Source of the DNA: Acetoanaerobium noterae | GTDB taxonomy: Bacteria; Bacillota; Clostridia; Peptostreptococcales; Filifactoraceae | Direction: 5' to 3' | Assembly: GCF_900168025.1 (NCBI RefSeq) | Contig: NZ_FUYN01000006.1 | Coordinates: 124,001 to 188,000 of the forward strand | DNA length: 64,000 nt | Shown: piece by piece, positions 1 to 64,000 of the stretch | How positions within the stretch are numbered: the first letter of the stretch is position 1 | Layout of the letters: the number at the start of each line of letters is the position of its first letter | Made by a program: the position numbers and the translations under genes | Notes under the pieces: generated by a model | Told to the model about the DNA's origin: nothing | Database searches by the model: none | Seen by the model: the letters and a program-made list of their open reading frames with translations, nothing else

Positions 1-2
1 AT

Positions 3-512
3 ATGGATATAGAGGAAGAGTATATAGAAATGTTTGAAGACGTATGGCCTAAAGCCATGGAAAAAGTTAAAGAAATAAGTGAAGACGCTAAGTCTAAGCC
101 TATGAAGATAACAATACGCACTCGCATTTCTCGCCCAATCCAAACAGTCTGGGAGGGATTTACTAAGTCCGAGCATGTTACAAAATGGAACCATGCCTCA
201 GATGACTGGTACTGCCCTCAAGCTGTTAATAACCTTGTAGAGGGTGGTGGCTTTGACTACACTATGGCATCTATAGACGGAAAAGTTTCGTTTCATTTCG
301 AAGGGAAATATACAAAAATAATTCCTCATGAGCAAATCTGCTACGTCCTAGATGATGACAGAGAGATTGTCGTAAATTTTAGCATCATAGACGGCGGTGT
401 TGCTATTGAGGAAACTTTTGATGCTGAAGGCACCCATACTTTGCTACAGCAAAGACAAGGCTGGCAAGCAATTCTCGATAACTTTGCAAAATATACGGAA
501 CAAAACCTCTAG
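3..512 (+). CDS. SRPBCC / AHSA1-like domain protein (N-terminus uncertain)
   Basis: Small protein of the SRPBCC fold, AHSA1-like branch, a family with a hydrophobic ligand cavity and usually no known reaction. The recognisable domain starts at residue 34 (MKITIRT) with RPIQTVWEGF (44-53), HVTKWNHASDDW (58-69) and the C-terminal helix GWQAILDNF (153-161). A stand-alone family member is about 135-145 residues, so the first 33 residues are extra. The ATG at 3 sits against the window edge, so the protein may continue upstream or be the second half of a fusion; no ribosome-binding site precedes the internal ATG at 102. It is followed within 10 bases by the first copy of the 111-bp hairpin repeat. 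Family call is firm; function and start are not. Confidence 0.75.
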   Translation: MDIEEEYIEMFEDVWPKAMEKVKEISEDAKSKPMKITIRTRISRPIQTVWEGFTKSEHVTKWNHASDDWYCPQAVNNLVEGGGFDYTMASIDGKVSFHFEGKYTKIIPHEQICYVLDDDREIVVNFSIIDGGVAIEETFDAEGTHTLLQQRQGWQAILDNFAKYTEQNL

Positions 513-521
513 ATTATACCT

Positions 522-632
522 TCTCATAGTCCTGTGACCTCAAATAATCTCATAAATAATATAATAGCTGCCTTTACAACGAAAACCACATCTTCTTACT
601 TTGATTAGGTTATCGTTGTAAAGGCAGCTATA
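522..632. repeat. 111-bp hairpin repeat, copy 1
   Basis: Near-identical to 6506-6616 in the same orientation with no gaps (about five mismatches). Inside it, arms 564-587 and 608-631 pair over 24 positions with one mismatch around a 20-base loop. The stem is too long and the flank lacks a clear T-run for an ordinary terminator. The two copies bracket the Fic remnant and the redox genes from 1.3 to 6.2 kb. It may be a small non-autonomous mobile element or a duplicated intergenic unit. Confidence 0.85.
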
Positions 633-676
633 ATAGTTCGAAATAGAATTAATCATATCAGTTACTTCTTCTTAAA

Positions 677-1072
677 CTATTTAAACTTACTACTCATAAC
701 TTTCCTATATCTTTGTTTACTGCTCCTTGGCTTATCTGGTATAGTCATCTCAATATAACCTAATTCTAACGCAGGTAATAGATAATTATCTCTAAATGTA
801 GGTCTATGCTTTAACTTAAGTAATTCCATAAGTTCTTTTGTAGAATATTCTTTATCTCCAATAATTTCTAATAGCTTTTCAACTTGTTCGGTAACTTGTT
901 CCCCAACTTGTTCGGTATCTACAATTTCACATAAAGCATCGTATATAGCTTGTAATAAAAATTCAATAAATCTTCCTGAATCAGCACTATGGTCACATTC
1001 TCCAAGTACTTTGTAATACTCATCTTGCCTTTCCTTTATTAATGTTTCTATTGGTAGCCAACCAAATATCCC
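677..1072 (-). pseudogene. 3' remnant of a Fic-family protein gene
   Basis: Reading the minus strand from 1072 gives an open frame of about 131 codons, without a start codon, ending at the TAG at 677-679. It starts IFGWLPIETLIKERQDEYY, the helix that follows the catalytic Fic domain, then has three GEQV/TEQV repeats and a winged-helix tail ending KVMSSKFK. This matches the C-terminal third of Fic/DOC proteins. The catalytic HPFxxGNGR motif is absent, and upstream of 1072 the frame runs into stops, so the gene is decapitated. Part of it (849-940) recurs at 8298-8389 and part (799-870) at 9877-9948. Family assignment is by motif memory. Confidence 0.7.
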
Positions 1073-1080
1073 TAGGTGTA

Positions 1081-1290
1081 TTTATTAGAACAGCACTAGC
1101 TTTGGATTTCTTTTGATTTTATCCATAATTAAAATACTTGCAGACTGATTATATTTTATCTCAATCCAGATGTGTTATCATACACAAAATTATTTACAGT
1201 CTCTAATATTTTAATTATTGCATTAAAAGGTTTTTGCGATAAATCACAACTTATATCTAAAAGCTTTATTTATATGCTTTAGTATTTTTT
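1081..1290 (-). other. Degenerate coding-like stretch
   Basis: Between the Fic remnant and the monooxygenase gene the minus strand holds short protein-like pieces broken by stops and frame changes, for example LSQKPFNAIIKILETVNNF near 1165-1235 and SASILIMDKIKRN near 1110-1150. They look like a decayed gene, possibly the upstream part of the same locus as the Fic remnant, but I do not recognise the family. No promoter or RNA structure stands out. Confidence 0.3.
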
Positions 1291-1295
1291 ACTCT

Positions 1296-1589
1296 TTACT
1301 TGAAATAATATTTATCATATAACTCTACTTCACTTTGTTTATAGGAAATCGATTGTATTCGTGGAATAATTTCTTCAAAATGATGTGATTCCATATGATA
1401 TTTTAAGGATTCAATAGAATCCCACTGCTCTATAAAAGTAAATTCATTAATATTATCTTTATTTCTAAAAAGTTCATATGATATACAACCTTTTTCTTTT
1501 CTAGTTTCTTCAATTAGTTGATTACATAACTCCAACATATAATAAACTTTGTTTTCTTGAATATAATTTTTTGCAATCACTGTTATCAT
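1296..1589 (-). CDS. ABM-type (YgiN-like) putative quinol monooxygenase
   Basis: A 97-residue protein of the antibiotic-biosynthesis monooxygenase fold: dimeric ferredoxin-like proteins that oxidise quinols or similar compounds without a cofactor. It begins MITVIAKNYIQENKV and carries the family blocks EKGCISYELFRN and FTFIEQWDSIESLKYHMES, and ends with the H/P-containing helix SHHFEEIIPRIQ. Length is normal for the family. The start is supported by a strong GGAGGAG before the ATG. It is the last gene of the minus-strand redox cluster, about 200 bases beyond the SDR, and probably shares substrates with it. The real substrate cannot be read from the sequence. Confidence 0.85.
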   Translation of the reverse strand: MITVIAKNYIQENKVYYMLELCNQLIEETRKEKGCISYELFRNKDNINEFTFIEQWDSIESLKYHMESHHFEEIIPRIQSISYKQSEVELYDKYYFK

Positions 1590-1784
1590 ACAGTTTCTCC
1601 TCCTTTACAATATTACATTTGCATGTCCAAACTAATTTCTAAAATCACTGCTGAAACATTCTGTTTTGTAGACAAATGCAAAAAAAGTAGATAGTATCTA
1701 ATTATCTTATGAATTCACTCCATAAGTTGGGTATACTTTCAAATGTTGATTTTCTTAGAATATTCTTAGTTACTACTTATATTA

Positions 1785-2582
1785 TCATATATGCTTTATC
1801 ACTCCACCATCAATTAATACTGCATTACCATTAATGCCACCATTACCAGCAACAAATAATACAGTATTAGCAACTTCTTCAATAGTAACAAACTTCTGGA
1901 CTAAGCTATCTTTGTCATTTCCTGTTTTAAAATAATCTTTTACAGCATCTTCTAAAGCACAATTATCTTTTTCAGCAATATCCTCAAAATACTTTTTAAT
2001 TCCTGGTGTCCATGTAGTAACTGGCAAAACACTATTTACTCGTACCTCTGTTCCTTTTGTTAATTCTGCTAACGCTCTAGATAGTCCTATTAAAGCAGAT
2101 TTTGTAACAGAATAGTGAACCAAGTCTGGATTTGGTCTTAATCCGGCTTCACTTGAGATATTAATGATTACACCATTATTATCTATTAACATTTTAGGTA
2201 GTACATTTCTACACATCCTAACTGCAGACATAACATTCATATTCCAGACATGGTTCCATTCTTCATCGGAGATATCAAAGAAAGGTGTAACTGGATATAT
2301 GCCAATATTATTTACTAAAATATCAAGGTTTCCATTTTTATATACTAGTTCATATAGTCTATTGCAGTCTTCTTCTATAGAGAGATCTGCTATAATACCT
2401 TCAATTTTTGCATTAGGATACTTGATTTGAAGTTCATTAATCGTACTTTCAACTTCACTTTCTAAATAACTGTTAATAATGACATTTGCACCTTCTTTAA
2501 TAAATGACTCTGCAATACCTCTTCCAATTCCACTTGTAGATCCTGTAATGAGAACTCTTTTTCCAGACATATTTAATTCCAT
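1785..2582 (-). CDS. SDR-family NAD(P)-dependent oxidoreductase
   Basis: Classical short-chain dehydrogenase/reductase of 265 residues. The Rossmann cofactor motif TGSTSGIG is at 13-20, NNIG at 91-94, the catalytic serine in NISSEAG (141-147), and the YSVTK pair at 157-161 (Tyr157, Lys161). The C-terminus closes with the usual NGNAVLIDGG. These proteins reduce carbonyls or oxidise alcohols using NAD(P)H. GGAGG precedes the ATG. It follows the large OYE gene in the same direction with 81 bases between, a gap that holds a small hairpin. The cluster suggests reduction of an unsaturated carbonyl or quinone compound; this is inferred from neighbours only. Confidence 0.92.
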   Translation of the reverse strand: MELNMSGKRVLITGSTSGIGRGIAESFIKEGANVIINSYLESEVESTINELQIKYPNAKIEGIIADLSIEEDCNRLYELVYKNGNLDILVNNIGIYPVTPFFDISDEEWNHVWNMNVMSAVRMCRNVLPKMLIDNNGVIINISSEAGLRPNPDLVHYSVTKSALIGLSRALAELTKGTEVRVNSVLPVTTWTPGIKKYFEDIAEKDNCALEDAVKDYFKTGNDKDSLVQKFVTIEEVANTVLFVAGNGGINGNAVLIDGGVIKHI

Positions 2583-2634
2583 AATATTCCCTCCATTTTT
2601 GTAGTTATTAAATTAACAATTTGCTTTGGAAAAT

Positions 2635-2656
2635 AGCACCCAGTTTTCTGGGTGCT
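2635..2656. terminator. Short hairpin between OYE and SDR genes
   Basis: Perfect 9-bp stem (2635-2643 with 2648-2656) and a four-base loop. The minus-strand flank is only mildly T-rich, so it may be an attenuator or an RNA-stability element that changes the ratio of the OYE and SDR products. Confidence 0.45.
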
Positions 2657-2663
2657 CAATCTG

Positions 2664-4580
2664 CTATATTGAAAGTGCTATTTTATATGCTTTGTTCATC
2701 CCATCAAGAGCTTTACCAACTTGATGAGCATCACCTATAACACTCACTTTAAACTTACCAATCAACTTTTCTGAAAGTTGATTATTTGATTTTGAGCCAA
2801 TTGCCATAACTACAAGATCTGCAGGAATAACAAACTGCTTCTCCTCACGTTGTACCAATACGCCATTTTCTAGAATTTCTAATACTTTAGTATTAGTGAA
2901 AATATCGACATTATTGTGATTCAATGACTTAATAAGGAAATGTCTCGGTGCACTTACCATATCTGCTGCAAGTTCTGACTGCATTTCAACAATTGACGCC
3001 TTATGATTATGCACTGCAATATGCTCAGCAGTTTCAGCTCCAACAAGCCCGCCACCAATTACAACTGCATTTCCAAACAGATCAACCTTACCATTTAACA
3101 CGTCATTTGCAGTATAAACATGTTTCATATCTGAACCAGGTATTTTGGGTACAATAGGGGTTGCACCTGTAGCAATAATAATCTCGTCAGGTTTTTCCGC
3201 TTCAACCAGATTAACATCTACCTCTTTATTAAGTACAACTTTTACACCTGCTCTCTTTAGCTCACTCTTTTGCCATACAGTAAGTGTGTTGAGAAGTTCT
3301 TTTCCTGGAGGTATTGCTGCGAGCAACCATTGCCCACCTAACTTTTCATCTTTTTCATATAAGGTTACATCATGACCACGTTTTGAAGCAACAATAGCAG
3401 CTTCCATACCTACTGGACCACCACCTATAACCATTACTTTCTTTTTATTATCAGCTTCAACAATTTTATATTCTTCTTCTTTTCCTGCTGTAGGATTCAC
3501 TAGACATGATACCGCTTCTTGCTTCGCAATTTTGCCCTGACAGCCTTGCCAACATCCAATACAATATCGGATTTCATCAAATCTATTTTCCAACACTTTG
3601 TTAGGAAGATGAGGGTCCGCAATTGAAGCACGCCCCATTGCTATGAAATCTGCTTTTCCTTCTTTTAGTAAAGATTCAGCAACATGTGGTTGAACAATCT
3701 TATTTACTGCAAAAACTGGTATGGCAACAACCTTTTTAATTTGTTCGGCATAATCTGAGAAAACAGCTGTCCTTATAGCTGTAGGTGCTGAAACAACCGC
3801 GCCACTTTTATAAACTCCAGCTGAAGCATGTATCGCTGCAATCCCTTTATGCTCGAGTATTTGTGCTATTACTTTTGTATCTTCTGGAGTTAGACCTCCT
3901 TCTACCATCTCATCAACAGACATTCTATAGATAATCGGATACTCATCACCAACCAACTCTTTTGTTCTTTCAATAATTTCCAATGGAAATCTAAGACGAT
4001 TCATAAAATTGCCACCATACTCGTCAGTTCTTTTATTTGAAAAAGGTGATACAAATTGATTGATTAAATATCCATGAGCCCCGTGTAATTCTACAGCATC
4101 ATAGCCAGCATCTTTGCATCTACGAATTGCTTGAGCAAATTTTTCAACCATATCCTTTACTTCTTTAGTTGTAAGTTCTTCAGGCACTTCTGGTTGCGTT
4201 GGGTCTTGTATTGCTGATGGAGCAAGAGGTCTAAAACCAGTAATAGAACTGTTAGATTCTCTTCCAGCATGATAAACTTGAACAGCAATTTTTGAACCTG
4301 CTTTATGAACACGATTAACAAGCTCTTTGTGCTCTAACATAATTTCGTCAGACCAAAGACCAGGAATTCTCTTAAAACCTGCACCTCTTGGTTCGATTAC
4401 ATTGTCTTCACATATAATCAATCCCCATCCACCTTTTGCTTTTTCTTCATAATAACGAATATACCTTTCTGTTAAACGACCATCTTCTGAAGCATACTCC
4501 GTTAACATAGGAGGCACAATAAATCGATTTTTAACTGTCAAATTTCCAATTTTACCTTCTTCAAATAATTTCTTAAACAT
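2664..4580 (-). CDS. NADH:flavin oxidoreductase / 2,4-dienoyl-CoA reductase-like (FadH type)
   Basis: A 638-residue two-part flavoenzyme. Residues 1-335 are the Old-Yellow-Enzyme TIM barrel with FMN (ELHGAHGYL at 164-172, RTDEYGGN at 184-191). Cys340, 343, 347 and 359 form the C-x2-C-x3-C-x11-C ligand set for a 4Fe-4S cluster. The second half is an FAD/NAD(P)H domain with GGGPVG at 386-391 and GGGLVGAETAE further on. This is the FadH/trimethylamine dehydrogenase architecture, which passes electrons NAD(P)H to FAD to 4Fe-4S to FMN and reduces activated C=C bonds. It has a good GGAG start and follows the second OYE gene by 18 bases, so they are one operon. Natural substrate unknown. Confidence 0.93.
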   Translation of the reverse strand: MFKKLFEEGKIGNLTVKNRFIVPPMLTEYASEDGRLTERYIRYYEEKAKGGWGLIICEDNVIEPRGAGFKRIPGLWSDEIMLEHKELVNRVHKAGSKIAVQVYHAGRESNSSITGFRPLAPSAIQDPTQPEVPEELTTKEVKDMVEKFAQAIRRCKDAGYDAVELHGAHGYLINQFVSPFSNKRTDEYGGNFMNRLRFPLEIIERTKELVGDEYPIIYRMSVDEMVEGGLTPEDTKVIAQILEHKGIAAIHASAGVYKSGAVVSAPTAIRTAVFSDYAEQIKKVVAIPVFAVNKIVQPHVAESLLKEGKADFIAMGRASIADPHLPNKVLENRFDEIRYCIGCWQGCQGKIAKQEAVSCLVNPTAGKEEEYKIVEADNKKKVMVIGGGPVGMEAAIVASKRGHDVTLYEKDEKLGGQWLLAAIPPGKELLNTLTVWQKSELKRAGVKVVLNKEVDVNLVEAEKPDEIIIATGATPIVPKIPGSDMKHVYTANDVLNGKVDLFGNAVVIGGGLVGAETAEHIAVHNHKASIVEMQSELAADMVSAPRHFLIKSLNHNNVDIFTNTKVLEILENGVLVQREEKQFVIPADLVVMAIGSKSNNQLSEKLIGKFKVSVIGDAHQVGKALDGMNKAYKIALSI

Positions 4581-4598
4581 AAAAATTCTCCTTTCAAA

Positions 4599-5702
4599 TT
4601 ATCTTCTATTAAATATGCAACTATTAGGCTCAGTTTCCCAACATTTATTACAGGAAATACATTTAGGACTGTAGAATTTATTATCTTTCCATTTATTTAT
4701 CAAGTCAGTTTCACACAATAAAGGCCTTGCTATTGAGAAGTAATTAATTTCACTAGTTTCCAAAATATTTTCCATAACCTCAACAGATCTATTTCCTCCC
4801 ATTAAAACTACCTTTGCATCTACAATTTGTGCTACTTTTTCAGTTTGCTCTCTAAAATAGGATTGCTCGGCAAGTGTTTTGATTCCTGTTCTAGCTGGTC
4901 CAATTCCTTTTCCAGAAGACTCATTAACAGCACTGACTTCAATGATGTCTACCCCTAACTTGTCTACTTTTTCAAACACATATAACGCATCATCCATAAC
5001 TAGGCCTTCATTTTTATCCATAAAATCATCAAAATTCAGTTTAATCATTATTGGATAATCTTCTCCTACTTTTTCTCTAACCGCTCCAATTACTTCATAT
5101 ATAATCCTTGCACGATTGTTAATATCCCCACCATATTCATCTGTTCTTCTATTATAATAGGGTGTTAGAAATTGACTTAAGAAATAACCATGTGCTGCAT
5201 GAATCTGTACAGCATCAAATCCAGATTTTTTGGCTCTTTCAGCTGCAAGTGCAAACTTGTCGATCACTTCATGAATATCATCTTTTGTTGCCTCTACTGG
5301 TGTAATTCCAGTTACTCGATTTTTAACTGCTGATGGACCTAGAATTCTCATATTTTGGGAATCTGGATGATGATTTTGCGAACCACCTAAAACCATCTGC
5401 AAAGCTATTTTACTACCTTCGCAATGGACAGCTTCTGTAAGTTCTTTGTATTCTTCGATAAAACTATCATTGCTAATTCCAAGCATTCTCGGGTTTGGCC
5501 GTTCCTCATCTGATATAAATGCGTAACCAGTAATAATAAGAGCCACACCACCTTTAGCCAAAGAAATATAATGTTCAATCAAGTTACTATTTATATGGCC
5601 ATCTTCGTCTGCCATTTTCATCCATAGTGCAGATCGAATAAATCGATTCTTTAGTTCTATAGATTTGACTTTACTTTTATCCCACAATGATATATTAGAC
5701 AT
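4599..5702 (-). CDS. Old Yellow Enzyme-family NADH:flavin oxidoreductase (short form)
   Basis: 367-residue FMN barrel related to the first half of the neighbouring FadH-type protein. It has QIHAAHGYFLSQF and RRTDEYGGD around residues 165-192, the usual substrate and FMN site. Unlike its neighbour it stops after a short cysteine tail, CISCNKCWETEPNSC, whose spacing (C-x2-C-x2-C-x6-C) differs from the FadH cluster; whether it holds an iron-sulfur centre is open. It lacks the FAD/NAD domain and would need an outside electron donor. GGAGG precedes the ATG. It is the first gene of the minus-strand operon, divergent from the HxlR regulator across an inverted repeat. Confidence 0.9.
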   Translation of the reverse strand: MSNISLWDKSKVKSIELKNRFIRSALWMKMADEDGHINSNLIEHYISLAKGGVALIITGYAFISDEERPNPRMLGISNDSFIEEYKELTEAVHCEGSKIALQMVLGGSQNHHPDSQNMRILGPSAVKNRVTGITPVEATKDDIHEVIDKFALAAERAKKSGFDAVQIHAAHGYFLSQFLTPYYNRRTDEYGGDINNRARIIYEVIGAVREKVGEDYPIMIKLNFDDFMDKNEGLVMDDALYVFEKVDKLGVDIIEVSAVNESSGKGIGPARTGIKTLAEQSYFREQTEKVAQIVDAKVVLMGGNRSVEVMENILETSEINYFSIARPLLCETDLINKWKDNKFYSPKCISCNKCWETEPNSCIFNRR

Positions 5703-5731
5703 TTTAATCCTCCTTTTAGTATCTTGACGTT

Positions 5732-5760
5732 AACATAACAAACTAAAAAACATCAAACAA
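5732..5760 (-). promoter_or_regulatory. Promoter of the OYE/SDR operon
   Basis: On the minus strand TTGTTT (5755-5760) and TATGTT (5732-5737) are separated by 17 bases, giving a plausible sigma-A promoter 30 bases before the OYE start codon. The -35 box lies 6 bases from the 5767-5796 inverted repeat. Confidence 0.5.
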
Positions 5761-5766
5761 GTAGGC

Positions 5767-5796
5767 ACTTTTAGGTAAGACTACTTACCTAAAAGT
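5767..5796. promoter_or_regulatory. Inverted-repeat operator, likely HxlR-type regulator site
   Basis: Perfect 13-bp arms (5767-5779 and 5784-5796) with a four-base centre, placed between the divergent HxlR and OYE genes. HxlR-family dimers bind such palindromes next to the genes they control. It abuts the -35 of the OYE promoter and lies about 35 bases before the regulator's own promoter, which fits activation of the OYE operon or repression of both. Confidence 0.65.
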
Positions 5797-5831
5797 TAGT
5801 TTTTAAGCATTTAGCTACCTAGTCATACTCC

Positions 5832-5860
5832 TTGATTTGTATTTTTTTTTAGTATAGAAT
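5832..5860 (+). promoter_or_regulatory. Promoter of the HxlR regulator gene
   Basis: TTGATT (5832-5837) and TAGAAT (5855-5860) with a 17-base spacer, followed by an AAAGGAG ribosome-binding site and the ATG at 5889. Confidence 0.45.
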
Positions 5861-5888
5861 GTTGATAAAACATGGAAAGGAGCAACTC

Positions 5889-6221
5889 ATGTTAAAATAT
5901 AAAAACAAGAAGTTTGTTTGTCATATCGATTTGGGTATGGAACTTATTCGTGGTAAATGGAAAGCTGTGATATTATGCCATTTAAATGATGGTCCAAAAA
6001 GATTCCTAGAGCTTCAAAGAATTACTTGTGGTGTTAGTCAAAAAGTACTCAACGAGAAATTAACAGAACTAGAAAATGATGGACTTATTTTTAAGACTAC
6101 TTATCCAGAAGTTCCACCACGGGTTGAATATGAACTCACTGATTTAGGCAAGGGTCTTTTTCCTGCTCTTGACCTTCTAGAACAATGGACAGTTAAAAAT
6201 TATCCTTTTGATAAAAAATAA
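5889..6221 (+). CDS. HxlR-family winged-helix transcriptional regulator
   Basis: About 110 residues, normal for the family. The HxlR signature is clear: VCHIDLGMELIRGKWKAVIL, then RFLELQRITCGVSQKVLNEKL as the recognition part and the wing PEVPPRVEYELTDLG. These dimeric regulators often respond to quinones, aldehydes or other electrophiles through cysteines; this one has Cys residues near the start and in the recognition region (ITCGV). An ATG at 5859 is possible, but the AAAGGAG at 5876-5882 fits the ATG at 5889. It diverges from the OYE operon with a 13-bp inverted repeat between, so that operon is its likely target. Confidence 0.9.
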   Translation: MLKYKNKKFVCHIDLGMELIRGKWKAVILCHLNDGPKRFLELQRITCGVSQKVLNEKLTELENDGLIFKTTYPEVPPRVEYELTDLGKGLFPALDLLEQWTVKNYPFDKK

Positions 6222-6298
6222 AATAAGAACTCTCCCAGTTAGATAAATAACGAATTGCTATTAAAACTCTAAAAGGTTGATATGTTCACAATTAAAAC

Positions 6299-6338
6299 GG
6301 ACTTATATTTCAGATATAAGCTTCTGAAATATAAGTCC
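6299..6338. repeat. Perfect 15-bp inverted repeat downstream of the HxlR gene
   Basis: Arms 6299-6313 and 6324-6338 with a 10-base loop. There is no proper T-run on the plus side, so it is at best a weak terminator. The 6222-6505 stretch holds nothing else I can name. Confidence 0.6.
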
Positions 6339-6505
6339 AAAATAATAAACTTCTATTTTATATTTGTAAAAATATTCTTGTTAAAATAAATTTTTCTTTA
6401 AGATAGTTTGAATTGCTTAAACTTGCAAAGATTATCGTTCAATAATAGTGAGGATTATATTCTTACCACTTCAAAGGTTCTCTTTAATAATAGACTATCA
6501 ATTTC

Positions 6506-6616
6506 TCTCATAGTCCTGCGACTTCAAATAATCTCATAAATAATATAATAGCTGTCTTTACAACAAAAACCAAATCTTCTTACTTTGATTAGGTTATCGT
6601 TGTAAAGGCAGCTATA
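6506..6616. repeat. 111-bp hairpin repeat, copy 2
   Basis: Second copy of the element at 522-632, same orientation, constant offset of 5984 bases. Its hairpin arms (6548-6571 and 6592-6615) carry extra mismatches compared with copy 1. It ends about 70 bases before the isochorismatase start codon. Confidence 0.85.
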
Positions 6617-6685
6617 GTTTTGACTATTAATTTTTATAAGGGTATAATTTTATTTGATCAAACTTACAAAGGAGAGATAACATAT

Positions 6686-7279
6686 ATGTTAAATAAAAAG
6701 GAAACAGCTTTACTAGTAATCGATATGCAATACGGGGGCGGTGCTCCTGACGGTTCTCTGGTAAAAATGCTAAACGTTGATGTAACAAAACAAGAAGATA
6801 TAGTGACTCCAATGATAAAATTAAAGGACTACTTTAATGAAAATGAAATGTTGGTTGTCAACATTAAAACAGAATATGAAGAAGATTTTAGTGACTGGAA
6901 AATGCTAGCTGAAAGATTTGAAGTGAAAAAATACAATCATTTTGTAAAAGGCTCACCAGATGCAGAAATCATTCCTCCTCTAGCTCCTAGAGAAGGTGAA
7001 GAACTGATAATCAAGAATAGATGGAATGCTTTTTTCAACACTAATCTAGATGATTTACTTAAAAGTAAAAACATTAAGAATCTGATACTTGTTGGAGCTG
7101 CAACAGATGTTTGTGTATTTGAAACCTGCAGTTATGCTTTTTCTTTAAATTATAACTGTATCGTACCAATTGAAACTACAGCATCTTTTAATGCTGAAAG
7201 GAAGCAAATGGGACTTGAAATGCTTAAATTTGGACGAGCACAGGTTGTAAATGTAGAAGAGTTATATAATATGTTTTAA
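6686..7279 (+). CDS. Isochorismatase-family cysteine hydrolase
   Basis: About 197 residues. The family's catalytic triad is visible: Asp13 in LLVIDMQ, Lys110 in IIKNRWNAFF and Cys143 in GAATDVCVFETC, with the preceding Ala-Thr cis-peptide region. Members cleave amides or esters (nicotinamidase, N-carbamoyl hydrolases, ureidoacrylate hydrolase), and the motif alone does not pick one. The reading frame extends upstream to 6620, but AAAGGAG at 6668-6674 points to the ATG at 6686. It stands alone between the hairpin repeat and a convergent terminator. Confidence 0.88.
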   Translation: MLNKKETALLVIDMQYGGGAPDGSLVKMLNVDVTKQEDIVTPMIKLKDYFNENEMLVVNIKTEYEEDFSDWKMLAERFEVKKYNHFVKGSPDAEIIPPLAPREGEELIIKNRWNAFFNTNLDDLLKSKNIKNLILVGAATDVCVFETCSYAFSLNYNCIVPIETTASFNAERKQMGLEMLKFGRAQVVNVEELYNMF

Positions 7280-7295
7280 TAGAATTTGGTCATAT

Positions 7296-7358
7296 AAAGG
7301 GGGCGATTGTAAAATGAGGTCTTTTGACAACTAACCTCATTTTCTGACATCCCCCTTT
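7296..7358. terminator. Two-part convergent terminator hairpin
   Basis: Outer stem 7296-7303 with 7351-7358 and a perfect inner 10-bp stem 7311-7320 with 7334-7343, between the converging isochorismatase and 125-residue unknown genes. A TTTT run follows on the plus side, and a complementary A-run before the left arm serves the minus strand. Confidence 0.65.
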
Positions 7359-7365
7359 TAAATTT

Positions 7366-7743
7366 TTATATCCTCTCTATCCCATCTAAATCAAAATATA
7401 CGTTTCTTATTCTAAAAGGAGAAGGGTTTGAATATTGTAATTTTAATTTTTCAAAATCACTAATTCTCTTTGAGTGATAATATGGCTTATCGAATTGTAA
7501 TTTTTCATTTCTAATCCAAATTGGGACTTTAATATTATGCATCTGTAAGTAGTAATCTATTAATGCTGATATCTTGGTTAAATATATTATTTCCTCTTCA
7601 CTGCATAAATCTATGTCAACTGGATTTATTAAACTGTCTATAAACTTCATATCCTTGTATTTCAACATTTCTAATAGTTGATTTAAACTAGTATCTTCAT
7701 CAGGATAATTAAATAGCGTTTGTAAATACTTATTTCCAATCAT
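7366..7743 (-). CDS. Unknown 125-residue partner of the nucleotidyltransferase
   Basis: I do not recognise a named family. The protein is soluble, with no signal or membrane segment. It starts MIGNKYLQTLFNYPDEDTSL, is mostly helical in its first 90 residues, and ends with a basic and aromatic segment (KPYYHSKRISDFEKL then PFRIRNVYFDLDG). It overlaps the end of the upstream nucleotidyltransferase gene by 14 bases, so the two are translationally coupled and almost certainly act together. The layout resembles two-gene toxin-antitoxin or abortive-infection pairs in which one partner is a minimal nucleotidyltransferase, but the role of this protein is unproven. Confidence 0.6.
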   Translation of the reverse strand: MIGNKYLQTLFNYPDEDTSLNQLLEMLKYKDMKFIDSLINPVDIDLCSEEEIIYLTKISALIDYYLQMHNIKVPIWIRNEKLQFDKPYYHSKRISDFEKLKLQYSNPSPFRIRNVYFDLDGIERI

Positions 7744-8296
7744 AGCCTAAATCCTCTCCCAAGTATTTAATAAAGGTTACTTGTCTTGGTCCTATAAGAG
7801 TCAAAGGTATATATTCTGAGCATATTTCGAGCAGTTTATCCTTAGTGGTAATGTTTAATTCTTTACATAATATATAGGCATCTATAAAATCCTTAGCAGG
7901 CTCTGGTCTTGCCGCTAATATTTTCATAGCTAACAGTTGCTTAGCTTTAGGTTTTAATATCTTTAAATTTGAATATATCTTATAGGTTTCTATATCCCCT
8001 TTTATAATTGATTTTAGTGGTTCTTTAATTTCTTCATTTATCCATCCATCCGAAAGATTAAATGCAAACTTAGTAAGATCTAATATACTGTCTAATAATT
8101 TTAAATTGGTTTCAGCAAATATACAATCTATATCTTTAGTTGCTGGTCTATTATCATAAACCATGGTCATAACAGAGTCACCATAAATTGTTATCTCTAG
8201 TTGTAGTTGATTTTCTTTTAATCGTTTATTTAGATAATCAAATATTTCTAAGAGTTTATTCTTATCCATCAAACCAAAGTCACTAAATAGGTCCAT
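7730..8296 (-). CDS. Nucleotidyltransferase-fold protein (DUF6036-like)
   Basis: 188 residues with the pol-beta-type nucleotidyltransferase core EITIYGDSVMTMV then NRPATKDIDCIF: an hG-x-S element followed by the D-x-D metal pair (DID). In related antitoxin/abortive-infection proteins the element is usually GGS or GGA; here the second Gly is Asp, so activity may be altered. The tail is helical (KPKAKQLLAMKILAARPEPAKDFID). The ATG uses a GGAG that lies inside a copied Fic fragment (8298-8389), so the present expression signals come from a rearrangement. It is overlapped by the 125-residue gene. A toxin or modifier role is inferred. Confidence 0.65.
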   Translation of the reverse strand: MDLFSDFGLMDKNKLLEIFDYLNKRLKENQLQLEITIYGDSVMTMVYDNRPATKDIDCIFAETNLKLLDSILDLTKFAFNLSDGWINEEIKEPLKSIIKGDIETYKIYSNLKILKPKAKQLLAMKILAARPEPAKDFIDAYILCKELNITTKDKLLEICSEYIPLTLIGPRQVTFIKYLGEDLGYDWK

Positions 8297-8297
8297 G

Positions 8298-8389
8298 TCT
8301 TTATCTCCAATAATTTCTAATAGCTTTTCAACTTGTTCGGTAACTTGTTCTCATACTTGTTCGGTATCTACAATTTCACATAAAGCATC
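8298..8389 (-). repeat. Fic-gene fragment, copy B
   Basis: Matches 849-940 of the Fic remnant at 89 of 92 positions with no gap. One change makes an in-frame TGA in the repeated EQV segment, so it is not coding. It joins the nucleotidyltransferase start on one side and the copied promoter segment 8389-8499 on the other, sharing the bases CAT at that junction. Confidence 0.85.
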
Positions 8390-8499
8390 ATAAGCTTATC
8401 TCCTTTTATCCAAAAGAACATTATAATTGCTATGAACACTTCTTGCCTGTATATGGATATTATTCATTTAGATAATTATATTATAACCACAAAAAATTA
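8389..8499 (-). repeat. Copied promoter/RBS region, copy 1
   Basis: About 110 bases matching 10504-10614, which is the upstream region of the GNAT gene, with a constant offset of 2115. It carries the same start-codon and ribosome-binding-site context, but the GNAT coding sequence is missing and a Fic fragment takes its place. Its far end cuts into the AraC gene. Confidence 0.85.
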
Positions 8500-9174
8500 G
8501 GAATTATTGAAAGCGGAGAAACCATTTTAACAATAGACAGCAAGGACTACCATTTTTCAGTGGGTGATGCAGTCATTATTATGCCCTACGTTATTCATAA
8601 TTGTCAGCCTGTTGACATTGATAATTGGGCTTTTACTATGATTTATCTCGCTGATTCCTATAAAGAAGCATTTACAAAATTTCTCGGCGAAGACTTAAAA
8701 ATAGGTATTGCTAAACTTGGACCATATGAATTTTCATTGATAAAAAATTTGTCTAAAACACTCTTGTCGGATAATAACGAGTTTGGGGAAGAAGTTGAGA
8801 TTATTGATTGTCTCAATTCAATCATTGATTCAATCGAAGTAAAAATCGAAAAGAAAATTAACACTAACATTGAGTCCATACGCAACTATATCAATAATAA
8901 TTTTCTTGAAGAACTAAGTCTTGATACTCTTCAGGATATGTTTCATATTGATAAATTCAAACTGATTCGAAGTTTCAAAAAGCTCTATAATATCACTCCA
9001 AGTGCATATCAGCTACAATTAAAAGTTGATTACTCCAAACAGCTCATGAAAACCGAGCCTGATTTGATTAGTGTAGCATTGGCATCAGGTTTTTATGACC
9101 AAGCGCATTTTACTCGTGAATTTAAGAAAACAACAGGGATGACTCCAAGATACTATATTATGTCAATGAAATGA
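8476..9174 (+). pseudogene. AraC-family regulator lacking its 5' end
   Basis: The frame is open from 8476, just after a TAA, and reads IIESGETILTIDSKDYHFSVGDAVIIMP before the first ATG at 8560. That is cupin-type sensor sequence, so the first 25-30 codons of the gene were replaced by the copied promoter segment. The DNA-binding half is whole: FLEELSLDTLQDMFHIDKF and ITPSAYQLQLKVDYSKQLM, then SGFYDQAHFTREFKKTTGMTP, a normal AraC double helix-turn-helix. No ribosome-binding site is seen at 8560. It may still yield a DNA-binding fragment. It lies 12 bases before a DUF2000 gene, a common pairing. Confidence 0.75.
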
Positions 9175-9186
9175 GGATGTATAACC

Positions 9187-9594
9187 ATGAAATGTGTTAT
9201 GATTGTCAACGAAAATTTACCACGAGGCATTATTGCTAATACAACCGCAGCCTTAGGCATAAGTATTGCGTCCCTACAAGATGGTATGACTGGAAAAAAA
9301 CTTGTGGATAGAAATGGTAGAATTCATGAAAGCATCACGAATGTACCTATTCCTATTCTCGCCTTGCCTGTTAATGACGTGAAAGTCTTATATGATAATC
9401 TCTTAGAGCTAAATGACGAAGACTTAAAAGTTATCGGCTTTAACGATGTTGCCCAAAATTCACATCATTATGAAGAATACGAAGCACGGCTACTACAGAC
9501 AGCTAAGGATAATATCAATTATCTGGGCATATGTAGATATGGACCAAAGAAAAAAATTAATAGGCTGACAGGCAGTATGAAAATGCTGAGATAA
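9187..9594 (+). CDS. DUF2000-family protein
   Basis: 135 residues matching the DUF2000 pattern: MKCVMIVNENLPRGIIANT, LGISIASLQDGMTG, HESITNVPIPIL and the C-terminal YGPKKKINRLTGSMKMLR. The family has a peptidyl-tRNA-hydrolase-like fold and is often encoded beside AraC regulators; its activity is unknown. AGGATG precedes the ATG. It appears intact and was presumably controlled by the now truncated AraC gene upstream. It converges on, and seems to have cut off, an AbiEi-type antitoxin fragment that enters from the right. Confidence 0.8.
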   Translation: MKCVMIVNENLPRGIIANTTAALGISIASLQDGMTGKKLVDRNGRIHESITNVPIPILALPVNDVKVLYDNLLELNDEDLKVIGFNDVAQNSHHYEEYEARLLQTAKDNINYLGICRYGPKKKINRLTGSMKMLR

Positions 9595-9799
9595 ACAGGT
9601 GGCAAAAGAATCGATATAGCTTAATATCACTAATCTCTTCAGTCGCTAATTTATAGTATCCCTTTGTTACTCTTTCCAAAACATTACTTTTTATCAACTT
9701 GCTCAGCTCATACTTAGTCATGCTATTTTTATAGAGTTCCTCGGTTTTCATAATATCATTCTGATTTTTAAATATACTTTTTATGTTATCTATCTCCAT
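9557..9799 (-). pseudogene. 5' fragment of an AbiEi-type antitoxin gene
   Basis: The first 55-60 codons read DIMKTEELYKNSMTKYELSKL then NVLERVTKGYYKLATEEISD, the N-terminal winged-helix domain of AbiEi/type IV antitoxins, which binds operator DNA. After about 9615 the frame continues only as the antisense of the DUF2000 gene end (FFCHLFISAFSYCLSAY), so the C-terminal antitoxin domain and any AbiEii toxin gene are gone. A good ribosome-binding site (GAGGTG) and a long inverted repeat lie just upstream. A short DNA-binding peptide could still be made. Confidence 0.7.
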
Positions 9800-9810
9800 A
9801 CTTCACCTCA

Positions 9811-9865
9811 ATATTTATCCATTTTGCCGCTTCCTAGATTACCTAGCGGCAAAATAGATAAATAT
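9811..9865. promoter_or_regulatory. Long inverted repeat upstream of the AbiEi fragment
   Basis: Arms 9811-9831 and 9845-9865 (21 bases each, one mismatch) around a 13-base centre, 12 bases before the AbiEi start codon. AbiEi antitoxins are known to repress their own operons by binding inverted repeats, so this is a candidate operator. Confidence 0.55.
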
Positions 9866-9876
9866 AGTCGAAAATA

Positions 9877-9948
9877 TAGGTCTGTGCTTTAACACAAGTA
9901 CTTTCATAAGTTCTTTTGTAAAATACTCTTTATCACCAATAATTTCTA
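9877..9948 (-). repeat. Fic-gene fragment, copy C
   Basis: Matches 799-870 of the Fic remnant at roughly 64 of 72 positions with no gap. It is more diverged than copy B and covers a more C-terminal part. It joins the end of the GNAT gene so that the GNAT stop codon lies at the junction. Confidence 0.8.
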
Positions 9949-10506
9949 AAATTTCAACCACATAACACTCACAGTATCATGTCTTTCTATCTCTTTAAAC
10001 CCAAGCTCTTTGTACATATTTACAGTACCTCTATATAGCTTTTCTGGTTCATCACTATCCTCTACTGGAAGCGCTAAGACTGCCTCAAATCCTTGTGATT
10101 TAAAGTCATCTACAGCTTGCTTAAGTAAAAGTCTCGCAACCCCTTGATTTCTATAATCCTGATGAATCACAAAACAAATAACACAGCCTATTTTCTTACC
10201 TTTTATCATATTTTCTATATACTGATGAAGCCTTATGTACTCACTCGCGTTGTTTGCATTACACCATCCAATACATTTCTCTCCATCAAAAGCTAAGTAG
10301 CCTCTCATCTTGCCAGCTTTTATCTGCTCTATTGCCTCAATGCGATTTTCTGCCCCAGTTCTTTTACTCCATTGCTCAGCAGAGCAGTCTGTATGGTAAA
10401 ATCTACAAAAACAACTAGACCAATGAGGCACTCCAAAATCAAGATTTTCGAAATATTCAGTAAATGTTGTTGCTAGCTCTGGACTTAGTGGTTTAATAGT
10501 ATACAT
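9946..10506 (-). CDS. GNAT-family N-acetyltransferase
   Basis: 186 residues from the ATG at 10504-10506, which has a GGAGAT ribosome-binding site; an upstream ATG at 10554 lacks one. The acetyl-CoA motif is HQDYRNQGVARLLLKQAVDDF, with VICFVIHQ as the preceding strand, and the C-terminus ends IERHDTVSVMWLKF. The N-terminal half (VPHWSSCFCRFYHTDCSAEQW) is rich in Cys and Trp, as in a GNAT subgroup often called uncharacterised YobR-like. Substrate unknown. The gene is wedged between a copied promoter region and Fic fragment C, so it looks like a cassette inserted in a rearranged locus. Confidence 0.85.
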   Translation of the reverse strand: MYTIKPLSPELATTFTEYFENLDFGVPHWSSCFCRFYHTDCSAEQWSKRTGAENRIEAIEQIKAGKMRGYLAFDGEKCIGWCNANNASEYIRLHQYIENMIKGKKIGCVICFVIHQDYRNQGVARLLLKQAVDDFKSQGFEAVLALPVEDSDEPEKLYRGTVNMYKELGFKEIERHDTVSVMWLKF

Positions 10507-10614
10507 AAGCTTATCTCCTTTTATCCGAAAGAACATTATAATTGCTATGAACACTTCTTTCCTAAATCTGAATATTATTCATTTAGATAAAAATATTATA
10601 ACCACAGAAAATAT
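10504..10614 (-). repeat. Copied promoter/RBS region, copy 2
   Basis: Upstream region of the GNAT gene, nearly identical to 8389-8499. It includes the ribosome-binding site and a T/A-rich promoter-like stretch. Confidence 0.85.
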
Positions 10615-11056
10615 AAATACACTTATTTTCAAAATAAAAATGCCTTACTCCTGAATCACTTATAAAATATTTTTCATTATTCTATAGACACTACAAAATG
10701 AACAATATCACAAGTCAATACTTCTTCTAACTAAACAAAAAAAGTGGTCACTTATAGTAGAGTTAATCGTACCAATGTATCTATGGTTTTACCATATTTG
10801 AAAAAATCAAAAAGAACCGTCCCTATTGGCTAGTCCCTATTGGCTATTAACAGGATTTTTTAACTTAGCAGCATATGTATAATCAGAATTCCCTATGACA
10901 AGTGCTATCCTAGAATTCATTATTTCTCCTTTTCCTCAATTTATAGTGCAGATGTAAATAATTGGAACATAATTTGTTAAACACTTATATTAATCTTCTA
11001 AACATCTGAATGCTTGTAATCTTTACTAGATAATGATTTAAATAACTATATACTCA
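10615..11056. other. Non-coding stretch around the caspase stub
   Basis: AT-rich, with no complete gene. Apart from the caspase stub it holds a duplicated CCTATTGGCTA and, on the minus strand, GGGACGGTTCTTTTTGA. I associate that sequence with repeat ends near transposases in clostridial genomes, from memory only. Nothing else is supported. Confidence 0.4.
10837..10920 (-). pseudogene. Stub of a caspase-like (peptidase C14) gene
   Basis: From an ATG at 10918-10920 with an AAAGGAG ribosome-binding site, the frame reads MNSRIALVIGNSDY, then AAKLKNPVN, and stops at 10837. This is the first beta-strand and loop (ALVIGN.Y....L.NPVND) of bacterial caspase/metacaspase domains. The stub breaks where a 12-13 base repeat (CCTATTGGCTA, twice at 10831-10847) and the motif GGGACGGTTCTTTTTGA begin on the minus strand. 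The catalytic His and Cys are gone. The call rests on a short but characteristic motif. Confidence 0.6.
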
Positions 11057-12682
11057 TTAAGGAAGTTCTGGAATGTATGGTTTTACTGCATCTATTATCT
11101 GTTCTTTTACACCATTCTTATTATACTTTAGTAGATTAATTACTCTTTTTGGATATTCACTATCTTTTATTCCAAACTTACTACCTATTTTTTTACTTAA
11201 ATCCTTGAAATTAAAGATTCTTAAAATATCATCAAGCTCTGTAGCACTTTCAAAGATTTCTCTTTTATCTTTTAAAATACATTCTATAAATTCAATCGTG
11301 AATTTTTCATCTAGTGCTTTTTTAACACTCTCCGCTACTAAAGTTTTAGAATCAAAATGCATACAACTCAATTGATAATCAACTTCTTTAGTAAATGCTT
11401 CCTTAATCTGTGTCTCTTTTACTCCATTATATAAATCTACAATGAATTTTTTAGCATTATCTACCACATCATCTTCACAACCTAACTGCTTCTGCATTAC
11501 TAGAAGTAACTCGGGAACAAGAAAAAGATTTTCAACCTCTGAAACTTCTAAACAAAATATTCCGTCGTTTTTAAGTTCATCAACCTCATGCTTCATCCTA
11601 TAGTCTCTATCTACAACACCATAAACTTCTATATTATCAAATTTTCCATATCCTTTCTTAGCTTTCACATAGTTTACTACTTGCTTGCATCCACCGCATG
11701 GTATGACATGGTAATTTTTATCTTTATAAATCTCTTGATACAGTAAATAATCTAAACTACTTTTTGTACCTTCTACAAAAACAATCTTTTTCTTAGTTCC
11801 AATTATTTCAAATATTAATTCAGTAGACAAGCTTTCATAGTCTTCAATATTTAAAAACTCATACTCCCACGTATTATCTCCATCAAATGATTTTACCCAT
11901 AAAATTTCATCTGTATTTCTTGAAACTGCAAAATCTAAATCATGAGTAATATACATAAAAACACAATCTTGCCGTATTTCCTCAAGCTTATCCCATAGTT
12001 TATTAAGGATAGCCTTATGTATATGTAACTCCGGCTCATCTATAATCACTAATGTATTATCCTTTACAGTTAGCGCTTGTACTATCATATATAGTATAAC
12101 TCGTTCTCCATCACTCATTTCTTTCCCATGATATCTATTTTTCCATATTGCATGAACTTCATTACCTGATAAATCAATTTTTCTATTTGGTAATAAATAT
12201 GACCATATCTCTTCGACTATATCTATAAGAGTTTTTAGTGGTTCAGGTCTTGTTTTTCCTTGAGATACGCAGAGTTTATCCATTTTGTTCTGGTCTTCTA
12301 ATAGTTTATTGTTCTTAGCAAATAATAGCGATAGGACTTTATCATAATCATTTATCAAAAATGTAGCTGGATTACTACCATACCTATATCCAATTTTACT
12401 CGCATATTCATTGGAATTTCCAATATATGCTTCTCTCGTCGATGCTTCTAATCCCTTTATTATTAACGTATCTGATATAGATAATGATTTTTGTGCAGAT
12501 AATCTCTGTACTAAAAACTGAGAAGGATTGTATGGTCGTTGAAAACTAGTATCATTAAGTTCTTCAATCTTGACACTCAATCTTGTTTTGCCAGCCCCAT
12601 TAGCTCCTAGCAATACTACTGGTTTTCCTTGTTGCAAATTCCTAATCTCACCATTTGGAAATTTTATCATGAGTTCAGCCAT
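11057..12682 (-). CDS. AAA ATPase fused to DUF4435/TOPRIM-like domain (PARIS AriA-AriB-like)
   Basis: 541 residues in two parts. Residues 1-295 are an ABC/SMC-like ATPase: Walker A GANGAGKT (26-33), signature MSDGE (189-193), Walker B LVIIDEPE (211-218) and switch His247 in YITHDLDF. Residues 296-541 begin VFVEGTKSSLDYLL (Glu304) and continue VYGVVDRDY (Asp358, Asp360) and SEVENLF (Glu382, Glu384), the acidic pattern of DUF4435, a TOPRIM-related nuclease domain. In PARIS antiphage systems the same two parts occur as AriA and AriB or as one merged protein: the ATPase senses anti-restriction proteins and frees the nuclease. GGGGGAG precedes the ATG. It is alone, with debris upstream and rlmH downstream. 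Other fused ATPase-DUF4435 proteins exist, so PARIS is a candidate, not a certainty. Confidence 0.72.
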   Translation of the reverse strand: MAELMIKFPNGEIRNLQQGKPVVLLGANGAGKTRLSVKIEELNDTSFQRPYNPSQFLVQRLSAQKSLSISDTLIIKGLEASTREAYIGNSNEYASKIGYRYGSNPATFLINDYDKVLSLLFAKNNKLLEDQNKMDKLCVSQGKTRPEPLKTLIDIVEEIWSYLLPNRKIDLSGNEVHAIWKNRYHGKEMSDGERVILYMIVQALTVKDNTLVIIDEPELHIHKAILNKLWDKLEEIRQDCVFMYITHDLDFAVSRNTDEILWVKSFDGDNTWEYEFLNIEDYESLSTELIFEIIGTKKKIVFVEGTKSSLDYLLYQEIYKDKNYHVIPCGGCKQVVNYVKAKKGYGKFDNIEVYGVVDRDYRMKHEVDELKNDGIFCLEVSEVENLFLVPELLLVMQKQLGCEDDVVDNAKKFIVDLYNGVKETQIKEAFTKEVDYQLSCMHFDSKTLVAESVKKALDEKFTIEFIECILKDKREIFESATELDDILRIFNFKDLSKKIGSKFGIKDSEYPKRVINLLKYNKNGVKEQIIDAVKPYIPELP

Positions 12683-12843
12683 ATATAACTCCCCCTTTAA
12701 ATAATTCTAAAACTTAAATATATCTTAATATAATCAACCTATCTCTAGATAAAAATAAGATAACCCTTATTTATTGCCTTAAGCATATAAATTGGAAACC
12801 AATTATACCAGTTAATATTACTACTCTACATCCAAAACCGCCG

Positions 12844-13323
12844 TCACTTATGGTACGGCTCCCCCTTAATAATCCTATACGCCCTATAAACCTGCTCCAG
12901 TAATATCAGCTTCATCATCTGGTGTGGGAATGTCATTTTTGAAAATGATAGCTTATAATCTGCTCTTTTTAGCACAGCGTCAGATAGACCTAGAGATCCA
13001 CCGATTACAAAAGCTATGTTGCTTTTGCCGGTGATAGCTAGGTCTTCTAGTTTTTCTGCTAGGTCTTCTGATGAGAGCATTTTGCCGTCTATTGCTAGGG
13101 CTATGACGTAGGTATTATCCTTTATTTTAGATAGGATTTTATCGCCCTCTTTATCCTTTATCATAATCATTTCTTTGTCGCTGAGGTTTTCTGGAGCTTT
13201 TTCGTCATCTACCTCTATGATTTCTAGGGAGCAGTATTTTGAGAGTCTTTTTGTGAATTCCTCTATCCCTAGCTTTAGGTATTTTTCTTTTAGCTTGCCT
13301 ACTGAGATTACTTTTATATTCAT
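12844..13323 (-). CDS. rlmH: 23S rRNA (pseudouridine-1915-N3)-methyltransferase RlmH
   Basis: SPOUT methyltransferase that uses SAM to methylate pseudouridine 1915 in helix 69 of 23S rRNA on assembled 70S ribosomes. The 159-residue length is standard. The start [20 protein letters not shown], the SAM-knot region [19 protein letters not shown] and the C-terminal tail [18 protein letters not shown] ending EPYHK are diagnostic. The start has AAGGAG. In clostridia rlmH usually lies near htrA and walJ; here the walRK operon is 17 kb away, with accessory genes between. It follows a possible defence gene, marking the boundary between the mosaic region and standard chromosome. Confidence 0.97.
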
Positions 13324-13366
13324 TTTTACTCCTTGATTTTTAGTTTTTATTCTTATTATATCAAGT

Positions 13367-14581
13367 TTATGCAGGTTTATTTTTTTGATTTAGTATCATT
13401 AGGTTTGACAGCATGAGGATGCCTCCACCTGCAAATGTCATGATATATACAGGAACAGAATTTATTATCATTCCTGATATTACTAGCCCAAGAGGTGCTA
13501 TGAGTTTTACTATGCTCATACTGATGCTTAGTACCTTGCCTCTTAGGTTGTCTGGGATGGATTTTTGCATGAGCCAAAGTATTGGTACGTCTATAAATGA
13601 TATGGCTATCCCAAATATTACCATTATACTTATATAGTATATCATATATGCTAGGCTACTTGCATCAGCTAGGACAAGTGGAAGACCTAGAAGTGCGATT
13701 GCTACAGAAAGCGTAATGCTTGAAAATATAAGGAGCTTGATGTAGTCGATTTTTTCTATTATTTTGCCTACTACTACTGCGCCTAGTATCATGCCTACTG
13801 GAAAGGCTCCTTGGATGATGCCATACTGGTTTGAGCTTAGGTTTAGCAGGTTATTTATTATATATGGAAGTGGTACTGTCACGGAAAAGCTTATAAAGAA
13901 GTTTAGTATCACGAGCACATTTATCATTTTGACTATTTCTGAGCTTTTTCTTATATAGGTCAGCCCATCCTTTATATCTTCTACAAATCCTCCATCGTCA
14001 TTTATTTCTGCTTTAGATTTTACATTGTAGTTAAAATCTATCATGGTTTCTATCCCTGCTGAAAAAATAAAGCAGACTGCATTTATGAGGATAAAGGTCT
14101 TGATGTCTGTAAATGAAAATATAAGTCCTCCTAATACAGGGGCAAGTATGAGCGCAGTTGAGTCTATTACTTTGCTAAGGGAATTAATGGACATGAGCTT
14201 TTCGTCAGCTACGAGGTTTGGTTTTGCCGCTTCAAATGCTATACCGAAAAATGTTGTAAATACTGTAGTCATAAATGTACTGATGTATATCATAGGCTGA
14301 TTTAGTTCAAATTTTAATGTAAGCAGAAATAATATCGAAAACATCATTCCATTTGCAAAATCCATGAATACTACTATTTTCTTTTTATCAAATCTATCTG
14401 ACATATAGCCAGCTACTGGACTAAAGATTATGGTAGGTATGAGCCCTACAAATAGAGTAAGTGCAAAACTAAAGCCTGAGCCTGTTTGTTTTAGCACATA
14501 GAGTCCTATAGCAAAGGTATAGATTGCTGAGCCAAATACTGAGATGAGCTTGCCTATTATAAATAATCCTAAATTTTTCAT
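13367..14581 (-). CDS. MFS transporter
   Basis: 404 residues from the ATG at 14579-14581 (AAGGAGG upstream; a longer frame to 14635 has no such signal). There are about twelve hydrophobic segments, starting [20 protein letters not shown], and the MFS motif A is in the cytoplasmic loop [11 protein letters not shown] between segments 2 and 3. It resembles drug/macrolide exporters of the MefA/enterobactin-exporter-like MFS_3 group. No substrate is evident. The next gene upstream in the same direction is the MerR-methyltransferase fusion, separated from it by a terminator-like hairpin at 14671-14696, so co-regulation is only possible. Confidence 0.9.
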
Positions 14582-14670
14582 AACGAGCCTCCTTTTATAT
14601 CTTAATGATACAAAGTGAGGCATACTCCACTGCAATAGCTAATTTCATATTTTTTAGGGCAAAAAAAGAG

Positions 14671-14696
14671 AAAAGGCGGGGTTGACCCTACCTTTT
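14671..14696 (-). terminator. Terminator of the MerR-methyltransferase gene
   Basis: AAAAGG (14671-14676) pairs with CCTTTT (14691-14696) with further GC pairs inside; on the minus strand the stem is followed by a T-rich tract. It overlaps the last codons of the gene. Confidence 0.55.
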
Positions 14697-15908
14697 GCCG
14701 TAGTAAAGATATGAGTATACCTTTTCGCCTTTTACAAAATAATCCTCGTATTTACCTCCATGCTCTAGGTAGTCAGAGAATTTATCCTCTATGGTTTTAA
14801 ATCCTAATTCATCAATTGAAAATCTTATGTTATCAAGCAAGAAGTTAGGTTTAAATTTATCCTCTATTATGGAGTTTGCGCTAAAGTTTTTAAACAGGAT
14901 ATAGCTTCCGTTTAGGTAAGCGTTTTGTTTTACATGATGGTCTATCTTGCTAAGAAGAAATTCTTCATGCTCAAATCCAAAGTTACTACTACCCGAAAAA
15001 TCAAATACTGTGTCTACTAGCTTCTCCCCTATTGGCATTGATAGAAAATCACAGCAGAGGAATATGATTTTTTTCTTTAGTGTTGAGGTTTCCAGCATGG
15101 ATTTTAGAAATTTATGTCTATTTATATCGTAGTCTACAGCTAGATATACAGAGTCATCTGGAAGCAGGTCATAGATATTTCTAAGGGAAAAGCCCACTCC
15201 TGTACCTAGCTCTAGTATTACTTTACCTTCTAGATTTTGAAAATCCAGACGTTTTTTCATCCACTCTATATTTTTGTATATGCTCTCTAGGTAGGATGTA
15301 TCTGTAAACTTTATATAGTCTGCTATATAGGTGTTTTCCTGTTTGAATCTGCTATCTGCATCTATATAGCCAGGTCCCATTAGTATCCCGTCTTCTATGT
15401 GATATTCATGAGACAAGCTACATTTTAAGACCCCATCTATTATTTGATTATCCTTTATGCTTGCATCAGCTACAGTTAGATTTTGAGTGCAGATAGGGCA
15501 GGCAAACAAATCAAGTGTATCTAGTGGAATTCCTATGTTATGAGTTTTAGTGCAAGGCTTTTTCTTTAGCTCAGCTAATCTTTGTTCTAGATTTTGGCTT
15601 ACTGCTGTAAGGTCTTCTAGTTGTTTTTTTACTATAGCTAGCTGATTTGAAAACAGCATTTCATAGTACTGGTCTTCTTGATGTGCTGTTAGGTTTCCAA
15701 AGGTTTTGAAAAGAAGTATATCTTTTATTTGATTTAGGCTGAATCCCATATTTTTGAGAGCTAGAATTTCATCTAGGCTTTTTTGGCAGCTCTCATCAAA
15801 TTCATACTGGGCTCCTTGTTTATCTGGCACCAAAAGACCCATATCTATATAGTGCCTTGCTGTATTCTTTGTTATGTTGTTGATTTGAGAGAATTCACCT
15901 ATTTTCAT
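14688..15908 (-). CDS. MerR-type DNA-binding domain fused to a SAM methyltransferase
   Basis: About 406 residues from the ATG at 15906-15908; a GTG four codons earlier is possible, but GGTGG better fits this ATG. Residues 1-70 are a MerR winged helix (MKIGEFSQINNITKNTARHY then MGFSLNQIKDIL). A coiled coil follows (90-120), then a small zinc-ribbon-like element with CPIC (137-140) and KCSLSHEYH (162-170) as seen in RlmA/Trm112-type proteins. The rest is a class I methyltransferase with VILELGTGVGFSL around 231-243. A regulator joined to an RlmA-like methylase suggests an effector-responsive enzyme or a methylation-sensitive regulator; the reaction is unknown. It precedes an MFS exporter gene. 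Confidence 0.85.
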   Translation of the reverse strand: MKIGEFSQINNITKNTARHYIDMGLLVPDKQGAQYEFDESCQKSLDEILALKNMGFSLNQIKDILLFKTFGNLTAHQEDQYYEMLFSNQLAIVKKQLEDLTAVSQNLEQRLAELKKKPCTKTHNIGIPLDTLDLFACPICTQNLTVADASIKDNQIIDGVLKCSLSHEYHIEDGILMGPGYIDADSRFKQENTYIADYIKFTDTSYLESIYKNIEWMKKRLDFQNLEGKVILELGTGVGFSLRNIYDLLPDDSVYLAVDYDINRHKFLKSMLETSTLKKKIIFLCCDFLSMPIGEKLVDTVFDFSGSSNFGFEHEEFLLSKIDHHVKQNAYLNGSYILFKNFSANSIIEDKFKPNFLLDNIRFSIDELGFKTIEDKFSDYLEHGGKYEDYFVKGEKVYSYLYYGKR

Positions 15909-15947
15909 ATATTTTACCACCTATATTTTTTATGAAAAGCTATATTA

Positions 15948-16349
15948 CTAGTTTTGGTTTAGAAGAGCTGTCTCTACTGCTTTTTTTATGGTCTGGCTTG
16001 AGGCAGTCGCTCCCGAAATAGCATCTACATCTATTTTTTGCTCTACTATTATGTCTGCTGTTATTATTTCAGCTGGTTCGCCCTTCATATTGTCGTGCTG
16101 TAGCAGTTCTATTTTATTAATTCTGCCGTTTGCTATTTCCACCTCTACTTTAGCATATACTAGTCCCATATCGTATTCGCCTAGGTATTTGCCATTTGGA
16201 AGCTCTTTTATATTTATGGTTTCAAATTTTAAGTTCTCTAGCTTATCTGTCATTTTGTTAGCAGTTGATATAAAGCTTCCTGCAGCTATAAATAGTATTA
16301 CTAAAGGAATTACCCCTGCTATTAACAATATTTTTTTAGTTTTTCTCAT
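15948..16349 (-). CDS. Membrane-anchored FMN-binding domain protein
   Basis: 133 residues: an N-terminal transmembrane anchor (about 7-27) and an extracytoplasmic FMN-binding domain. The segment DVDAISGATASSQTIKKAV (108-126) holds the D-x(2)-SGAT motif in which ApbE attaches FMN covalently to a Thr; this domain occurs in RnfG, NqrC and extracellular electron-transfer proteins. GGAG precedes the ATG. It ends a tight minus-strand operon, MarR then flavodoxin then this gene, with 12 bases to the flavodoxin. Together they suggest a regulated cytoplasm-to-surface flavin electron route. Confidence 0.85.
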   Translation of the reverse strand: MRKTKKILLIAGVIPLVILFIAAGSFISTANKMTDKLENLKFETINIKELPNGKYLGEYDMGLVYAKVEVEIANGRINKIELLQHDNMKGEPAEIITADIIVEQKIDVDAISGATASSQTIKKAVETALLNQN

Positions 16350-16361
16350 TATTTAGCTCTC

Positions 16362-16781
16362 CTATACAGTCTGGTACAGGTGATTTCTTACAAAATCCAC
16401 TGCCTCGTCTATTTCTTGCTTGTTCGGATGAGATATTCCCACCACCAAAAATCCACCTTTGCAAGTGTATTCGTCTTTCATCACTTCAATTTGATTGGCT
16501 ATCAATGCTTCTTTGAGCTTTTCAGGTGTCATTTCTTTCATAGATGAGGTCACAAGAAGCGCTGATTTGATGTTTGCTGGTGTTAGTTTTTTTGCAAATT
16601 CAATCAGCTCTGGCTTGCACTCTCCTGAATAAATTCCACTTACGAATATCCCCATGTCATAGCCCTCTATTTTAGGATTGTCTTTTATGTTGAATGCTTC
16701 TATTCCTAGCTTCTCTGATATCGCCTGTGCTATTTTTTTACTGTGTCCTGTCATACTTGCATAGATTATTACGTTTTTCAT
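16362..16781 (-). CDS. Flavodoxin-family protein
   Basis: 139 residues. The start MKNVIIYASMTGHSKKIAQAI is the phosphate-binding loop of flavodoxins (S/T-x-T-G-x-S/T), and the later KIEGYDMGIFVSGIYSG matches the loop around the isoalloxazine ring. The C-terminal half has KGGFLVVGISHPNKQEI. It carries one- or two-electron equivalents on FMN, or is a menaquinone-dependent protoporphyrinogen oxidase-like (HemG-type) variant. It starts 3 bases after the MarR stop and leads into the FMN-binding membrane protein, so the three genes form one transcription unit. Confidence 0.87.
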   Translation of the reverse strand: MKNVIIYASMTGHSKKIAQAISEKLGIEAFNIKDNPKIEGYDMGIFVSGIYSGECKPELIEFAKKLTPANIKSALLVTSSMKEMTPEKLKEALIANQIEVMKDEYTCKGGFLVVGISHPNKQEIDEAVDFVRNHLYQTV

Positions 16782-16783
16782 AA

Positions 16784-17233
16784 CTATTTTCCCCCTAGTT
16801 TTTTTAAGTTGTTAAAAATTTTAATCTGAGCCTCGCTCATTATACGGATTTCTTCCTCTGAGAGCCCATCATACATCTCGCTGATAAAGTTCATGCCGTA
16901 TTCTTCATTGTCTTTTGACCACTGCTCACATTTCGAGGTTCTTAGTATTCTCATTGCCCTCTTGTCAGCTTCATCCTTTAGTATATTTACAAACCCCTTT
17001 GCCTCGAGCTTGTTTACAATTTCCTTTGTGTTCTGATGAGATGTCTCACACATAGCCGCAAGCTGTTTTAATGTAGGTGGCTCCTCAAATGAGCCTAGCA
17101 TAGTAAGCACTAGCCACTGCTTTGCTGTTAGATCTTTTTTTGCATTATCCATTACTGTCTGAAGTCTGTTTGCCAGCAGAAATATGTTGCCAAATATGAG
17201 ATATCTTTTGTCCATCTTCTCGAAATCGTACAT
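16784..17233 (-). CDS. MarR-family transcriptional regulator
   Basis: 149 residues, normal MarR length. The winged helix is KQWLVLTMLGSFEEPPTLKQ, then AAMCETSHQNTKEIVNKLEAKG as recognition helix and DEADKRAMRILRTSKC as the wing. MarR dimers usually repress their own operon and release on binding phenolics or oxidants. It is the first gene of the flavodoxin/FMN-binding operon and probably controls it. AAGGAG precedes the ATG, and the upstream AT-rich region (17240-17345) would hold the promoter and operator. Confidence 0.92.
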   Translation of the reverse strand: MYDFEKMDKRYLIFGNIFLLANRLQTVMDNAKKDLTAKQWLVLTMLGSFEEPPTLKQLAAMCETSHQNTKEIVNKLEAKGFVNILKDEADKRAMRILRTSKCEQWSKDNEEYGMNFISEMYDGLSEEEIRIMSEAQIKIFNNLKKLGGK

Positions 17234-17349
17234 TTTGCTCTCCTTTTTTAAAAATATGTAATATGTTATGTATATATGTAGGATATTACCTTTTTAAAAG
17301 TTTGTCAAATATTTTTTGTAAATTTTCCCATATTATTTGCAAAAAATAT

Positions 17350-18645
17350 TTAGAGAGCTTCGTCGCTGTTTAGCTTGCTTTTTATAGTCTGATATAGATT
17401 AATAGCTTCGAATCTATTGCTAACTCCTAGCTTTGAATAGATGTTGTTAAGGTGCCATTTTACAGTGCCTAGAGTTATGAATTGCTTATCGGCTATACAC
17501 TGGTTGCTCATACCTTTTGTAAGGTCAAAGAATATCTCTTTTTCCCTGTCAGTAAGCTCGCTTAGGTAGTTCTCTTCTGCTTTGGTATTCATCCATTTTT
17601 TATGTAGTCTTTTCATCTGGGTTCTAACATCTGGATATACTGTTTCTGAGAAGTTCTCGTACTTTTCGAATAGTCTATCTATGAGCCTAGCTTCTCCTTC
17701 TGACTCTATAAGGTAGTGAACTGCAGTAAGAAGGCTATATACAAAGCCCTTTTCAATTAGCTCTTCAGCTTTTGAGATGAGCTGTTCATAAACGCTCATA
17801 TCTACTCTTAGCTTATTTTTCAGTGCATATTCAGTTTTCATGCAGTTTAAAAATTGATAGCTTATGAAATGCTCCATATGAGCAATCTGATTTTCGAAGG
17901 TTTCGATTAAATTTTTGGCTGAGTTTATATGATTATTGTGGAGGTGGCAAAGTAAAAGATAGTACTCTACCGCTCCATGCATATGAGGATAGTTAAGCTC
18001 GTCTATAGTAGCTTTAGTTTTTTCTAGAAGTTTGGATGCATAGGCATATTTTTTTTCATAAAAATATGTAAGGGCTAGAGGAAAATTCATTATGTCCCAG
18101 TACCTGCCATCACTTAGCCTTAGATGATATTCCCAGGATTCTCTCACTTGCTCTATATCAGAGACTGCATAAAGGTTTAAGTTTTGGTTTGTATATGCCA
18201 TGACAGCAAGAAAGCTTCCTTTTGATTTTTCAAAGCAAATTCCAGCTTTTTCATAATAGGTAGCTGCTAGCTTAAGGTTGATTTTCGATGCCTGAATCCT
18301 AGCATAGGACATATATACGTTTCCTTTTAGGATGTCATCTTTTGAGCTAGCTACAAGCTTTAAGGCTTCTTCTATCAGCTCTTCAGATTTTGATATGCTT
18401 CCACCAAAAAGTGCTACAGCTCTTAGGGCAAGCATATTCGCTCTTAGGCTATTATCTTTTATTTGCTCATCTGGTCTATGTAACAGGGTCTGCTTTAGTG
18501 TGACCTGGTCACCTGTTGTAAATGCAAGCCAGGCCGTAGCTATATACTGCTCATCTGTCATATTTTCTATGGTTAAGAGCTTTAGCTCTCTAAATACGGA
18601 CTCTAGTTCATGGGTATTTGCTATTGTTTGGAATAATTCATACAT
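17350..18645 (-). CDS. LuxR-type helix-turn-helix regulator with TPR-like region
   Basis: 431 residues. The last 65 residues form a LuxR/MalT DNA-binding domain (LTDREKEIFFDLTKGMSNQC then FITLGTVKWHLNNIYSKLGV). Residues 1-350 are helical repeats of TPR type (for example KDDILKGNVYMSYARIQASK), the same arrangement as the MalT C-terminal half without its ATPase domain. Such proteins respond to a peptide, metabolite or protein partner through the repeats. It follows the alpha/beta hydrolase gene in the same direction with a 30-base gap, so the two may be one unit. Target genes unknown. Confidence 0.85.
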   Translation of the reverse strand: MYELFQTIANTHELESVFRELKLLTIENMTDEQYIATAWLAFTTGDQVTLKQTLLHRPDEQIKDNSLRANMLALRAVALFGGSISKSEELIEEALKLVASSKDDILKGNVYMSYARIQASKINLKLAATYYEKAGICFEKSKGSFLAVMAYTNQNLNLYAVSDIEQVRESWEYHLRLSDGRYWDIMNFPLALTYFYEKKYAYASKLLEKTKATIDELNYPHMHGAVEYYLLLCHLHNNHINSAKNLIETFENQIAHMEHFISYQFLNCMKTEYALKNKLRVDMSVYEQLISKAEELIEKGFVYSLLTAVHYLIESEGEARLIDRLFEKYENFSETVYPDVRTQMKRLHKKWMNTKAEENYLSELTDREKEIFFDLTKGMSNQCIADKQFITLGTVKWHLNNIYSKLGVSNRFEAINLYQTIKSKLNSDEAL

Positions 18646-18675
18646 GGTTTCACATCCTCTATCTAAAAAGCAGAG

Positions 18676-19767
18676 CTAATTTTTCTCAAGCTCGTTTACC
18701 TTTTTATGAATACCCATAATAGTTTCAATAAATAACTGATTTTCATTTCTCCACGGAGTATGTCCTGAATGTTCAAACCAGATGAGTTCTTTGTGAGGGG
18801 CTCTTAGACTGTCGTAGTAGGTGTTTACTAGGGATACTGGGGCGTTTATGTCGTGCTTTCCATGTATTATAAATATTGGCACAGAAAGGTCTAATCCTGT
18901 TTTTAGCAGGGATTTATCGTATAGCTTTGGGTAGACATTTTCAAAGGTAGTCACTATTCCTCTTATATAATTTACTTTATCAATCACAGAGTACTCCTCG
19001 CTCATGATATCCTCTAGGGTTGTGTAGCCTGAGTTGTGTATCTGAGGATTAGAAGACATCTGCTCTGATAGCTTCATAAGGTAGGTCGCTGATTTTTTTG
19101 TTACTCCCTTTCCATAGTAAGGCGGCACTCCTTGCTCTATAAGCTTCTTCTCAAGCTTTGTATCGCTGTCCTTTTTAGCCTTTTCAAGTACATACTCATA
19201 GCAGATTTTTTCTGTCTCTACAAAATCTACCATCTGACCCGAATTTATGACGGCGTGATAATCGCTAGGGTTTTCTATGGCTGTCCATACTGCAAGTGCA
19301 GTTCCCCAAGATTGACCCATGAGATAAATTTTATCCTTGTTTAAATAATCCTTTAAATATTTTGTAAGTGCTATGCAGTCATCTATGTATCTTTCTCTCG
19401 TAAGCTCAGCTTTGTTCACTGCTCTGTAGGATTTTCCTGAGCCTGGCTGGTCCCAGTTGACTATAGTAAAGTATTTTTCTAAAGGCTGTAGATACTGCCT
19501 AGTTTCTACTAGCTGTGTGCCTCCTGGTCCACCTGCAAGAAATAATATGACAGGATTGCTTTCGTCCTCTCCTCTTATGGTTATCCAATGATTTGAGCCA
19601 TTCAGCTCAACCTCTATGAGCTTGGCAATGCTGTTTTCTAGCTTATTGCCCTCGCTATCTTTTATTTCAGGTGTGGATGCTGTATATGAGCTCCATGCTG
19701 TGCCTAAAACCATTACTAGCAGAATTCCCAGTGCTATATATGATTTTTTCCCTAGTTTTATTTTCAT
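18676..19767 (-). CDS. Membrane-anchored or secreted alpha/beta hydrolase (S33-like)
   Basis: About 363 residues from the ATG at 19765-19767; a frame to 19842 exists but starts with non-family sequence. An N-terminal hydrophobic segment (YIALGILLVMVLGTAW) would anchor or export it. The fold shows the oxyanion motif LAGGPGG (about 77-83), WDQPGSGKS, the nucleophile in GQSWGT (Ser153), the acid in IIHGKHDINAP and the base in EHSGHTPW, as in proline iminopeptidase-like S33 enzymes. It may cleave peptides or esters at the surface. Its neighbour downstream is the LuxR/TPR regulator, a layout seen for sensed peptide or lipid products. Confidence 0.87.
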   Translation of the reverse strand: MKIKLGKKSYIALGILLVMVLGTAWSSYTASTPEIKDSEGNKLENSIAKLIEVELNGSNHWITIRGEDESNPVILFLAGGPGGTQLVETRQYLQPLEKYFTIVNWDQPGSGKSYRAVNKAELTRERYIDDCIALTKYLKDYLNKDKIYLMGQSWGTALAVWTAIENPSDYHAVINSGQMVDFVETEKICYEYVLEKAKKDSDTKLEKKLIEQGVPPYYGKGVTKKSATYLMKLSEQMSSNPQIHNSGYTTLEDIMSEEYSVIDKVNYIRGIVTTFENVYPKLYDKSLLKTGLDLSVPIFIIHGKHDINAPVSLVNTYYDSLRAPHKELIWFEHSGHTPWRNENQLFIETIMGIHKKVNELEKN

Positions 19768-20015
19768 AATCAAACTACCTTTCTTAAAAATTTCATATAG
19801 TAAATTGATACCCCTATAACTACTCTCAGTATACATAACCATAGTTTATTTATCCCCTAACCAAAGTTAGGTTTTCTAATTTCAGGGTTTATTGTGTGAT
19901 TAATGTATTATTTTTGAGGCATTAATTAAGAAGAGATATCAATATATGATAATATAAGAGTAGAGATGAAATTTTATAATAAAAATTCGGTTTTTAGATT
20001 TAAGGAGGAGTTTTC

Positions 20016-20888
20016 ATGATTAAGGTATATACATTAAATGCTTTTACTGACGACGTGAGCGGCGGAAATCCTGCTGGCGTTGTACTTGATGCTGATAATC
20101 TAACTGAAAAGCAAATGCAAGGTATAGCAAAAAAAGTTGGATTTTCAGAGACTGCTTTTGTTATGAGCTCTGATAGTGCTGATTTTAGAGTGAGATTTTT
20201 CACGCCTTCTGATGAGGTAGATTTATGCGGACACGCTACTATAGCTACTTTCAAGCTACTTTTACTAAAAGGAAGAATAGCTACTGGTGTATATAAACAG
20301 GAAACTCTAGCTGGGATACTTTCGGTTGAAGCTTTGGCTGATGGAAGTATTTTGATGGAGCAATCTATCCCTGAGTATTATGAAATCATAGAGCCTTCAG
20401 AGATTGCTAAAAGCCTAGGACTTTTAGTATCTGAGCTATCTGAGGACTATCCTGTTCAGGTGGTATCTACAGGTCTAAAAGATATAATGGTTCCAGTTAA
20501 ATCCCTAGAGGCGCTTAAAAACATCGAGCCCGATTTTGAAGCTATAACGGATATCAGCAAAAAGTATGAAAGCACTGGATACCACGTATTTACAACCGAG
20601 AGTCTCTCTGGTGCGGATTGTGCTTGTCGAAATTTTGCTCCACTTTATGATATCGATGAAGAAGCAGCTACTGGAACAGCTAGTGGTGCCTTATCTTCTT
20701 ACCTTTTTAAATACAAGGTTCTAAAGGATAAAACCTATAACAGACTTGCTTTTGAGCAGGGCTACTATATGAACAGCCCATCTAGGATAATTGCCTCTTT
20801 ACATGTTACTGACGATGAGATAACTGGGGTCTATGTAGGTGGAAACGCTATAGTAACAGGAGAAATTGATATCAAGAGAGGACTTTAG
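20016..20888 (+). CDS. PhzF-family isomerase/epimerase
   Basis: 290 residues with the two-lobed diaminopimelate-epimerase fold of PhzF. The catalytic glutamate in GFSETAFV is at residue 45, the same number as in PhzF itself, and DLCGHATIAT (69-78) is the second active-site loop; the C-terminal lobe has EEAATGTASGALSSYLF. The reaction in most homologues is unknown. AAGGAGGA precedes the ATG. It leads a plus-strand set with two YdcZ transporters (gaps of 3 and 8 bases) and a WYL regulator, so the product or substrate may be exported by the YdcZ pair. Confidence 0.9.
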   Translation: MIKVYTLNAFTDDVSGGNPAGVVLDADNLTEKQMQGIAKKVGFSETAFVMSSDSADFRVRFFTPSDEVDLCGHATIATFKLLLLKGRIATGVYKQETLAGILSVEALADGSILMEQSIPEYYEIIEPSEIAKSLGLLVSELSEDYPVQVVSTGLKDIMVPVKSLEALKNIEPDFEAITDISKKYESTGYHVFTTESLSGADCACRNFAPLYDIDEEAATGTASGALSSYLFKYKVLKDKTYNRLAFEQGYYMNSPSRIIASLHVTDDEITGVYVGGNAIVTGEIDIKRGL

Positions 20889-20891
20889 TTT

Positions 20892-21314
20892 ATGAATATA
20901 GCTTTGGCTGCGCTTATAGGAGTAATGCTATCTTTTATGGTGCTCACAAACGGAACCTTGGCAGGATATCTTGGAAATTATCCAGCTACTGTTGTAAATC
21001 ATGCTATAGGTCTAAGTATTGTTCTTATTATTATCTTTTTTAAAAAAATTAAAATTAAAACTTTGCCAAAAGCACCTTTATATATTTACCTAGGTGGTGC
21101 TGTAGGAGTTTTTACTGTGCTGTTTACAAATATAAGCTTTAATCATCTAGAAATGTCCCGTACTCTAGCGCTTGGGCTACTCGGTCAATCTATAACCTCT
21201 ATTTTTATAGATCATTTCGGACTTTTTGGAATGCCACGAGTCAAGTTTAATGCTAAAAAGAGTATTGGACTTAGCTTTGTAGGATTAGGAATATTTTTGA
21301 TGGATAAATTTTAG
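20892..21314 (+). CDS. YdcZ/DUF606-type DMT transporter, first half
   Basis: 140 residues with four to five transmembrane helices: ALAALIGVMLSFMVLTNGTLAG opens and IGLSFVGLGIFLMDKF closes the protein. DUF606 proteins are half-size members of the drug/metabolite transporter superfamily and often occur as tandem genes that form heterodimers. The next gene, 8 bases later, is another of the same family, so the two probably act together. Start by AGAGGA before the ATG, three bases after PhzF. Confidence 0.85.
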   Translation: MNIALAALIGVMLSFMVLTNGTLAGYLGNYPATVVNHAIGLSIVLIIIFFKKIKIKTLPKAPLYIYLGGAVGVFTVLFTNISFNHLEMSRTLALGLLGQSITSIFIDHFGLFGMPRVKFNAKKSIGLSFVGLGIFLMDKF

Positions 21315-21322
21315 GAGGAAGA

Positions 21323-21769
21323 ATGGATTTTTTATATATATTATCGGGTATGCTAGCTGGAACTACTGTAGTTACTTCTAGAAGCATCAATGCCAACCTA
21401 GCTAGAAAAATAGGTCTAAACTCCAGCACTTTTTTCAACTTCATAGTCGGCCTTACTGTATCATTTCTAGTTCTCATGGTGCTAGGAGATGGCATGGGTT
21501 CCTATTCAAAGGTGGATTTTTCTTCAATCCCATCCTGGGCATATATAGGGTCTGTCCTAGGTGTAGGAGTAGTTTTTTTATCAAATTACATGGCTGTTCG
21601 TATCTCAGCTTTTTATTTGACTCTGCTCATTTTTATAGGTCAGCTTTTTAGTGGAGTCATACTAGATTATTTCGTTTTGAACTCCTTATCTACAGGCAAG
21701 CTATTAGGTGGTTTTTTGGTGCTTGGCGGACTTAGCTACAATCTTCTTTTAGATAAGAGGGGGATGTAG
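21323..21769 (+). CDS. YdcZ/DUF606-type DMT transporter, second half
   Basis: 148 residues, with helices beginning FLYILSGMLAGTTVVTSRSI and ending LLGGFLVLGGLSYNLLL. It is a homologue of the gene just upstream, with the family's NxxxARKIG near the first loop. TAGGAGGAAG gives a strong ribosome-binding site. The last codons run directly into the WYL regulator, whose TTG start follows the stop by one base, so transporter and regulator are coupled. Confidence 0.85.
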   Translation: MDFLYILSGMLAGTTVVTSRSINANLARKIGLNSSTFFNFIVGLTVSFLVLMVLGDGMGSYSKVDFSSIPSWAYIGSVLGVGVVFLSNYMAVRISAFYLTLLIFIGQLFSGVILDYFVLNSLSTGKLLGGFLVLGGLSYNLLLDKRGM

Positions 21770-21770
21770 A

Positions 21771-22742
21771 TTGAGACTTCATAGGCTATTAGGTATCCTT
21801 ACTCTGCTCGATTCTAGAAAAACCATAACTGCATCAAAGCTCGCTAAGATACTAGAGACCTCTGAGCGTACTATTTACAGAGATATTGATATACTATGCG
21901 AATCAGGTATTCCCATAACTTCTTCAAGTGGACCTAGTGGTGGTTTTTCACTTATGGATGATTATGATCTGTCACTTAATACTATGAAAGGCAGTGATGC
22001 TCTTTACCTCATGCTTTCAGGCATGGGAGTTCATCCTCAAAAAAATACTCAAATGTATCAATCTGTCCAAAACGCTTTTTTGAAATTAGAAAGTACTGTG
22101 TCAGATGAGCATAAGGAAGAAATAATAAGGGCTAAGGAAAAATTTCTCGTAGATTTCAAGCCGTGGTGGGGCGAGGATGTCTGCGAGGACAACATAGATA
22201 TAATAAAGCAAGCAGTACTAGAGCTCAGAAAGCTCAATGTAAAATACGAAAAGTACAATGAAGAAAGCTCCCAAAGAGTTCTGTCTCCATATGGAGTAGT
22301 AGTAAAAAATTCTCAGTGGTATCTAGTTGCAAAATGCCATCTTAAAAACGAAGTGAGGATATTCAAGTGCAGTAGATTGAAAGAAATTGAGCTTTTGGAT
22401 GAAACCTTTGAGATTCCAAAGAGCTTTGATTTAGAAAGATTTTGGCAGCAGAGCAAGACTATGTTTGTCAAAAAAACTGCTGTAACCGTTTCTGCCCCTT
22501 CCTATAGTGTACAGCTAGAGCTAGATGCAAATGACTCAGAAAGTCTGAAGGGCTTTATTGTAATCTCCTCATCTACTTCAAAGGGAAGGCTCACCTACGA
22601 GATAGATATGGTTTCTTTTTCTACTGCTTGCAATATACTATTTCCTCTTAGTGACCGTATCAAAGTAATAGCACCAGCTGAGCTTAAGTCCTGGATAGAG
22701 GATAAAGCAAAAAATATTTTGAAGCTAAATAGCAGTTTATAA
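21771..22742 (+). CDS. YafY-type HTH/WYL-domain regulator
   Basis: 323 residues starting from TTG at 21771, which is preceded by GAGGGGGATG; no ATG serves the HTH domain. Residues 1-60 form a deoR-like helix-turn-helix (LHRLLGILTLLDSRKTITAS then TIYRDIDILCESGIPI). The middle WYL domain has SPYGVVVKNSQWYLVAKC, and a C-terminal WCX part completes it. WYL domains sense nucleic acid or small ligands. It is translationally linked to the YdcZ pair and PhzF and likely regulates them or itself. Confidence 0.88.
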   Translation: MRLHRLLGILTLLDSRKTITASKLAKILETSERTIYRDIDILCESGIPITSSSGPSGGFSLMDDYDLSLNTMKGSDALYLMLSGMGVHPQKNTQMYQSVQNAFLKLESTVSDEHKEEIIRAKEKFLVDFKPWWGEDVCEDNIDIIKQAVLELRKLNVKYEKYNEESSQRVLSPYGVVVKNSQWYLVAKCHLKNEVRIFKCSRLKEIELLDETFEIPKSFDLERFWQQSKTMFVKKTAVTVSAPSYSVQLELDANDSESLKGFIVISSSTSKGRLTYEIDMVSFSTACNILFPLSDRIKVIAPAELKSWIEDKAKNILKLNSSL

Positions 22743-22816
22743 TTCATGACATACAGCTGTCAGTAATACCTTGGTATAATGAATGTATCCTAAAAATTGG
22801 AAGGGAGATAGTTTAT

Positions 22817-23266
22817 ATGCAAAGAAAAATAGTTAGTGTTGATGGATTCAAGGCAGTTGGAATGACTTATTTTGGAGACAATAACAATGGTGAGATTCCT
22901 AAAATGTGGCAGATTTTCAATCAGAAGTTTATGGAGATTTCAAACATGAGCAAGCCTGTGCTTTTCTATGGAATCTGTGATTCTGATGTGGATGAACAGG
23001 GCAGATTTCATTATGCTGCTGCAGTAGGCGTGGATTCATTTGAAAACGTTCCAGAAACCATGGTTACCAAGACAATCCCTGCTGGAAACTACCTAGTTTA
23101 CACCTATGAAGGAGATATTAAAAATCTAGGAGAATTTTATGGCAAGATTTTTGAAACCTATCTTCCTCAGTCCGGACATGAGATGGATATGAGACCTCAG
23201 CTAGAGGTATATGATGACAGATTTATGAAGACAGGTGCTTTTGATATTTATATCCCAGTTAAATAG
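22817..23266 (+). CDS. GyrI-like / AraC effector-binding domain protein
   Basis: 149 residues of the SHS2-type GyrI-like small-molecule-binding fold: IVSVDGFKAVGMTYFGD opens, KPVLFYGICDSDVDEQGRFHY is in the middle and GNYLVYTYEGD with the terminal YDDRFMKTGAFDIYIPV gives the pocket Glu/Tyr region. Proteins with only this domain can sequester or hydrolyse lipophilic compounds, and relatives inhibit DNA gyrase. It has its own GGAAGGGAG start 75 bases after the WYL regulator and may be in the same transcript. A hairpin at 23345-23389 follows. Confidence 0.85.
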   Translation: MQRKIVSVDGFKAVGMTYFGDNNNGEIPKMWQIFNQKFMEISNMSKPVLFYGICDSDVDEQGRFHYAAAVGVDSFENVPETMVTKTIPAGNYLVYTYEGDIKNLGEFYGKIFETYLPQSGHEMDMRPQLEVYDDRFMKTGAFDIYIPVK

Positions 23267-23344
23267 GCATCTATCCTGTTAAAGAACTACAGTTTCTCAT
23301 ATATGCCTAAACCTTACTTCATTCACAATCATAATGAAATTTAA

Positions 23345-23389
23345 AATTAAGCCTCTTGATTCTGTTTTAAGGAATTAAGAGGCTTAATT
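23345..23389. terminator. Convergent hairpin between GyrI-like and exported-protein genes
   Basis: Perfect 13-bp stem, 23345-23357 with 23377-23389, and a 19-base loop. T-rich flanks on the minus strand are better than on the plus strand, so it may stop both convergent transcripts. Confidence 0.55.
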
Positions 23390-23471
23390 ATTGTAAATAA
23401 TTCAAAATATATATGACTTATAATCAATCTATTCATTAACTTATGGTTTTTTAATGGCTAATTTTATTTTC

Positions 23472-24080
23472 TCAATTTACTGTTATGGTTTTAACCAGTA
23501 GAATTTCGCAGGCTCCATCTCCAGTATCTGTTCTTGATAGGCTAGTAGACCACGGCCCATCTTCAAAAATTACATTCACAAGATACCCTGAAATTAAGAC
23601 TACACTGTTTTCTTTTACAGTCTTGAGCTTTTTTAAAACTTCATCATTTGCAGGGATAATATGGGTATTAGAGGAATGCTGACCTACATGAGATACTGTA
23701 ACTGGAGCATCAGGATTTAGGTTATAGTAGTACCATCTTCCTGATTGTCTGTACTTTACAGTTTCTATTAGCTTAGGCTGATTTAAGTCACCCCATGCTA
23801 GAATTAAATCCATAGGTGATATCATTGATGGATAGTCTGAGCAATAATTTTTTCTTCCTCTGACTCCAGCGTGTACCTCGTAGCTAGCTACTAGCTCCAC
23901 TTTTATATTCCCAGCCTTAGTCTCAAGGTCTAAATATTGTTTTGAGCTTAGATTTTTTTGGATAGGATCAGGCAGATAATCAGGTCCCTTATAGTCTTTT
24001 GATAGTAGTTGACTAAAAAAAAGAGCTGATATAGCAATTATAAGTATGACAATAAGCTTTTCTCTATTATTTAATTTCAT
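23472..24080 (-). CDS. Exported protein of unknown function (conserved WGDLN...QSGRWYYY type)
   Basis: 202 residues. An N-terminal hydrophobic segment (LIVILIIAISALFFSQLLS) anchors or exports it. The mature part has a pattern I have seen in proteins of many bacteria without a known role: SPMDLILAWGDLNQPK, VKYRQSGRWYYYN, SHVGQHSSNTHIIPAN, VVLISGYLVNVIFEDGPW and SLSRTDTGDGACEILLV. The conserved Trp, His and Asp residues are compatible with an enzyme or metal site, but nothing establishes one. GGAG precedes the ATG. It stands alone, convergent with the GyrI-like gene and divergent from the DMT exporter. Confidence 0.75.
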   Translation of the reverse strand: MKLNNREKLIVILIIAISALFFSQLLSKDYKGPDYLPDPIQKNLSSKQYLDLETKAGNIKVELVASYEVHAGVRGRKNYCSDYPSMISPMDLILAWGDLNQPKLIETVKYRQSGRWYYYNLNPDAPVTVSHVGQHSSNTHIIPANDEVLKKLKTVKENSVVLISGYLVNVIFEDGPWSTSLSRTDTGDGACEILLVKTITVN

Positions 24081-24251
24081 ATCCAGCTCCTATATAGTAT
24101 ATTTTGAACTAATTTTTCTTAATTATATCATTATACTATTATTCCTTTTAGCTTTCCTCCATTATGCTAATAATTTTGAATTATCAGGATTTTTCTAAGA
24201 TTAATTGATATAATTTATATATATAACAAAAATTTAAAAAGGAGGACTACT

Positions 24252-25142
24252 ATGCACATTAATAATCTAAGTACTGAAGAATTAAAGAAGAGGCGGCTTT
24301 ACTCTAATCTAGCTCTGTTTCTCGTTGCTTTTTTATGGGGTACTACTTTTACAGTTTCTAAGTATGCCTTTGCTTACTTTACACCCGTATATATGATAGC
24401 CTTTCGCTTTACTATAGGGGTACTGGCAATGTGCATTTTTTTCTGGAAGAAGATTTCAAAGATAACGCTTAAGGATTTAAAGGGCGGTATTATAGTCGGA
24501 ATTATATTTTTTATAGCCTTTGTAACTCAGCTAATTGCACTTCAATATACTGAAGCTGGAAAGCAAGCTTTTCTTGCCGCCACCTATGTAGTAATGGCCC
24601 CATTTTTATACTGGATAATTTATCATAAAAAGCCTGATTTTAGAACACTTGCTGGTGCTTTTATTTGTTTTTTAGGTATAGGTCTGCTCACTCTAAATGC
24701 TAGCTTAAGTATCAGCTTTGGAGATGGACTTACACTTTTCAGCTCCTTATTCTTTGCACTTCATATCATGTTTAATGGCTATTTTGTAGAAAAGCAAGAT
24801 CCTGTAATTTTATCTACTGTTCAATTTGCAGTGGTTGCCATTATATCATGGATATTTGCATTCTTTTTTGAGCCTTTTCCTACAGCCATAGGCTTTGAGG
24901 GGATAGCCTCAGTACTTTATCTAGGAATTTTTTGTACTGGACTTGCATATTTTCTCCAAACAGCAGCACAGCGCTATACTCTTGCTACACATGCTGCAAT
25001 CATACTGAGCCTAGAGTCTGTATTTGGAATCCTGCTTGCCGCTTTAATGCTAGGAGAAGTATTTACTCTTCGCATGCTTATGGGATGTATAGCTATATTT
25101 GGAGCAATACTTATAACTGAGCTTAGAACTAGCTCAGAATAA
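24252..25142 (+). CDS. EamA-family DMT transporter
   Basis: 296 residues with ten predicted helices in two EamA repeats. The first begins LALFLVAFLWGTTFTVSKYAF, a typical WGxxFxxxK entry motif, and the second contains LYLGIFCTGLAYFLQTAAQR and LSLESVFGILLAALMLGE, the usual end of an EamA unit. These carriers export amino acids, metabolites or drugs. GGAGG precedes the ATG. It is a single-gene unit followed by a strong bidirectional hairpin at 25151-25195. Confidence 0.9.
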   Translation: MHINNLSTEELKKRRLYSNLALFLVAFLWGTTFTVSKYAFAYFTPVYMIAFRFTIGVLAMCIFFWKKISKITLKDLKGGIIVGIIFFIAFVTQLIALQYTEAGKQAFLAATYVVMAPFLYWIIYHKKPDFRTLAGAFICFLGIGLLTLNASLSISFGDGLTLFSSLFFALHIMFNGYFVEKQDPVILSTVQFAVVAIISWIFAFFFEPFPTAIGFEGIASVLYLGIFCTGLAYFLQTAAQRYTLATHAAIILSLESVFGILLAALMLGEVFTLRMLMGCIAIFGAILITELRTSSE

Positions 25143-25150
25143 ATTAAAAA

Positions 25151-25195
25151 CCGACCACCAAAAGTTAGATTTTAGGACTAACTTTTGGTGGTCGG
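25151..25195. terminator. 18-bp convergent terminator
   Basis: Perfect stem 25151-25168 with 25178-25195 and a nine-base loop. The minus strand gives a clean T-run (complement of 25144-25150), so it ends the ParA/ParB transcript and probably also the DMT gene. Confidence 0.8.
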
Positions 25196-25228
25196 CTCAG
25201 ATTTTAGACTAGCTACGGTTTTATTCTT

Positions 25229-26167
25229 TTAATTTAGTTCTTTAAGCCACTGATTCACTTTTTCTAATAGCTCAGCTTTTTTATTTGCTGGTACTTTTAT
25301 ATTTACATTTACATATTCTTCATCTACACTTAAAAGCTTTTCTATTTGAGTTTTGCTCATTTTAGCTTCAATGTTTTTTATGTCTGGGCTTGAAAGCTGT
25401 TTTGAAGTAAAGTTTTCATAGAGCCATTTTTGTTTGTCCTTAGAAAGCCTTGATATAGCTACTGCTGATTTTATGGTTATATGGTTTTCTCTAAGTAGAC
25501 TCTCCATTTCCTCTATTAGCTGATTTAGGCTGAGGTAGTTTTGTACCATTCTTCCACTTATTCCATAGGATTCAGCTATTATGTCCCTAGTTTTTACTCC
25601 ATCACCTAGGTGTTTTTTTCTTCCTAGTCTTATGTACTTTTCTGAGATAGATTTTGCTTTTTCTACAGTAGAAAGCTGTCTTTGTATCCAGTTGGTATCT
25701 ATAATTATTTCTCTAGCTTCATCCTCATTTATCTCATTCATTTTTATGAGGTTGCATTTTACAGCTTTGTACTTAGAGTCTTTAGTCTCTTCGTAGAGCA
25801 TTTCTACGGCTTTTTTCCTATTATGCCCTGAAAGTATCATATAGCTATCCTTTTGCTCCCAAACTACAAGAGGATGCATGAGACCTTTATCCTTAATAGA
25901 TTCTACTAGCTCTAGCATTTTATCATCTGGAAGTGGCTGATAGAAATTCCACTGCTCTGGTGCAGAGCTAAGCTTAGAAATATCTATTTCGACTACGCTA
26001 GAATCCTGTAACTCTTCACTTAGCTTTTCATCTTTTGGTGCAAATCTAGATACTACAGTTTCCATTATCTCATCTTTTACCTCAGATATGTTCTCAGATA
26101 CTCTGCTTGCAGCTATTTCCAGTGATTTAAATCTATCCTTTTTTATAAAATCCTTTTTATTCGACAA
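25229..26167 (-). CDS. ParB-like protein with long N-terminal extension (orphan pair)
   Basis: 312 residues from a TTG at 26165-26167; AAGGAGGT at 26176-26183 fits it, while the ATG at 26195 has no such site. The ParB/Srx domain (about 60-150) has SIKDKGLMHPLVVW and the nucleotide box SGHNRKKAVEML, an NR form of the usual GERRYRA. A helix-turn-helix follows (KTRDIIAESYGISGRMVQNY), then a basic C-terminus. The first 60 residues are charged and helical, unlike chromosomal Spo0J. It overlaps the ParA gene by 11 bases. Such pairs are common on plasmids and integrated elements; here they lie in stable chromosome away from the main parB at 60.7 kb. Confidence 0.82.
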   Translation of the reverse strand: MSNKKDFIKKDRFKSLEIAASRVSENISEVKDEIMETVVSRFAPKDEKLSEELQDSSVVEIDISKLSSAPEQWNFYQPLPDDKMLELVESIKDKGLMHPLVVWEQKDSYMILSGHNRKKAVEMLYEETKDSKYKAVKCNLIKMNEINEDEAREIIIDTNWIQRQLSTVEKAKSISEKYIRLGRKKHLGDGVKTRDIIAESYGISGRMVQNYLSLNQLIEEMESLLRENHITIKSAVAISRLSKDKQKWLYENFTSKQLSSPDIKNIEAKMSKTQIEKLLSVDEEYVNVNIKVPANKKAELLEKVNQWLKELN

Positions 26168-26924
26168 GTGAGATGACCTCCTTAGCCAAGTCTTCATATG
26201 CTATGGCTGCTCTTGAGCCTGAGGTAAATACGCTCAGTGGTTCACCTGCAAACTGGCTCTTTTTGATGTTTATATCAATTGGAATATAGCTATTTAGTAC
26301 TTTGTCCTTAAATAAATCCCTGAGGATTTCGCGAGTGACATCATTTGTACTCTCTCTCAGGTCCACCTTTGTTTCTATTATCCCTAGAAACTGAAGATTA
26401 GTATTTATTAATCTTGCTTCTTCAAAGAAATTTGTAAGTGGCTCGAGTCCTTCTATACCAAATGCAGATAGCTCTACAGGAACTAAAACGTAATCGCTTG
26501 CAACCAGAATATTGTAATTAAGTAGCCCCAAGAAAGGACAGGTATCTATTATTATGTAATCGTAGCTATTTTCGCTTTTAACAGGTCTTAGTATTCTTTC
26601 AAATACAGTTTCTCTAAGTTTTTTTGTAAACAGCTCCATATCAATAGCTGAGAGCATATGGTCTGAAATAATAAAATCTATGTTTGGATATTTAGTGTTT
26701 ATTATGTAGTGCTGTAGTGAATTTTCCTTGATAAGTGCATCGTAAAGACTTTTTTCAGAGTTTTTCGAAAGGTCATATGAACGTGTTAGGTTTATTTGCA
26801 TATCTGCGTCTATAAGAAGTACCTTTTTACCTTGCTGCATGAGTGAATATGCTAAATTTCCAGCAACAGTGGTCTTGCCTGATCCACCTTTGTTGTTGGA
26901 AACTGCTATAACTTTGGTCTTCAT
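26157..26924 (-). CDS. ParA-family ATPase (orphan pair)
   Basis: About 255 residues from the ATG at 26922-26924 (MKTKVIAVSN), preceded by AAAGGAT. It has the deviant Walker A KGGSGKTT near residues 12-19, the A-prime box LLIDADMQINLT, Walker B YDYIIIDTCPFLG and the C-terminal RAAIAYEDLA. ParA proteins form ATP-dependent dimers on the nucleoid and move cargo or DNA bound by ParB. It is a stand-alone ParA without the N-terminal regulatory HTH of large plasmid ParAs. It is followed by the ParB-like gene. Whether it moves DNA or another cargo is open. Confidence 0.9.
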   Translation of the reverse strand: MKTKVIAVSNNKGGSGKTTVAGNLAYSLMQQGKKVLLIDADMQINLTRSYDLSKNSEKSLYDALIKENSLQHYIINTKYPNIDFIISDHMLSAIDMELFTKKLRETVFERILRPVKSENSYDYIIIDTCPFLGLLNYNILVASDYVLVPVELSAFGIEGLEPLTNFFEEARLINTNLQFLGIIETKVDLRESTNDVTREILRDLFKDKVLNSYIPIDINIKKSQFAGEPLSVFTSGSRAAIAYEDLAKEVISLVE

Positions 26925-27054
26925 GTAAGCAACCATCCTTTCATCTATAAATCCCCTATCCTTCTTATATTATAGTTTATATTTCTCATGGTTACAAACA
27001 AAAAGGAGCTCTCATAAGTAGCCCCTTGTATAAATTGCTATTAAAACATGATAT

Positions 27055-27846
27055 TTAGATATTGTGTGGTTTTGCTATGCCATTTTTTCCTTCATTTTGC
27101 TGATAGTAAAGGCAATTATGTGGAGCTAGGCAGTGCCACAGCTCTTCTCCTTTGGAAGCAGTGAGATAGTCTTGATTGATTTTTCCATCTACCATTTCTA
27201 TAACTCTATCGGATTTTGCGGCTAGATGCCTATCATGGGTTACTATAATAAAGGTAGTTTTGAACTCCTTATTGATGTTTCTAAGAAGCTCATAAACCTG
27301 CTCCGTTGACTCGCTATCTAGGTTTCCTGTTGGCTCATCAGCTAGTATCAAAGTAGGGTCGTTTATTAGAGCTCTGGCTATAGCTACCCTTTGCTGCTGA
27401 CCTCCAGATAAATCTGTAGCTTTGTTGTTTATTCTATCTTTTAGTCCCACTATTTCCAGTAGCTCGATTGCTCTTTGTTGTTTACGCTTTGTAGGAGTTT
27501 TATGCTTTATCCACGAGGGTATTATTACATTTTCTAGAGCTGTAAACTCTGGCAGAAGGTGGTGAAACTGAAATATGAAACCTAGGTTTAGATTTCTAAA
27601 GCTAGCTAGCTCGTCTGATTTCATTTTAGTTATATCTTTGTTTTGAAAATATATATTGCCAGAGGTGGCATTATCAAGCGCTCCTATTATATTTAGCAAA
27701 GTGGTCTTACCTGAACCCGATGGCCCTATTATACTCATAAACTCACTTTTATTTATATCTAGGCTCACTTCATGAAGCACCTTTGTCTGAATTTTAGTCC
27801 CATATATCTTGACCAAATCTTTTATCTCAAGTAATTTATCATCCAT
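27055..27846 (-). CDS. ABC transporter ATP-binding protein (MacB/LolD type)
   Basis: 263 residues: Walker A GPSGSGKTT near residue 41, Q-loop region FIFQFHHLLPEFTALEN, signature LSGGQQQRVAIARAL, Walker B TLILADEPTGNLDS and switch His in IIVTHDRH. The sequence type is the LolD/MacB/FtsE family that works with FtsX-like permeases and drives mechanical transfer, not classical import. The last 30 residues (ELWHCLAPHNCLYYQQNEGK) are an unusual extension with two Cys and two His. It starts within the permease stop codon region (overlap of 8 bases) and ends the three-gene operon. Confidence 0.93.
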   Translation of the reverse strand: MDDKLLEIKDLVKIYGTKIQTKVLHEVSLDINKSEFMSIIGPSGSGKTTLLNIIGALDNATSGNIYFQNKDITKMKSDELASFRNLNLGFIFQFHHLLPEFTALENVIIPSWIKHKTPTKRKQQRAIELLEIVGLKDRINNKATDLSGGQQQRVAIARALINDPTLILADEPTGNLDSESTEQVYELLRNINKEFKTTFIIVTHDRHLAAKSDRVIEMVDGKINQDYLTASKGEELWHCLAPHNCLYYQQNEGKNGIAKPHNI

Positions 27847-29035
27847 TTCTGATTACCTCCATAGGATTAAGGGATGAAGATTTTCTAGCTGGAACAAATG
27901 AAGATATAAGTCCTGCCATAGTAGAAATAAATACAACTAATATTAGGTTATCTCTTTTTACTACTATATTGAAAATAGGCCCCGAGCCACTAGTTGTTCC
28001 TATAATAAAGCCTTGGATGAGCAGATATCCTATTAAGATTCCAAAAATCCCACCTATAAAGCCAAGTACTCCTCCTTGAATCAAAAATATACTGCTGGCA
28101 GAATTGCTAGTAGCTCCCATAGCCTTTAATATACCTATCTGCTTTGATTTTTGAACCACTGATACTGCTAGTACGCTAGAGATTCCAAGAGCAATAGCTA
28201 CTAGTACAAATGCCTGTATAGTAAGTGAAGAGCTAGACTGGCTATTAAGTCCAGTAAGTAGCTGAGCATTTTCAGCTTTCCAGTCACTTGCATCTATTTC
28301 AGGATAAAGCGCCGTTAGTCTTGGAGCTAATATATCTGCATCAAAGGGTTCGTTCATTTGGATTTCTATGTTTGATATATATCCATTTAGTCCATATATC
28401 CTCTGAGCTCTAGATAGCTCCATAAATATCCATGAACCATTTAAGGCTTCTGATTCTAAATCAAATATTCCACCAACTATAAAGCTTTGAGTGCTACCTC
28501 CAGGAAGACTTAGGTTAATTAAATCCCCTGGTGTTAGATTGAACTCATTTGCAAAGGAGGTTCCTATCAGTACTCTATTTGAATCTATATCAGATTCTCC
28601 CTGAACGATTCTGCTTTTTAGATCGTAAATTTCATCTGCTAGCTCTAGGTCTATTCCTTTTACTACTAAAGAAGTACTGCTTTCTCCTTGATTGTAAAGA
28701 GCTGTCCCTACAACTGATGGTGAAACTGCGCTTATCTCTTTATTTTTTTGAAGCCCCTCTATTATACCTTGGTAATTTCCTAATTTATCTTCTTTTTTAG
28801 GCGTATTTATATACTCAAAATCTGGACTATTAATATTTGAATTTGCTTTTGCTGTTATAGTGATGTGAGCTCTATTGCCTATAGTAGTGTCTATTAGATT
28901 TTCCTGCAATCCACTTATAAGTGAGCTTAAAAATATCTGAACTGCCACCCCAACAGCTATTCCTAGCAAAATAAAAAGCGTCTGGGCCTTTCCATCTTTT
29001 AAAAATCTTAGGGCAATCTTCCATTCATATAGCAT
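27839..29035 (-). CDS. FtsX/MacB-type ABC permease
   Basis: About 398 residues starting at the ATG 29033-29035 (MLYEWK) with GGTGAG upstream; a GTG at 29044 is an alternative. One N-terminal helix (ILLGIAVGVAVQIFLSSLIS), a large extracellular MacB-PCD-like domain (60-270) and three C-terminal helices with the FtsX core (VLAVSVVQKSKQIGILKAMG then SAIFLIQGGVLGFIGGIFG-like segments) define the family. It pairs with the ATPase just downstream and the adaptor just upstream to form a tripartite efflux or lipoprotein-release system. In a Gram-positive cell it probably exports peptides or hydrophobic molecules. Confidence 0.92.
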   Translation of the reverse strand: MLYEWKIALRFLKDGKAQTLFILLGIAVGVAVQIFLSSLISGLQENLIDTTIGNRAHITITAKANSNINSPDFEYINTPKKEDKLGNYQGIIEGLQKNKEISAVSPSVVGTALYNQGESSTSLVVKGIDLELADEIYDLKSRIVQGESDIDSNRVLIGTSFANEFNLTPGDLINLSLPGGSTQSFIVGGIFDLESEALNGSWIFMELSRAQRIYGLNGYISNIEIQMNEPFDADILAPRLTALYPEIDASDWKAENAQLLTGLNSQSSSSLTIQAFVLVAIALGISSVLAVSVVQKSKQIGILKAMGATSNSASSIFLIQGGVLGFIGGIFGILIGYLLIQGFIIGTTSGSGPIFNIVVKRDNLILVVFISTMAGLISSFVPARKSSSLNPMEVIRNG

Positions 29036-29036
29036 A

Positions 29037-30245
29037 TTACTCACCCTCAGACATCAGTTTTATTTTATCGCCTGGCTCTACTTCTTGAGGATTAAGAAGT
29101 TTTATATCTTCAGAAAAATCTCCCTCAATTATTCTTTTAGATCCGCTTCCTATTACAGTAACAGGCTGTTTTACAGCTACTGAATCTTTTTCTACTAGAA
29201 CATACGCCTGGTTCTGTTCATATGAAAGATAGTTGGCATCTATTACATATGCATCTTGATATTCATTTAAGATAAGCTCAGCTGTTATGCTCAAATCTAG
29301 AAGAAATTTGTCGCTGTCTATAACTGGAATATCTAATTTTACTGCTACTGTACCTTTTTCGCTATCTACGCTTTTATCTATTTCTCTAACTGTTGTCTCT
29401 AGTTTTAAGCTTGTGTCTGATGAAGGGTATATAAAAGCTTTTTGTCCCACAAATACTTTTGTTATGCTTTTTTCATCCACTTCAATCTGTGCATACTTGT
29501 CATCCAAATCCACTATCTTCATGAGCGTCTGTCCAGGCTGAACAAATTCTCCTTCAGTTACATTTAGCTCTACAATAGTCCCAGCTATAGGTGATGAATA
29601 AGAGTATTTTCCAAATGACTGCTCTAAATTTTTAAGAGTTACTCTGCTTTGCTCTATGCTAGCTGAAGCTTTTTTTGCCTCACTGCCTTCAGGTGCATAG
29701 GAATTAAGTGTGAGCTTTGCACTTTCTAGCTGTTTGTTTAGAAGATTAACTTTATCCGTAACAGCTTCTAATTCTATCAATGGAATAGCTCCAGAATCAT
29801 AGAGGGCTGTTTTTCTTTCAAGCTCCCTAGTTTGCTGAGATAACTCTAGCTCTAGCTTTTCTATATCTGACTGTGCTATTTCATATGAGGTGGTTACTAT
29901 TTTATTGTAATTTGCTGAAGCTGACCCTACTGAAGCTTTGGCTTCATTGATGTTTTTGCTCAAATCACTGCTGTCTAGCTTTACAAGCAGCGTATTTTGA
30001 TTTACTGCATCGCCTTCGTTTACTAATAGAGATACTAGCCTTGATGCCACTTCTGAAGTTACTATTCTAGACTCACCTGCTTCTACTCTTCCGCTGGCAA
30101 GAACAGTTTCTTGATAGCTGGATTTAGTAAGACCTACATAGCCTACTTCTTTTGGTTTTGTGAAAAATTTATATCCAAAAAATAAAATTGCAAATAAAAG
30201 TATTGCAATTATAAGGTTTTTTATTAGTTTCTTATTATCTTTCAT
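29037..30245 (-). CDS. HlyD/MacA-type efflux adaptor
   Basis: 402 residues from the ATG at 30243-30245 (GGGAGGAGAT upstream; a longer frame to 30296 lacks this). One N-terminal helix (LIKNLIIAILLFAILFFGYKF), a biotinyl-lipoyl-like half (VASRLVSLLVNEGDAVNQNT), a long coiled-coil hairpin (about 95-180) and the second lipoyl half (SYSSPIAGTIVELNVTEGEF) are present, followed by beta-barrel and membrane-proximal domains. It links the permease and ATPase to the outside. It is the first gene of the MacAB-like operon, with one base to the permease. Confidence 0.93.
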   Translation of the reverse strand: MKDNKKLIKNLIIAILLFAILFFGYKFFTKPKEVGYVGLTKSSYQETVLASGRVEAGESRIVTSEVASRLVSLLVNEGDAVNQNTLLVKLDSSDLSKNINEAKASVGSASANYNKIVTTSYEIAQSDIEKLELELSQQTRELERKTALYDSGAIPLIELEAVTDKVNLLNKQLESAKLTLNSYAPEGSEAKKASASIEQSRVTLKNLEQSFGKYSYSSPIAGTIVELNVTEGEFVQPGQTLMKIVDLDDKYAQIEVDEKSITKVFVGQKAFIYPSSDTSLKLETTVREIDKSVDSEKGTVAVKLDIPVIDSDKFLLDLSITAELILNEYQDAYVIDANYLSYEQNQAYVLVEKDSVAVKQPVTVIGSGSKRIIEGDFSEDIKLLNPQEVEPGDKIKLMSEGE

Positions 30246-30343
30246 TTTATCTCCTCCCTTTAGTTTAATACCTCTTTGATACCCTTTAATACTCAAATTA
30301 ACCTTGATTTCTAGTGGGCTTCAAAAATCTTTTTTAATCTAAA

Positions 30344-30374
30344 AAAAATTGTGGAACTCGGTTCCACAATTTTT
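30344..30374 (-). terminator. Terminator of the htrA/wal transcript
   Basis: Perfect 14-bp stem 30344-30357 with 30361-30374 and a three-base loop; the minus strand runs into eight T residues (complement of 30341-30348). It follows the htrA stop codon by about 30 bases. Confidence 0.85.
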
Positions 30375-30403
30375 GAAAGGAAGAAAGACTTTCTTCGTAT
30401 ATT

Positions 30404-31501
30404 CTAAAAAGTAATATCTACATTTATAGTTTTTCCATCTCTAAATACTTCTACAGAGGCACTATCACCTGGTCTTTTTGAATAAAGCTCTCTTACTAGT
30501 TTTGACATTTGATCCATGTCCTTACCATCAAATTTAACTAAGACATCGCCTTCTTTAAGTCCTGCTTTTTCTGCTGCACTTCCTGGCTCTACAGATGCTA
30601 TATAAATACCTGTTTCAATGTTAAGGTTAGCTCCAGTGGCTTGTTTATAGTAGTCCACATCTACTCCTCTTATTCCTAGATATACTCTTTGGAACTCACC
30701 TTTTTCTATAAACTGATCTACTATAGGTTTTGCAATATTAATAGGTATCGCAAATCCAAGACCTTCTGCACTGCTTATTTTAGCAGAATTTATAGCTATT
30801 ACCTGACCTTTTGAGTTAAGTAGTGGGCCTCCACTATTTCCTGGATTAATTGATGCATCTGTCTGAATCAGATTATCTATGCTTTCAGTTTCACTGATTT
30901 GTATACTTCTATTTAATCCACTTATGATACCTTGAGTTACACTTCTTTCAAATTCTAAGCCTAGAGGATTTCCTATAGCAACAGAAATATCTCCTACTTC
31001 TACAGTATCGCTATCTCCTAGCTCAGCCACTGGAAGACCTGTTTTTTCAACTTTGATAACAGCTAAGTCAAGAGCTTTTTCATTCCATAGCACCTTGGCT
31101 TCCTGCTTACTTCCATCATAAAATAGCACAGTAACTGAAGTTGCAGTTCCATCGTCGACCACATGGGAGTTTGTAAGGATATACCCTCTTTCATCTACTA
31201 TTACGCCTGTACCTACGCCGCTGGTTTGCCTTGCTCCAAAGAAAAAGTCATTTTGAGTAGATACTGTTGTAATACCTACCACAGATGGCATAGCTTTTTG
31301 AACTACAGCCTTGTATATCGTTTCTGGATTGTCCCCCTCAACATTTATCGATGCCGTCTGAGGGTTGTTGTTTTGTGTATTTGGATTTATGTTTTGCATA
31401 AACGGAAGTATATTTTGAGATATAACCAGCATGGTTATTACACTCCCAAGTATCGCACCAACAAGTGCTTGAATGAATCCTGAGCCTTTTGAACTCATCA
31501 T
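30404..31501 (-). CDS. htrA: HtrA/DegP-type serine protease
   Basis: 365 residues. An N-terminal helix (12-28) anchors it, with an extracellular trypsin-like domain whose triad is His113 (NSHVV), Asp145 (ALDLAVIK) and Ser223 (NPGNSGGP). A PDZ domain (about 255-360) follows, with GIRGVDVDYYKQA and GLKEGDVLVKFDGKD. It degrades or refolds misfolded exported proteins. It is the last gene of the wal operon (walR-walK-orf159-yycH-yycI-walJ-htrA), the standard Firmicute order. It starts 10 bases after walJ with a good GGAG. A terminator lies downstream. Confidence 0.95.
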   Translation of the reverse strand: MMSSKGSGFIQALVGAILGSVITMLVISQNILPFMQNINPNTQNNNPQTASINVEGDNPETIYKAVVQKAMPSVVGITTVSTQNDFFFGARQTSGVGTGVIVDERGYILTNSHVVDDGTATSVTVLFYDGSKQEAKVLWNEKALDLAVIKVEKTGLPVAELGDSDTVEVGDISVAIGNPLGLEFERSVTQGIISGLNRSIQISETESIDNLIQTDASINPGNSGGPLLNSKGQVIAINSAKISSAEGLGFAIPINIAKPIVDQFIEKGEFQRVYLGIRGVDVDYYKQATGANLNIETGIYIASVEPGSAAEKAGLKEGDVLVKFDGKDMDQMSKLVRELYSKRPGDSASVEVFRDGKTINVDITF

Positions 31502-31511
31502 CTCATCCTCC

Positions 31512-32306
31512 CTATATTATAAAAATATCTGAAACACGACTTCTTTCTAAAACCATCAAATCCATATCTTTGTTTGCGTATACGCCTTGCTCCTCCATAA
31601 TACTAGCAACAGTTTGATAAGCCAGCACTGGCATATTGTTTTCTTGGCTGAGGTGAGCTAAAAGTACAGCTTTAGTTCCAAGCTTTGCTAACTTTGCAGC
31701 TACATCACCTGCATCAGCATTAGAAAGATGTCCAAATTCAGACAGCACTCTTTGCTTTAGATAATATGGATAGCTACCCATTTTTAGCATCTGCTCGTCG
31801 TGATTTGATTCCAGAATCACGAGCTCACTGTGACTGATATATTCCATAACTTTATCAGTGACACAGCCTAAATCAGTAGCAATAGAAAGCTTGTTTTTGC
31901 CATCACTAATAGCAAATCCACAAGAATCAACAGCGTCATGACTAGTAGAAAATGGATTTATCTCTATATCTCCAATAGAAAAGCTTTCATAGGGAGTAAA
32001 TACCCTTTTATTTTCAGGTTTAATCTTTCCTAGACAGTTTTCCATGGATTCCCAGGTTTTTATAGTTGCAAAAACAGGCACATCATATCTTCTGGATATT
32101 ATACCTACCCCTTTGATATGATCTGAATGCTCATGCGTGACCATGATTCCTCCAAGAGTGCTTAAGTCTACATGGTGCTGCCTTAGGTGCTCTTCTATTT
32201 TCTTGCCACTAAGACCAGCATCGACTAGTATCTTGGTCTTAGATTTTTCTATATAGTGGCAATTTCCACTGCTTCCAGACGCAACTGATATATATCGTAT
32301 ACTCAT
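31512..32306 (-). CDS. walJ: Metallo-beta-lactamase fold protein WalJ (YycJ)
   Basis: 264 residues. The metal site HEHSDH is at 58-63, with the later HDEQM and LAHLS histidines, and the start SIRYISVASGSSGNCHYIE is the YycJ hallmark. YycJ/WalJ is a conserved metallohydrolase with proposed 5'-to-3' exonuclease activity and a role in coordinating replication with division in Gram-positives. It lies between yycI and htrA in the wal operon, 24 bases after yycI. The length fits. Confidence 0.95.
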   Translation of the reverse strand: MSIRYISVASGSSGNCHYIEKSKTKILVDAGLSGKKIEEHLRQHHVDLSTLGGIMVTHEHSDHIKGVGIISRRYDVPVFATIKTWESMENCLGKIKPENKRVFTPYESFSIGDIEINPFSTSHDAVDSCGFAISDGKNKLSIATDLGCVTDKVMEYISHSELVILESNHDEQMLKMGSYPYYLKQRVLSEFGHLSNADAGDVAAKLAKLGTKAVLLAHLSQENNMPVLAYQTVASIMEEQGVYANKDMDLMVLERSRVSDIFII

Positions 32307-32330
32307 AATTACTGCTCCTCATAAGGATAT

Positions 32331-33107
32331 TTAGAACTCCAAGGCTTCTATATAGTAATATTGATTTTCTTTAGTTTTTATTCTCCAGCAAGGAAATGCA
32401 GTAGCTGTCTTTGTTTTGGCTATCGATAGGCTCTCGTACTGAGCATAGTTATATCCCAAAACCACTTCAGTGATAGTTTCATTTTCCTCCATCATGTTGC
32501 TAGCTCTCATCACAGCCTCAATAGAAGTCATAACTATTTTTTTGTTCTTACTTTCCTCTACTGGATTCATTTTGAGCATTTCAAACTCAAAGCTTTCATC
32601 AGGAAAATAAGTAAATTTCATATAGCTGTCTTCCAAAAATCTATTTTTGTAAACAGAATTGTAAACAACTACGAGATTCTCACCTTCAAATGATGCGTAT
32701 TTCAAATCAAAATCCTTGCCCAAATCGTAGGTGTCAATAAATAGCTTGGTATCTGATTTTGCGTGGTCTGTGTCAAATAAAGCTAGCTTTCGTTTTGCTT
32801 TTAAAGTCAGAGTCTTATCGCCCAAAATTTCAATATTACTTTTATATTCCAAAAACCTAGATTCCAAATCTCTGAGGTCAAAGGATTGATATTCAACCTT
32901 TAATGTACCCATTTTAGGCGTTTCTTTAGGTAATTCTGTGTGTAAATTTAGGTTTTTTTGTAGTAAAAATTGCTCTAGGCTTTCATAAGATTCTTTAGTA
33001 AAATAAGAATTCTCATCAGTTCTATCAGAAAATATACTAAACATCAAAATTATATTTGTAATTGTAAAAGCGATAATAAGATAGGTTTTAGCTTTGCCCC
33101 AATCCAT
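32331..33107 (-). CDS. yycI: YycI-like two-component regulator protein
   Basis: About 258 residues from the ATG at 33105-33107 (MDWGKAKTYL), whose frame overlaps the end of yycH by 20 bases; it has a single N-terminal helix (TYLIIAFTITNIILMFSIF) and an extracellular domain. The opening DWGKAKTILI is typical for YycI, which with YycH binds WalK outside the cell and restrains or stimulates its kinase activity. The protein is of normal size. Sequence conservation in this family is low, so the call relies strongly on position. Confidence 0.88.
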   Translation of the reverse strand: MDWGKAKTYLIIAFTITNIILMFSIFSDRTDENSYFTKESYESLEQFLLQKNLNLHTELPKETPKMGTLKVEYQSFDLRDLESRFLEYKSNIEILGDKTLTLKAKRKLALFDTDHAKSDTKLFIDTYDLGKDFDLKYASFEGENLVVVYNSVYKNRFLEDSYMKFTYFPDESFEFEMLKMNPVEESKNKKIVMTSIEAVMRASNMMEENETITEVVLGYNYAQYESLSIAKTKTATAFPCWRIKTKENQYYYIEALEF

Positions 33108-34434
33108 AATAGAGTATCTCTCCCGTATATCCATTGAAAACATACTCTTTGCCTTCTATAGTAATCTGCCATGAAGGAATGAGCATATACTGGTTATCCA
33201 TAAAATATAATAATTCTATATCGTCTATTTTGTCAAACAGCTCCACTCCGTTTTTGACGTTAAACTTGGAGCTAAGTACAGAAAACTGAGTATCTAAAAC
33301 CTTAAATGGTAAAAGTATAGACTGGTCCCTCGACAAATCATAAGGAAGAATACTCCTTCTTATTCCTGTAAACGAATGTACAGTATCACCTACAACTATA
33401 AGGCTTAGCTTGTATTTAGAAGCGTTTGGCATGAGTCTCAAATCATCTATCACTTCTGTAAATACTATTTTATATCCATTTTTACCTTTGACTTTAACTG
33501 GAGTAGCTTCTTCATAACCTACTGATTTTAAATCTATATCTAGCTTTGTTAGAAAGTTCATAGCTCCAAGAACAGCATCTGAAACATCAGTGTCCTTTGA
33601 AGGCAGATTTTCATTCAAATACTCTATATAGCCGTTGGTTTGAATTTTTAAAAGCTGCTGCCCATAGTTATATGTGTAAATATTGGAGCCGTCTGTTTCA
33701 ACTATTCTATTGATAAAGTCATATCTTTCATTAAATATATCTTTAGCTATTTCATCGCTTTTTTCAGGAGTCATACTGCTAACCGTATCATAAGCTTTAT
33801 ATAAGATATTAAACTCATTTCCGGGCACTAAAACTTCACTGCTTGATCCGAACAAGTACTTAAGAGAATAGTATTTTATATAGGATGATTTTTCCAGTTC
33901 ATTTACCATCGCTAAGCTATTTTCATTGGATGTAAGCAATTTATAGGTTTTTCCTGAATCAACTATGTAGATAGCATTTTCATCTACTAGAGGAATTAAA
34001 ATTTGAGTTATATCATTGAGGCTCTCTATCAAAGACTTCTCTAAAAAAAAACTCCTTGAAAGGAGTTTTCCATTTAATGAAGTAAAGCTAAGTTCTAAGC
34101 TTTTGGTCTGCTTGGCTTTTTCATATGCCATAGCATCTACCTCTACTAAGCCTTGGGCTTTTGATAAAGAAAGCTTCAAAAGATTTTTTGACTGCTGATA
34201 ATATCGTTGTCTGCCGCTTAATATCTTGGTGTTGTTATTTCCTCCAAATCTAACTACTACTTGAATGGGCCTAAGTGTGCTTTGAAGTCCAGCTTCAAGG
34301 CTAAGTGAGTAGGAATATGGATTTTTCTCATAAAGATTGAAATTCTCTATAAAATTAAATTTTATAAATGTCAACACCACAGATGAAAGAAACAGAAAGA
34401 TAAGCAAATTGCTCTTTAGCTTTTCTTTATTCAT
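33088..34434 (-). CDS. yycH: YycH-like regulator of WalK
   Basis: About 448 residues, taking the ATG at 34432-34434 (MNKEKLKS) that follows AGGAAG by six bases; an earlier ATG at 34455 is possible. One N-terminal helix (NLLIFLFLSSVVLTFIKF) and a long extracellular part with the YycH beta-rich pattern (SYSLSLEAGLQSTLRPIQV, QSILLPFKVLDTQ, ITIEGKEYVFNGYTGEILYY). It acts outside the membrane with YycI on WalK. It overlaps yycI by 20 bases and starts about 10 bases after the small exported protein. Length is normal for YycH. Confidence 0.88.
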   Translation of the reverse strand: MNKEKLKSNLLIFLFLSSVVLTFIKFNFIENFNLYEKNPYSYSLSLEAGLQSTLRPIQVVVRFGGNNNTKILSGRQRYYQQSKNLLKLSLSKAQGLVEVDAMAYEKAKQTKSLELSFTSLNGKLLSRSFFLEKSLIESLNDITQILIPLVDENAIYIVDSGKTYKLLTSNENSLAMVNELEKSSYIKYYSLKYLFGSSSEVLVPGNEFNILYKAYDTVSSMTPEKSDEIAKDIFNERYDFINRIVETDGSNIYTYNYGQQLLKIQTNGYIEYLNENLPSKDTDVSDAVLGAMNFLTKLDIDLKSVGYEEATPVKVKGKNGYKIVFTEVIDDLRLMPNASKYKLSLIVVGDTVHSFTGIRRSILPYDLSRDQSILLPFKVLDTQFSVLSSKFNVKNGVELFDKIDDIELLYFMDNQYMLIPSWQITIEGKEYVFNGYTGEILYYGLGQS

Positions 34435-34444
34435 ATTCATCTTC

Positions 34445-34924
34445 CTATGGTCCACCTAAGACAGATGGAGAATTTTTTACATCTAAACCGCGAATTATCT
34501 CATTTATTTCTATAATCTTTTTGATATAGTTAATAAATCTTGACTCCGAGATTTCGCCTTTTGCGTTTGAAAGAGTAACAACTATTTTGTTTTCCCCTGG
34601 AAATAGCTGAACTTCCTTGCTAAAAACGCCGAGTGCATCAACCACTAGTTCTATTTCTGCTTGCAATTCAGAAAAGCTTTCGCCTTTCTTAGTGTACAGC
34701 TCGATTCTAACCTTGTCGTTTTTTTGACCTGTTCCAGCTATTACAACTGTACTGTTAGTTGTAGAAAAGCTTTCGGTCTTTGGCGCTGTTAATATGGCCT
34801 GTTTAGTGTCAGATACCGATGCAGCAAAGGAGTTGATGCTTGTAGACATGAATATAACTGTAATAATTAGTGTTATGATTGCAAAGTTCATTTTTCTCAA
34901 ATTATAAAGCACCTCCTTTTTCAT
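34445..34924 (-). CDS. Small exported protein in the wal operon
   Basis: 159 residues with a signal sequence (FAIITLIITVIFMSTSINSFAA, likely cleaved near AASVSD) and a single all-beta extracellular domain (STVVIAGTGQKNDKVRIELY, LGVFSKEVQLFPGENKIVVTL), like a bacterial Ig-type or Bacterial-Ig_9 module. It ends in a non-hydrophobic helix. I do not recognise a named family. It sits between walK and yycH, an unusual position, so it could modulate WalK signalling or bind the wall. AAGGAGG precedes the ATG. Its function is unassigned. Confidence 0.72.
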   Translation of the reverse strand: MKKEVLYNLRKMNFAIITLIITVIFMSTSINSFAASVSDTKQAILTAPKTESFSTTNSTVVIAGTGQKNDKVRIELYTKKGESFSELQAEIELVVDALGVFSKEVQLFPGENKIVVTLSNAKGEISESRFINYIKKIIEINEIIRGLDVKNSPSVLGGP

Positions 34925-35042
34925 AAGCCTTTTTCTATATCAATTTGATATAGTTTTCCACAATACCTAATTTATCTATTATAACACTATTGATTATACA
35001 TAGAATTTGTTACAAAATTATTACACCATAATTAAGTATGAG

Positions 35043-36851
35043 TTACAAGATATCCACAGAATTATCCACAGGAAAGTAAACAGTAAAAATACTGCCTTTT
35101 TCTAGCTCACTCGATACCTTAATACTGCCCTTATGTTGCTTAATTATGTTATGAGCTATAGACAAGCCAAGCCCTGTCCCGCCTTGGGCTCTTGACCTTC
35201 CTTTATCAACTCTATAAAATCTTTCAAATATTCTCTTTATATCTTCTTTTGGAATTCCAATTCCACTATCTTGAACTTCAAAAATGGCATTTTTATCCAC
35301 AACCTGTGCACTAATTCTTATGTTTCCATTTTCAGGCGTGTATTTTATTGCATTTGTAAGCAGGTTAATAATTACCTGCTGAATTTTACCCCTATCTGCA
35401 TATATAGGCACAGCTTCATCAGAAATTTGCATATTAAGTCTCTGGTTTTTATTTTGGAAATGAACTTCTAGCTTTCTAACCGAATCCGTGACTATCTCTC
35501 TTAAATCCAGATGATGCATCTCCCATACTACCTTCTCATAATCCATGTGGGATAGCTGAAGCAAGTCCTTAACTAGCGAGGACATCCTGTCTGCTTCATT
35601 TTCAATTACCTCTACAAAGTTCTTGGATAGCTCCTTATCTTCTAGAGCTCCACATAACAAGGTTTCAGAGTAGCTTTTTATTGTTGTTATAGGAGTTTTT
35701 AGCTCATGAGATACATTTGCTACAAATTCTCTTCTCATATCCTCCAGTCTTTGGCTTTCAGTTATATCCTGAAAAACTACTATAGCTCCAGATATTCTTC
35801 CTGCCTCATCTCTAAAAAGGGCTGGTGATGCCTTTAGAATTCTTTTTTTATTGTTTTCAAATATTATGTTTTCACTGCTGTTTGATATGCTTTTTTGAAG
35901 TATTGCTCCATACTCTAAATCCTTTGAGTAATCATCTATTATTTTATCGTAGCTTTTGTCTGTAAGGTCTTTTTCCCTAAGGTTCAGCATGGATAGAAAG
36001 CTAGGGTTGTAGTGGATTATTTGGCCTTTTCCATCTATGGCAACTAGCCCATCCTCCATATGCTTTATTATGGCATTTAGCTTGCTCTTTTCTGAGGATA
36101 TTTCCAGCAAAGTCGTATCTAGCTTTTCAGTAAGATAGTTAAACATGCTTCCTAGCTGACCTATCTCGTCATCTGATTTGACTGTAACTCTTTGCCTAAA
36201 GTCCCCTTTAGCCATTTTTAGAGCTTTCATAGTAAGCTGATTTATAGGAACTGTAATAGAGCCTGCCATCAAGTATCCTAAAACTATAGTGACAAGAAGT
36301 GCTATAACAGTCGCTCTAAGTAAAATGACAGTAGAATTAGACAGTGTCCTATAAACACTGTCTAAGCTTGCTCTTCCATAAATTATATAATCCAGATTAT
36401 CAGATTGGTCCTCTTTATAGGAAAAAGCCATATGCTTTATCCTATATGACTCCGCATTATCACTTTGGATATCTTTTTCAGTTACTCTGTTGTTTAGGCT
36501 AGATAAAATAACTGATTTTTCAAGTACATCCATAGCATTCTTGTCCACAAAATCGAGATTAGTAGATGCTATTATGTTATATGAGTCTCCCTCAATGATA
36601 GATATTTCATATCCTAAGGATATAGTACTTTTTATGAGATTTTCCTGGATATCATCTTTATTTTCTATGAGGTCTACATCTTTTATCATAGTCCTTACGA
36701 CATTGTTTGCTGTATAGGTTAGATTGTCCTTTACTATATTGAGATGGTATTTCTCAAACTGGTCGGTTATAAACACCCCTACTATGAGCATGGCGATAAA
36801 AACCAGCAGAAAATAAAGTATTATCAGTTTATAGCGTATACTTTTAAACAA
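35043..36851 (-). CDS. walK: Sensor histidine kinase WalK
   Basis: 602 residues: two transmembrane helices (about 8-28 and 174-196) around an extracytoplasmic sensor domain, HAMP (197-250), a PAS domain (255-365), dimerisation box with His382 in VANVSHELKTPI, and the ATP domain with N-box QVIINLLTNAIKYTP, FEVQDSGIGIPKED and GGTGLGLSIAHNII. This is the full WalK architecture that phosphorylates WalR and tunes cell-wall metabolism. It lies 6 bases after walR. The final codons (VDNSVDIL) happen to encode two DnaA-box-like sequences (35053-35069), noted separately. Confidence 0.96.
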   Translation of the reverse strand: MFKSIRYKLIILYFLLVFIAMLIVGVFITDQFEKYHLNIVKDNLTYTANNVVRTMIKDVDLIENKDDIQENLIKSTISLGYEISIIEGDSYNIIASTNLDFVDKNAMDVLEKSVILSSLNNRVTEKDIQSDNAESYRIKHMAFSYKEDQSDNLDYIIYGRASLDSVYRTLSNSTVILLRATVIALLVTIVLGYLMAGSITVPINQLTMKALKMAKGDFRQRVTVKSDDEIGQLGSMFNYLTEKLDTTLLEISSEKSKLNAIIKHMEDGLVAIDGKGQIIHYNPSFLSMLNLREKDLTDKSYDKIIDDYSKDLEYGAILQKSISNSSENIIFENNKKRILKASPALFRDEAGRISGAIVVFQDITESQRLEDMRREFVANVSHELKTPITTIKSYSETLLCGALEDKELSKNFVEVIENEADRMSSLVKDLLQLSHMDYEKVVWEMHHLDLREIVTDSVRKLEVHFQNKNQRLNMQISDEAVPIYADRGKIQQVIINLLTNAIKYTPENGNIRISAQVVDKNAIFEVQDSGIGIPKEDIKRIFERFYRVDKGRSRAQGGTGLGLSIAHNIIKQHKGSIKVSSELEKGSIFTVYFPVDNSVDIL

Positions 36852-36856
36852 TAAAT

Positions 36857-37552
36857 TTACTCTCCTTTAAAATAATATCCAACGCCGCGTTTAGTCATGA
36901 TATAGGTAGGATTTGAAGAATCGTCCTCAACCTTTTCTCTTAGCCTTCTAACTGTAACGTCAACTGTACGAATATCTCCATAGTATTCATAACCCCATAC
37001 TCTTTCTAATAGCTGCTCTCTAGAGAACACTTGGTCTTTTTGCTTTGCCAAAAATTTCAGCAATTCAAATTCTCTAACAGTTAAATCAATGCTAGTTGAA
37101 CCTTTTTTAACTTCATACTTCATAAGATCTATGCTTAAATCCTTGTTTTTAATTATCTCTTTTTCCTGCTGGTCAGCATTTATGTTCATCTCTTGTCTTC
37201 TAACGTTGGCTTTTACTCTTGCAACTAGCTCTCTTATGCTAAATGGCTTGGTGATATAATCATCCGCCCCTAGCTCTAGCCCTAAAATTTTATCTACCTC
37301 TTCTTCTTTAGCCGTAACCATAATTATAGGCACTGAAGATTTTTCTCTAACTCTTTTGCAAATCTCAAATCCATCCATAGAAGGCAGCATAATATCTAAG
37401 ATGATAAGCTCTAGCTGTTCATTTAATGCTTTCTTAAGAGCATCCTCACCGTCATAGGCTGTTATTATTTCATAGCCTTCTTTTTCCAAATTAAATTTTA
37501 TTATATCGGATATAGGTTTCTCGTCCTCTGCAATAAGCACTCTATTTTTCAT
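36857..37552 (-). CDS. walR: Response regulator WalR
   Basis: 231 residues from the ATG at 37550-37552 (MKNRVLIAEDE), with GGAGG six bases upstream. The receiver domain carries the acidic pair (ED), phospho-acceptor Asp53 in LIILDIMLPSMDG and Lys in VTAKEEEVD. The OmpR-type winged helix ends VWGYEYYGDIRTVDVTVRRL, typical of WalR. It is the first gene of a seven-gene operon for wall homeostasis. It is divergent from the DnaD/DnaI genes; the 139-base intergenic region would hold both promoters. Confidence 0.97.
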   Translation of the reverse strand: MKNRVLIAEDEKPISDIIKFNLEKEGYEIITAYDGEDALKKALNEQLELIILDIMLPSMDGFEICKRVREKSSVPIIMVTAKEEEVDKILGLELGADDYITKPFSIRELVARVKANVRRQEMNINADQQEKEIIKNKDLSIDLMKYEVKKGSTSIDLTVREFELLKFLAKQKDQVFSREQLLERVWGYEYYGDIRTVDVTVRRLREKVEDDSSNPTYIMTKRGVGYYFKGE

Positions 37553-37624
37553 AGTTAGCTCCTCCATGTATTTCTTATATTTATATCATTATACCAAAAA
37601 AAAGATTATAACAAAGTTTTCCTT

Positions 37625-37653
37625 TTTTGAGGATAAATTTCCTATGGTATAAT
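37625..37653 (+). promoter_or_regulatory. Promoter of the DnaD/DnaI genes
   Basis: TTTTGA (37625-37630), a 17-base spacer and a perfect TATAAT (37648-37653), 38 bases before the DnaD-like start codon. Confidence 0.6.
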
Positions 37654-37691
37654 AACAATAGCAAGTTAAGACTTAATTAGGATGTGAGTAA

Positions 37692-38981
37692 ATGTTTTTT
37701 CAAGAAACAAAAAATCTACAACTGGCTGACATAGATGTTCCAGCTATTTTCTTTGAGCAAATTCTGCCTGTAATAGATGGAAAATTTGCCAAAATATATC
37801 TATATGCATATTATTTATTAGTTTCTTCTAAAGAAAATGAAATGATGGATAATCAAAGCTTTGCAAATAAATTGAAGCTATCCCTAGAAGAGGTATTAGA
37901 GGCTTGGGATTTTTTAGAAAGCTGTGGAGTAATAAAAAAGCATAGCTCTGACAACGCCTTGGCTTGGGATTTTAGCATAGAGTTTATCGACTTAAAAAAC
38001 CTTTATCTTAATAAATCCAATCTCAAAACTACAGTAAGCACAGACGAGCTTATTCTATTATCAAAAAATGAAAATCTAAAAGGCATGTTTGATAAAATAG
38101 AGGGAATCCTAAAAAGAATACTAAGCTACAACGAGCTTAGAACTATAAATGAGTTCATGAAGGAATACAACGTATCTACGGATTTAGTCATAGAGGCGTT
38201 TTCCTTTTCTGCCAGTATAAAAAAAATAAAAACTGTAGCTGGCTCCTTGTCTGTTCTTAGAACCTGGTATCTAGATGGTGTAAGAACCAAGGAAGACTTA
38301 GAACAACATCTTGAAAATAGGCATAAAAGGTACTTTACTTACCGCAAAATCCTATCCCTTCTTGGTGAGTACAGACTTCCTACAAAAGCAGAGGAAAAGC
38401 TCATGGATACTTGGGTTGACAATATGAACTTCTCTATGGAGGTAATTGAAAAAGCTTTTGAAAAATCTCTAGCAATTAAAAATCCAAACTTAAACTATGT
38501 AAATGGTATCCTTAAAAATTGGCATGAGAAGCTCGTAAAAAGAGGCTCTTCTCCTCATGTAAAGCCTGAAATAACAGCTTTAGAACATAGAACTAAGCTT
38601 ATGGAGGCTATTAAATTAGAAAATAGAATCATAACTGACAGCGAGGATAAAATGCTTCACTACCTGTATACAGCTTTTCCTTTAGATATCTGTCTTAGTG
38701 CTGTAGAGCATTTGAAATCCGTTAATGCGCTGCTTAGTATAGAAAGTCTTTTTACATTTTTAAATAGCCCTAGTCAAACTGCAAACGAATCCAGCTCTGA
38801 AACTATAAAGCTAGCTGAAAAAGCAGATGGAATAACTTTAAGTGAAATTCAAGATATAATAGATGAAAAACCAGCAAGGCAAGTATCAAAGACTAGACCT
38901 ACTAAAGCCTCTACTCTTGTAAACTCAAAGCTCGATAACGAGGAGCTAGAAGCGAAGCTAATGAAAAAAAGGCAAAAATAA
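37692..38981 (+). CDS. DnaD-domain replication initiation protein
   Basis: 429 residues. The N-terminal winged helix (8-90; LSLEEVLEAWDFLESCGVIK) and two DnaD-C-type repeats (about 140-205 and 295-365; for example YNVSTDLVIEAFSFSASIK and FPLDICLSAVEHLKSVN) follow DnaD/DnaB Gram-positive primosome proteins. Residues 205-290 (RHKRYFTYRKILSLLGEYRL) form a further DnaD-like unit. The basic tail (RQVSKTRPTKAST) may bind DNA. Its partner is the DnaI-like ATPase 52 bases downstream; together they would load the DnaB helicase, whose gene is also in this window. It is the last line of a divergent pair with walR. Confidence 0.88.
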   Translation: MFFQETKNLQLADIDVPAIFFEQILPVIDGKFAKIYLYAYYLLVSSKENEMMDNQSFANKLKLSLEEVLEAWDFLESCGVIKKHSSDNALAWDFSIEFIDLKNLYLNKSNLKTTVSTDELILLSKNENLKGMFDKIEGILKRILSYNELRTINEFMKEYNVSTDLVIEAFSFSASIKKIKTVAGSLSVLRTWYLDGVRTKEDLEQHLENRHKRYFTYRKILSLLGEYRLPTKAEEKLMDTWVDNMNFSMEVIEKAFEKSLAIKNPNLNYVNGILKNWHEKLVKRGSSPHVKPEITALEHRTKLMEAIKLENRIITDSEDKMLHYLYTAFPLDICLSAVEHLKSVNALLSIESLFTFLNSPSQTANESSSETIKLAEKADGITLSEIQDIIDEKPARQVSKTRPTKASTLVNSKLDNEELEAKLMKKRQK

Positions 38982-39033
38982 ATCTAGTCAAAATTCATAG
39001 AATTTATTTATAGTAAAGAAAGTAGGCGAAATT

Positions 39034-40020
39034 ATGAAGGATCAGATTTTTAACAAAATACTATATGAATATCAGCTAAAAAGAGATAAAGCTCAAAAAC
39101 AGCATGAGCAAAATATATCTGTACTTCATAGTAGATTTCCTGAGCTTGCAAAGCTAGATGATGAAATTTACGAGCTAAACTTAAGACTGTCAAAGCTAGC
39201 TATAACAGGTGAAAGCGATAAGATGCCTGAGATAAAAGCAGCTATAGATGAAAAAATAGCGCAAAAGCATAAGCTTCTGGATTTACATGGGATTACTCCT
39301 CAAATGCTGAAGGTTCACCACGATTGCCAGCTATGTAAAGACACAGGGTTCATCGAAAAAAACGGGCTATATGAAAAATGTACCTGCTTAATTAATAGGC
39401 TGATACAAGAGGCTTATAAAAACTCAAATATCACCGACAAAATAGAAAACGAAAACTTCAGTAACTTCGATATAAGCCTTTTTGATGATAATATTACAAA
39501 TGAAGCCAAGTCACCAAAAGAAAATATGAAGTTTCTTAAGCAAATATCCTATGATTTTATTGAGAATTTTGGAAATAAAGACCAAAAGAGCCTTTTATTT
39601 TATGGGCCTCCAGGACTCGGAAAAACTTTTTTATGTACCTCTATTGCCAAAGCTCTAATGGACAATAGCAAAACAGTGCTTTACTACAGCTCTTCTGAGC
39701 TATTTAACCGGTTATCAGACTATACCTTTTCACGTGAAACCTTCTTAAAAACTAGCTCCAAGGAAATTCACGATTTAATCATGGATACTCAGCTTCTAAT
39801 AATCGATGACCTAGGCTCTGAAATGACAAATAGCTTTGTAATAAACCAGCTTTTTAATATCTTAAACCTTCGAGAAATGCACGCTAGAAAGCTTATAATA
39901 TCAACCAATTTGACTCCAAAGGAATTAAACGAGGTCTATGGAGACAGAATATTTTCAAGAATGGTCATGCATTTTGATTTTTATAAGTTCTACGGTAGTG
40001 ATATAAGGTGGAAGCTTTAG
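39034..40020 (+). CDS. dnaI: DnaI/DnaC-like helicase loader ATPase
   Basis: 328 residues. An N-terminal helical region (10-85), a zinc-ribbon with Cys98, Cys101, Cys116 and Cys118 (CQLCKDTG...KCTC), then an AAA+ domain: Walker A GPPGLGKT (191-198), Walker B LLIIDDLGSEM and the sensor IISTNLTPKEL with RIFSRMVMHFD at the end. This is the IstB/DnaC-type loader that delivers DnaB helicase to DNA. It follows the DnaD-like gene in one operon. Oddly, its coding sequence contains a parS-like palindrome (39726-39741). Confidence 0.9.
   Translation: MKDQIFNKILYEYQLKRDKAQKQHEQNISVLHSRFPELAKLDDEIYELNLRLSKLAITGESDKMPEIKAAIDEKIAQKHKLLDLHGITPQMLKVHHDCQLCKDTGFIEKNGLYEKCTCLINRLIQEAYKNSNITDKIENENFSNFDISLFDDNITNEAKSPKENMKFLKQISYDFIENFGNKDQKSLLFYGPPGLGKTFLCTSIAKALMDNSKTVLYYSSSELFNRLSDYTFSRETFLKTSSKEIHDLIMDTQLLIIDDLGSEMTNSFVINQLFNILNLREMHARKLIISTNLTPKELNEVYGDRIFSRMVMHFDFYKFYGSDIRWKL
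39726..39741. promoter_or_regulatory. parS-like centromere site
   Basis: Matches 13 of 16 positions of the parS consensus TGTTTCACGTGAAACA, including the central palindrome TTTCACGTGAAA (39728-39739). It lies within the dnaI-like gene, as is common for origin-proximal parS sites. Confidence 0.6.
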
Positions 40021-40201
40021 CATGAACCCCCCACCACTGATACATTAGTTCAGTGAGGGTTTCCTATCATTAAAAACTAGGTATTTCAGTGACAAAGAAG
40101 GTTTACTTTTTTATTTCATACAGAGTATGTGAATATACTAAGCTTTATAAATACAATTCCGTTTCTAATTTTTCTTGGATCTATATAATTTCATAATACA
40201 A

Positions 40202-40252
40202 AACCCCTTTACTTAAAGACAGCTACAAGCTTCTTTCTTTAGTAAAGGGGTT
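40202..40252 (-). terminator. Terminator of the formate/nitrite-type channel gene
   Basis: Arms 40202-40213 and 40241-40252 (12 bp, perfect) with T residues on the minus strand beyond the left arm. A second weaker hairpin near 40028-40062 may end the dnaI-like transcript. The rest of 40021-40260 is plain. Confidence 0.6.
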
Positions 40253-40260
40253 AGTTTATA

Positions 40261-41028
40261 TTAGCTTTCTTTTCCCATATAGAAGTATGAAGCTCCTAGA
40301 AGCAATGCTCCTCCTATAAAGTTTCCTAGTGTAACAGGAATCATATTCTGAAAAACTCCCATAAGTGATACAGTCTCTGGATGAGGCATGAATAGTGCAG
40401 TTGCAAATATTGTCATGTTGGCTACACTATGCTCAAATCCACTCGTAATAAAAGCAAACAAACACCAAAACACCATAATAAGCTTGCCTGATTCGCTCTT
40501 CATCTTAATTGAGCAAAGCACTGCTAAGCAAACTAGCAGGTTACACAAGATACCATTTACTAAAAGCGGTATAAAATCACCATTCATTTTAGTAGCTGCA
40601 GTTTTAAGTATAAAAGCTCCTGTAGGTGTAGCTGCTGCATTTGTAAGTGACAATAAAAGTCCTAGTAATGTAGAGCCTATAGCGTTTCCAATAAAGCTCC
40701 AAACCCAGATGTTAGCAGAGTCTTTCCATGTAACTTTTTTATCAAGTGCGCCTACCGTAAGTATCATATTATTTCCTGTAAAAAGCTCTGAGCCAGCCAT
40801 GATAACTAGACTAAGTGCAATACCAAAGGAAAGTCCCATAAGCATTTTTGTAAAAGGAAAATTACTTTCTGAGCCAAGTCCCCCTATAGTCATAATTAGG
40901 AAAATTCCAAAACCAACATAGGCTCCTGCCCACATAGATGCTATCAAATATTTTATGATTCCAGATTTGTAAAAATTAACTTTTTTAACAGCAACCTCTG
41001 ATAGTAGATTCTTCGTTTCTGTAAACAA
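40261..41028 (-). CDS. Formate/nitrite transporter family protein
   Basis: 255 residues and six transmembrane helices, as in FocA/NirC channels. The family signature is visible: AGAYVGFGIFLIMTIGG near 34-50, GSELFTGNNMILTVG near 82-96 and GFEHSVANMTIFATAL near 198-213. These pentameric channels pass formate, nitrite, hydrosulfide or small acids. GGAGG precedes the ATG. A CRP/FNR-type palindrome (41096-41111) lies upstream, and an EAL/GGDEF gene is divergent. Substrate cannot be chosen from sequence alone. Confidence 0.92.
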   Translation of the reverse strand: MFTETKNLLSEVAVKKVNFYKSGIIKYLIASMWAGAYVGFGIFLIMTIGGLGSESNFPFTKMLMGLSFGIALSLVIMAGSELFTGNNMILTVGALDKKVTWKDSANIWVWSFIGNAIGSTLLGLLLSLTNAAATPTGAFILKTAATKMNGDFIPLLVNGILCNLLVCLAVLCSIKMKSESGKLIMVFWCLFAFITSGFEHSVANMTIFATALFMPHPETVSLMGVFQNMIPVTLGNFIGGALLLGASYFYMGKES

Positions 41029-41095
41029 ATTATTTCCTCCTTTATCGTGATTTTTTTAACGTGACATAATCTTAACATTATTTTTATATCCTTAA

Positions 41096-41111
41096 TGTGA
41101 TAAAAGTCACA
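41096..41111. promoter_or_regulatory. CRP/FNR-family binding site
   Basis: TGTGA-N6-TCACA with both halves perfect, in the 200-base region between the channel gene and the EAL/GGDEF gene. It lies 68 bases before the channel start codon, suggesting control by a redox- or nitrosative-stress-sensing CRP/FNR regulator. Confidence 0.55.
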
Positions 41112-41228
41112 CTAAATTGAAAATAATATACATAATTTTAATATTTTTAACAAAGCCATAATAGTTGAGTTCAAAAATATTGATAAAATGAACATGGAAT
41201 TTACATATATTGTTTCAGGAGGTCAAAG

Positions 41229-42965
41229 GTGGAAAAGGAAAACGAACTTATAAGGATTTTAGAAGGCGAGTTTATACGCCCAGTATTTCAGCCCATAGTA
41301 TCACTTCGAACAGGAGATGTCCTAGGCTATGAAGCACTCAGTCGCATAACTCTTCCTGATTCTACACTTAATATAGAAGAATTATTTCATCTAGCTTCTG
41401 AAAGAAAGCGCCTTTGGGAACTAGAAAAGCTCTGCAGAAAGAAAGCTCTAGAAGCAGCTATAGACAAACCTTTAAGAACTAAATTATTTCTCAATGTAGA
41501 TGCAAATATAATTCACGACCCTGACCTTAAAAGCGGATTTACTTGGCAGCAATTAGCTCAGTTTAAAATCGACCCCGAGGATATAGTTTTCGAAATAACA
41601 GAAAAAAACGCTGTAAATTCAGTAGATGTTTTCATCGCTTCAATTGAGCATTATCGAAGCCAGAACTTTAAGATAGGAATAGATGATTTTGGTTCAGGAT
41701 ATTCAGGACTAAACAGAGTCTGTGCTTTTTCTCCAGATTACATCAAGCTAGATATGGATTTGATAAGAGACATAGATAAGGATCCTATAAAAAAATCTGC
41801 CGTGTCTGCAACTATAAACTTTTGCAAGGAGGCAGGAATAAGAGTAATAGCGGAAGGTGTAGAAACACTAGAGGAGCTGAAAGTGCTTATATACCTAGGC
41901 GCAGATTACGCTCAGGGATATTATTTATCAAAACCAAATAGTGAGTTCTTAGCTCCTAACTTCGATACCACATTTCAAATCACTAGCTGTCACAATAAAG
42001 CTAAGCCTCATTCAAAGGGACATATATTTGGAAAAATATCAGAAATTGGAACTGTAAATAAAACCGTTCTATTTAATAAGCCTTCTATTTTAGTTTACGA
42101 TGCCATGAAGGAAGATTCTGCTATATCAGAGTTTTTTGTGGTCGATGAGTCTAATAAAGTATGTGGGATACTTCCTAGGAGGCATATTTTAGAAAAATTC
42201 AGTGGTGAATATGGATACAACCTCAATAAAAAAACTAAAATAAGCGATATCATGATAAAGGATTTTCTAGCAGTAGACGAGGCTATGGGAATAGATGAAG
42301 TTGCAAATCTTTCTATGGAAAGACAAGCTTCATGTATTTACGACTCCGTTGCTGTCACCAGTAATCAAGAATATAAAAGCACTGTTACAGTTAAGGATTT
42401 GCTTCTCGCCGCCGTTTCTCTTCAAGTAAAACGAGCTGCTGACTCCAATCCCCTTACTGGTCTTCCTGGCAATAACCAAATTCAAGAGATGATTATAAAT
42501 ACCTTTGTAAAAACCTCTCCTTGGTCAATTGCTTACTTTGATATGGATAATTTCAAAGCCTACAATGATGCTTATGGTTTTAGCAATGGAGATTTAATGA
42601 TTAAGGCTCTGGCCGATTCCATGAGAAAATGTTGCTATGAAGGTATCTTTATTGGACATATTGGTGGAGATGACTTTGTTGTTATAGTAAATAACCACAA
42701 CGCTCAAGAGCTATGTAGCTACATATGTAAGACCTTTAGAGAAGCTATCTGCTTTTTATACCATCCCGACGACTGGAAAAGAGGATATATAGTTTCTAAA
42801 AACAGGAGCGGCTTTACTCAAACCTTTCCTATCGTGACTCTTTCTATTGCAATAGTTACAAATAAAGCCTTCCAGCCTTCTGATATAGAAGAGCTCTCAA
42901 GTATGATTGCTGAAATCAAGAAAAAATGCAAGCAAACAGATGGAGATGTAATAATAGTCGTATAA
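41229..42965 (+). CDS. EAL-CBS-GGDEF cyclic-di-GMP protein
   Basis: 578 residues from GTG (AGGAGG upstream). Residues 13-240 are an EAL phosphodiesterase domain with Glu35 (YEAL), Asn89, Glu125, Asp152-Asp153, Lys173, Glu209 and Gln229 all present, so cyclic-di-GMP hydrolysis is likely. Two CBS-like units cover about 275-395. The C-terminal GGDEF domain (405-578) has FDMDNFKAYND, but its signature reads GGDDF (479-483), a change at the catalytic glutamate, so it may bind GTP or a ligand without making cyclic-di-GMP. It stands alone, divergent from the channel gene. Confidence 0.9.
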   Translation: MEKENELIRILEGEFIRPVFQPIVSLRTGDVLGYEALSRITLPDSTLNIEELFHLASERKRLWELEKLCRKKALEAAIDKPLRTKLFLNVDANIIHDPDLKSGFTWQQLAQFKIDPEDIVFEITEKNAVNSVDVFIASIEHYRSQNFKIGIDDFGSGYSGLNRVCAFSPDYIKLDMDLIRDIDKDPIKKSAVSATINFCKEAGIRVIAEGVETLEELKVLIYLGADYAQGYYLSKPNSEFLAPNFDTTFQITSCHNKAKPHSKGHIFGKISEIGTVNKTVLFNKPSILVYDAMKEDSAISEFFVVDESNKVCGILPRRHILEKFSGEYGYNLNKKTKISDIMIKDFLAVDEAMGIDEVANLSMERQASCIYDSVAVTSNQEYKSTVTVKDLLLAAVSLQVKRAADSNPLTGLPGNNQIQEMIINTFVKTSPWSIAYFDMDNFKAYNDAYGFSNGDLMIKALADSMRKCCYEGIFIGHIGGDDFVVIVNNHNAQELCSYICKTFREAICFLYHPDDWKRGYIVSKNRSGFTQTFPIVTLSIAIVTNKAFQPSDIEELSSMIAEIKKKCKQTDGDVIIVV

Positions 42966-42967
42966 AA

Positions 42968-44116
42968 CTATAGGCAGGGAAGCCTTATTGATATTATAAA
43001 TTCTCCTTCTTCATGACTTAGGCAATAAATGCTCCCGCTATGTGCCTCAATAATCTTTCTTACTATTGAAAGACCCAAGCCTGCTCCCTGAGAGCTTAGA
43101 TTTTCAGAGCCTTTTAGTCTTGTAAAAGGCTCTGTTAGCATATGTAGATTTTTTAGCTCTATTTTACTCCTATTTGAAAACAAGATATCTACAAAAGCAT
43201 CCTTACGTTTGCATGAAACCTTAAATACAGCTCCTTCTTGATGATATTTCATTACGTTATCCAAAATATTATAAAAAGCTCTTCTTAATTCCATCTCATT
43301 TCCTAATATTAAAATCTCTTCATCTGGTATCTCAAGCTCGGTAGTAAGTCCTTTAAGCTCTAGCTCCCTTAAGTTTTCAATTAATACATTTTTTAATAAC
43401 TCACTAAAATCTACTTTACTACGCTCCAATGAATACTCTGCTGACTCAAGCTTTGCCAGCTCAAATAAATTCATTACTAGATTATTAGCTCTACTTGAAT
43501 TTTCTTTTATTATCTCTAGGTACCTTTTCTGATTATAATCTTTTGTCTCTGATAGCATCATATCAATATAGCCGTCAATGCTCATGAGAGGATTTTTTAA
43601 GTCGTGCGATATATCCAAAATCAAATTTTTTCTTATCTTCTCACTTGCCTGAGTTTTATTTATTTCTTCATTAATTTTATTTGCCATGATAGAAAAAGCT
43701 TCCTTTACCTGAGCAAACTCTGTTATATCTTCCTGATAATCATAAAAATTATAATCTTCATTCCTAATTTTCTGTGTGAGAATCTTCAAATAAGACAAAG
43801 ATTCTTCTAGTTTTTTTGAAGTATATTTAGAATAGATAAAAGTAAATAACCATAAAAGCCCAATAAGCACAATAAAAGACAAAGCAACTGCTATTCCAAC
43901 ACTAGTTGCACTATTTTGATTTTCAAATACAATTAATATATGACTAGCATGAAAATATACGTCTTTATCTTCTAGCCCTTTACCTTCATAGTACTTCTCA
44001 ATGTACCTAATTATTTTAGTAAATCCGACAAACCACATAACTAAAAGAGATATAGTAATAGATAAATATATAGTGTACTTCTTTTTGAAAACATCTGATA
44101 GCGCAACCATCTTCAT
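42968..44116 (-). CDS. Sensor histidine kinase
   Basis: 382 residues: two transmembrane helices (15-32 and 75-96) with a short outside loop, a HAMP-like linker, dimerisation box with His171 (LDISHDLKNPLMS) and an ATP domain with YNILDNVMKYH and GAGLGLSIVRKII. It resembles VanS/BceS-like small sensors. Its response regulator gene (45222-45920) lies upstream with a CPBP protease gene between, all in the minus direction. The G1 box is GAGLGL, normal. It may sense a membrane stress or antibiotic; unknown. Confidence 0.9.
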   Translation of the reverse strand: MKMVALSDVFKKKYTIYLSITISLLVMWFVGFTKIIRYIEKYYEGKGLEDKDVYFHASHILIVFENQNSATSVGIAVALSFIVLIGLLWLFTFIYSKYTSKKLEESLSYLKILTQKIRNEDYNFYDYQEDITEFAQVKEAFSIMANKINEEINKTQASEKIRKNLILDISHDLKNPLMSIDGYIDMMLSETKDYNQKRYLEIIKENSSRANNLVMNLFELAKLESAEYSLERSKVDFSELLKNVLIENLRELELKGLTTELEIPDEEILILGNEMELRRAFYNILDNVMKYHQEGAVFKVSCKRKDAFVDILFSNRSKIELKNLHMLTEPFTRLKGSENLSSQGAGLGLSIVRKIIEAHSGSIYCLSHEEGEFIISIRLPCL

Positions 44117-44158
44117 TTAGTTCACCCATTTCTCTTTTAGTGGTCTATCTGTTCAAAT

Positions 44159-45088
44159 CTACCCAGCTATATTGGCATTATAACTAGCTTCATTCAGCCT
44201 TTTTACTTTTACTTTTCTCATCATAATATAAGCTGAAGCTAATAAACCCAAAGTAAATAATACATACTGGATGCTTTGCGATATAAAATTACTTTGAGTC
44301 ATTACAGTGAGCTTATCCATCTCATATATTATATCTGATGGAATAAAAATATAAAACGATAACTGGGCAAAATCTATAATAGCGTGAACTAAAATCAAGG
44401 CCCAAATATTCTTACATCTAAGATATAATACTGCGCTAAATATCCCAAATGCAGTAGCATATATAACTTGAAACACTATAGCCCATTTATCTGCACCATA
44501 AGTGGCACTGGTTAAGTTAATTAAATGAAAAAGTCCAAAAGGCAGCGCAGATATAATTACAGCCTTATATAGCCCCTTACGTGAATTTCCCCATTTTTCT
44601 AGCATATTAAGAAATATAACTCCTCGACATAAAGTCTCTTCGAACACTCCAATCATAAGGCAGGTTAGGCTTACTAAAAGCGCTAAACCTATTCCTTTAA
44701 AGCTCCAATCGCTCCAACTAAAAACGCCTGCCTCTATGCTGATTTTTAGGGTGTCCATCATAGAATAAGCTACTATTCCCCAGCTAAGCAAAATTACTCC
44801 TAGTCCTAATATTAGACCTTTTTTTAGACCCTTTGTTGTTTTTATTCCTGAAATTTCAAATGTGCCTAAATATATCATCATCGGAAAAGTAAATAATCCA
44901 ATAGCCGCTATTCTTTTTGCATCACTGATTAATAGGTTAAGTGTTGGATTTCCGTTTAAATATAGCTCAAGAGCTTTCTCGCTAGGCATGAGCTTTTCTA
45001 CTGAAAAATAGATTGCGAGAAAAGCTATACAGCTAATCATTGCAGTGATTATGACATGATTTTTTAAAAATTCTTTAGTTTTATTCAT
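44159..45088 (-). CDS. CPBP-family intramembrane metalloprotease
   Basis: 309 residues with eight or so helices. The CPBP/Rce1 motifs are present: VFEETLCRGVIF (EE-x3-R), FGLFHLINL (F-x3-H) and LVHAIIDFAQL (H-x3-D). In Gram-positives such proteins act in bacteriocin immunity or as prenyl-type proteases. It lies between a response regulator and its kinase, an arrangement seen for antibiotic- or peptide-responsive loci. AAGGAG precedes the ATG. Target unknown. Confidence 0.9.
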   Translation of the reverse strand: MNKTKEFLKNHVIITAMISCIAFLAIYFSVEKLMPSEKALELYLNGNPTLNLLISDAKRIAAIGLFTFPMMIYLGTFEISGIKTTKGLKKGLILGLGVILLSWGIVAYSMMDTLKISIEAGVFSWSDWSFKGIGLALLVSLTCLMIGVFEETLCRGVIFLNMLEKWGNSRKGLYKAVIISALPFGLFHLINLTSATYGADKWAIVFQVIYATAFGIFSAVLYLRCKNIWALILVHAIIDFAQLSFYIFIPSDIIYEMDKLTVMTQSNFISQSIQYVLFTLGLLASAYIMMRKVKVKRLNEASYNANIAG

Positions 45089-45177
45089 TTTTATCTCCTT
45101 TTACAATAAGAACTCTACAAATTAATACGATAAAATATTGCCAGTTGGCTCTAGAAACCTTAATTCACAAATAAAAA

Positions 45178-45208
45178 AGCAGCTGATGACACTATCTTAT
45201 CAGCTGCT
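45178..45208 (-). terminator. Terminator after the response regulator gene
   Basis: Perfect 10-bp stem 45178-45187 with 45199-45208, followed on the minus strand by a T-run (complement of 45173-45178). It would partly uncouple the regulator from the protease and kinase genes. Confidence 0.65.
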
Positions 45209-45221
45209 GATTTCATACAAA

Positions 45222-45920
45222 TTAAACGATTCTTACATCAACCTTAAATTTATATCCCAATCCTCTTATAGTATAAATGTATTTTCTATCCTTATTTTCA
45301 ATTTTACTTCTAAGCCTGCTAATAGTAACAGTGATAGTGTTGTCATCAAAATAATATTCATCGTCCCAAACCTGCTTATAGAGTTGCTTCTTAGTTACTA
45401 CTTTATCAGGATTTTTTAAAAAATAAGCTAAAAGCTTAAATTCTTTTGCTAAAAGTTTTATCTCTTTACCGTCAAGGGTGATTTCGCACTTGTCTTCATC
45501 CAATATAAACTCCCCTAGCTGGATATTTTCAGATATTATAGTACAATATCCATCATATATCTTAGTTCTTCTAAGCTGAGCTTCTATTCTAGCTACAAGC
45601 TCATTAATATTGACAGGCTTTACTACATAATCATCTGCACCTATGCCTAGTCCCCATATCTTATCTACATCGTCATTTCTAGCCGATAAGAAAATTACTG
45701 GTATATTACTTGTTTTTCTTATCTCTTTGACTAAACTCAGTCCATCTAGATGAGGCATCATAATATCAGAAACTACAATATCTGCTGACGTACGACTTAG
45801 TAATCTAAGAGCCTCATATCCATCACCAGCAGTAAAAGTTTCATATCCCCTTTTTTTCATAGTCTCATCTATGAGATTTCTAATATCTGCTTCATCCTCC
45901 ACAATCAAAACTTTATACAT
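45222..45920 (-). CDS. OmpR-family response regulator
   Basis: 232 residues from the ATG at 45918-45920 (MYKVLIVEDE), which has GGTGTTGGG upstream; a frame to 45932 is possible. Phospho-acceptor Asp52 (IVVSDIMMPHLDG), Lys in ARNDDVDKI region and a winged helix ending VWDDEYYFDDNTITVTISRL. It pairs with the histidine kinase 1.1 kb downstream. The target of the pair is presumably the CPBP protease gene next to it. Its gene follows the tRNA cluster and a terminator. Confidence 0.92.
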   Translation of the reverse strand: MYKVLIVEDEADIRNLIDETMKKRGYETFTAGDGYEALRLLSRTSADIVVSDIMMPHLDGLSLVKEIRKTSNIPVIFLSARNDDVDKIWGLGIGADDYVVKPVNINELVARIEAQLRRTKIYDGYCTIISENIQLGEFILDEDKCEITLDGKEIKLLAKEFKLLAYFLKNPDKVVTKKQLYKQVWDDEYYFDDNTITVTISRLRSKIENKDRKYIYTIRGLGYKFKVDVRIV

Positions 45921-45962
45921 CCCAACACCCACCTATGTTTTCTTTTTACTTTTTTATACAAC

Positions 45963-45992
45963 AAAAAAGCCCTTGAAATCAAGGACTTTTTT
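45963..45992 (-). terminator. Terminator of the tRNA operon
   Basis: Stem 45963-45975 with 45980-45992 (one mismatch) and a four-base loop; on the minus strand six T residues follow. It lies 28 bases after the last tRNA gene. Confidence 0.75.
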
Positions 45993-46019
45993 GGTACCAT
46001 CAATACTGGATTGATTTAT

Positions 46020-46103
46020 TGGTGCGGATGGAGGGACTTGAACCCCCACGCACAAGGCGCTAGATCCTAAGTCTAGTGCGTCTGCCAATTCCGCCACATC
46101 CGC
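46020..46103 (-). tRNA. tRNA-Leu (anticodon TAG)
   Basis: Acceptor GCGGATG pairs with CATCCGC, the encoded CCA ends at 46020, and the long variable arm is typical for Leu. The anticodon loop CTTAGGA shows TAG, reading CUA. Confidence 0.95.
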
Positions 46104-46106
46104 ATG

Positions 46107-46182
46107 TGGTGGGCCCAACAGGGCTCGAACCTGTGACCCCCTGCTTGTAAGGCAGGTGCTCTCCCAGCTGAGCTATGAGCCC
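46107..46182 (-). tRNA. tRNA-Val (anticodon TAC)
   Basis: 76 nucleotides with encoded CCA. Acceptor GGGCTCA pairs with TGGGCCC (one G-T pair). The anticodon loop CTTACAA gives TAC. Confidence 0.95.
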
Positions 46183-46187
46183 ACAAA

Positions 46188-46262
46188 TGGTGACCCCTAG
46201 GGGAATCGAACCCCTGTTACCGCCGTGAAAGGGCGGTGTCTTGACCGCTTGACCAAGGGGCC
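46188..46262 (-). tRNA. tRNA-Glu (anticodon TTC)
   Basis: 75 nucleotides with encoded CCA. The anticodon arm CCGCC-CTTTCAC-GGCGG shows TTC; acceptor GGCCCCT pairs with AGGGGTC. Confidence 0.95.
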
Positions 46263-46268
46263 TTAAGC

Positions 46269-46344
46269 TGGTGACCCATCCGCGACTCGAACGCGGGACA
46301 CCCTGATTAAAAGTCAGGTGCTCTGCCGACTGAGCTAATGGGTC
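46269..46344 (-). tRNA. tRNA-Lys (anticodon TTT)
   Basis: 76 nucleotides with encoded CCA. Acceptor GACCCAT pairs with ATGGGTC and the anticodon loop CTTTTAA gives TTT. It is the first gene of the four-tRNA operon. tRNA-Lys is a reported target of some PARIS nucleases, which is worth remembering beside the gene at 11 kb. Confidence 0.95.
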
Positions 46345-46392
46345 TTAGTTGGCACTCGTATAATATATCAAAATCAAAAGACATTGTCAATA

Positions 46393-46431
46393 AAAAATTT
46401 AAAAAACCTCTAAGAGGTTTTTTAAATTTTT
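46393..46431 (-). terminator. Terminator of purA
   Basis: Perfect 18-bp stem 46393-46410 with 46414-46431 and a three-base loop, with T-rich ends, 60 bases beyond the purA stop. Confidence 0.8.
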
Positions 46432-46457
46432 GAAGAAATCATATTTTTAGAAGAAAG

Positions 46458-47785
<1,328 letters not shown>

Positions 47786-47947
47786 CTACATACTTCGTAA
47801 TAAGTCGAACTAAACAAATAATATTTTACCAAACATTCGTATTTATAGCAACCTTAGTTTTTTGTTAAGACTTGCCAATCGTTCAATTATAGATGAATAC
47901 TCCTAAGCTTAATAAATTTTTATAAATTTCTATTGACGAAATCAAAT

Positions 47948-48000
47948 ATATCCACATTATCCACAAATAATTCAAGTTATTCTGTGGATAATGTGGATAT
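47948..48000. promoter_or_regulatory. Inverted repeat of DnaA-box-like sequences
   Basis: Perfect 18-bp arms 47948-47965 and 47983-48000. Each arm holds an exact DnaA box (TTATCCACA at 47957-47965, inverted at 47983-47991) and a second 8/9 match. It also overlaps the last codons of the GNAT gene and could serve as its terminator. Confidence 0.6.
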
Positions 48001-48570
48001 CTGCATTTTATAGTAGAGAACTTCTAGCTTATTTCCCTTTTTTCTAAAATATTTCTTGATATGCTTAAAGTCTTCATCTATAAGAGGATTCACTTTTGGA
48101 TTCATAAATTCCCCAAATTGCTGAGCATATTTTTGAAATCCAACTTTCTTATAGGATTTTATAGCTCTTTCATTGTAAGCTGCCACTGTGAGGATCATCT
48201 TTCTATATCCTAGCTCTTTGAAATACCATTTTAATAAAGTAGTAACTGCGTCACTGCCATAGCCTTTAGATAGCTCTCCAGGATCAAACACTATCCCAAG
48301 TTCAGCTCGTTTAAATAGCCTGCTTACATTTCTAAGAGACATATATCCCACCATCTGACCTTGCATATCAAAAACACTAAAGCATCGCTTTAAGCCTTTT
48401 GTTTTAAGCTCAAACCACTGCTGCCTTTCTTCTATATCCATATATGGGAAATTGTAATCGTAAAAAAGTAAATCGTCATGCAAGGACCAGTGGAGCATTT
48501 TTTCCACATCTTCCTTACGCATTGACCTTACACTTACTTTATTTCCCCATAATATAATCTTATCATCCAT
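47977..48570 (-). CDS. GNAT acetyltransferase (RimJ/RimL-like)
   Basis: 197 residues. The N-terminal VSVRSMRKEDVEKMLHW and the acetyl-CoA motif LSKGYGSDAVTTLLKWYF, then ILTVAAYNERAIKSYKKVGF, follow the RimJ/RimL/SpeG-type GNAT fold. Substrate may be a ribosomal protein N-terminus or a polyamine; the sequence does not decide. It starts 9 bases after the dnaB stop, so it is at the end of the gdpP-rplI-dnaB operon. Its stop codon is inside the DnaA-box inverted repeat. Confidence 0.88.
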   Translation of the reverse strand: MDDKIILWGNKVSVRSMRKEDVEKMLHWSLHDDLLFYDYNFPYMDIEERQQWFELKTKGLKRCFSVFDMQGQMVGYMSLRNVSRLFKRAELGIVFDPGELSKGYGSDAVTTLLKWYFKELGYRKMILTVAAYNERAIKSYKKVGFQKYAQQFGEFMNPKVNPLIDEDFKHIKKYFRKKGNKLEVLYYKMQISTLSTE

Positions 48571-48579
48571 ATTAATGCT

Positions 48580-49905
48580 TTACTCCCTCATGTGGGCTAC
48601 ATTGTGAAATAACTGGAACTGTCCAAGCCATGTCAGAGGAACCATACCTGTTTCTCCATGTCTGTGCTTTGCAATAATAACCTCTGCTATGTTTTTTTGG
48701 TCTGAATCCTCGTGATAGTATTCATCTCTGTATAGAAACATAACAAGGTCAGCATCCTGCTCTATGGCTCCTGATTCTCTCAGGTCTGATAGTATAGGTC
48801 TATGATCAGAACGCTGCTCTGGGGCACGCGATAGCTGAGATAGAGCTATTACTGGACATTCTAATTCTTTCGCTAATATTTTTAGTGAACGAGATATCTT
48901 AGATATTTCTTGCTGACGACTTTCTCCTTTTGAATCTGACTCCATAAGCTGAAGGTAATCTATAAGAACCATATCCAGTCCTTTTTCCATTTTAAGCCTT
49001 CTGCATTTTGACCTTAGCTCTACTACGCTTATGCCTGGAGTATCATCTATATAAATATCTGTCTTGGAAAGAACTTCCATTGCAGTTATGACCTTTGGCC
49101 ATTCTTCCTCATCCAGATTTCCATTTTTAAGCTTATTTAGCTCAACTCTACTCTCTGCTGCTATCATCCTTTGAATGAGCTGTTCTTTACTCATCTCCAT
49201 AGAAAATAGAGCTACTTTACAGCTATCCTTAAGAGCTGCATTGTGAGCAATATTTAACGCAAAAGCAGTTTTTCCCATAGCTGGTCTAGCTGCAATAAGC
49301 ACTAAATCAGTTTTTTGAAGCCCATTTGTTTTTCTGTCCAAATCTATAAAGCCAGTAGTAAGACCTGTAATACTTCCTTTATTTCTATACAGCTCTTCCA
49401 ATATTTCATATGCGCTTAGTAGTACCTGTGAAATAGCTGCCATGCTCTTTTGACTTTTAGATTGTGATATATCAAATATGCTTTTTTCAGCCTGTTCTAG
49501 TAGGTCCGCTACTTCATCTTCTCCTGCATAGCTTCGCTCCATTATAAAGCCTGATGCTTTTATAAGCTTACGTAGTATGGATTTTTCTTTTACTATTTCT
49601 GCATACTTGCTTACATGGCGAGTAAAGTCAGGAGCAGTAGAAAGCCCAGTAAGATAAGTTATTCCACCTACCATATCCAGAGATGATCTCTTTTTTAAGC
49701 CTTCAGACAAGGTTATAAGGTCTATAGGCTCGCTTTTTTTGTACAAATCCATCATGCAGTGGAATATCTCTCTGTGAGCATCCTTATAAAAATCATCCTC
49801 TTGAAGTACATCACTTACTACAAGCATTGCTTCTCTATCAATTAAAACACTTCCAAGAACTGATTGCTCAGCTTGGATGGAATGAGGCGGTAATTTCCCC
49901 TCCAT
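48580..49905 (-). CDS. dnaB: Replicative DNA helicase DnaB (DnaC in Bacillus naming)
   Basis: 441 residues. N-terminal domain (1-100, PPHSIQAEQSVLGSVL), linker helix, then the RecA-like motor with Walker A ARPAMGKTAFALN, Walker B GLDMVLIDYLQLM and the arginine-finger segment KHRHGETG near the end. A hexamer unwinds DNA at the fork. Together with the DnaD- and DnaI-like genes at 37.7-40.0 kb, the window holds helicase and loader. It lies 24 bases after rplI. Confidence 0.98.
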   Translation of the reverse strand: MEGKLPPHSIQAEQSVLGSVLIDREAMLVVSDVLQEDDFYKDAHREIFHCMMDLYKKSEPIDLITLSEGLKKRSSLDMVGGITYLTGLSTAPDFTRHVSKYAEIVKEKSILRKLIKASGFIMERSYAGEDEVADLLEQAEKSIFDISQSKSQKSMAAISQVLLSAYEILEELYRNKGSITGLTTGFIDLDRKTNGLQKTDLVLIAARPAMGKTAFALNIAHNAALKDSCKVALFSMEMSKEQLIQRMIAAESRVELNKLKNGNLDEEEWPKVITAMEVLSKTDIYIDDTPGISVVELRSKCRRLKMEKGLDMVLIDYLQLMESDSKGESRQQEISKISRSLKILAKELECPVIALSQLSRAPEQRSDHRPILSDLRESGAIEQDADLVMFLYRDEYYHEDSDQKNIAEVIIAKHRHGETGMVPLTWLGQFQLFHNVAHMRE

Positions 49906-49929
49906 AAGCCTACCTCCTGGATAAGTTGA

Positions 49930-50379
49930 TTAATCCTTTTGCTTTACTTCTACGCGAAACTCAGCAGTAACATTTTGATGAAGCTTAACTGGAACTGTGT
50001 GAGACCCAAGCATTTTTATGTGATCATCTAATAGGATTTTTCTCTTATCTATATCAATTTTATGTTCCTTATTCAGTCTTTCTGCTATGTCCTTTGATGT
50101 AATTGAGCCAAATAACTTACCCCCATCTCCAGCTTTCGAAAACATAGTTACCGTTATAGCTTTTAGCTTTTCTGCTAAATCCTTAGCATCTTGCTCTTCT
50201 TTTTGTTTTTTTAAGCTTTCAGCTGTTTTTTGCTGATTCAAATCGTTTATTGAGCTTGCTGTAGCTTCCTTTGCCACTCCTTTTGGAATTAAGAAGTTAC
50301 GTGCATAGCCATCGCTTACTTCCTTCATTTCGCCTTTTTTAGCTGTTCCCTTTACGTCCTTTAAAAATATAACTTTCAT
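49930..50379 (-). CDS. rplI: 50S ribosomal protein L9
   Basis: 149 residues: [20 protein letters not shown] and [18 protein letters not shown] form the N-terminal rRNA-binding domain, a long helix spans 40-75 and the C-terminal domain ends [16 protein letters not shown]. It binds 23S rRNA near the L1 stalk. It starts immediately after gdpP and precedes dnaB, the usual Firmicute order. Confidence 0.98.
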
Positions 50380-52365
50380 CTATTCTTCCTCCTTTAAAAA
50401 TTCCATTATTAGCTCTTCTACTTTTTCTACTGCTTCTTCTGTTGATACATCCTTAAGCTGGGCTCCTGCAGTATCTATATGCCCTCCTCCGCCTAGTTTT
50501 TCCATCAGCATGTGAACATTGACATCGGATAGTGACCTAGCACTTATAAATACTAGTCCATCGCTTCTTTTTGCTACTGTAAATGAAGCTTTTACTCCCC
50601 TGATGTTTAGCAGTTCGTCTGCTATCTGAGCGGCAATTAAAGATGGGTTGTCGAGGTTTTCAGGACAAGAAGTAATTGCAATGCTTCCTCCCAAAATTTT
50701 CGCATTTTTTATTCCTTCAGCTTTTACTAAGAAGCTATCTAAATCTCCTTGGAAAAGCTGCTTAACAGCTATGGTATCAGCTCCAAATTTTCTTAAAAAC
50801 GCAGCGGCTTCAAAGGTTCTAACCCCTGTTTTAAAAGTGAAGTTCTTTGTGTCTAGCGTAATTCCCGAAAGCAATGATTCTGCAATCAAGGTATCTATAT
50901 ATGGTCTATCCTTTACATACTGAATCAGCTCTGTGACCATTTCACTCGCAGAGGATGCATAGGTTTCATGATACACAAGCACCGCTTTATCAATAAACTC
51001 GACTCCTCTTCTATGATGGTCAATAAGCACGATTCTTTCTGAGATGTCAAGCAGTGCAGGATGCTCTGTAAAGCTCGGTCTATGAGTATCTACAACAATT
51101 AAGAGAGTCGAAGGAGTCATGACCCTAAGAGCTTCTTCTTTTGCCATAAATATATTTTTAAAATTATCGTTTGCTTTTAACCTATCATAAAGCACATCTA
51201 TAGATGAGTTTGGATGGTCTAAAACTATATGAGCTTTTTTACTAAGCATCTTACAGATTCCATACATACCTATAGCCGAGCCCATAGAATCGAGATCTGG
51301 GTTATGATGACCCATGATGATTACAGATTCACTCTCATTTATTAAGTCTCTAAGCGCGTGAGCAATAATTCTTGCTTTTACTCTAGTTTTCTTTTCTACA
51401 GCCTTTGATCTTCCTCCATAGAAAATAGAGCGCTCATCTCTTCTTATTACTGCCTGGTCTCCTCCTCTTCCTAGAGCTAAGTCCAGTGAGGTTATAGAGT
51501 TTTTGTAGGTTGAAGATAAGTCACTTGCCATAGAAGCTGCTCCTATGCTCAGTGTAAGCGGTAAAGAGTTTCCATGGTCTATCTTTCTAATTTCATCTAA
51601 AATAGAAAATTTATCAGCTTCTAAATCACGCAGTGCTTTTTCATCCATAAATGCCAGATATTTGTCCTTGGTGATTTTTCTAAATGCACCTGAATGCTTA
51701 TTTGTCCATAGCTTAATAGTTCGTTCTACCTCTGCCTCTATTATAGGTCTTACATCCTCTGATGCTGAATCCAGCACCTCGTCAAAGCTGTCTACCTGAA
51801 GATTTATGATGACTGGCTTGACCATTTCATAGGCGGTTTTTAATTCATTGAACTCTGTGACATCAAAGAAATAAAGTGCAAATGATTTCTCATGATTTTC
51901 ATTTTCTATTATGTTGTATTTTATATCAAAGATTTTATTTCCAATTTGGGTACGCGTCTGCATATTGGCTGTATCTGATTTCGTAAAGTTATCGAGCATT
52001 ATAGAAGGTACTACCTCGTCTATAGGCTTTTCTATCATATCATTTTGCTTTACTAGCTTACTGAATTTTCCGTTATACCAGGTCAGATTTCCAGTATTGT
52101 TAAGTATACATAGGGGAAGTGGAAAATCTATAAGGGTCTGCTTTGCAGTTTTGTCCATATCCATGGATAAGGTCTCTATATACTCCACCCACTGAAGATT
52201 TCTCTTTGAAATAATCTTGTGGTTATAGTAAATGAGATATAAAAGCAGCAAAAGAGCGGCAGAGCCTATATATAGGTTAAAATACAGCAGGGTAATGCTT
52301 AGAATTCCTATAATAAGAAGATAGGCTTTTGATTCAGGTATATTTATCTTAAGGCTAGTTTTCAT
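50380..52365 (-). CDS. gdpP: Cyclic-di-AMP phosphodiesterase GdpP (YybT)
   Basis: 661 residues: two N-terminal helices, a PAS-like domain (about 70-170), a degenerate GGDEF domain (175-300) and the DHH/DHHA1 phosphodiesterase with IIMGHHNPDLDSMGS, LIVVDTHRPSF and VLIDHHRRGVEF. DHHA1 has the GGGGHIDTAGA motif. It degrades c-di-AMP, which controls osmotic and wall homeostasis. It follows the DUF2232 gene by 15 bases and abuts rplI, the common yybS-yybT-rplI-dnaB order. Confidence 0.96.
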   Translation of the reverse strand: MKTSLKINIPESKAYLLIIGILSITLLYFNLYIGSAALLLLLYLIYYNHKIISKRNLQWVEYIETLSMDMDKTAKQTLIDFPLPLCILNNTGNLTWYNGKFSKLVKQNDMIEKPIDEVVPSIMLDNFTKSDTANMQTRTQIGNKIFDIKYNIIENENHEKSFALYFFDVTEFNELKTAYEMVKPVIINLQVDSFDEVLDSASEDVRPIIEAEVERTIKLWTNKHSGAFRKITKDKYLAFMDEKALRDLEADKFSILDEIRKIDHGNSLPLTLSIGAASMASDLSSTYKNSITSLDLALGRGGDQAVIRRDERSIFYGGRSKAVEKKTRVKARIIAHALRDLINESESVIIMGHHNPDLDSMGSAIGMYGICKMLSKKAHIVLDHPNSSIDVLYDRLKANDNFKNIFMAKEEALRVMTPSTLLIVVDTHRPSFTEHPALLDISERIVLIDHHRRGVEFIDKAVLVYHETYASSASEMVTELIQYVKDRPYIDTLIAESLLSGITLDTKNFTFKTGVRTFEAAAFLRKFGADTIAVKQLFQGDLDSFLVKAEGIKNAKILGGSIAITSCPENLDNPSLIAAQIADELLNIRGVKASFTVAKRSDGLVFISARSLSDVNVHMLMEKLGGGGHIDTAGAQLKDVSTEEAVEKVEELIMEFLKEEE

Positions 52366-52380
52366 TACATTCCTCCCAAG

Positions 52381-53337
52381 CTATCTTTTTAATCTTCTAA
52401 AATTAAATACAGCATCTGCAAATCCGATTATTGATATAAAGCTAGATACGGGCAGTAGTACAATCAGCAGAAGAATATAAATAGTCTTTGCACTTTTATT
52501 TAGCTTAGCGTGTTTAAAGAAATATCCTATCACTGCTATCCCTTGCAAGAAAAATAAAAGTATAAAAATAGCAGCCATATTTAAAACTAAGGTTTCATAA
52601 TAAGGATAATTAAAATATCCAGAAACCAAAGTAAGCAGATAAATAATCAGCACACCAAGAGATATATTCCCTGGCATAGAAAATTCTGTAATGCTCGCCA
52701 CATGGTTTTTATCACCAGTTCTTCTTATTATAAGAGCTGACATATAGTAGTTCAAAAACGACATAAGAAGCGTAGAGCCAATTATTATAGAAGGGAAAAA
52801 CAGCTTAACTGAGCTAAGGATTTCTTCTACATTAGGTTTTTTTACATTTGGAATTTCCTTTATCATCTCATATTGAAGATTGAGAGATTCTCTAAGTATT
52901 GCAAGTATGCTGTCTAAAATATCTATACTGAGAAATAGCGAAAGCACTTGCATAAAAACTACTGTAGTAAAGGTCATAGCTAGAAATCCATAAAATACGC
53001 TCTCAAAAGCAGGGCGCTTTTCTCTCATAAAAAAGCCTATACATACCCCTGGAATGAGAAATACTAAAAGAGCAGAAAAAGCAGTTATGGGGTGAATAAA
53101 AAAGCCTAAAATAACTGTCGTTGTAACTGCACTTAATAAGCCATAATACATTTTGTTTCTGTAGGTAGTTATGATTACAGGTACAGATGTAAATAGCGAT
53201 AGAAACGATAAAAACGGCACATAAGTACCTATTAATATGAATATAACTCCTATCACTGTAAGTAATGAGGACTCTATAAGACTTTTCCTATTAAAATCTA
53301 TATTTTTTTTCTTTGGTTTTGGTTCTTGCAACAGCAT
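52381..53337 (-). CDS. DUF2232 membrane protein (YybS-like)
   Basis: 318 residues with about eight transmembrane helices, beginning SSLLTVIGVIFILIGTYVPF, then the loop YRNKMYYGLLSA and helices with AFSALLVFLIPGVCIGFFMR typical for DUF2232. The function of the family is unknown, but it is conserved just upstream of gdpP. It resembles energy-coupling substrate-binding membrane units. It is the first gene of the gdpP-rplI-dnaB operon. Confidence 0.9.
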   Translation of the reverse strand: MLLQEPKPKKKNIDFNRKSLIESSLLTVIGVIFILIGTYVPFLSFLSLFTSVPVIITTYRNKMYYGLLSAVTTTVILGFFIHPITAFSALLVFLIPGVCIGFFMREKRPAFESVFYGFLAMTFTTVVFMQVLSLFLSIDILDSILAILRESLNLQYEMIKEIPNVKKPNVEEILSSVKLFFPSIIIGSTLLMSFLNYYMSALIIRRTGDKNHVASITEFSMPGNISLGVLIIYLLTLVSGYFNYPYYETLVLNMAAIFILLFFLQGIAVIGYFFKHAKLNKSAKTIYILLLIVLLPVSSFISIIGFADAVFNFRRLKR

Positions 53338-53477
53338 CAGCTCCTAAAGTAGTCTATCAAGATATTATACCATAAACCTTATAGCTTGACATCTTTAGGG
53401 CTACTGCTAAAAAATTCAAAATAAAGTTCTCTAAATCTAGCTTTATAACACATTTAACTACATGACTCGCATTGATA

Positions 53478-54113
53478 TTATCTAATAAAGCTCATAGCAA
53501 CCTTTTTCTCTTGGTCTGGCTTCAATTCTTCAGCCTCTTTTGTATACATTAATTTCATCATATATGCCATGTTTTTACCAAGTACTCTCATAATTTGCAT
53601 TCCCTCTTCATCTTGAAGAGCATCACCCGGTTTGCTTCCATGGATTACATTCCAGTAGTTAGATGAAGGAACCATCATCTCTGCATAGTTTAAGTAGTTG
53701 TTAAGCTGGTTAAATGCAGGAACTCCTCCAGAACGTCTAACTGCAACTACGCTTGCTCCTACCTTATGTCTTAACAGGTTACCATTTGCACTAGATACAT
53801 AAAAGGCTCTATCTAAAAACGATTTCATAGTACCTGCAACAGCAGAAAAGTATACTGGTGAGCCTAGAATTACTCCATCTGCTTCTTTCATTAGCTGAAT
53901 ATAGCTGTTTACTTCATCGTCTTTCATTATACACTGCTCATCTTTTGATTTATAGCAAGCACCACATGCCATACATCCTCTTATAGCTTTATTTCCAACA
54001 TGAACGATTTCTACTTCTATCCCTTGGTTTTCAAGCTCATCTGCCACAAGCTTTATAGCATGATAAGTATTACCTTCTTTTTTAGGGCTACCATTAAATG
54101 CAACTACTTTCAT
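53478..54113 (-). CDS. Iron-sulfur flavoprotein / NADPH-dependent FMN reductase-like
   Basis: 211 residues. FNGSPKKEGNTYH (6-18) is the FMN phosphate loop and LGSPVYFSAVAGTMKSFLDR the isoalloxazine region of the flavodoxin-like FMN reductase fold. Cys47, 50, 53 and 61 give a compact C-x2-C-x2-C-x7-C motif as in iron-sulfur flavoprotein (Isf), where it holds a 4Fe-4S cluster. A role in reducing oxygen, quinones or nitro compounds is likely. It has GGAGG and stands alone between DUF2232 and the S6-SSB-S18 terminator. Confidence 0.9.
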   Translation of the reverse strand: MKVVAFNGSPKKEGNTYHAIKLVADELENQGIEVEIVHVGNKAIRGCMACGACYKSKDEQCIMKDDEVNSYIQLMKEADGVILGSPVYFSAVAGTMKSFLDRAFYVSSANGNLLRHKVGASVVAVRRSGGVPAFNQLNNYLNYAEMMVPSSNYWNVIHGSKPGDALQDEEGMQIMRVLGKNMAYMMKLMYTKEAEELKPDQEKKVAMSFIR

Positions 54114-54152
54114 TTTTCTGCCTCCTTTAATAATTAAATTATAATTAGAAAA

Positions 54153-54179
54153 AAACCCAAATCTCTCAGATTTGGGTTT
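54153..54179 (-). terminator. Terminator of the rpsF-ssb-rpsR operon
   Basis: Perfect 12-bp stem 54153-54164 with 54168-54179, three-base loop, and seven T residues on the minus strand. Confidence 0.85.
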
Positions 54180-54184
54180 GGTAT

Positions 54185-54421
54185 TTAGTCTACAACATAT
54201 GGTAAAAGAGCAATATTTCTTGATCTTTTTATAGCTAAAGTAAGTTTTCTTTGAGCTTTAGCTGATGTACCAGTAATTCTTCTTGGAAGAATCTTACCTC
54301 TTTCAGAGATATATTTCTTTAGTAGATTTACATCTTTGTAGTCTATCATATTTATTTTTTTACCCGCGAACGGATCAACTTTTTTTCTTCTTCTTCTTGC
54401 ATTTCCTTTTTGCATAGCCAT
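54185..54421 (-). CDS. rpsR: 30S ribosomal protein S18
   Basis: 78 residues. [20 protein letters not shown] and [20 protein letters not shown] are the S18 core, with a basic N-terminus. It binds 16S rRNA with S6 on the platform. It lies 36 bases after ssb with GGAGG, last in the rpsF-ssb-rpsR operon. Three cysteines typical of zinc-binding S18 versions are absent. Confidence 0.98.
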
Positions 54422-54457
54422 CTTTTTTCCCTCCTTCTTTAAGGTAGTAAAACTGGC

Positions 54458-54910
54458 TTAAAATGGTACGTCATCATCATCAAGAGCACGGAATCCATCT
54501 GAATCTAAACCCTCAGGTTCAAAAACATTGTCATTTTGATTGCTAGAAGCACTTCTAAAAGATGAATTACTCGTTCTCTCACTTTTGTCGCCCCATTCCA
54601 GTATCTGAACATTCTCGGCAACAATCTCAGTGATATACCTTTTTTCGCCTTCCTTTGTATCATAGGTTCTATTTTGGATAGAGCCTTTTACAGCAGCTAG
54701 TCTTCCCTTAGCAAGATAGTTTGCACAGTATTCAGCGCTTTTTCCCCATACTACTATGTTAAAAAAGTCTGTCTGTTTTTGACCATCTTTACCAGTAAAA
54801 GCTCTGTCTACCGCAATGGAAAAGGTGGTGAGAGCATTTCCTGTTGAAGGAATGTATCTTAATTCCGGATCCCTTGTGAGTCTTCCTATAAGTATTACAC
54901 TGTTCATCAA
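54458..54910 (-). CDS. ssb: Single-stranded DNA-binding protein
   Basis: 150 residues: OB fold with MMNSVILIGRLTRDPELRYI, FSIAVDRAF and FFNIVVWGKSAEYCANYL, a variable linker and the acidic tip DDDVPF that recruits repair and replication partners. It is the middle gene of the rpsF-ssb-rpsR operon, 25 bases after rpsF. Single OB domain, so it acts as a tetramer. Confidence 0.98.
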   Translation of the reverse strand: MMNSVILIGRLTRDPELRYIPSTGNALTTFSIAVDRAFTGKDGQKQTDFFNIVVWGKSAEYCANYLAKGRLAAVKGSIQNRTYDTKEGEKRYITEIVAENVQILEWGDKSERTSNSSFRSASSNQNDNVFEPEGLDSDGFRALDDDDVPF

Positions 54911-54935
54911 TATCCCACCTTACTTTGTATCGTTA

Positions 54936-55223
54936 TTATTTTTCGTCAAGCTTTACGATCATGTGACGAATTGCGTTATCCATAATCTTCAGGTTTCTAT
55001 CGATTTCTTTAGGAACTTCAGTAGTTGACTTGAAGTTGATAAGAACATAGTAACCTTCTGTAAGTTTTTCGATTTCATAGGCTAACTTTCTAGTTCCCCA
55101 TGTATCTACTTTTACTACCTCTCCGCTAGACTCGATGATGCCTTTAACTTTGTCAAGGACAGCAGTTTTAGCTTCTTCTTCTAGGTTTGGTCTAAGAACA
55201 TAGATTAATTCATAATTTCTCAT
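54936..55223 (-). CDS. rpsF: 30S ribosomal protein S6
   Basis: 95 residues: MRNYELIYVLRPNLEEEA and GTRKLAYEIEKLTEGYYVLI are diagnostic, with PKEIDRNLKIMDNAIRHM at the end. It binds S18 on the small subunit. It is the first gene of the operon, with GGGAGGTG before the ATG and a candidate leader RNA upstream. Length is normal. Confidence 0.98.
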   Translation of the reverse strand: MRNYELIYVLRPNLEEEAKTAVLDKVKGIIESSGEVVKVDTWGTRKLAYEIEKLTEGYYVLINFKSTTEVPKEIDRNLKIMDNAIRHMIVKLDEK

Positions 55224-55290
55224 TACATTTCACCTCCCTTTGGACTGTACGGCTCTAACGTTAGAGCAGAAAGATGAGACAAGTATTAAA
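55224..55290 (-). promoter_or_regulatory. Candidate S6:S18 leader in the rpsF 5' region
   Basis: On the minus strand a perfect GCTCTAACGTTAGAGC palindrome (55252-55267) is followed by CCG then the ribosome-binding site. rpsF leaders bound by S6-S18 contain a stem next to a CCG element, so this may be an autoregulatory site. The match is by pattern only. Confidence 0.4.
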
Positions 55291-55353
55291 TCTCATACTA
55301 ATCTATAATATCAGCTTTCATAGCAAAAAGCAATTTTTTTGAACTTAAGCAGA

Positions 55354-55554
55354 TTATTTTTTTGCTTCATCCTTGCTTATATGTTTTTTGAGTCTTCTCT
55401 CAAGCTCAGCTCTTTCTATCCAAAGCTGCTTGTCACACGTGAAACACTTTATGCGAAAATCCATGCCAATACGCATGATTTCAAAGGTGTTACCTCCACA
55501 AGGATGGTTTTTCTTAAGCTCTACAACATCTCCAATTTCAAATTTTATAGGCAT
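55354..55554 (-). CDS. DUF951-family small protein
   Basis: 66 residues. FEIGDVVELKKNHPCGGNTF and EIMRIGMDFRIKCFTCDKQL show the DUF951 pattern with Cys residues of a small zinc-ribbon-like fold; the C-terminus is a basic helix. It is widespread in Firmicutes near rpsF and parB, with no known function. Its coding sequence carries a parS-like site (55431-55446). GGAGAG precedes the ATG. It follows the DUF3343 gene by about 30 bases. Confidence 0.9.
   Translation of the reverse strand: MPIKFEIGDVVELKKNHPCGGNTFEIMRIGMDFRIKCFTCDKQLWIERAELERRLKKHISKDEAKK
55431..55446. promoter_or_regulatory. parS-like centromere site
   Basis: Plus strand TGTCACACGTGAAACA matches 14 of 16 positions of TGTTTCACGTGAAACA. 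It is inside the DUF951 gene, 5 kb from parB. Confidence 0.65.
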
Positions 55555-55585
55555 GAAAATCTCCTCTCTTTAGATAAAAAGCTAT

Positions 55586-55834
55586 CTATTTCGGATAATG
55601 AACTACTACACTTAAATCAGGCATTATTTCGAATATACCCTTTACATCTATATTATATTTTTCCATAACTTCTATTACCTTGTCCATAAGAGTACCGTTA
55701 AACTTTATAGATATCCCACAGCTCTTATCTATTTGTCTTGGAGTAGGAATTACCATTATTTTTATATCAGCTTTTTTTAGCATCTGCTCAGCAAACATAG
55801 CGTGGTGAGTTGATGCAAAACTTATTACATACAT
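55586..55834 (-). CDS. DUF3343 putative Se/S carrier-like protein
   Basis: 82 residues. YVISFASTHHAMFAEQMLK, IPTPRQIDKSCGISIKF and a short C-terminal helix and strand match DUF3343. The family accompanies YedF and selenium metabolism and is thought to be a carrier of sulfur or selenium; the conserved Cys is in KSCGI. It starts 4 bases before the yedF stop-proximal end and runs in the same direction. The assignment to a carrier is from the genomic pairing, not proven. Confidence 0.85.
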   Translation of the reverse strand: MYVISFASTHHAMFAEQMLKKADIKIMVIPTPRQIDKSCGISIKFNGTLMDKVIEVMEKYNIDVKGIFEIMPDLSVVVHYPK

Positions 55835-55837
55835 AAT

Positions 55838-56449
55838 CTAAACCGCCAATCTATTTGGATTTTGCTTTAAGGCTTCTACTATATCATACATATTAGCTAC
55901 TCTTCCAACAGCTAAATTGTCCTTTATATTGTAAAAATCTAAGCAGGTTCCACAAGATAATATTTCTACGCCCTCTGCTTCCATTTTTTTAAGGTTTTCA
56001 ATAGCTTCTTCATTTTCTGCTGTTAGCTTAACTCCTGTATTTATAAAAAGCATCTTTTTAGGATAAGGCTTTGTTTCACTAAGAGTATATATAAAGCCCT
56101 TCATAAGAATCTTTCCTAGCTCTTCATCTCCACTTCCAAGCAGATTTGAGCCTATAAGTACTACCTCATTTTGAGCTTCTATTTTAACCTTTTCTACTTC
56201 TTGCTCGTTTGATTGATTAGTAGAGCCTTCTTTTGTTTTTATAAAAGTAATTTTGAATAGATTTTCTTCTTCCTTTAGCTCTACAGCCATCTCAAGTGAC
56301 GCTGCTAGCTTCAGTAAGTTTTCTTTAGCTGTTTTATTGTCAACTGTAACCTCTAAAGCTCCCTTTTCTATACCTTCTAGCTCTTGCTTAGTTTTAATAA
56401 CAGGCATAGGGCAAGCCATTTTTTCACAGTTTAATTTTTTAATCTCCAT
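55838..56449 (-). CDS. yedF: Selenium-metabolism sulfurtransferase-like protein YedF
   Basis: 203 residues. Residues 1-75 are a TusA-like domain with the CPMP motif (Cys13) in EKMACPMPVIKTK. The rest is a DsrE-like domain (VVLIGSNLLGSGDEELG and GVEILSCGTCLDFYNIK). This two-domain form is the selenium-linked YedF, found where selenophosphate is used. Next genes are DUF3343 and, 3 kb upstream, a cysteine desulfurase. Together they could move Se or S from cysteine or selenocysteine to SelD or another acceptor. GGAG precedes the ATG. Confidence 0.9.
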   Translation of the reverse strand: MEIKKLNCEKMACPMPVIKTKQELEGIEKGALEVTVDNKTAKENLLKLAASLEMAVELKEEENLFKITFIKTKEGSTNQSNEQEVEKVKIEAQNEVVLIGSNLLGSGDEELGKILMKGFIYTLSETKPYPKKMLFINTGVKLTAENEEAIENLKKMEAEGVEILSCGTCLDFYNIKDNLAVGRVANMYDIVEALKQNPNRLAV

Positions 56450-56554
56450 AATCTCGCTCTCCTTTTAATATACTTTAAATATAAAAAATGGTTAACATAT
56501 CTCATTCATAAGCTGTTCATTTTAGCTTTAAGCTATGAAATTTCTAGTATGAGC

Positions 56555-57103
56555 TTAAAGCTTAGTAAATATATCAAAGATAAAATTATACGAGTAGAAA
56601 TACTTTAAAAGCCTCGTATTTGTGAGTAGCTCATGAATCTCACTGCCCATCTGCTTTTGAATTATAGGGTCTATTAAGGCTACCAAAATCATAATATAAA
56701 GTATGGATTTAAATAACCCAAAGGCTAGACCTAAATTTTTATCTATCCATTTTAGAGATTTTTTATTAAAAAAGCTATGAAGTGTATAAAAAACTATATT
56801 TATGAGTATAGATACTACTATAAACAAGCTCACTGCCAAAACCTTAGGGTCCAAATCCAAAGCTTGATACCAAAATACAGAAATTATTTTAGTAATTAGC
56901 TCATGCATTATTAGCTGATATCTCTCGTAAAATACACTTGTGATTATTTCATCTGAGAAGTTAATGTAAATAAATCTAGTTAAAATTATACTCACAATAA
57001 ATCTTATGCTTAAAAACAGTGACTTAGAAAAGCCTGCACTATAGCCTCTTATTATGTGGTAGGTCATAAATACAAGTATTGCTATATCTATTTTACTTAT
57101 CAT
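56555..57103 (-). CDS. CvpA-family membrane protein
   Basis: 182 residues with four helices. IDIAILVFMTYHIIRGYSAG opens as in CvpA/colicin V production proteins, and a second block is LGLAFGLFKSILYIMILVAL. The family is involved in colicin V export in E. coli and in envelope tolerance elsewhere; the role here is unclear. It begins 2 bases after the DUF5711-like gene, so they form a pair. It has no other obvious feature. Confidence 0.85.
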   Translation of the reverse strand: MISKIDIAILVFMTYHIIRGYSAGFSKSLFLSIRFIVSIILTRFIYINFSDEIITSVFYERYQLIMHELITKIISVFWYQALDLDPKVLAVSLFIVVSILINIVFYTLHSFFNKKSLKWIDKNLGLAFGLFKSILYIMILVALIDPIIQKQMGSEIHELLTNTRLLKYFYSYNFIFDIFTKL

Positions 57104-57105
57104 TT

Positions 57106-58146
57106 TTATTCCACCTTTAAAAATCTAATGCTGTCCCTAAAAACAAGTGCTATTTTATTTTCAAGTGGAACTACGCTTATTATGTCTTTTGGCATTTCAA
57201 TTTCTTTATCCTCAAGAATGACAGCATTTTTAGATGCAATTAGCATCTTATCCTTGTATTTTCCAAGATATATTATATCATCTTTATAGTTTTGTTCCTT
57301 TACTATGTTTCCACTATAATCGATTTCCAAAATCCTGTTTTTCGAATCTAGAGTCCACATACTCAGCTCACCTATGTACATTTCAAAGAAATTTGCATCT
57401 GAATGTACCTTGTATAGCTCTTTAAAATCTCTATTCATAACTTCTATATTATTTATATCCATAAGAATTATTTTATCCTTGAGAAAACCTATATCTATGA
57501 AGATGTTGTCTTTTATATCCGTTGCCATGACTGCTTCAAGCTTTTGATTATAATAAAAGATACTATTTTTTAAATTGTCTTCGTCTCTAAGAAGACCACT
57601 GACCATAAAGCCTCCAGTTGTCTTATCTTCTGATACCTTATTTATTGTGGTTTTCGGATAAGTTATTTCTTTTACAAATTCACAGTTTTTGTTATAAATA
57701 AGAAGTCCATCAGCCTTTATATCAGTAGTAAACTTGAGAATAAATCTTCCATCAGAAAAAACATCTATGCCAGAGATTTGCTTGTCCACCTCAGCTTGGC
57801 CTACTATTTCGCCATTTTTATCTATCTGGTATACCTTTCTTTGTACCTTATCTAAAAGATAGATAAAATCATCTGATGAGCTGATGCTAAAATTATCACT
57901 TCTGATAGTTGCTTCAAACTCTTGCTTTTTGTTTTCACTGTAACTAATTAAGCTTTTACCGTCATAAGTAATTAAGGAATTTCCAAACCTTCCTATGTAC
58001 ATACTTGGTCTATACTCAATTTTTATTTCCTCAGATATATTTTTATCTGCTGGAAATAGATAAGGCTTTATATAATTTTTAATAGTGTAAGGGTTGATTA
58101 TCAATAATATCAAAACCACTATTATCGATATAATCGTCTTTTTCAA
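57106..58146 (-). CDS. Extracytoplasmic beta-propeller-like protein (DUF5711-like)
   Basis: 346 residues. One N-terminal helix (TIISIIVVLILLIINPYTI) anchors it; the rest consists of repeated short strands with Asp/Gly turns (for example FIYLLDKVQRKVYQIDKNGE and MWTLDSKNRILEIDYSGNI), like a six- or seven-bladed propeller. The pairing with a CvpA gene matches DUF5711 proteins of Firmicutes, but I recall this by context. It may sense or scaffold at the surface. It lies just after a terminator-like hairpin of the XRE-TPR gene and is the first gene of this pair. Confidence 0.72.
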   Translation of the reverse strand: MKKTIISIIVVLILLIINPYTIKNYIKPYLFPADKNISEEIKIEYRPSMYIGRFGNSLITYDGKSLISYSENKKQEFEATIRSDNFSISSSDDFIYLLDKVQRKVYQIDKNGEIVGQAEVDKQISGIDVFSDGRFILKFTTDIKADGLLIYNKNCEFVKEITYPKTTINKVSEDKTTGGFMVSGLLRDEDNLKNSIFYYNQKLEAVMATDIKDNIFIDIGFLKDKIILMDINNIEVMNRDFKELYKVHSDANFFEMYIGELSMWTLDSKNRILEIDYSGNIVKEQNYKDDIIYLGKYKDKMLIASKNAVILEDKEIEMPKDIISVVPLENKIALVFRDSIRFLKVE

Positions 58147-58168
58147 TTTACTACCTCCGTAAAAAAAA

Positions 58169-58190
58169 GAAAACTAGAAAGCTAGTTTTC
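58169..58190 (-). terminator. Terminator at the end of the XRE-TPR gene
   Basis: Nine-bp stem 58169-58177 with 58182-58190, four-base loop, and eight T residues on the minus strand. It overlaps the stop codon of the gene. Confidence 0.75.
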
Positions 58191-59483
58191 AATAAGTCCT
58201 ATTTCTCTAAACAGGTCTATGCCTTTGGAATAAAAACCAATTTCTTGGTCCCTACAGCGTCCTTGATAAATTTTAGCTATATCAAAATAGGTATTGGCAA
58301 GCTCTTTTTTGTTGCCTGATTTTTTTAGCATCTCAGCACATTTATTTAAGCTTTCAGTTGCTTCATCTATATCCCCTGCTTGATAAAGCAAATTAGCATA
58401 TTTTCTCATTACTAAAGGCTCCATTTTTCTATTTTGGTCCTTTGAAGAAAGGTAAAGGGCTTCTCTTATATACTCAAGCGCTCCTTCAAAATTTTCTTCC
58501 TTGCAAAGAAGCTCGCAGTATAGCATCAATATCTCGATATACTGAGTATCCTTAAACTGTCTTTTGAGGATATAAGCCTCCTCTATATGCTCTTTTGCAG
58601 AAGAATAGCTCTTGAGATTCAAGTATACCTTTGCTAGTAACATCTGAGATTTAGCTTTTTCAGATGTTTTATTTTCCTTTTCAAAGCATTTGATTGCCAT
58701 ATGAAAATATTTTTGAGCATTGTCGTATTGGAAATTCTGAAGATAGCTGTTTCCCATTATAAAAAAGCCATTTCCTCTATTGTGAAGGTCTCCTACTTTC
58801 TCAGCTATAGTATCAGCTTTATGAGCATACTCAATCGCTTCTTTGTTTTGGTTATTTTTCATATATGCATAAGATAGATTGATGTATATGCTTTTTTCTA
58901 AATCTATATCTCCTATTTCCAGCTCTGGAATCATTGCTTCAGCTTGATGAAGCATGTTGGTTGCTGGCACATAAAAATCTTCTAAAATATAAAGCTTTCC
59001 AAGCTCGAGATAGCTTTTTATTATGCCCTTAGGGTCTTCATTTTTAATATATAAAACCAAAGCTTTTTCCATCATTGATGTAGCTTTTTTGTATTCCTTT
59101 TCAACTAAATAAACAAGTCCATAAATAAAGTTTGCTTTTGCACATTCATGAGAAATATCATAGGAAGTGCATAGATTCAAAATCTTAGAAAGCTCGCGTT
59201 TAGCCTCTTGATATTTTTCTGTTTTAAATAGTACCTCTGATTTAAGTATGATGCTAGATGCTATCTTTTTTGCTTGAGCTTCCTTGCTCTCAAGAAAATA
59301 ATCGATAGGGGTTTCTAGTTTTTCTGAAAAATACTCTAAAAGGTCCTGACTAGGATAAGACTTATCTCTTTCTATATGGCTTATTTGCGCAGCTGTAATA
59401 CGATTTCCCGCTAGCTCCTTCAAGGTAAGATTTTTCTCCTTGCGAAGCTTTTTTATCTTTTGTCCCAAGCTCAATATTTCCAT
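58182..59483 (-). CDS. XRE-family regulator with TPR repeats
   Basis: About 433 residues from the ATG at 59481-59483 (MEILSLGQKI; GGGGGAT upstream). Residues 5-60 are a Cro/CI helix-turn-helix (KKLRKEKNLTLKELAGNRIT then QISHIERDKSYPS). About ten TPR units (90-430; for example NLSYAYMKNNQNKEAIEYAH) follow, as in RRNPP/Rgg-like peptide-sensing regulators. It may sense a signalling peptide or partner. No small peptide gene is seen next to it. Its upstream neighbour is the cysteine desulfurase. Confidence 0.88.
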   Translation of the reverse strand: MEILSLGQKIKKLRKEKNLTLKELAGNRITAAQISHIERDKSYPSQDLLEYFSEKLETPIDYFLESKEAQAKKIASSIILKSEVLFKTEKYQEAKRELSKILNLCTSYDISHECAKANFIYGLVYLVEKEYKKATSMMEKALVLYIKNEDPKGIIKSYLELGKLYILEDFYVPATNMLHQAEAMIPELEIGDIDLEKSIYINLSYAYMKNNQNKEAIEYAHKADTIAEKVGDLHNRGNGFFIMGNSYLQNFQYDNAQKYFHMAIKCFEKENKTSEKAKSQMLLAKVYLNLKSYSSAKEHIEEAYILKRQFKDTQYIEILMLYCELLCKEENFEGALEYIREALYLSSKDQNRKMEPLVMRKYANLLYQAGDIDEATESLNKCAEMLKKSGNKKELANTYFDIAKIYQGRCRDQEIGFYSKGIDLFREIGLIEN

Positions 59484-59594
59484 AAATATCCCCCATTGCT
59501 TTTTTAAAGACAATTAATCCCTTTTCTAGTCTATAATAATATATAATTTATGATTAGAGAAGTTTTTTGTATATTTATTTACAAATTTTATTCT

Positions 59595-60737
59595 TTATAA
59601 AATATTTATAATCTGACCGATGATTTTTATAAATTCATCTACCTCAGAAATCGTATTAAAATATGAAAAGCTAACTCTTACTACTCCCTGAGCTGTGGTT
59701 CCTAGAGTTTCATGAGCCAAAGCCGCACAGTGAAGCCCACTTCTTACCTCTATATCAAACTCACTGTCTAAAATATATGAGATATCTGTAGATTGAGTGT
59801 CGTCTATATTAAATGAAACTACTGCACATCTTTTAGTAGGATCCTCTGGTCCGTATATTTTTACATTTTTATACTGCTTTAGTCCCTGTATCAAATGACC
59901 TGTAAGCTCTTGTTCATGCTTTCTAATTTTTTCCATTCCTACTTCTTGGATAAATCTTACGCCCTCTAATAGTCCTGCAATACCTACTGCGTTTGCAGTT
60001 CCTGATTCAAGGTGGTCAGGCATAAGATTCGGATGAATAAGGCTTTCTGAGTTACTCCCTGTTCCTCCCTCCATAAGAGGTGTAAGCGATATATCCTCTC
60101 TTACATAAATAAACCCTGTACCCATAGGTCCATATAGACCCTTATGTCCTGGAGCGCACAGCATAGCGATATTCATTTGCTGTACATCTATGTCAAATAC
60201 TCCCGCACTTTGAGCACAATCCACTAAAAGAGGTACCTTATGAGCTCTGCATATGTCTCCGATTCTTTTAAGATCATTTACAGTACCCGTTACATTAGAA
60301 GCATGAGTTATTGCTACCAATCCAGTTTTTTCATTAAATGCCTTTTCAAATTCATCTAAATCTAAAAATCCATTTTCATCACATTTTACAAAGGTATGAG
60401 TTACTCCTTTAGCTTCAAGAGCTACGATAGGTCTAGACACGGAATTATGCTCCATAGCTGTAGATATTATGTGCATGCCTTTTTTTGCATAGCCTTTGAT
60501 GCCTATGTTTATTGATTCTGTAGCATTTTTTGTAAATACTATGTTCATAGGGTTGTCGATGTTCATAAGCTGAGCAATTTCATGTCTTGCCTCAAAAATA
60601 GTTCTTCCAGCATCTAAAGCCATCTTATGTCCAGATCTTCCTGGATTTGCAGCTTTAGTTTTCATAAATTCGACCATTTTATTTATTACTGAGTCCGGTT
60701 TTGGAAATGTAGTAGCTCCATTATCAAAATAAATCAT
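59595..60737 (-). CDS. Cysteine desulfurase (aminotransferase class V)
   Basis: 380 residues. PLP enzyme that takes sulfur (or selenium) from cysteine (or selenocysteine) as a persulfide. The start IYFDNGATTFPKP, the HNSVSRP block, the PLP-lysine region APGHKGLYGPMGTGF and the active Cys in EVRSGLHCAALAHETLGT are present, with GVVRVSFSYFNTISEVDEF at the end. It resembles the Csd/SufS type found with yedF and selD. It starts 13 bases after parB, an odd but recurring clostridial arrangement. Confidence 0.92.
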   Translation of the reverse strand: MIYFDNGATTFPKPDSVINKMVEFMKTKAANPGRSGHKMALDAGRTIFEARHEIAQLMNIDNPMNIVFTKNATESINIGIKGYAKKGMHIISTAMEHNSVSRPIVALEAKGVTHTFVKCDENGFLDLDEFEKAFNEKTGLVAITHASNVTGTVNDLKRIGDICRAHKVPLLVDCAQSAGVFDIDVQQMNIAMLCAPGHKGLYGPMGTGFIYVREDISLTPLMEGGTGSNSESLIHPNLMPDHLESGTANAVGIAGLLEGVRFIQEVGMEKIRKHEQELTGHLIQGLKQYKNVKIYGPEDPTKRCAVVSFNIDDTQSTDISYILDSEFDIEVRSGLHCAALAHETLGTTAQGVVRVSFSYFNTISEVDEFIKIIGQIINIL

Positions 60738-60750
60738 ATAAGATTCTCCT

Positions 60751-61518
60751 TTATTCTAGTGAAAATAGTTTTTCCACCAATTCGTTTAGCTGGTCTTTGT
60801 TATAATACTCTATCGTTAGGGTTCCCTTTGCCTGAGTTCCTTTTAAACTGACCTTTGTTTGTAGTATATCTGTCAACCTATCCATAGCTTCTTTTATATG
60901 GACATCCTCAGAGCTTTTTTTGTAAGGCTTTGACTTTCTTACCTGCTCTTCTGTCTGCCTTACCGAAAGCCCTTCATTTATAATCTTTTGAGTTAGAGCT
61001 TGCCTTTTTTTCTCATCAGCTATTCCAAGCAAAGTTTTTGCATGCCCTTCGCTTATAGCCCTAGTTTCTAGCTGACTAGCTGTAAACTCATCGAGGTTCA
61101 AAAGCCTAAGTCTATTTGCTATGTAGGATCTGCTCTTTGCAAGTATGCTAGCCATATCAGATTGACTAAGCTTAGATTCTTTCATAAAGGCGTGTATAGC
61201 TTTGGCCTCTTCTATAGGGTTTAAATTCTCTCTTTGCAGGTTTTCAATGAGAGCAATTTCTCTTGTGTTCGATTTGTCTTTAACTATACAAGGAAGATTA
61301 TGAAGGTTTGCAAGCTTTGCAGCTTGATATCTTCTTTCTCCTGCTATAATCGCATATCCATCTTCAGCTTTGCTTACTATTATAGGCTGAAGTATTCCAT
61401 ATTTTTTTATAGAAGTAGCAAGCTCATCAAGAGTATTTTTATCAAAGCTTTTTCTAGGCTGGTCTTTTCTAGGATATATTTCCTTTATAGGTATATTTTC
61501 TAGTTTTATAGCTATCAC
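60751..61518 (-). CDS. parB: ParB/Spo0J-type chromosome partition protein
   Basis: 255 residues. ParB N-terminal box IYPRKDQPRKSFDKNTLDEL, CTP-binding AIIAGERRYQAAKLA and the parS-contacting helix-turn-helix LSQSDMASILAKSRSYIANR, followed by ISEGHAKTLLGI, a Spo0J-like feature (Noc usually reads ERHARAL here). It lies next to rsmG, the Noc/ParB slot of the origin region. No ParA gene is adjacent in the window. Two parS-like sites (39726 and 55431) are on the same side. Noc is the alternative call. Confidence 0.87.
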   Translation of the reverse strand: MIAIKLENIPIKEIYPRKDQPRKSFDKNTLDELATSIKKYGILQPIIVSKAEDGYAIIAGERRYQAAKLANLHNLPCIVKDKSNTREIALIENLQRENLNPIEEAKAIHAFMKESKLSQSDMASILAKSRSYIANRLRLLNLDEFTASQLETRAISEGHAKTLLGIADEKKRQALTQKIINEGLSVRQTEEQVRKSKPYKKSSEDVHIKEAMDRLTDILQTKVSLKGTQAKGTLTIEYYNKDQLNELVEKLFSLE

Positions 61519-61566
61519 CTCAATTATAGGCTTGGATTAAATGAAATATAATTTAGTAAAGCTCTT

Positions 61567-62289
61567 TTATATCAAAGGCTCCTTTGAAGGCTTGCCTGCT
61601 TTTCTAGGGTAATTTTTAGGAGTGTTTGATATCTTTTTGATAACCAATATATTGTGGTTTAAGTCAGTATATGGAATATCTATCTCCTTGATATACTCAA
61701 GGCTACAGCCTAAAACAGCTAGAGCTTTTTTTGCCTGCTCTACTTCTGATTTTGCAGCTGGACCCTTCTGGCAAATAAAATATCCTCCCTTTTTCAAAAA
61801 AGGACTGCAGTATTCTAATAGTACTGGTAAAGAAGCTACTGCTCTTGATAGTACTATGTCATATTGCTCTCTATATTTAGGATTAGAGCCTGCATCCTCA
61901 GCTCTGCTATGAAGATACTCAGCATTATCAAGACCTACTCTAGCTCCTACTTCTTTTAAAAAGTTAATTCTTTTGTTTAAAGAATCAAGCATAGTCATCT
62001 TTATATCAGGTCTCATTATTTTTATAGGTATGGAAGGAAAGCCAGCTCCGGTTCCTACATCAATAGCCTTTAATCCTTCAGTCTTTAGCTCGTCTACTAA
62101 AAGGCAAGACAAAGAGTCTAGAAAATGCTTAGTATAGATTTCCTCTGGATCTTCTATTGCTGTAAGATTCATTACTTTGTTATATTCCAAAAGTGTGTCC
62201 ATATATATTTTAAAATTATTTTGCTGATTTTCAGTTATATCAATGTTCCAAGAGCTTAGCCCCTGGGATAGTATTTTATCAAGCTCCAT
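61567..62289 (-). CDS. rsmG: 16S rRNA (guanine-527-N7)-methyltransferase RsmG
   Basis: About 240 residues from the ATG at 62287-62289 (MELDKILSQ), seven bases after the mnmG stop, with GAGGAG. SAM loop KAIDVGTGAGFPSIPIKI, then MLDSLNKRINFLKEVGARVG and LSRAVASLPVLLEYCSPF are diagnostic. It methylates G527 of 16S rRNA. The C-terminal tail (YPRKAGKPSKEPLI) is the usual end. It is directly downstream of mnmG as in most bacteria. Confidence 0.97.
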   Translation of the reverse strand: MELDKILSQGLSSWNIDITENQQNNFKIYMDTLLEYNKVMNLTAIEDPEEIYTKHFLDSLSCLLVDELKTEGLKAIDVGTGAGFPSIPIKIMRPDIKMTMLDSLNKRINFLKEVGARVGLDNAEYLHSRAEDAGSNPKYREQYDIVLSRAVASLPVLLEYCSPFLKKGGYFICQKGPAAKSEVEQAKKALAVLGCSLEYIKEIDIPYTDLNHNILVIKKISNTPKNYPRKAGKPSKEPLI

Positions 62290-62296
62290 ATTATTA

Positions 62297-64000
62297 CTAC
62301 TCCTCATCCTTTTCTTTACTTTTTGCCTTTTGAGTCTGCATATATATCAAAAGAACTGAGATATCAGCTGGAGAAACCCCTGATATACGAGATGCCTGTC
62401 CTATATTAAACGGTTTGATTTCATTGAGCTTTTGTCTAGCTTCTATCCTAAGCCCACTTATAGTTTCATAGTCGAGAGTTTCAGGAAGCTTCTTTTTCTC
62501 AAGCTTTTTGAAGCTTTCTACTTGGTCTAGCTGCTTCTTTATATAACCTTCGTATTTTACTGTGATTTCACACTGCTCTATTACTTGAGATGACAGCTCT
62601 TTATTGCCTTTCTCTAGCTTATCAAGTACAGTGTAATTTACCTCTGTTCTTTTCAAAAATTCATATAGTGGCATAGTTCTGCTAAGTGGAGAGGCTCCCA
62701 TTTCCTCAAGCAGAGGATTTGCTTCATCAGGCTTAACTTTTTCTGTTTTTAGTCTTTTTAGCTCAGCTTCTATTTGAGTTTTCTTAGTAATGAACTTTTC
62801 ATAGCGTTCATCTGTAACAAGCCCAATTTCTCTTCCTTTTTCTGTAAGTCTAAGGTCTGCATTGTCCTGTCTTAATAATAGCCTGTACTCAGCTCTTGAA
62901 GTCATTATTCTATATGGCTCATTAGTTCCTTTAGTAACTAAATCATCAATCAAAACACCTATATAGCTCTCTGATCTATCTAAAATAAAAGGCTCTTCAC
63001 CTTTAATATGTCTTACTGCATTTATTCCAGCTATAAGGCCCTGAGAAGCTGCTTCCTCATAGCCTGAGGTTCCATTGAACTGGCCTGCACTAAATAAACC
63101 AGAAACATCTTTAATTTCGAGGCTAGGCTTTAAGTGAAGAGGATCTATGCAGTCGTATTCTATAGCATAGGCTGGTCGCATTAATTTTGCATTTTCAAGA
63201 CCTTTAACTGTGTGGTACATCTCAAGCTGAACCTCATATGCAAGAGAAGAGGAAAAGCCCTGAATATAGTACTCTTTGGTATTAAGTCCCTCTGGCTCTA
63301 CAAAGAACTGATGAGTTTCCTTATCCTTAAATCTAACCACCTTATCCTCTATAGATGGGCAGTAGCGTGGTCCCTTGCTGTCCATATCTCCTCTATAAAG
63401 AGCTGAACGGCCAAGGTTGTTTAATATGATTTCATGAGTCTTTGGAGTGGTTCTAGTAAGATAGCATACCACTTGGTTTTCTCCTATATAGTCATTCATA
63501 AATGAAAATGGAACTATTTTTTCATCTCCATGCTGAACTTCCATTTTAGAAAAATCTATAGAATCAGCATGAACTCTTGCAGGAGTTCCAGTTTTAAAGC
63601 GTCTAAGTGGAAGCCCTAGCTTTTCAAGAGATTCGGTTAATCCATCTGCTGAGTTAAGTCCAATAGGACCAGAAGAATAATTTACCTCTCCTATGTAAAC
63701 CTTCGATTTTAAATATACCCCTGTAGCTAGTATCACTGCTTTAGCTTCATACATAGCTCTTAGCTTAGTAAGCACTCCTGTGACCTTTTTATCTTCATCG
63801 TGAAGTATTTCTATTACTTCATCCATAACTATATCTAAATTAGGTGTGTTCTCAAGAGTTTTTTTCATCTCCATGTGATACATATTTTTGTCATTTTGAG
63901 CTCTAAGCGAATGAACAGCTGGTCCTTTTGCTGTGTTTAGCATTCTGCTTTGAATAAAGGTTTTATCAGTATTTAATCCCATTTCTCCGCCTAGGGCATC
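62297..64000 (-). CDS. mnmG: tRNA uridine-5-carboxymethylaminomethyl modification enzyme MnmG, partial
   Basis: The frame is open to the right window edge (last visible codons [13 protein letters not shown]), so the N-terminal FAD-binding glycine motif and about 70 residues are outside. Visible parts: [61 protein letters not shown] and the C-terminal MnmE-binding domain with [16 protein letters not shown]. With MnmE it makes the cmnm5 modification at U34 of certain tRNAs. It leads the rsmG-parB block and points to oriC beyond the edge. Confidence 0.97.

Follow-up and report, generated by a model that had tools for sequence, protein, structure and literature searches.

Within the window, that is, the whole stretch of 64,000 nucleotides of Acetoanaerobium noterae DNA analyzed here, an intact gene for a protein of 541 amino acids probably constitutes a self-contained, single-gene PARIS defence system, in which an ATPase half would act as sensor and clamp for a TOPRIM half that would cut tRNA. 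Its membership in the PARIS family is well supported by both sequence and effector fold, and we infer that the gene serves in defence against phages. Single-gene fusions were already described along with PARIS itself in 2022 (PMC9122126), and no architectural difference was found between the window protein and merged PARIS (AriAB), both consisting of one polypeptide with an ATPase followed by a DUF4435/TOPRIM domain. The gene thus adds a member in the order Peptostreptococcales to this already known merged form of the system. The positions of the gene, its parts and the features around it are collected in the table.

Table. Features of the window discussed in the text, with positions counted from its first nucleotide.
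Feature	Position	Strand	Basis or remark
Merged AriA-AriB (PARIS-type) gene, 541 aa	11057-12682	(-)	ATG start; ORF list, AriAB PDLC02982 409 bits, AF2 pLDDT 89.5
ABC-type ATPase half, about residues 1-282	11837-12682	(-)	P-loop, MSDGE signature, Walker B IIDEPE, His247; AriA heads structure list, tied with PtuA
DUF4435/TOPRIM effector half, residues 283-541	11060-11836	(-)	Glu304, Asp358, Asp360, Glu382, Glu384; Pfam, AriB model, AF2
Ribosome-binding-type sequence AAAGGGGGA upstream of the ATG	12690-12698	(-)	By eye
RlmH-like rRNA methyltransferase gene, 159 aa	12844-13323	(-)	Next gene upstream, 161 bp from the fusion on the same strand
Caspase-like (Peptidase_C14) start, 27-codon stub	10840-10920	(-)	Pfam E 0.024, below cut-off
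AbiEi-like stub of 80 aa, matching the N-terminal third of the family	9557-9799	(-)	PADLOC AbiEi E 3.1e-10, positions 3-69 of 198
Host tRNA-Lys(UUU)	46269-46344	(-)	UAAUCA at positions 36-41; presumed substrate, outside the system

Motifs and family of the fused protein

The original prediction had described a single reading frame with the complete motifs of an ABC/SMC-like ATPase and a DUF4435/TOPRIM half. The 541-codon frame lies exactly where it had been placed, and every residue named is present in its product, from the P-loop LGANGAGKT (K32), MSDGE (189-193), IIDEPE (213-218) and His247 to Glu304, Asp358, Asp360, Glu382 and Glu384. The Pfam family DUF4435 was recovered on residues 300-503 well above its cut-off (E 5.8e-13, 49.6 bits against 27), and the ATPase half fell short of the Pfam cut-offs by little, with 25.8 against 27 bits for AAA_21 and 24.8 against 25 for ABC_tran. 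The wording of Pfam for AAA_21, an AbiEii toxin, was considered and set aside, as the match is 1.2 bits short and a family name does not set function; an ABC transporter or ABC-F protein was likewise discarded, the best NCBIfam score being 29.5 against a cut-off of 380.

The assignment as a counterpart of AriA and AriB joined in one protein was borne out by the PADLOC profiles, where the top match was a model of merged PARIS, and not some other ATPase-TOPRIM fusion. This AriAB model, PDLC02982, spans residues 9-539 with 409 bits (E 7.8e-123), followed by a second AriAB model (50.8 bits), AriB (46.1 bits) and GajA, whose models reach at most 24 bits. The AriB model matches the C-terminal half at 1.6e-12, and the AriAB model was also matched by all the fusions scanned (14 of 14, the window protein included). 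A further profile, PHROG 25246, annotated as 'ABC transporter', covers residues 13-523 with 347 bits, which indicates that phage-borne copies exist.

An alignment of 24 fusions, made of the window protein and 23 others, and omitting two truncated proteins (L045, L065) and a split one (L034), revealed the same residues as the core of the family. S190, D191, E193, E216, T246 and H247 are invariant in the ATPase half, as are E304, G305, S309, D311, D358, D360 and E384 in the TOPRIM half, whereas D215 is kept in 23 of the 24 proteins (it is E in L029). K32 and the other P-loop residues are present in all 23 rows that reach them. E382 and N385 occur in 22 of the 24, the two exceptions at both positions being L031 and L032, where E382 is replaced by S. 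The TOPRIM catalytic acids are therefore conserved, and not lost, across the alignment (22-24 of 24). Position 340 is occupied by K in 20 of the 24 fusions and by R in two; it could not be aligned to the AriB of E. coli, and no role in gripping tRNA is claimed for it. The two proteins that differ at E382 belong to a divergent form of the fusion (24% identity), encoded on plasmids of 5-6 kb from Salmonella and E. coli (L031, 2879-4558; L032, 144-1823), the first of which also carries a gene annotated as a ToxN/AbiQ-type toxin.

Comparison with solved structures and other ATPase-TOPRIM proteins

Single-chain AlphaFold2 models were obtained for the whole protein (13 alignment rows, pLDDT 89.5, pTM 0.81) and for the C-terminal half alone (12 rows, pLDDT 93.4, pTM 0.87). 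Structural alignment of the latter with VIA-align placed two chains of solved PARIS complexes at the top of the list, 8ux9_A (306 residues; Z 11.5, 210 aligned, rmsd 7.0) and 8v46_D (305 residues; Z 9.7, 211 aligned, rmsd 7.9), which we take to be AriB from their length, followed by the C-terminal regions of OLD nucleases with Z of at most 7.5. According to these models, the fold of the effector half is nearest to that of AriB among solved structures. For the whole model, the same program ranked AriA (8ux9_C) first, with Z 13.3, 242 aligned residues and rmsd 4.3, and chains of retron PtuA lay within one Z unit. The predicted likeness to AriA and AriB thus held for the TOPRIM half, and the ATPase half is as close to PtuA as to AriA, so that two-gene PARIS of E. 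coli offers the closest solved fold for the effector half and a joint-closest one for the ATPase half.

By sequence, the resemblance to solved chains is fainter. The ATPase half finds AriA in the PDB with E 0.092 as a single query and 8.2e-5 as a profile, and is outscored there by the ATPase of retron Ec83 (5.4e-8 by profile), and a profile of the C-terminal half retrieved no chain among the PDB sequences. The AriB of a two-gene PARIS on a Paraburkholderia plasmid (L027) did not find any solved AriB by sequence either. The ATPase and TOPRIM catalytic residues are present in the window protein as in two-gene PARIS, but its ATPase half is much smaller, about 290 amino acids against the 464 of solved AriA. 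The difference lies between P-loop and signature, a stretch about 170 residues shorter here, with 158 residues from the P-loop lysine to the signature serine as compared to around 330 in the alignment with solved AriA. Such a reduction suggests that the assembly probably differs too.

These comparisons bear on an alternative that we regard as unlikely, though worth weighing, in which the protein would be an ATPase-TOPRIM DNA nuclease like class 1 OLD or GajA, nicking or degrading DNA instead of cutting tRNA, and would resemble PARIS only in domain order. Both Gabija GajA and class 1 OLD share the ATPase-TOPRIM order, and OLD, GajA and retron PtuA also surface in the profile and Foldseek searches. 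The OLD nuclease 6p74 heads the Foldseek lists of both models, being first for the whole protein, with AriA absent from the best 50 matches listed, and first for the C-terminal half, where nothing was significant (best E 0.058). The tie of the ATPase half with PtuA is also compatible with a DNA nuclease, and a review, in the part that deals with these proteins, calls a separate OLD class for single-gene AriAB fusions unclear (PMC10568477). On the other hand, the score with merged PARIS exceeds that with the best GajA model by far (409 against 24 bits), and the C-terminal half is nearer to the AriB-sized chains than to the OLD C-terminal regions in the VIA-align comparison. Moreover, the window gene, unlike Gabija, has no GajB-type helicase as a neighbour, the adjacent genes coding for the RlmH-like protein and, downstream, for a GNAT-like protein of 202 amino acids.

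A different non-PARIS identity, that of a generic ATPase-TOPRIM system in a single gene, such as IbfA/HEC-04, appears highly improbable. The ibfA gene is carried by large IncI1 plasmids, whereas all 21 plasmid records from Escherichia and Salmonella with a match to the window protein are 5.3-10.9 kb in size. In addition, no HEC-04 model was among the 22 PADLOC families that matched with E of 1e-5 or below, in a library that may contain none. What speaks for such an identity is that IbfA is also an anti-phage protein with the ATPase and TOPRIM parts in a single gene, of similar size (1557 bp), according to the portions of its description consulted (PMC12111858), from which, rather than from its sequence, the comparison with the window protein was made. 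A merged PARIS accordingly stays the preferred identity of the gene.

Distribution and genomic surroundings

Four near full-length relatives with 53-59% identity were detected in Clostridium rhizosphaerae (L002), Halobacillus dabanensis (L003), a Clostridia MAG (L004) and Peptacetobacter hominis (L005), the last in the same order as the window genome; a further genome (G903) holds the same sequence as L005, as judged from a stretch of 200 bases. The distribution of the fusion is patchy. Matches occurred in seven of 391 genomes of the class sample and in six of 393 of the order sample, the own genome being counted in each, and only in the own genome among the 398 of the phylum sample, where three candidates were scored per genome. 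Within the own family two of 11 genomes matched, one being the own genome and the other giving an 81-residue match to the ATPase only (E 1.5e-4). In two other orders the only match was the centre genome itself (one of 22 and one of 31), and the order of G396 yielded five of 249 genomes, centre included. Plasmid records gave 53 matches, 43 of them extending over 80% or more of the query, and all with less than 60% identity. In phages, the only relative came from one Oenococcus phage, present under two accessions and covering 69% of the query, and one scan of viral contigs found 130 stretches fitting two short peptide patterns, with no relative confirmed among them.

The gene had also been placed in a defence hot spot, beside remnants of Fic, AbiEi and caspase-type genes, which is partly borne out. 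The AbiEi stub is clear with PADLOC, although under the cut-off of Pfam AbiEi_4 (18.5 against 25), and the caspase-like stub is weak. As for Fic, the sequence HxFx(D/E/N)GN(G/K)R, which we take to be its motif, is absent from the window, and the Fic-type tails were recognised by visual inspection alone, so that this remnant is unconfirmed. The patch around the fusion looks worn and defence-related, the AbiEi match alone being firm, and hints weakly at a hot spot. On the other flank, the gene that we presume to be RlmH has a match in 10 of the 11 genomes of the family. We also considered, and rejected, that an SCC-like element had inserted at the rlmH 3' end, as a search of the window for a second copy of this end found only the gene itself. 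The flanks of rlmH differ between the own genome and a genus mate (G001), so that comparing them did not reveal an empty site.

Several other features lie in this region. A direct repeat of 109 nt (92% identical) occupies positions 8389-8497 and 10504-10612, and a second short repeat lies nearby at 8298-8320 and 9927-9949; together they suggest that a unit around the GNAT/AbiEi stretch was duplicated or rearranged. At 7366-8296, a gene resembling nucleotidyltransferases, which narrowly misses the Pfam cut-off for DUF6036 and matches PADLOC AbiEii weakly, overlaps a gene of 125 amino acids with no Pfam or PADLOC match, and the two are possibly an unusual toxin-antitoxin pair.

In such a setting the fusion itself might be a relic, out of use in a decaying defence patch, as the two stub-like neighbours on one side (AbiEi and caspase-like) would suggest. 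This is nevertheless very unlikely for a full-length reading frame that is preceded by a ribosome-binding-type sequence, keeps all the catalytic residues and is 57-59% identical, almost from end to end, to relatives from other genera.

The settings of the relatives are diverse. The fusion lies beside TnsD/TniQ in L041, where a Mu-type transposase occurs at a greater distance. It stands side by side with a two-gene PARIS on the Paraburkholderia plasmid (L027, 5390-9665), shares a stretch with GajB and adjoins a PDC-S06/PrrC-like gene in L046, and is found near a Dsr1-like gene in L063 and next to a Fic-domain gene in P. hominis. Besides the fusion, five genes are annotated on a plasmid of 5.8 kb (L025), namely a replication gene and genes for a relaxase, an antitoxin of RelB type, a toxin of RelE type and a hypothetical protein, and in several other loci (such as L029, L040 and L047) no recognised defence gene was found nearby. 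On a Campylobacter plasmid (L030, 7357-9150) the fusion is followed by a large gene annotated as an AAA ATPase, with no PADLOC match at E 1e-5.

Relatives in restriction-modification operons and a possible mode of action

Some of the relatives lie inside, or directly behind the genes of, restriction-modification (R-M) systems of three types. The fusion of the Clostridia MAG sits between hsdS and hsdR of a type I system, with gaps of 2 and 25 nt and all genes on one strand, when its start is set as the one aligned with the window protein and not as that of the longest frame. In L043 it lies between Mod and Res of a type III system (gaps of 27 and 14 nt, one strand), with SIR2 and HerA following, and in L042 it comes after a C5 methyltransferase and an HpaII endonuclease (gap of 21 nt, one strand). 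An intact fusion adjoins an HpaII fragment of 142 amino acids in L062, and in H. dabanensis a type III pair occupies the third and fourth gene positions from the fusion, on the opposite strand. Two close fusions can thus be observed behind an intact HpaII pair (L042, 6912-10689) and behind an HpaII fragment corresponding to positions 153-296 of 359 (L062, 8316-10588), and it seems that the fusion was kept after the endonuclease decayed in this lineage.

Altogether, an R-M gene was found within four genes of the fusion in five of 26 loci, and directly adjacent in four of them, one being the HpaII fragment, as detected with 12 R-M queries that came from three of these same loci and the own genome; the count is thereby biased towards those systems, and R-M genes of other types may have gone undetected. 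Among the 26 loci are that of the window, groups of close relatives (L031/L032; L042/L044/L062/L063), fusions that are truncated, and contig ends. R-M genes account for 9 of the 168 ORFs at a distance of one to four genes, and none of the 127 further out (two-sided Fisher p 0.012), in an internal comparison that was made after the pattern was noticed and that carries no defence-gene baseline. GajA was tried as such a baseline, but only two of 391 genomes match it at E 1e-25, too few for a control on defence-island clustering. On the tree of the 24 fusions, the R-M label needs five changes, at least four of them forced by supported branches, indicating that the R-M linkage is not one inheritance; its clustering is no greater than that of shuffled labels.

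The same 12 queries detected no R-M gene near the window copy. The own genome does contain two type I hsdM-hsdS-hsdR operons on another contig, with HsdS identified by eye. Upstream of a type I operon of this genome (L053, 9088-11165), there is an AbiLi/AbiLii-like pair of ATPase genes; two more genes of this locus look SIR2-like by eye, and the one that was tested had no PADLOC match.

The operons suggest a backup role for the fusions embedded in them. A guard of the linked R-M enzyme was also considered, and a backup is preferred because E. coli PARIS is active in cells without EcoKI, the guarding of EcoKI having been ruled out by its discoverers in the sections of their report that address it (PMC9122126), and because PARIS within a BREX island of Salmonella shows no response to Ocr or an Ocr homologue, in the part of the study concerned with that island (PMC11341690). 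Unless the linked enzyme proves to be needed, the R-M-embedded fusions are probably better read as backups that would sense phage proteins. Similar arrangements are in print, such as PARIS embedded in BREX (PMC11341690) and OLD-ABC/TOPRIM pairs as BREX backups, where earlier reports in R-M-like systems are mentioned (PMC12839542, as far as its excerpted text goes). No report of fused PARIS inside type I, II or III R-M operons was found in the literature searched, which did not take in the structure papers in Nature or a previous survey of ABC ATPases, and no priority is claimed.

The two-gene system provides the frame for a possible mode of action. In it, a hexamer of AriA holds three AriB (6:3), and AriB dimerises once it has been released by a trigger from the phage, for example Ocr (PMC12409363, PMC12707154, both as far as consulted; PMC11455837). 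In E. coli, the target of the freed AriB is tRNA-Lys(UUU), which it cleaves within U36AAUCA41, at the bond joining nucleotides 40 and 41 (PMC12409363). In the window protein, the N-terminal ABC ATPase half would act as both sensor and clamp, keeping the C-terminal DUF4435/TOPRIM nuclease half off until a phage product binds the ATPase half; the most plausible candidate for this product is an acidic anti-restriction protein. The complex would then rearrange so that two TOPRIM halves could pair and cut a host tRNA, with tRNA-Lys(UUU) as the first candidate, halting translation and then the phage. Trigger class, tRNA target and growth arrest are those that we infer from the published PARIS work. 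The U36AAUCA41 stretch of the host tRNA-Lys is weakly consistent with this target, as it is possibly common in bacteria. As to the trigger, the lack of response to Ocr of the Salmonella BREX PARIS, which also had no activity against the phages tested (PMC11341690), means that the trigger class cannot be assumed for every PARIS.

Some steps would nevertheless have to differ from those of the two-gene system, because the effector is covalently tethered here. The fusion fixes a 1:1 ratio of the two halves, so that the reported complex of six AriA and three AriB could not be reproduced, and the effector could not be released as a free subunit, which points to activation in place or by proteolysis. 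A broader proposal, and a tentative one that we would rather doubt than endorse, is that fused PARIS makes up a distinct branch in which a tethered, never-released TOPRIM tRNase would pair within a 1:1 assembly, and which would have been recruited repeatedly and independently into type I, II and III R-M operons as a backup against anti-restriction proteins or inhibition of the linked enzyme.

Merged PARIS has been catalogued, but no mechanism for it was found in the literature read. As a compact fusion of 541 amino acids, the window protein allows the question of how a tethered effector is switched on to be asked directly, and its R-M-embedded relatives are natural gene sets in which the cooperation between PARIS and restriction may be approached.
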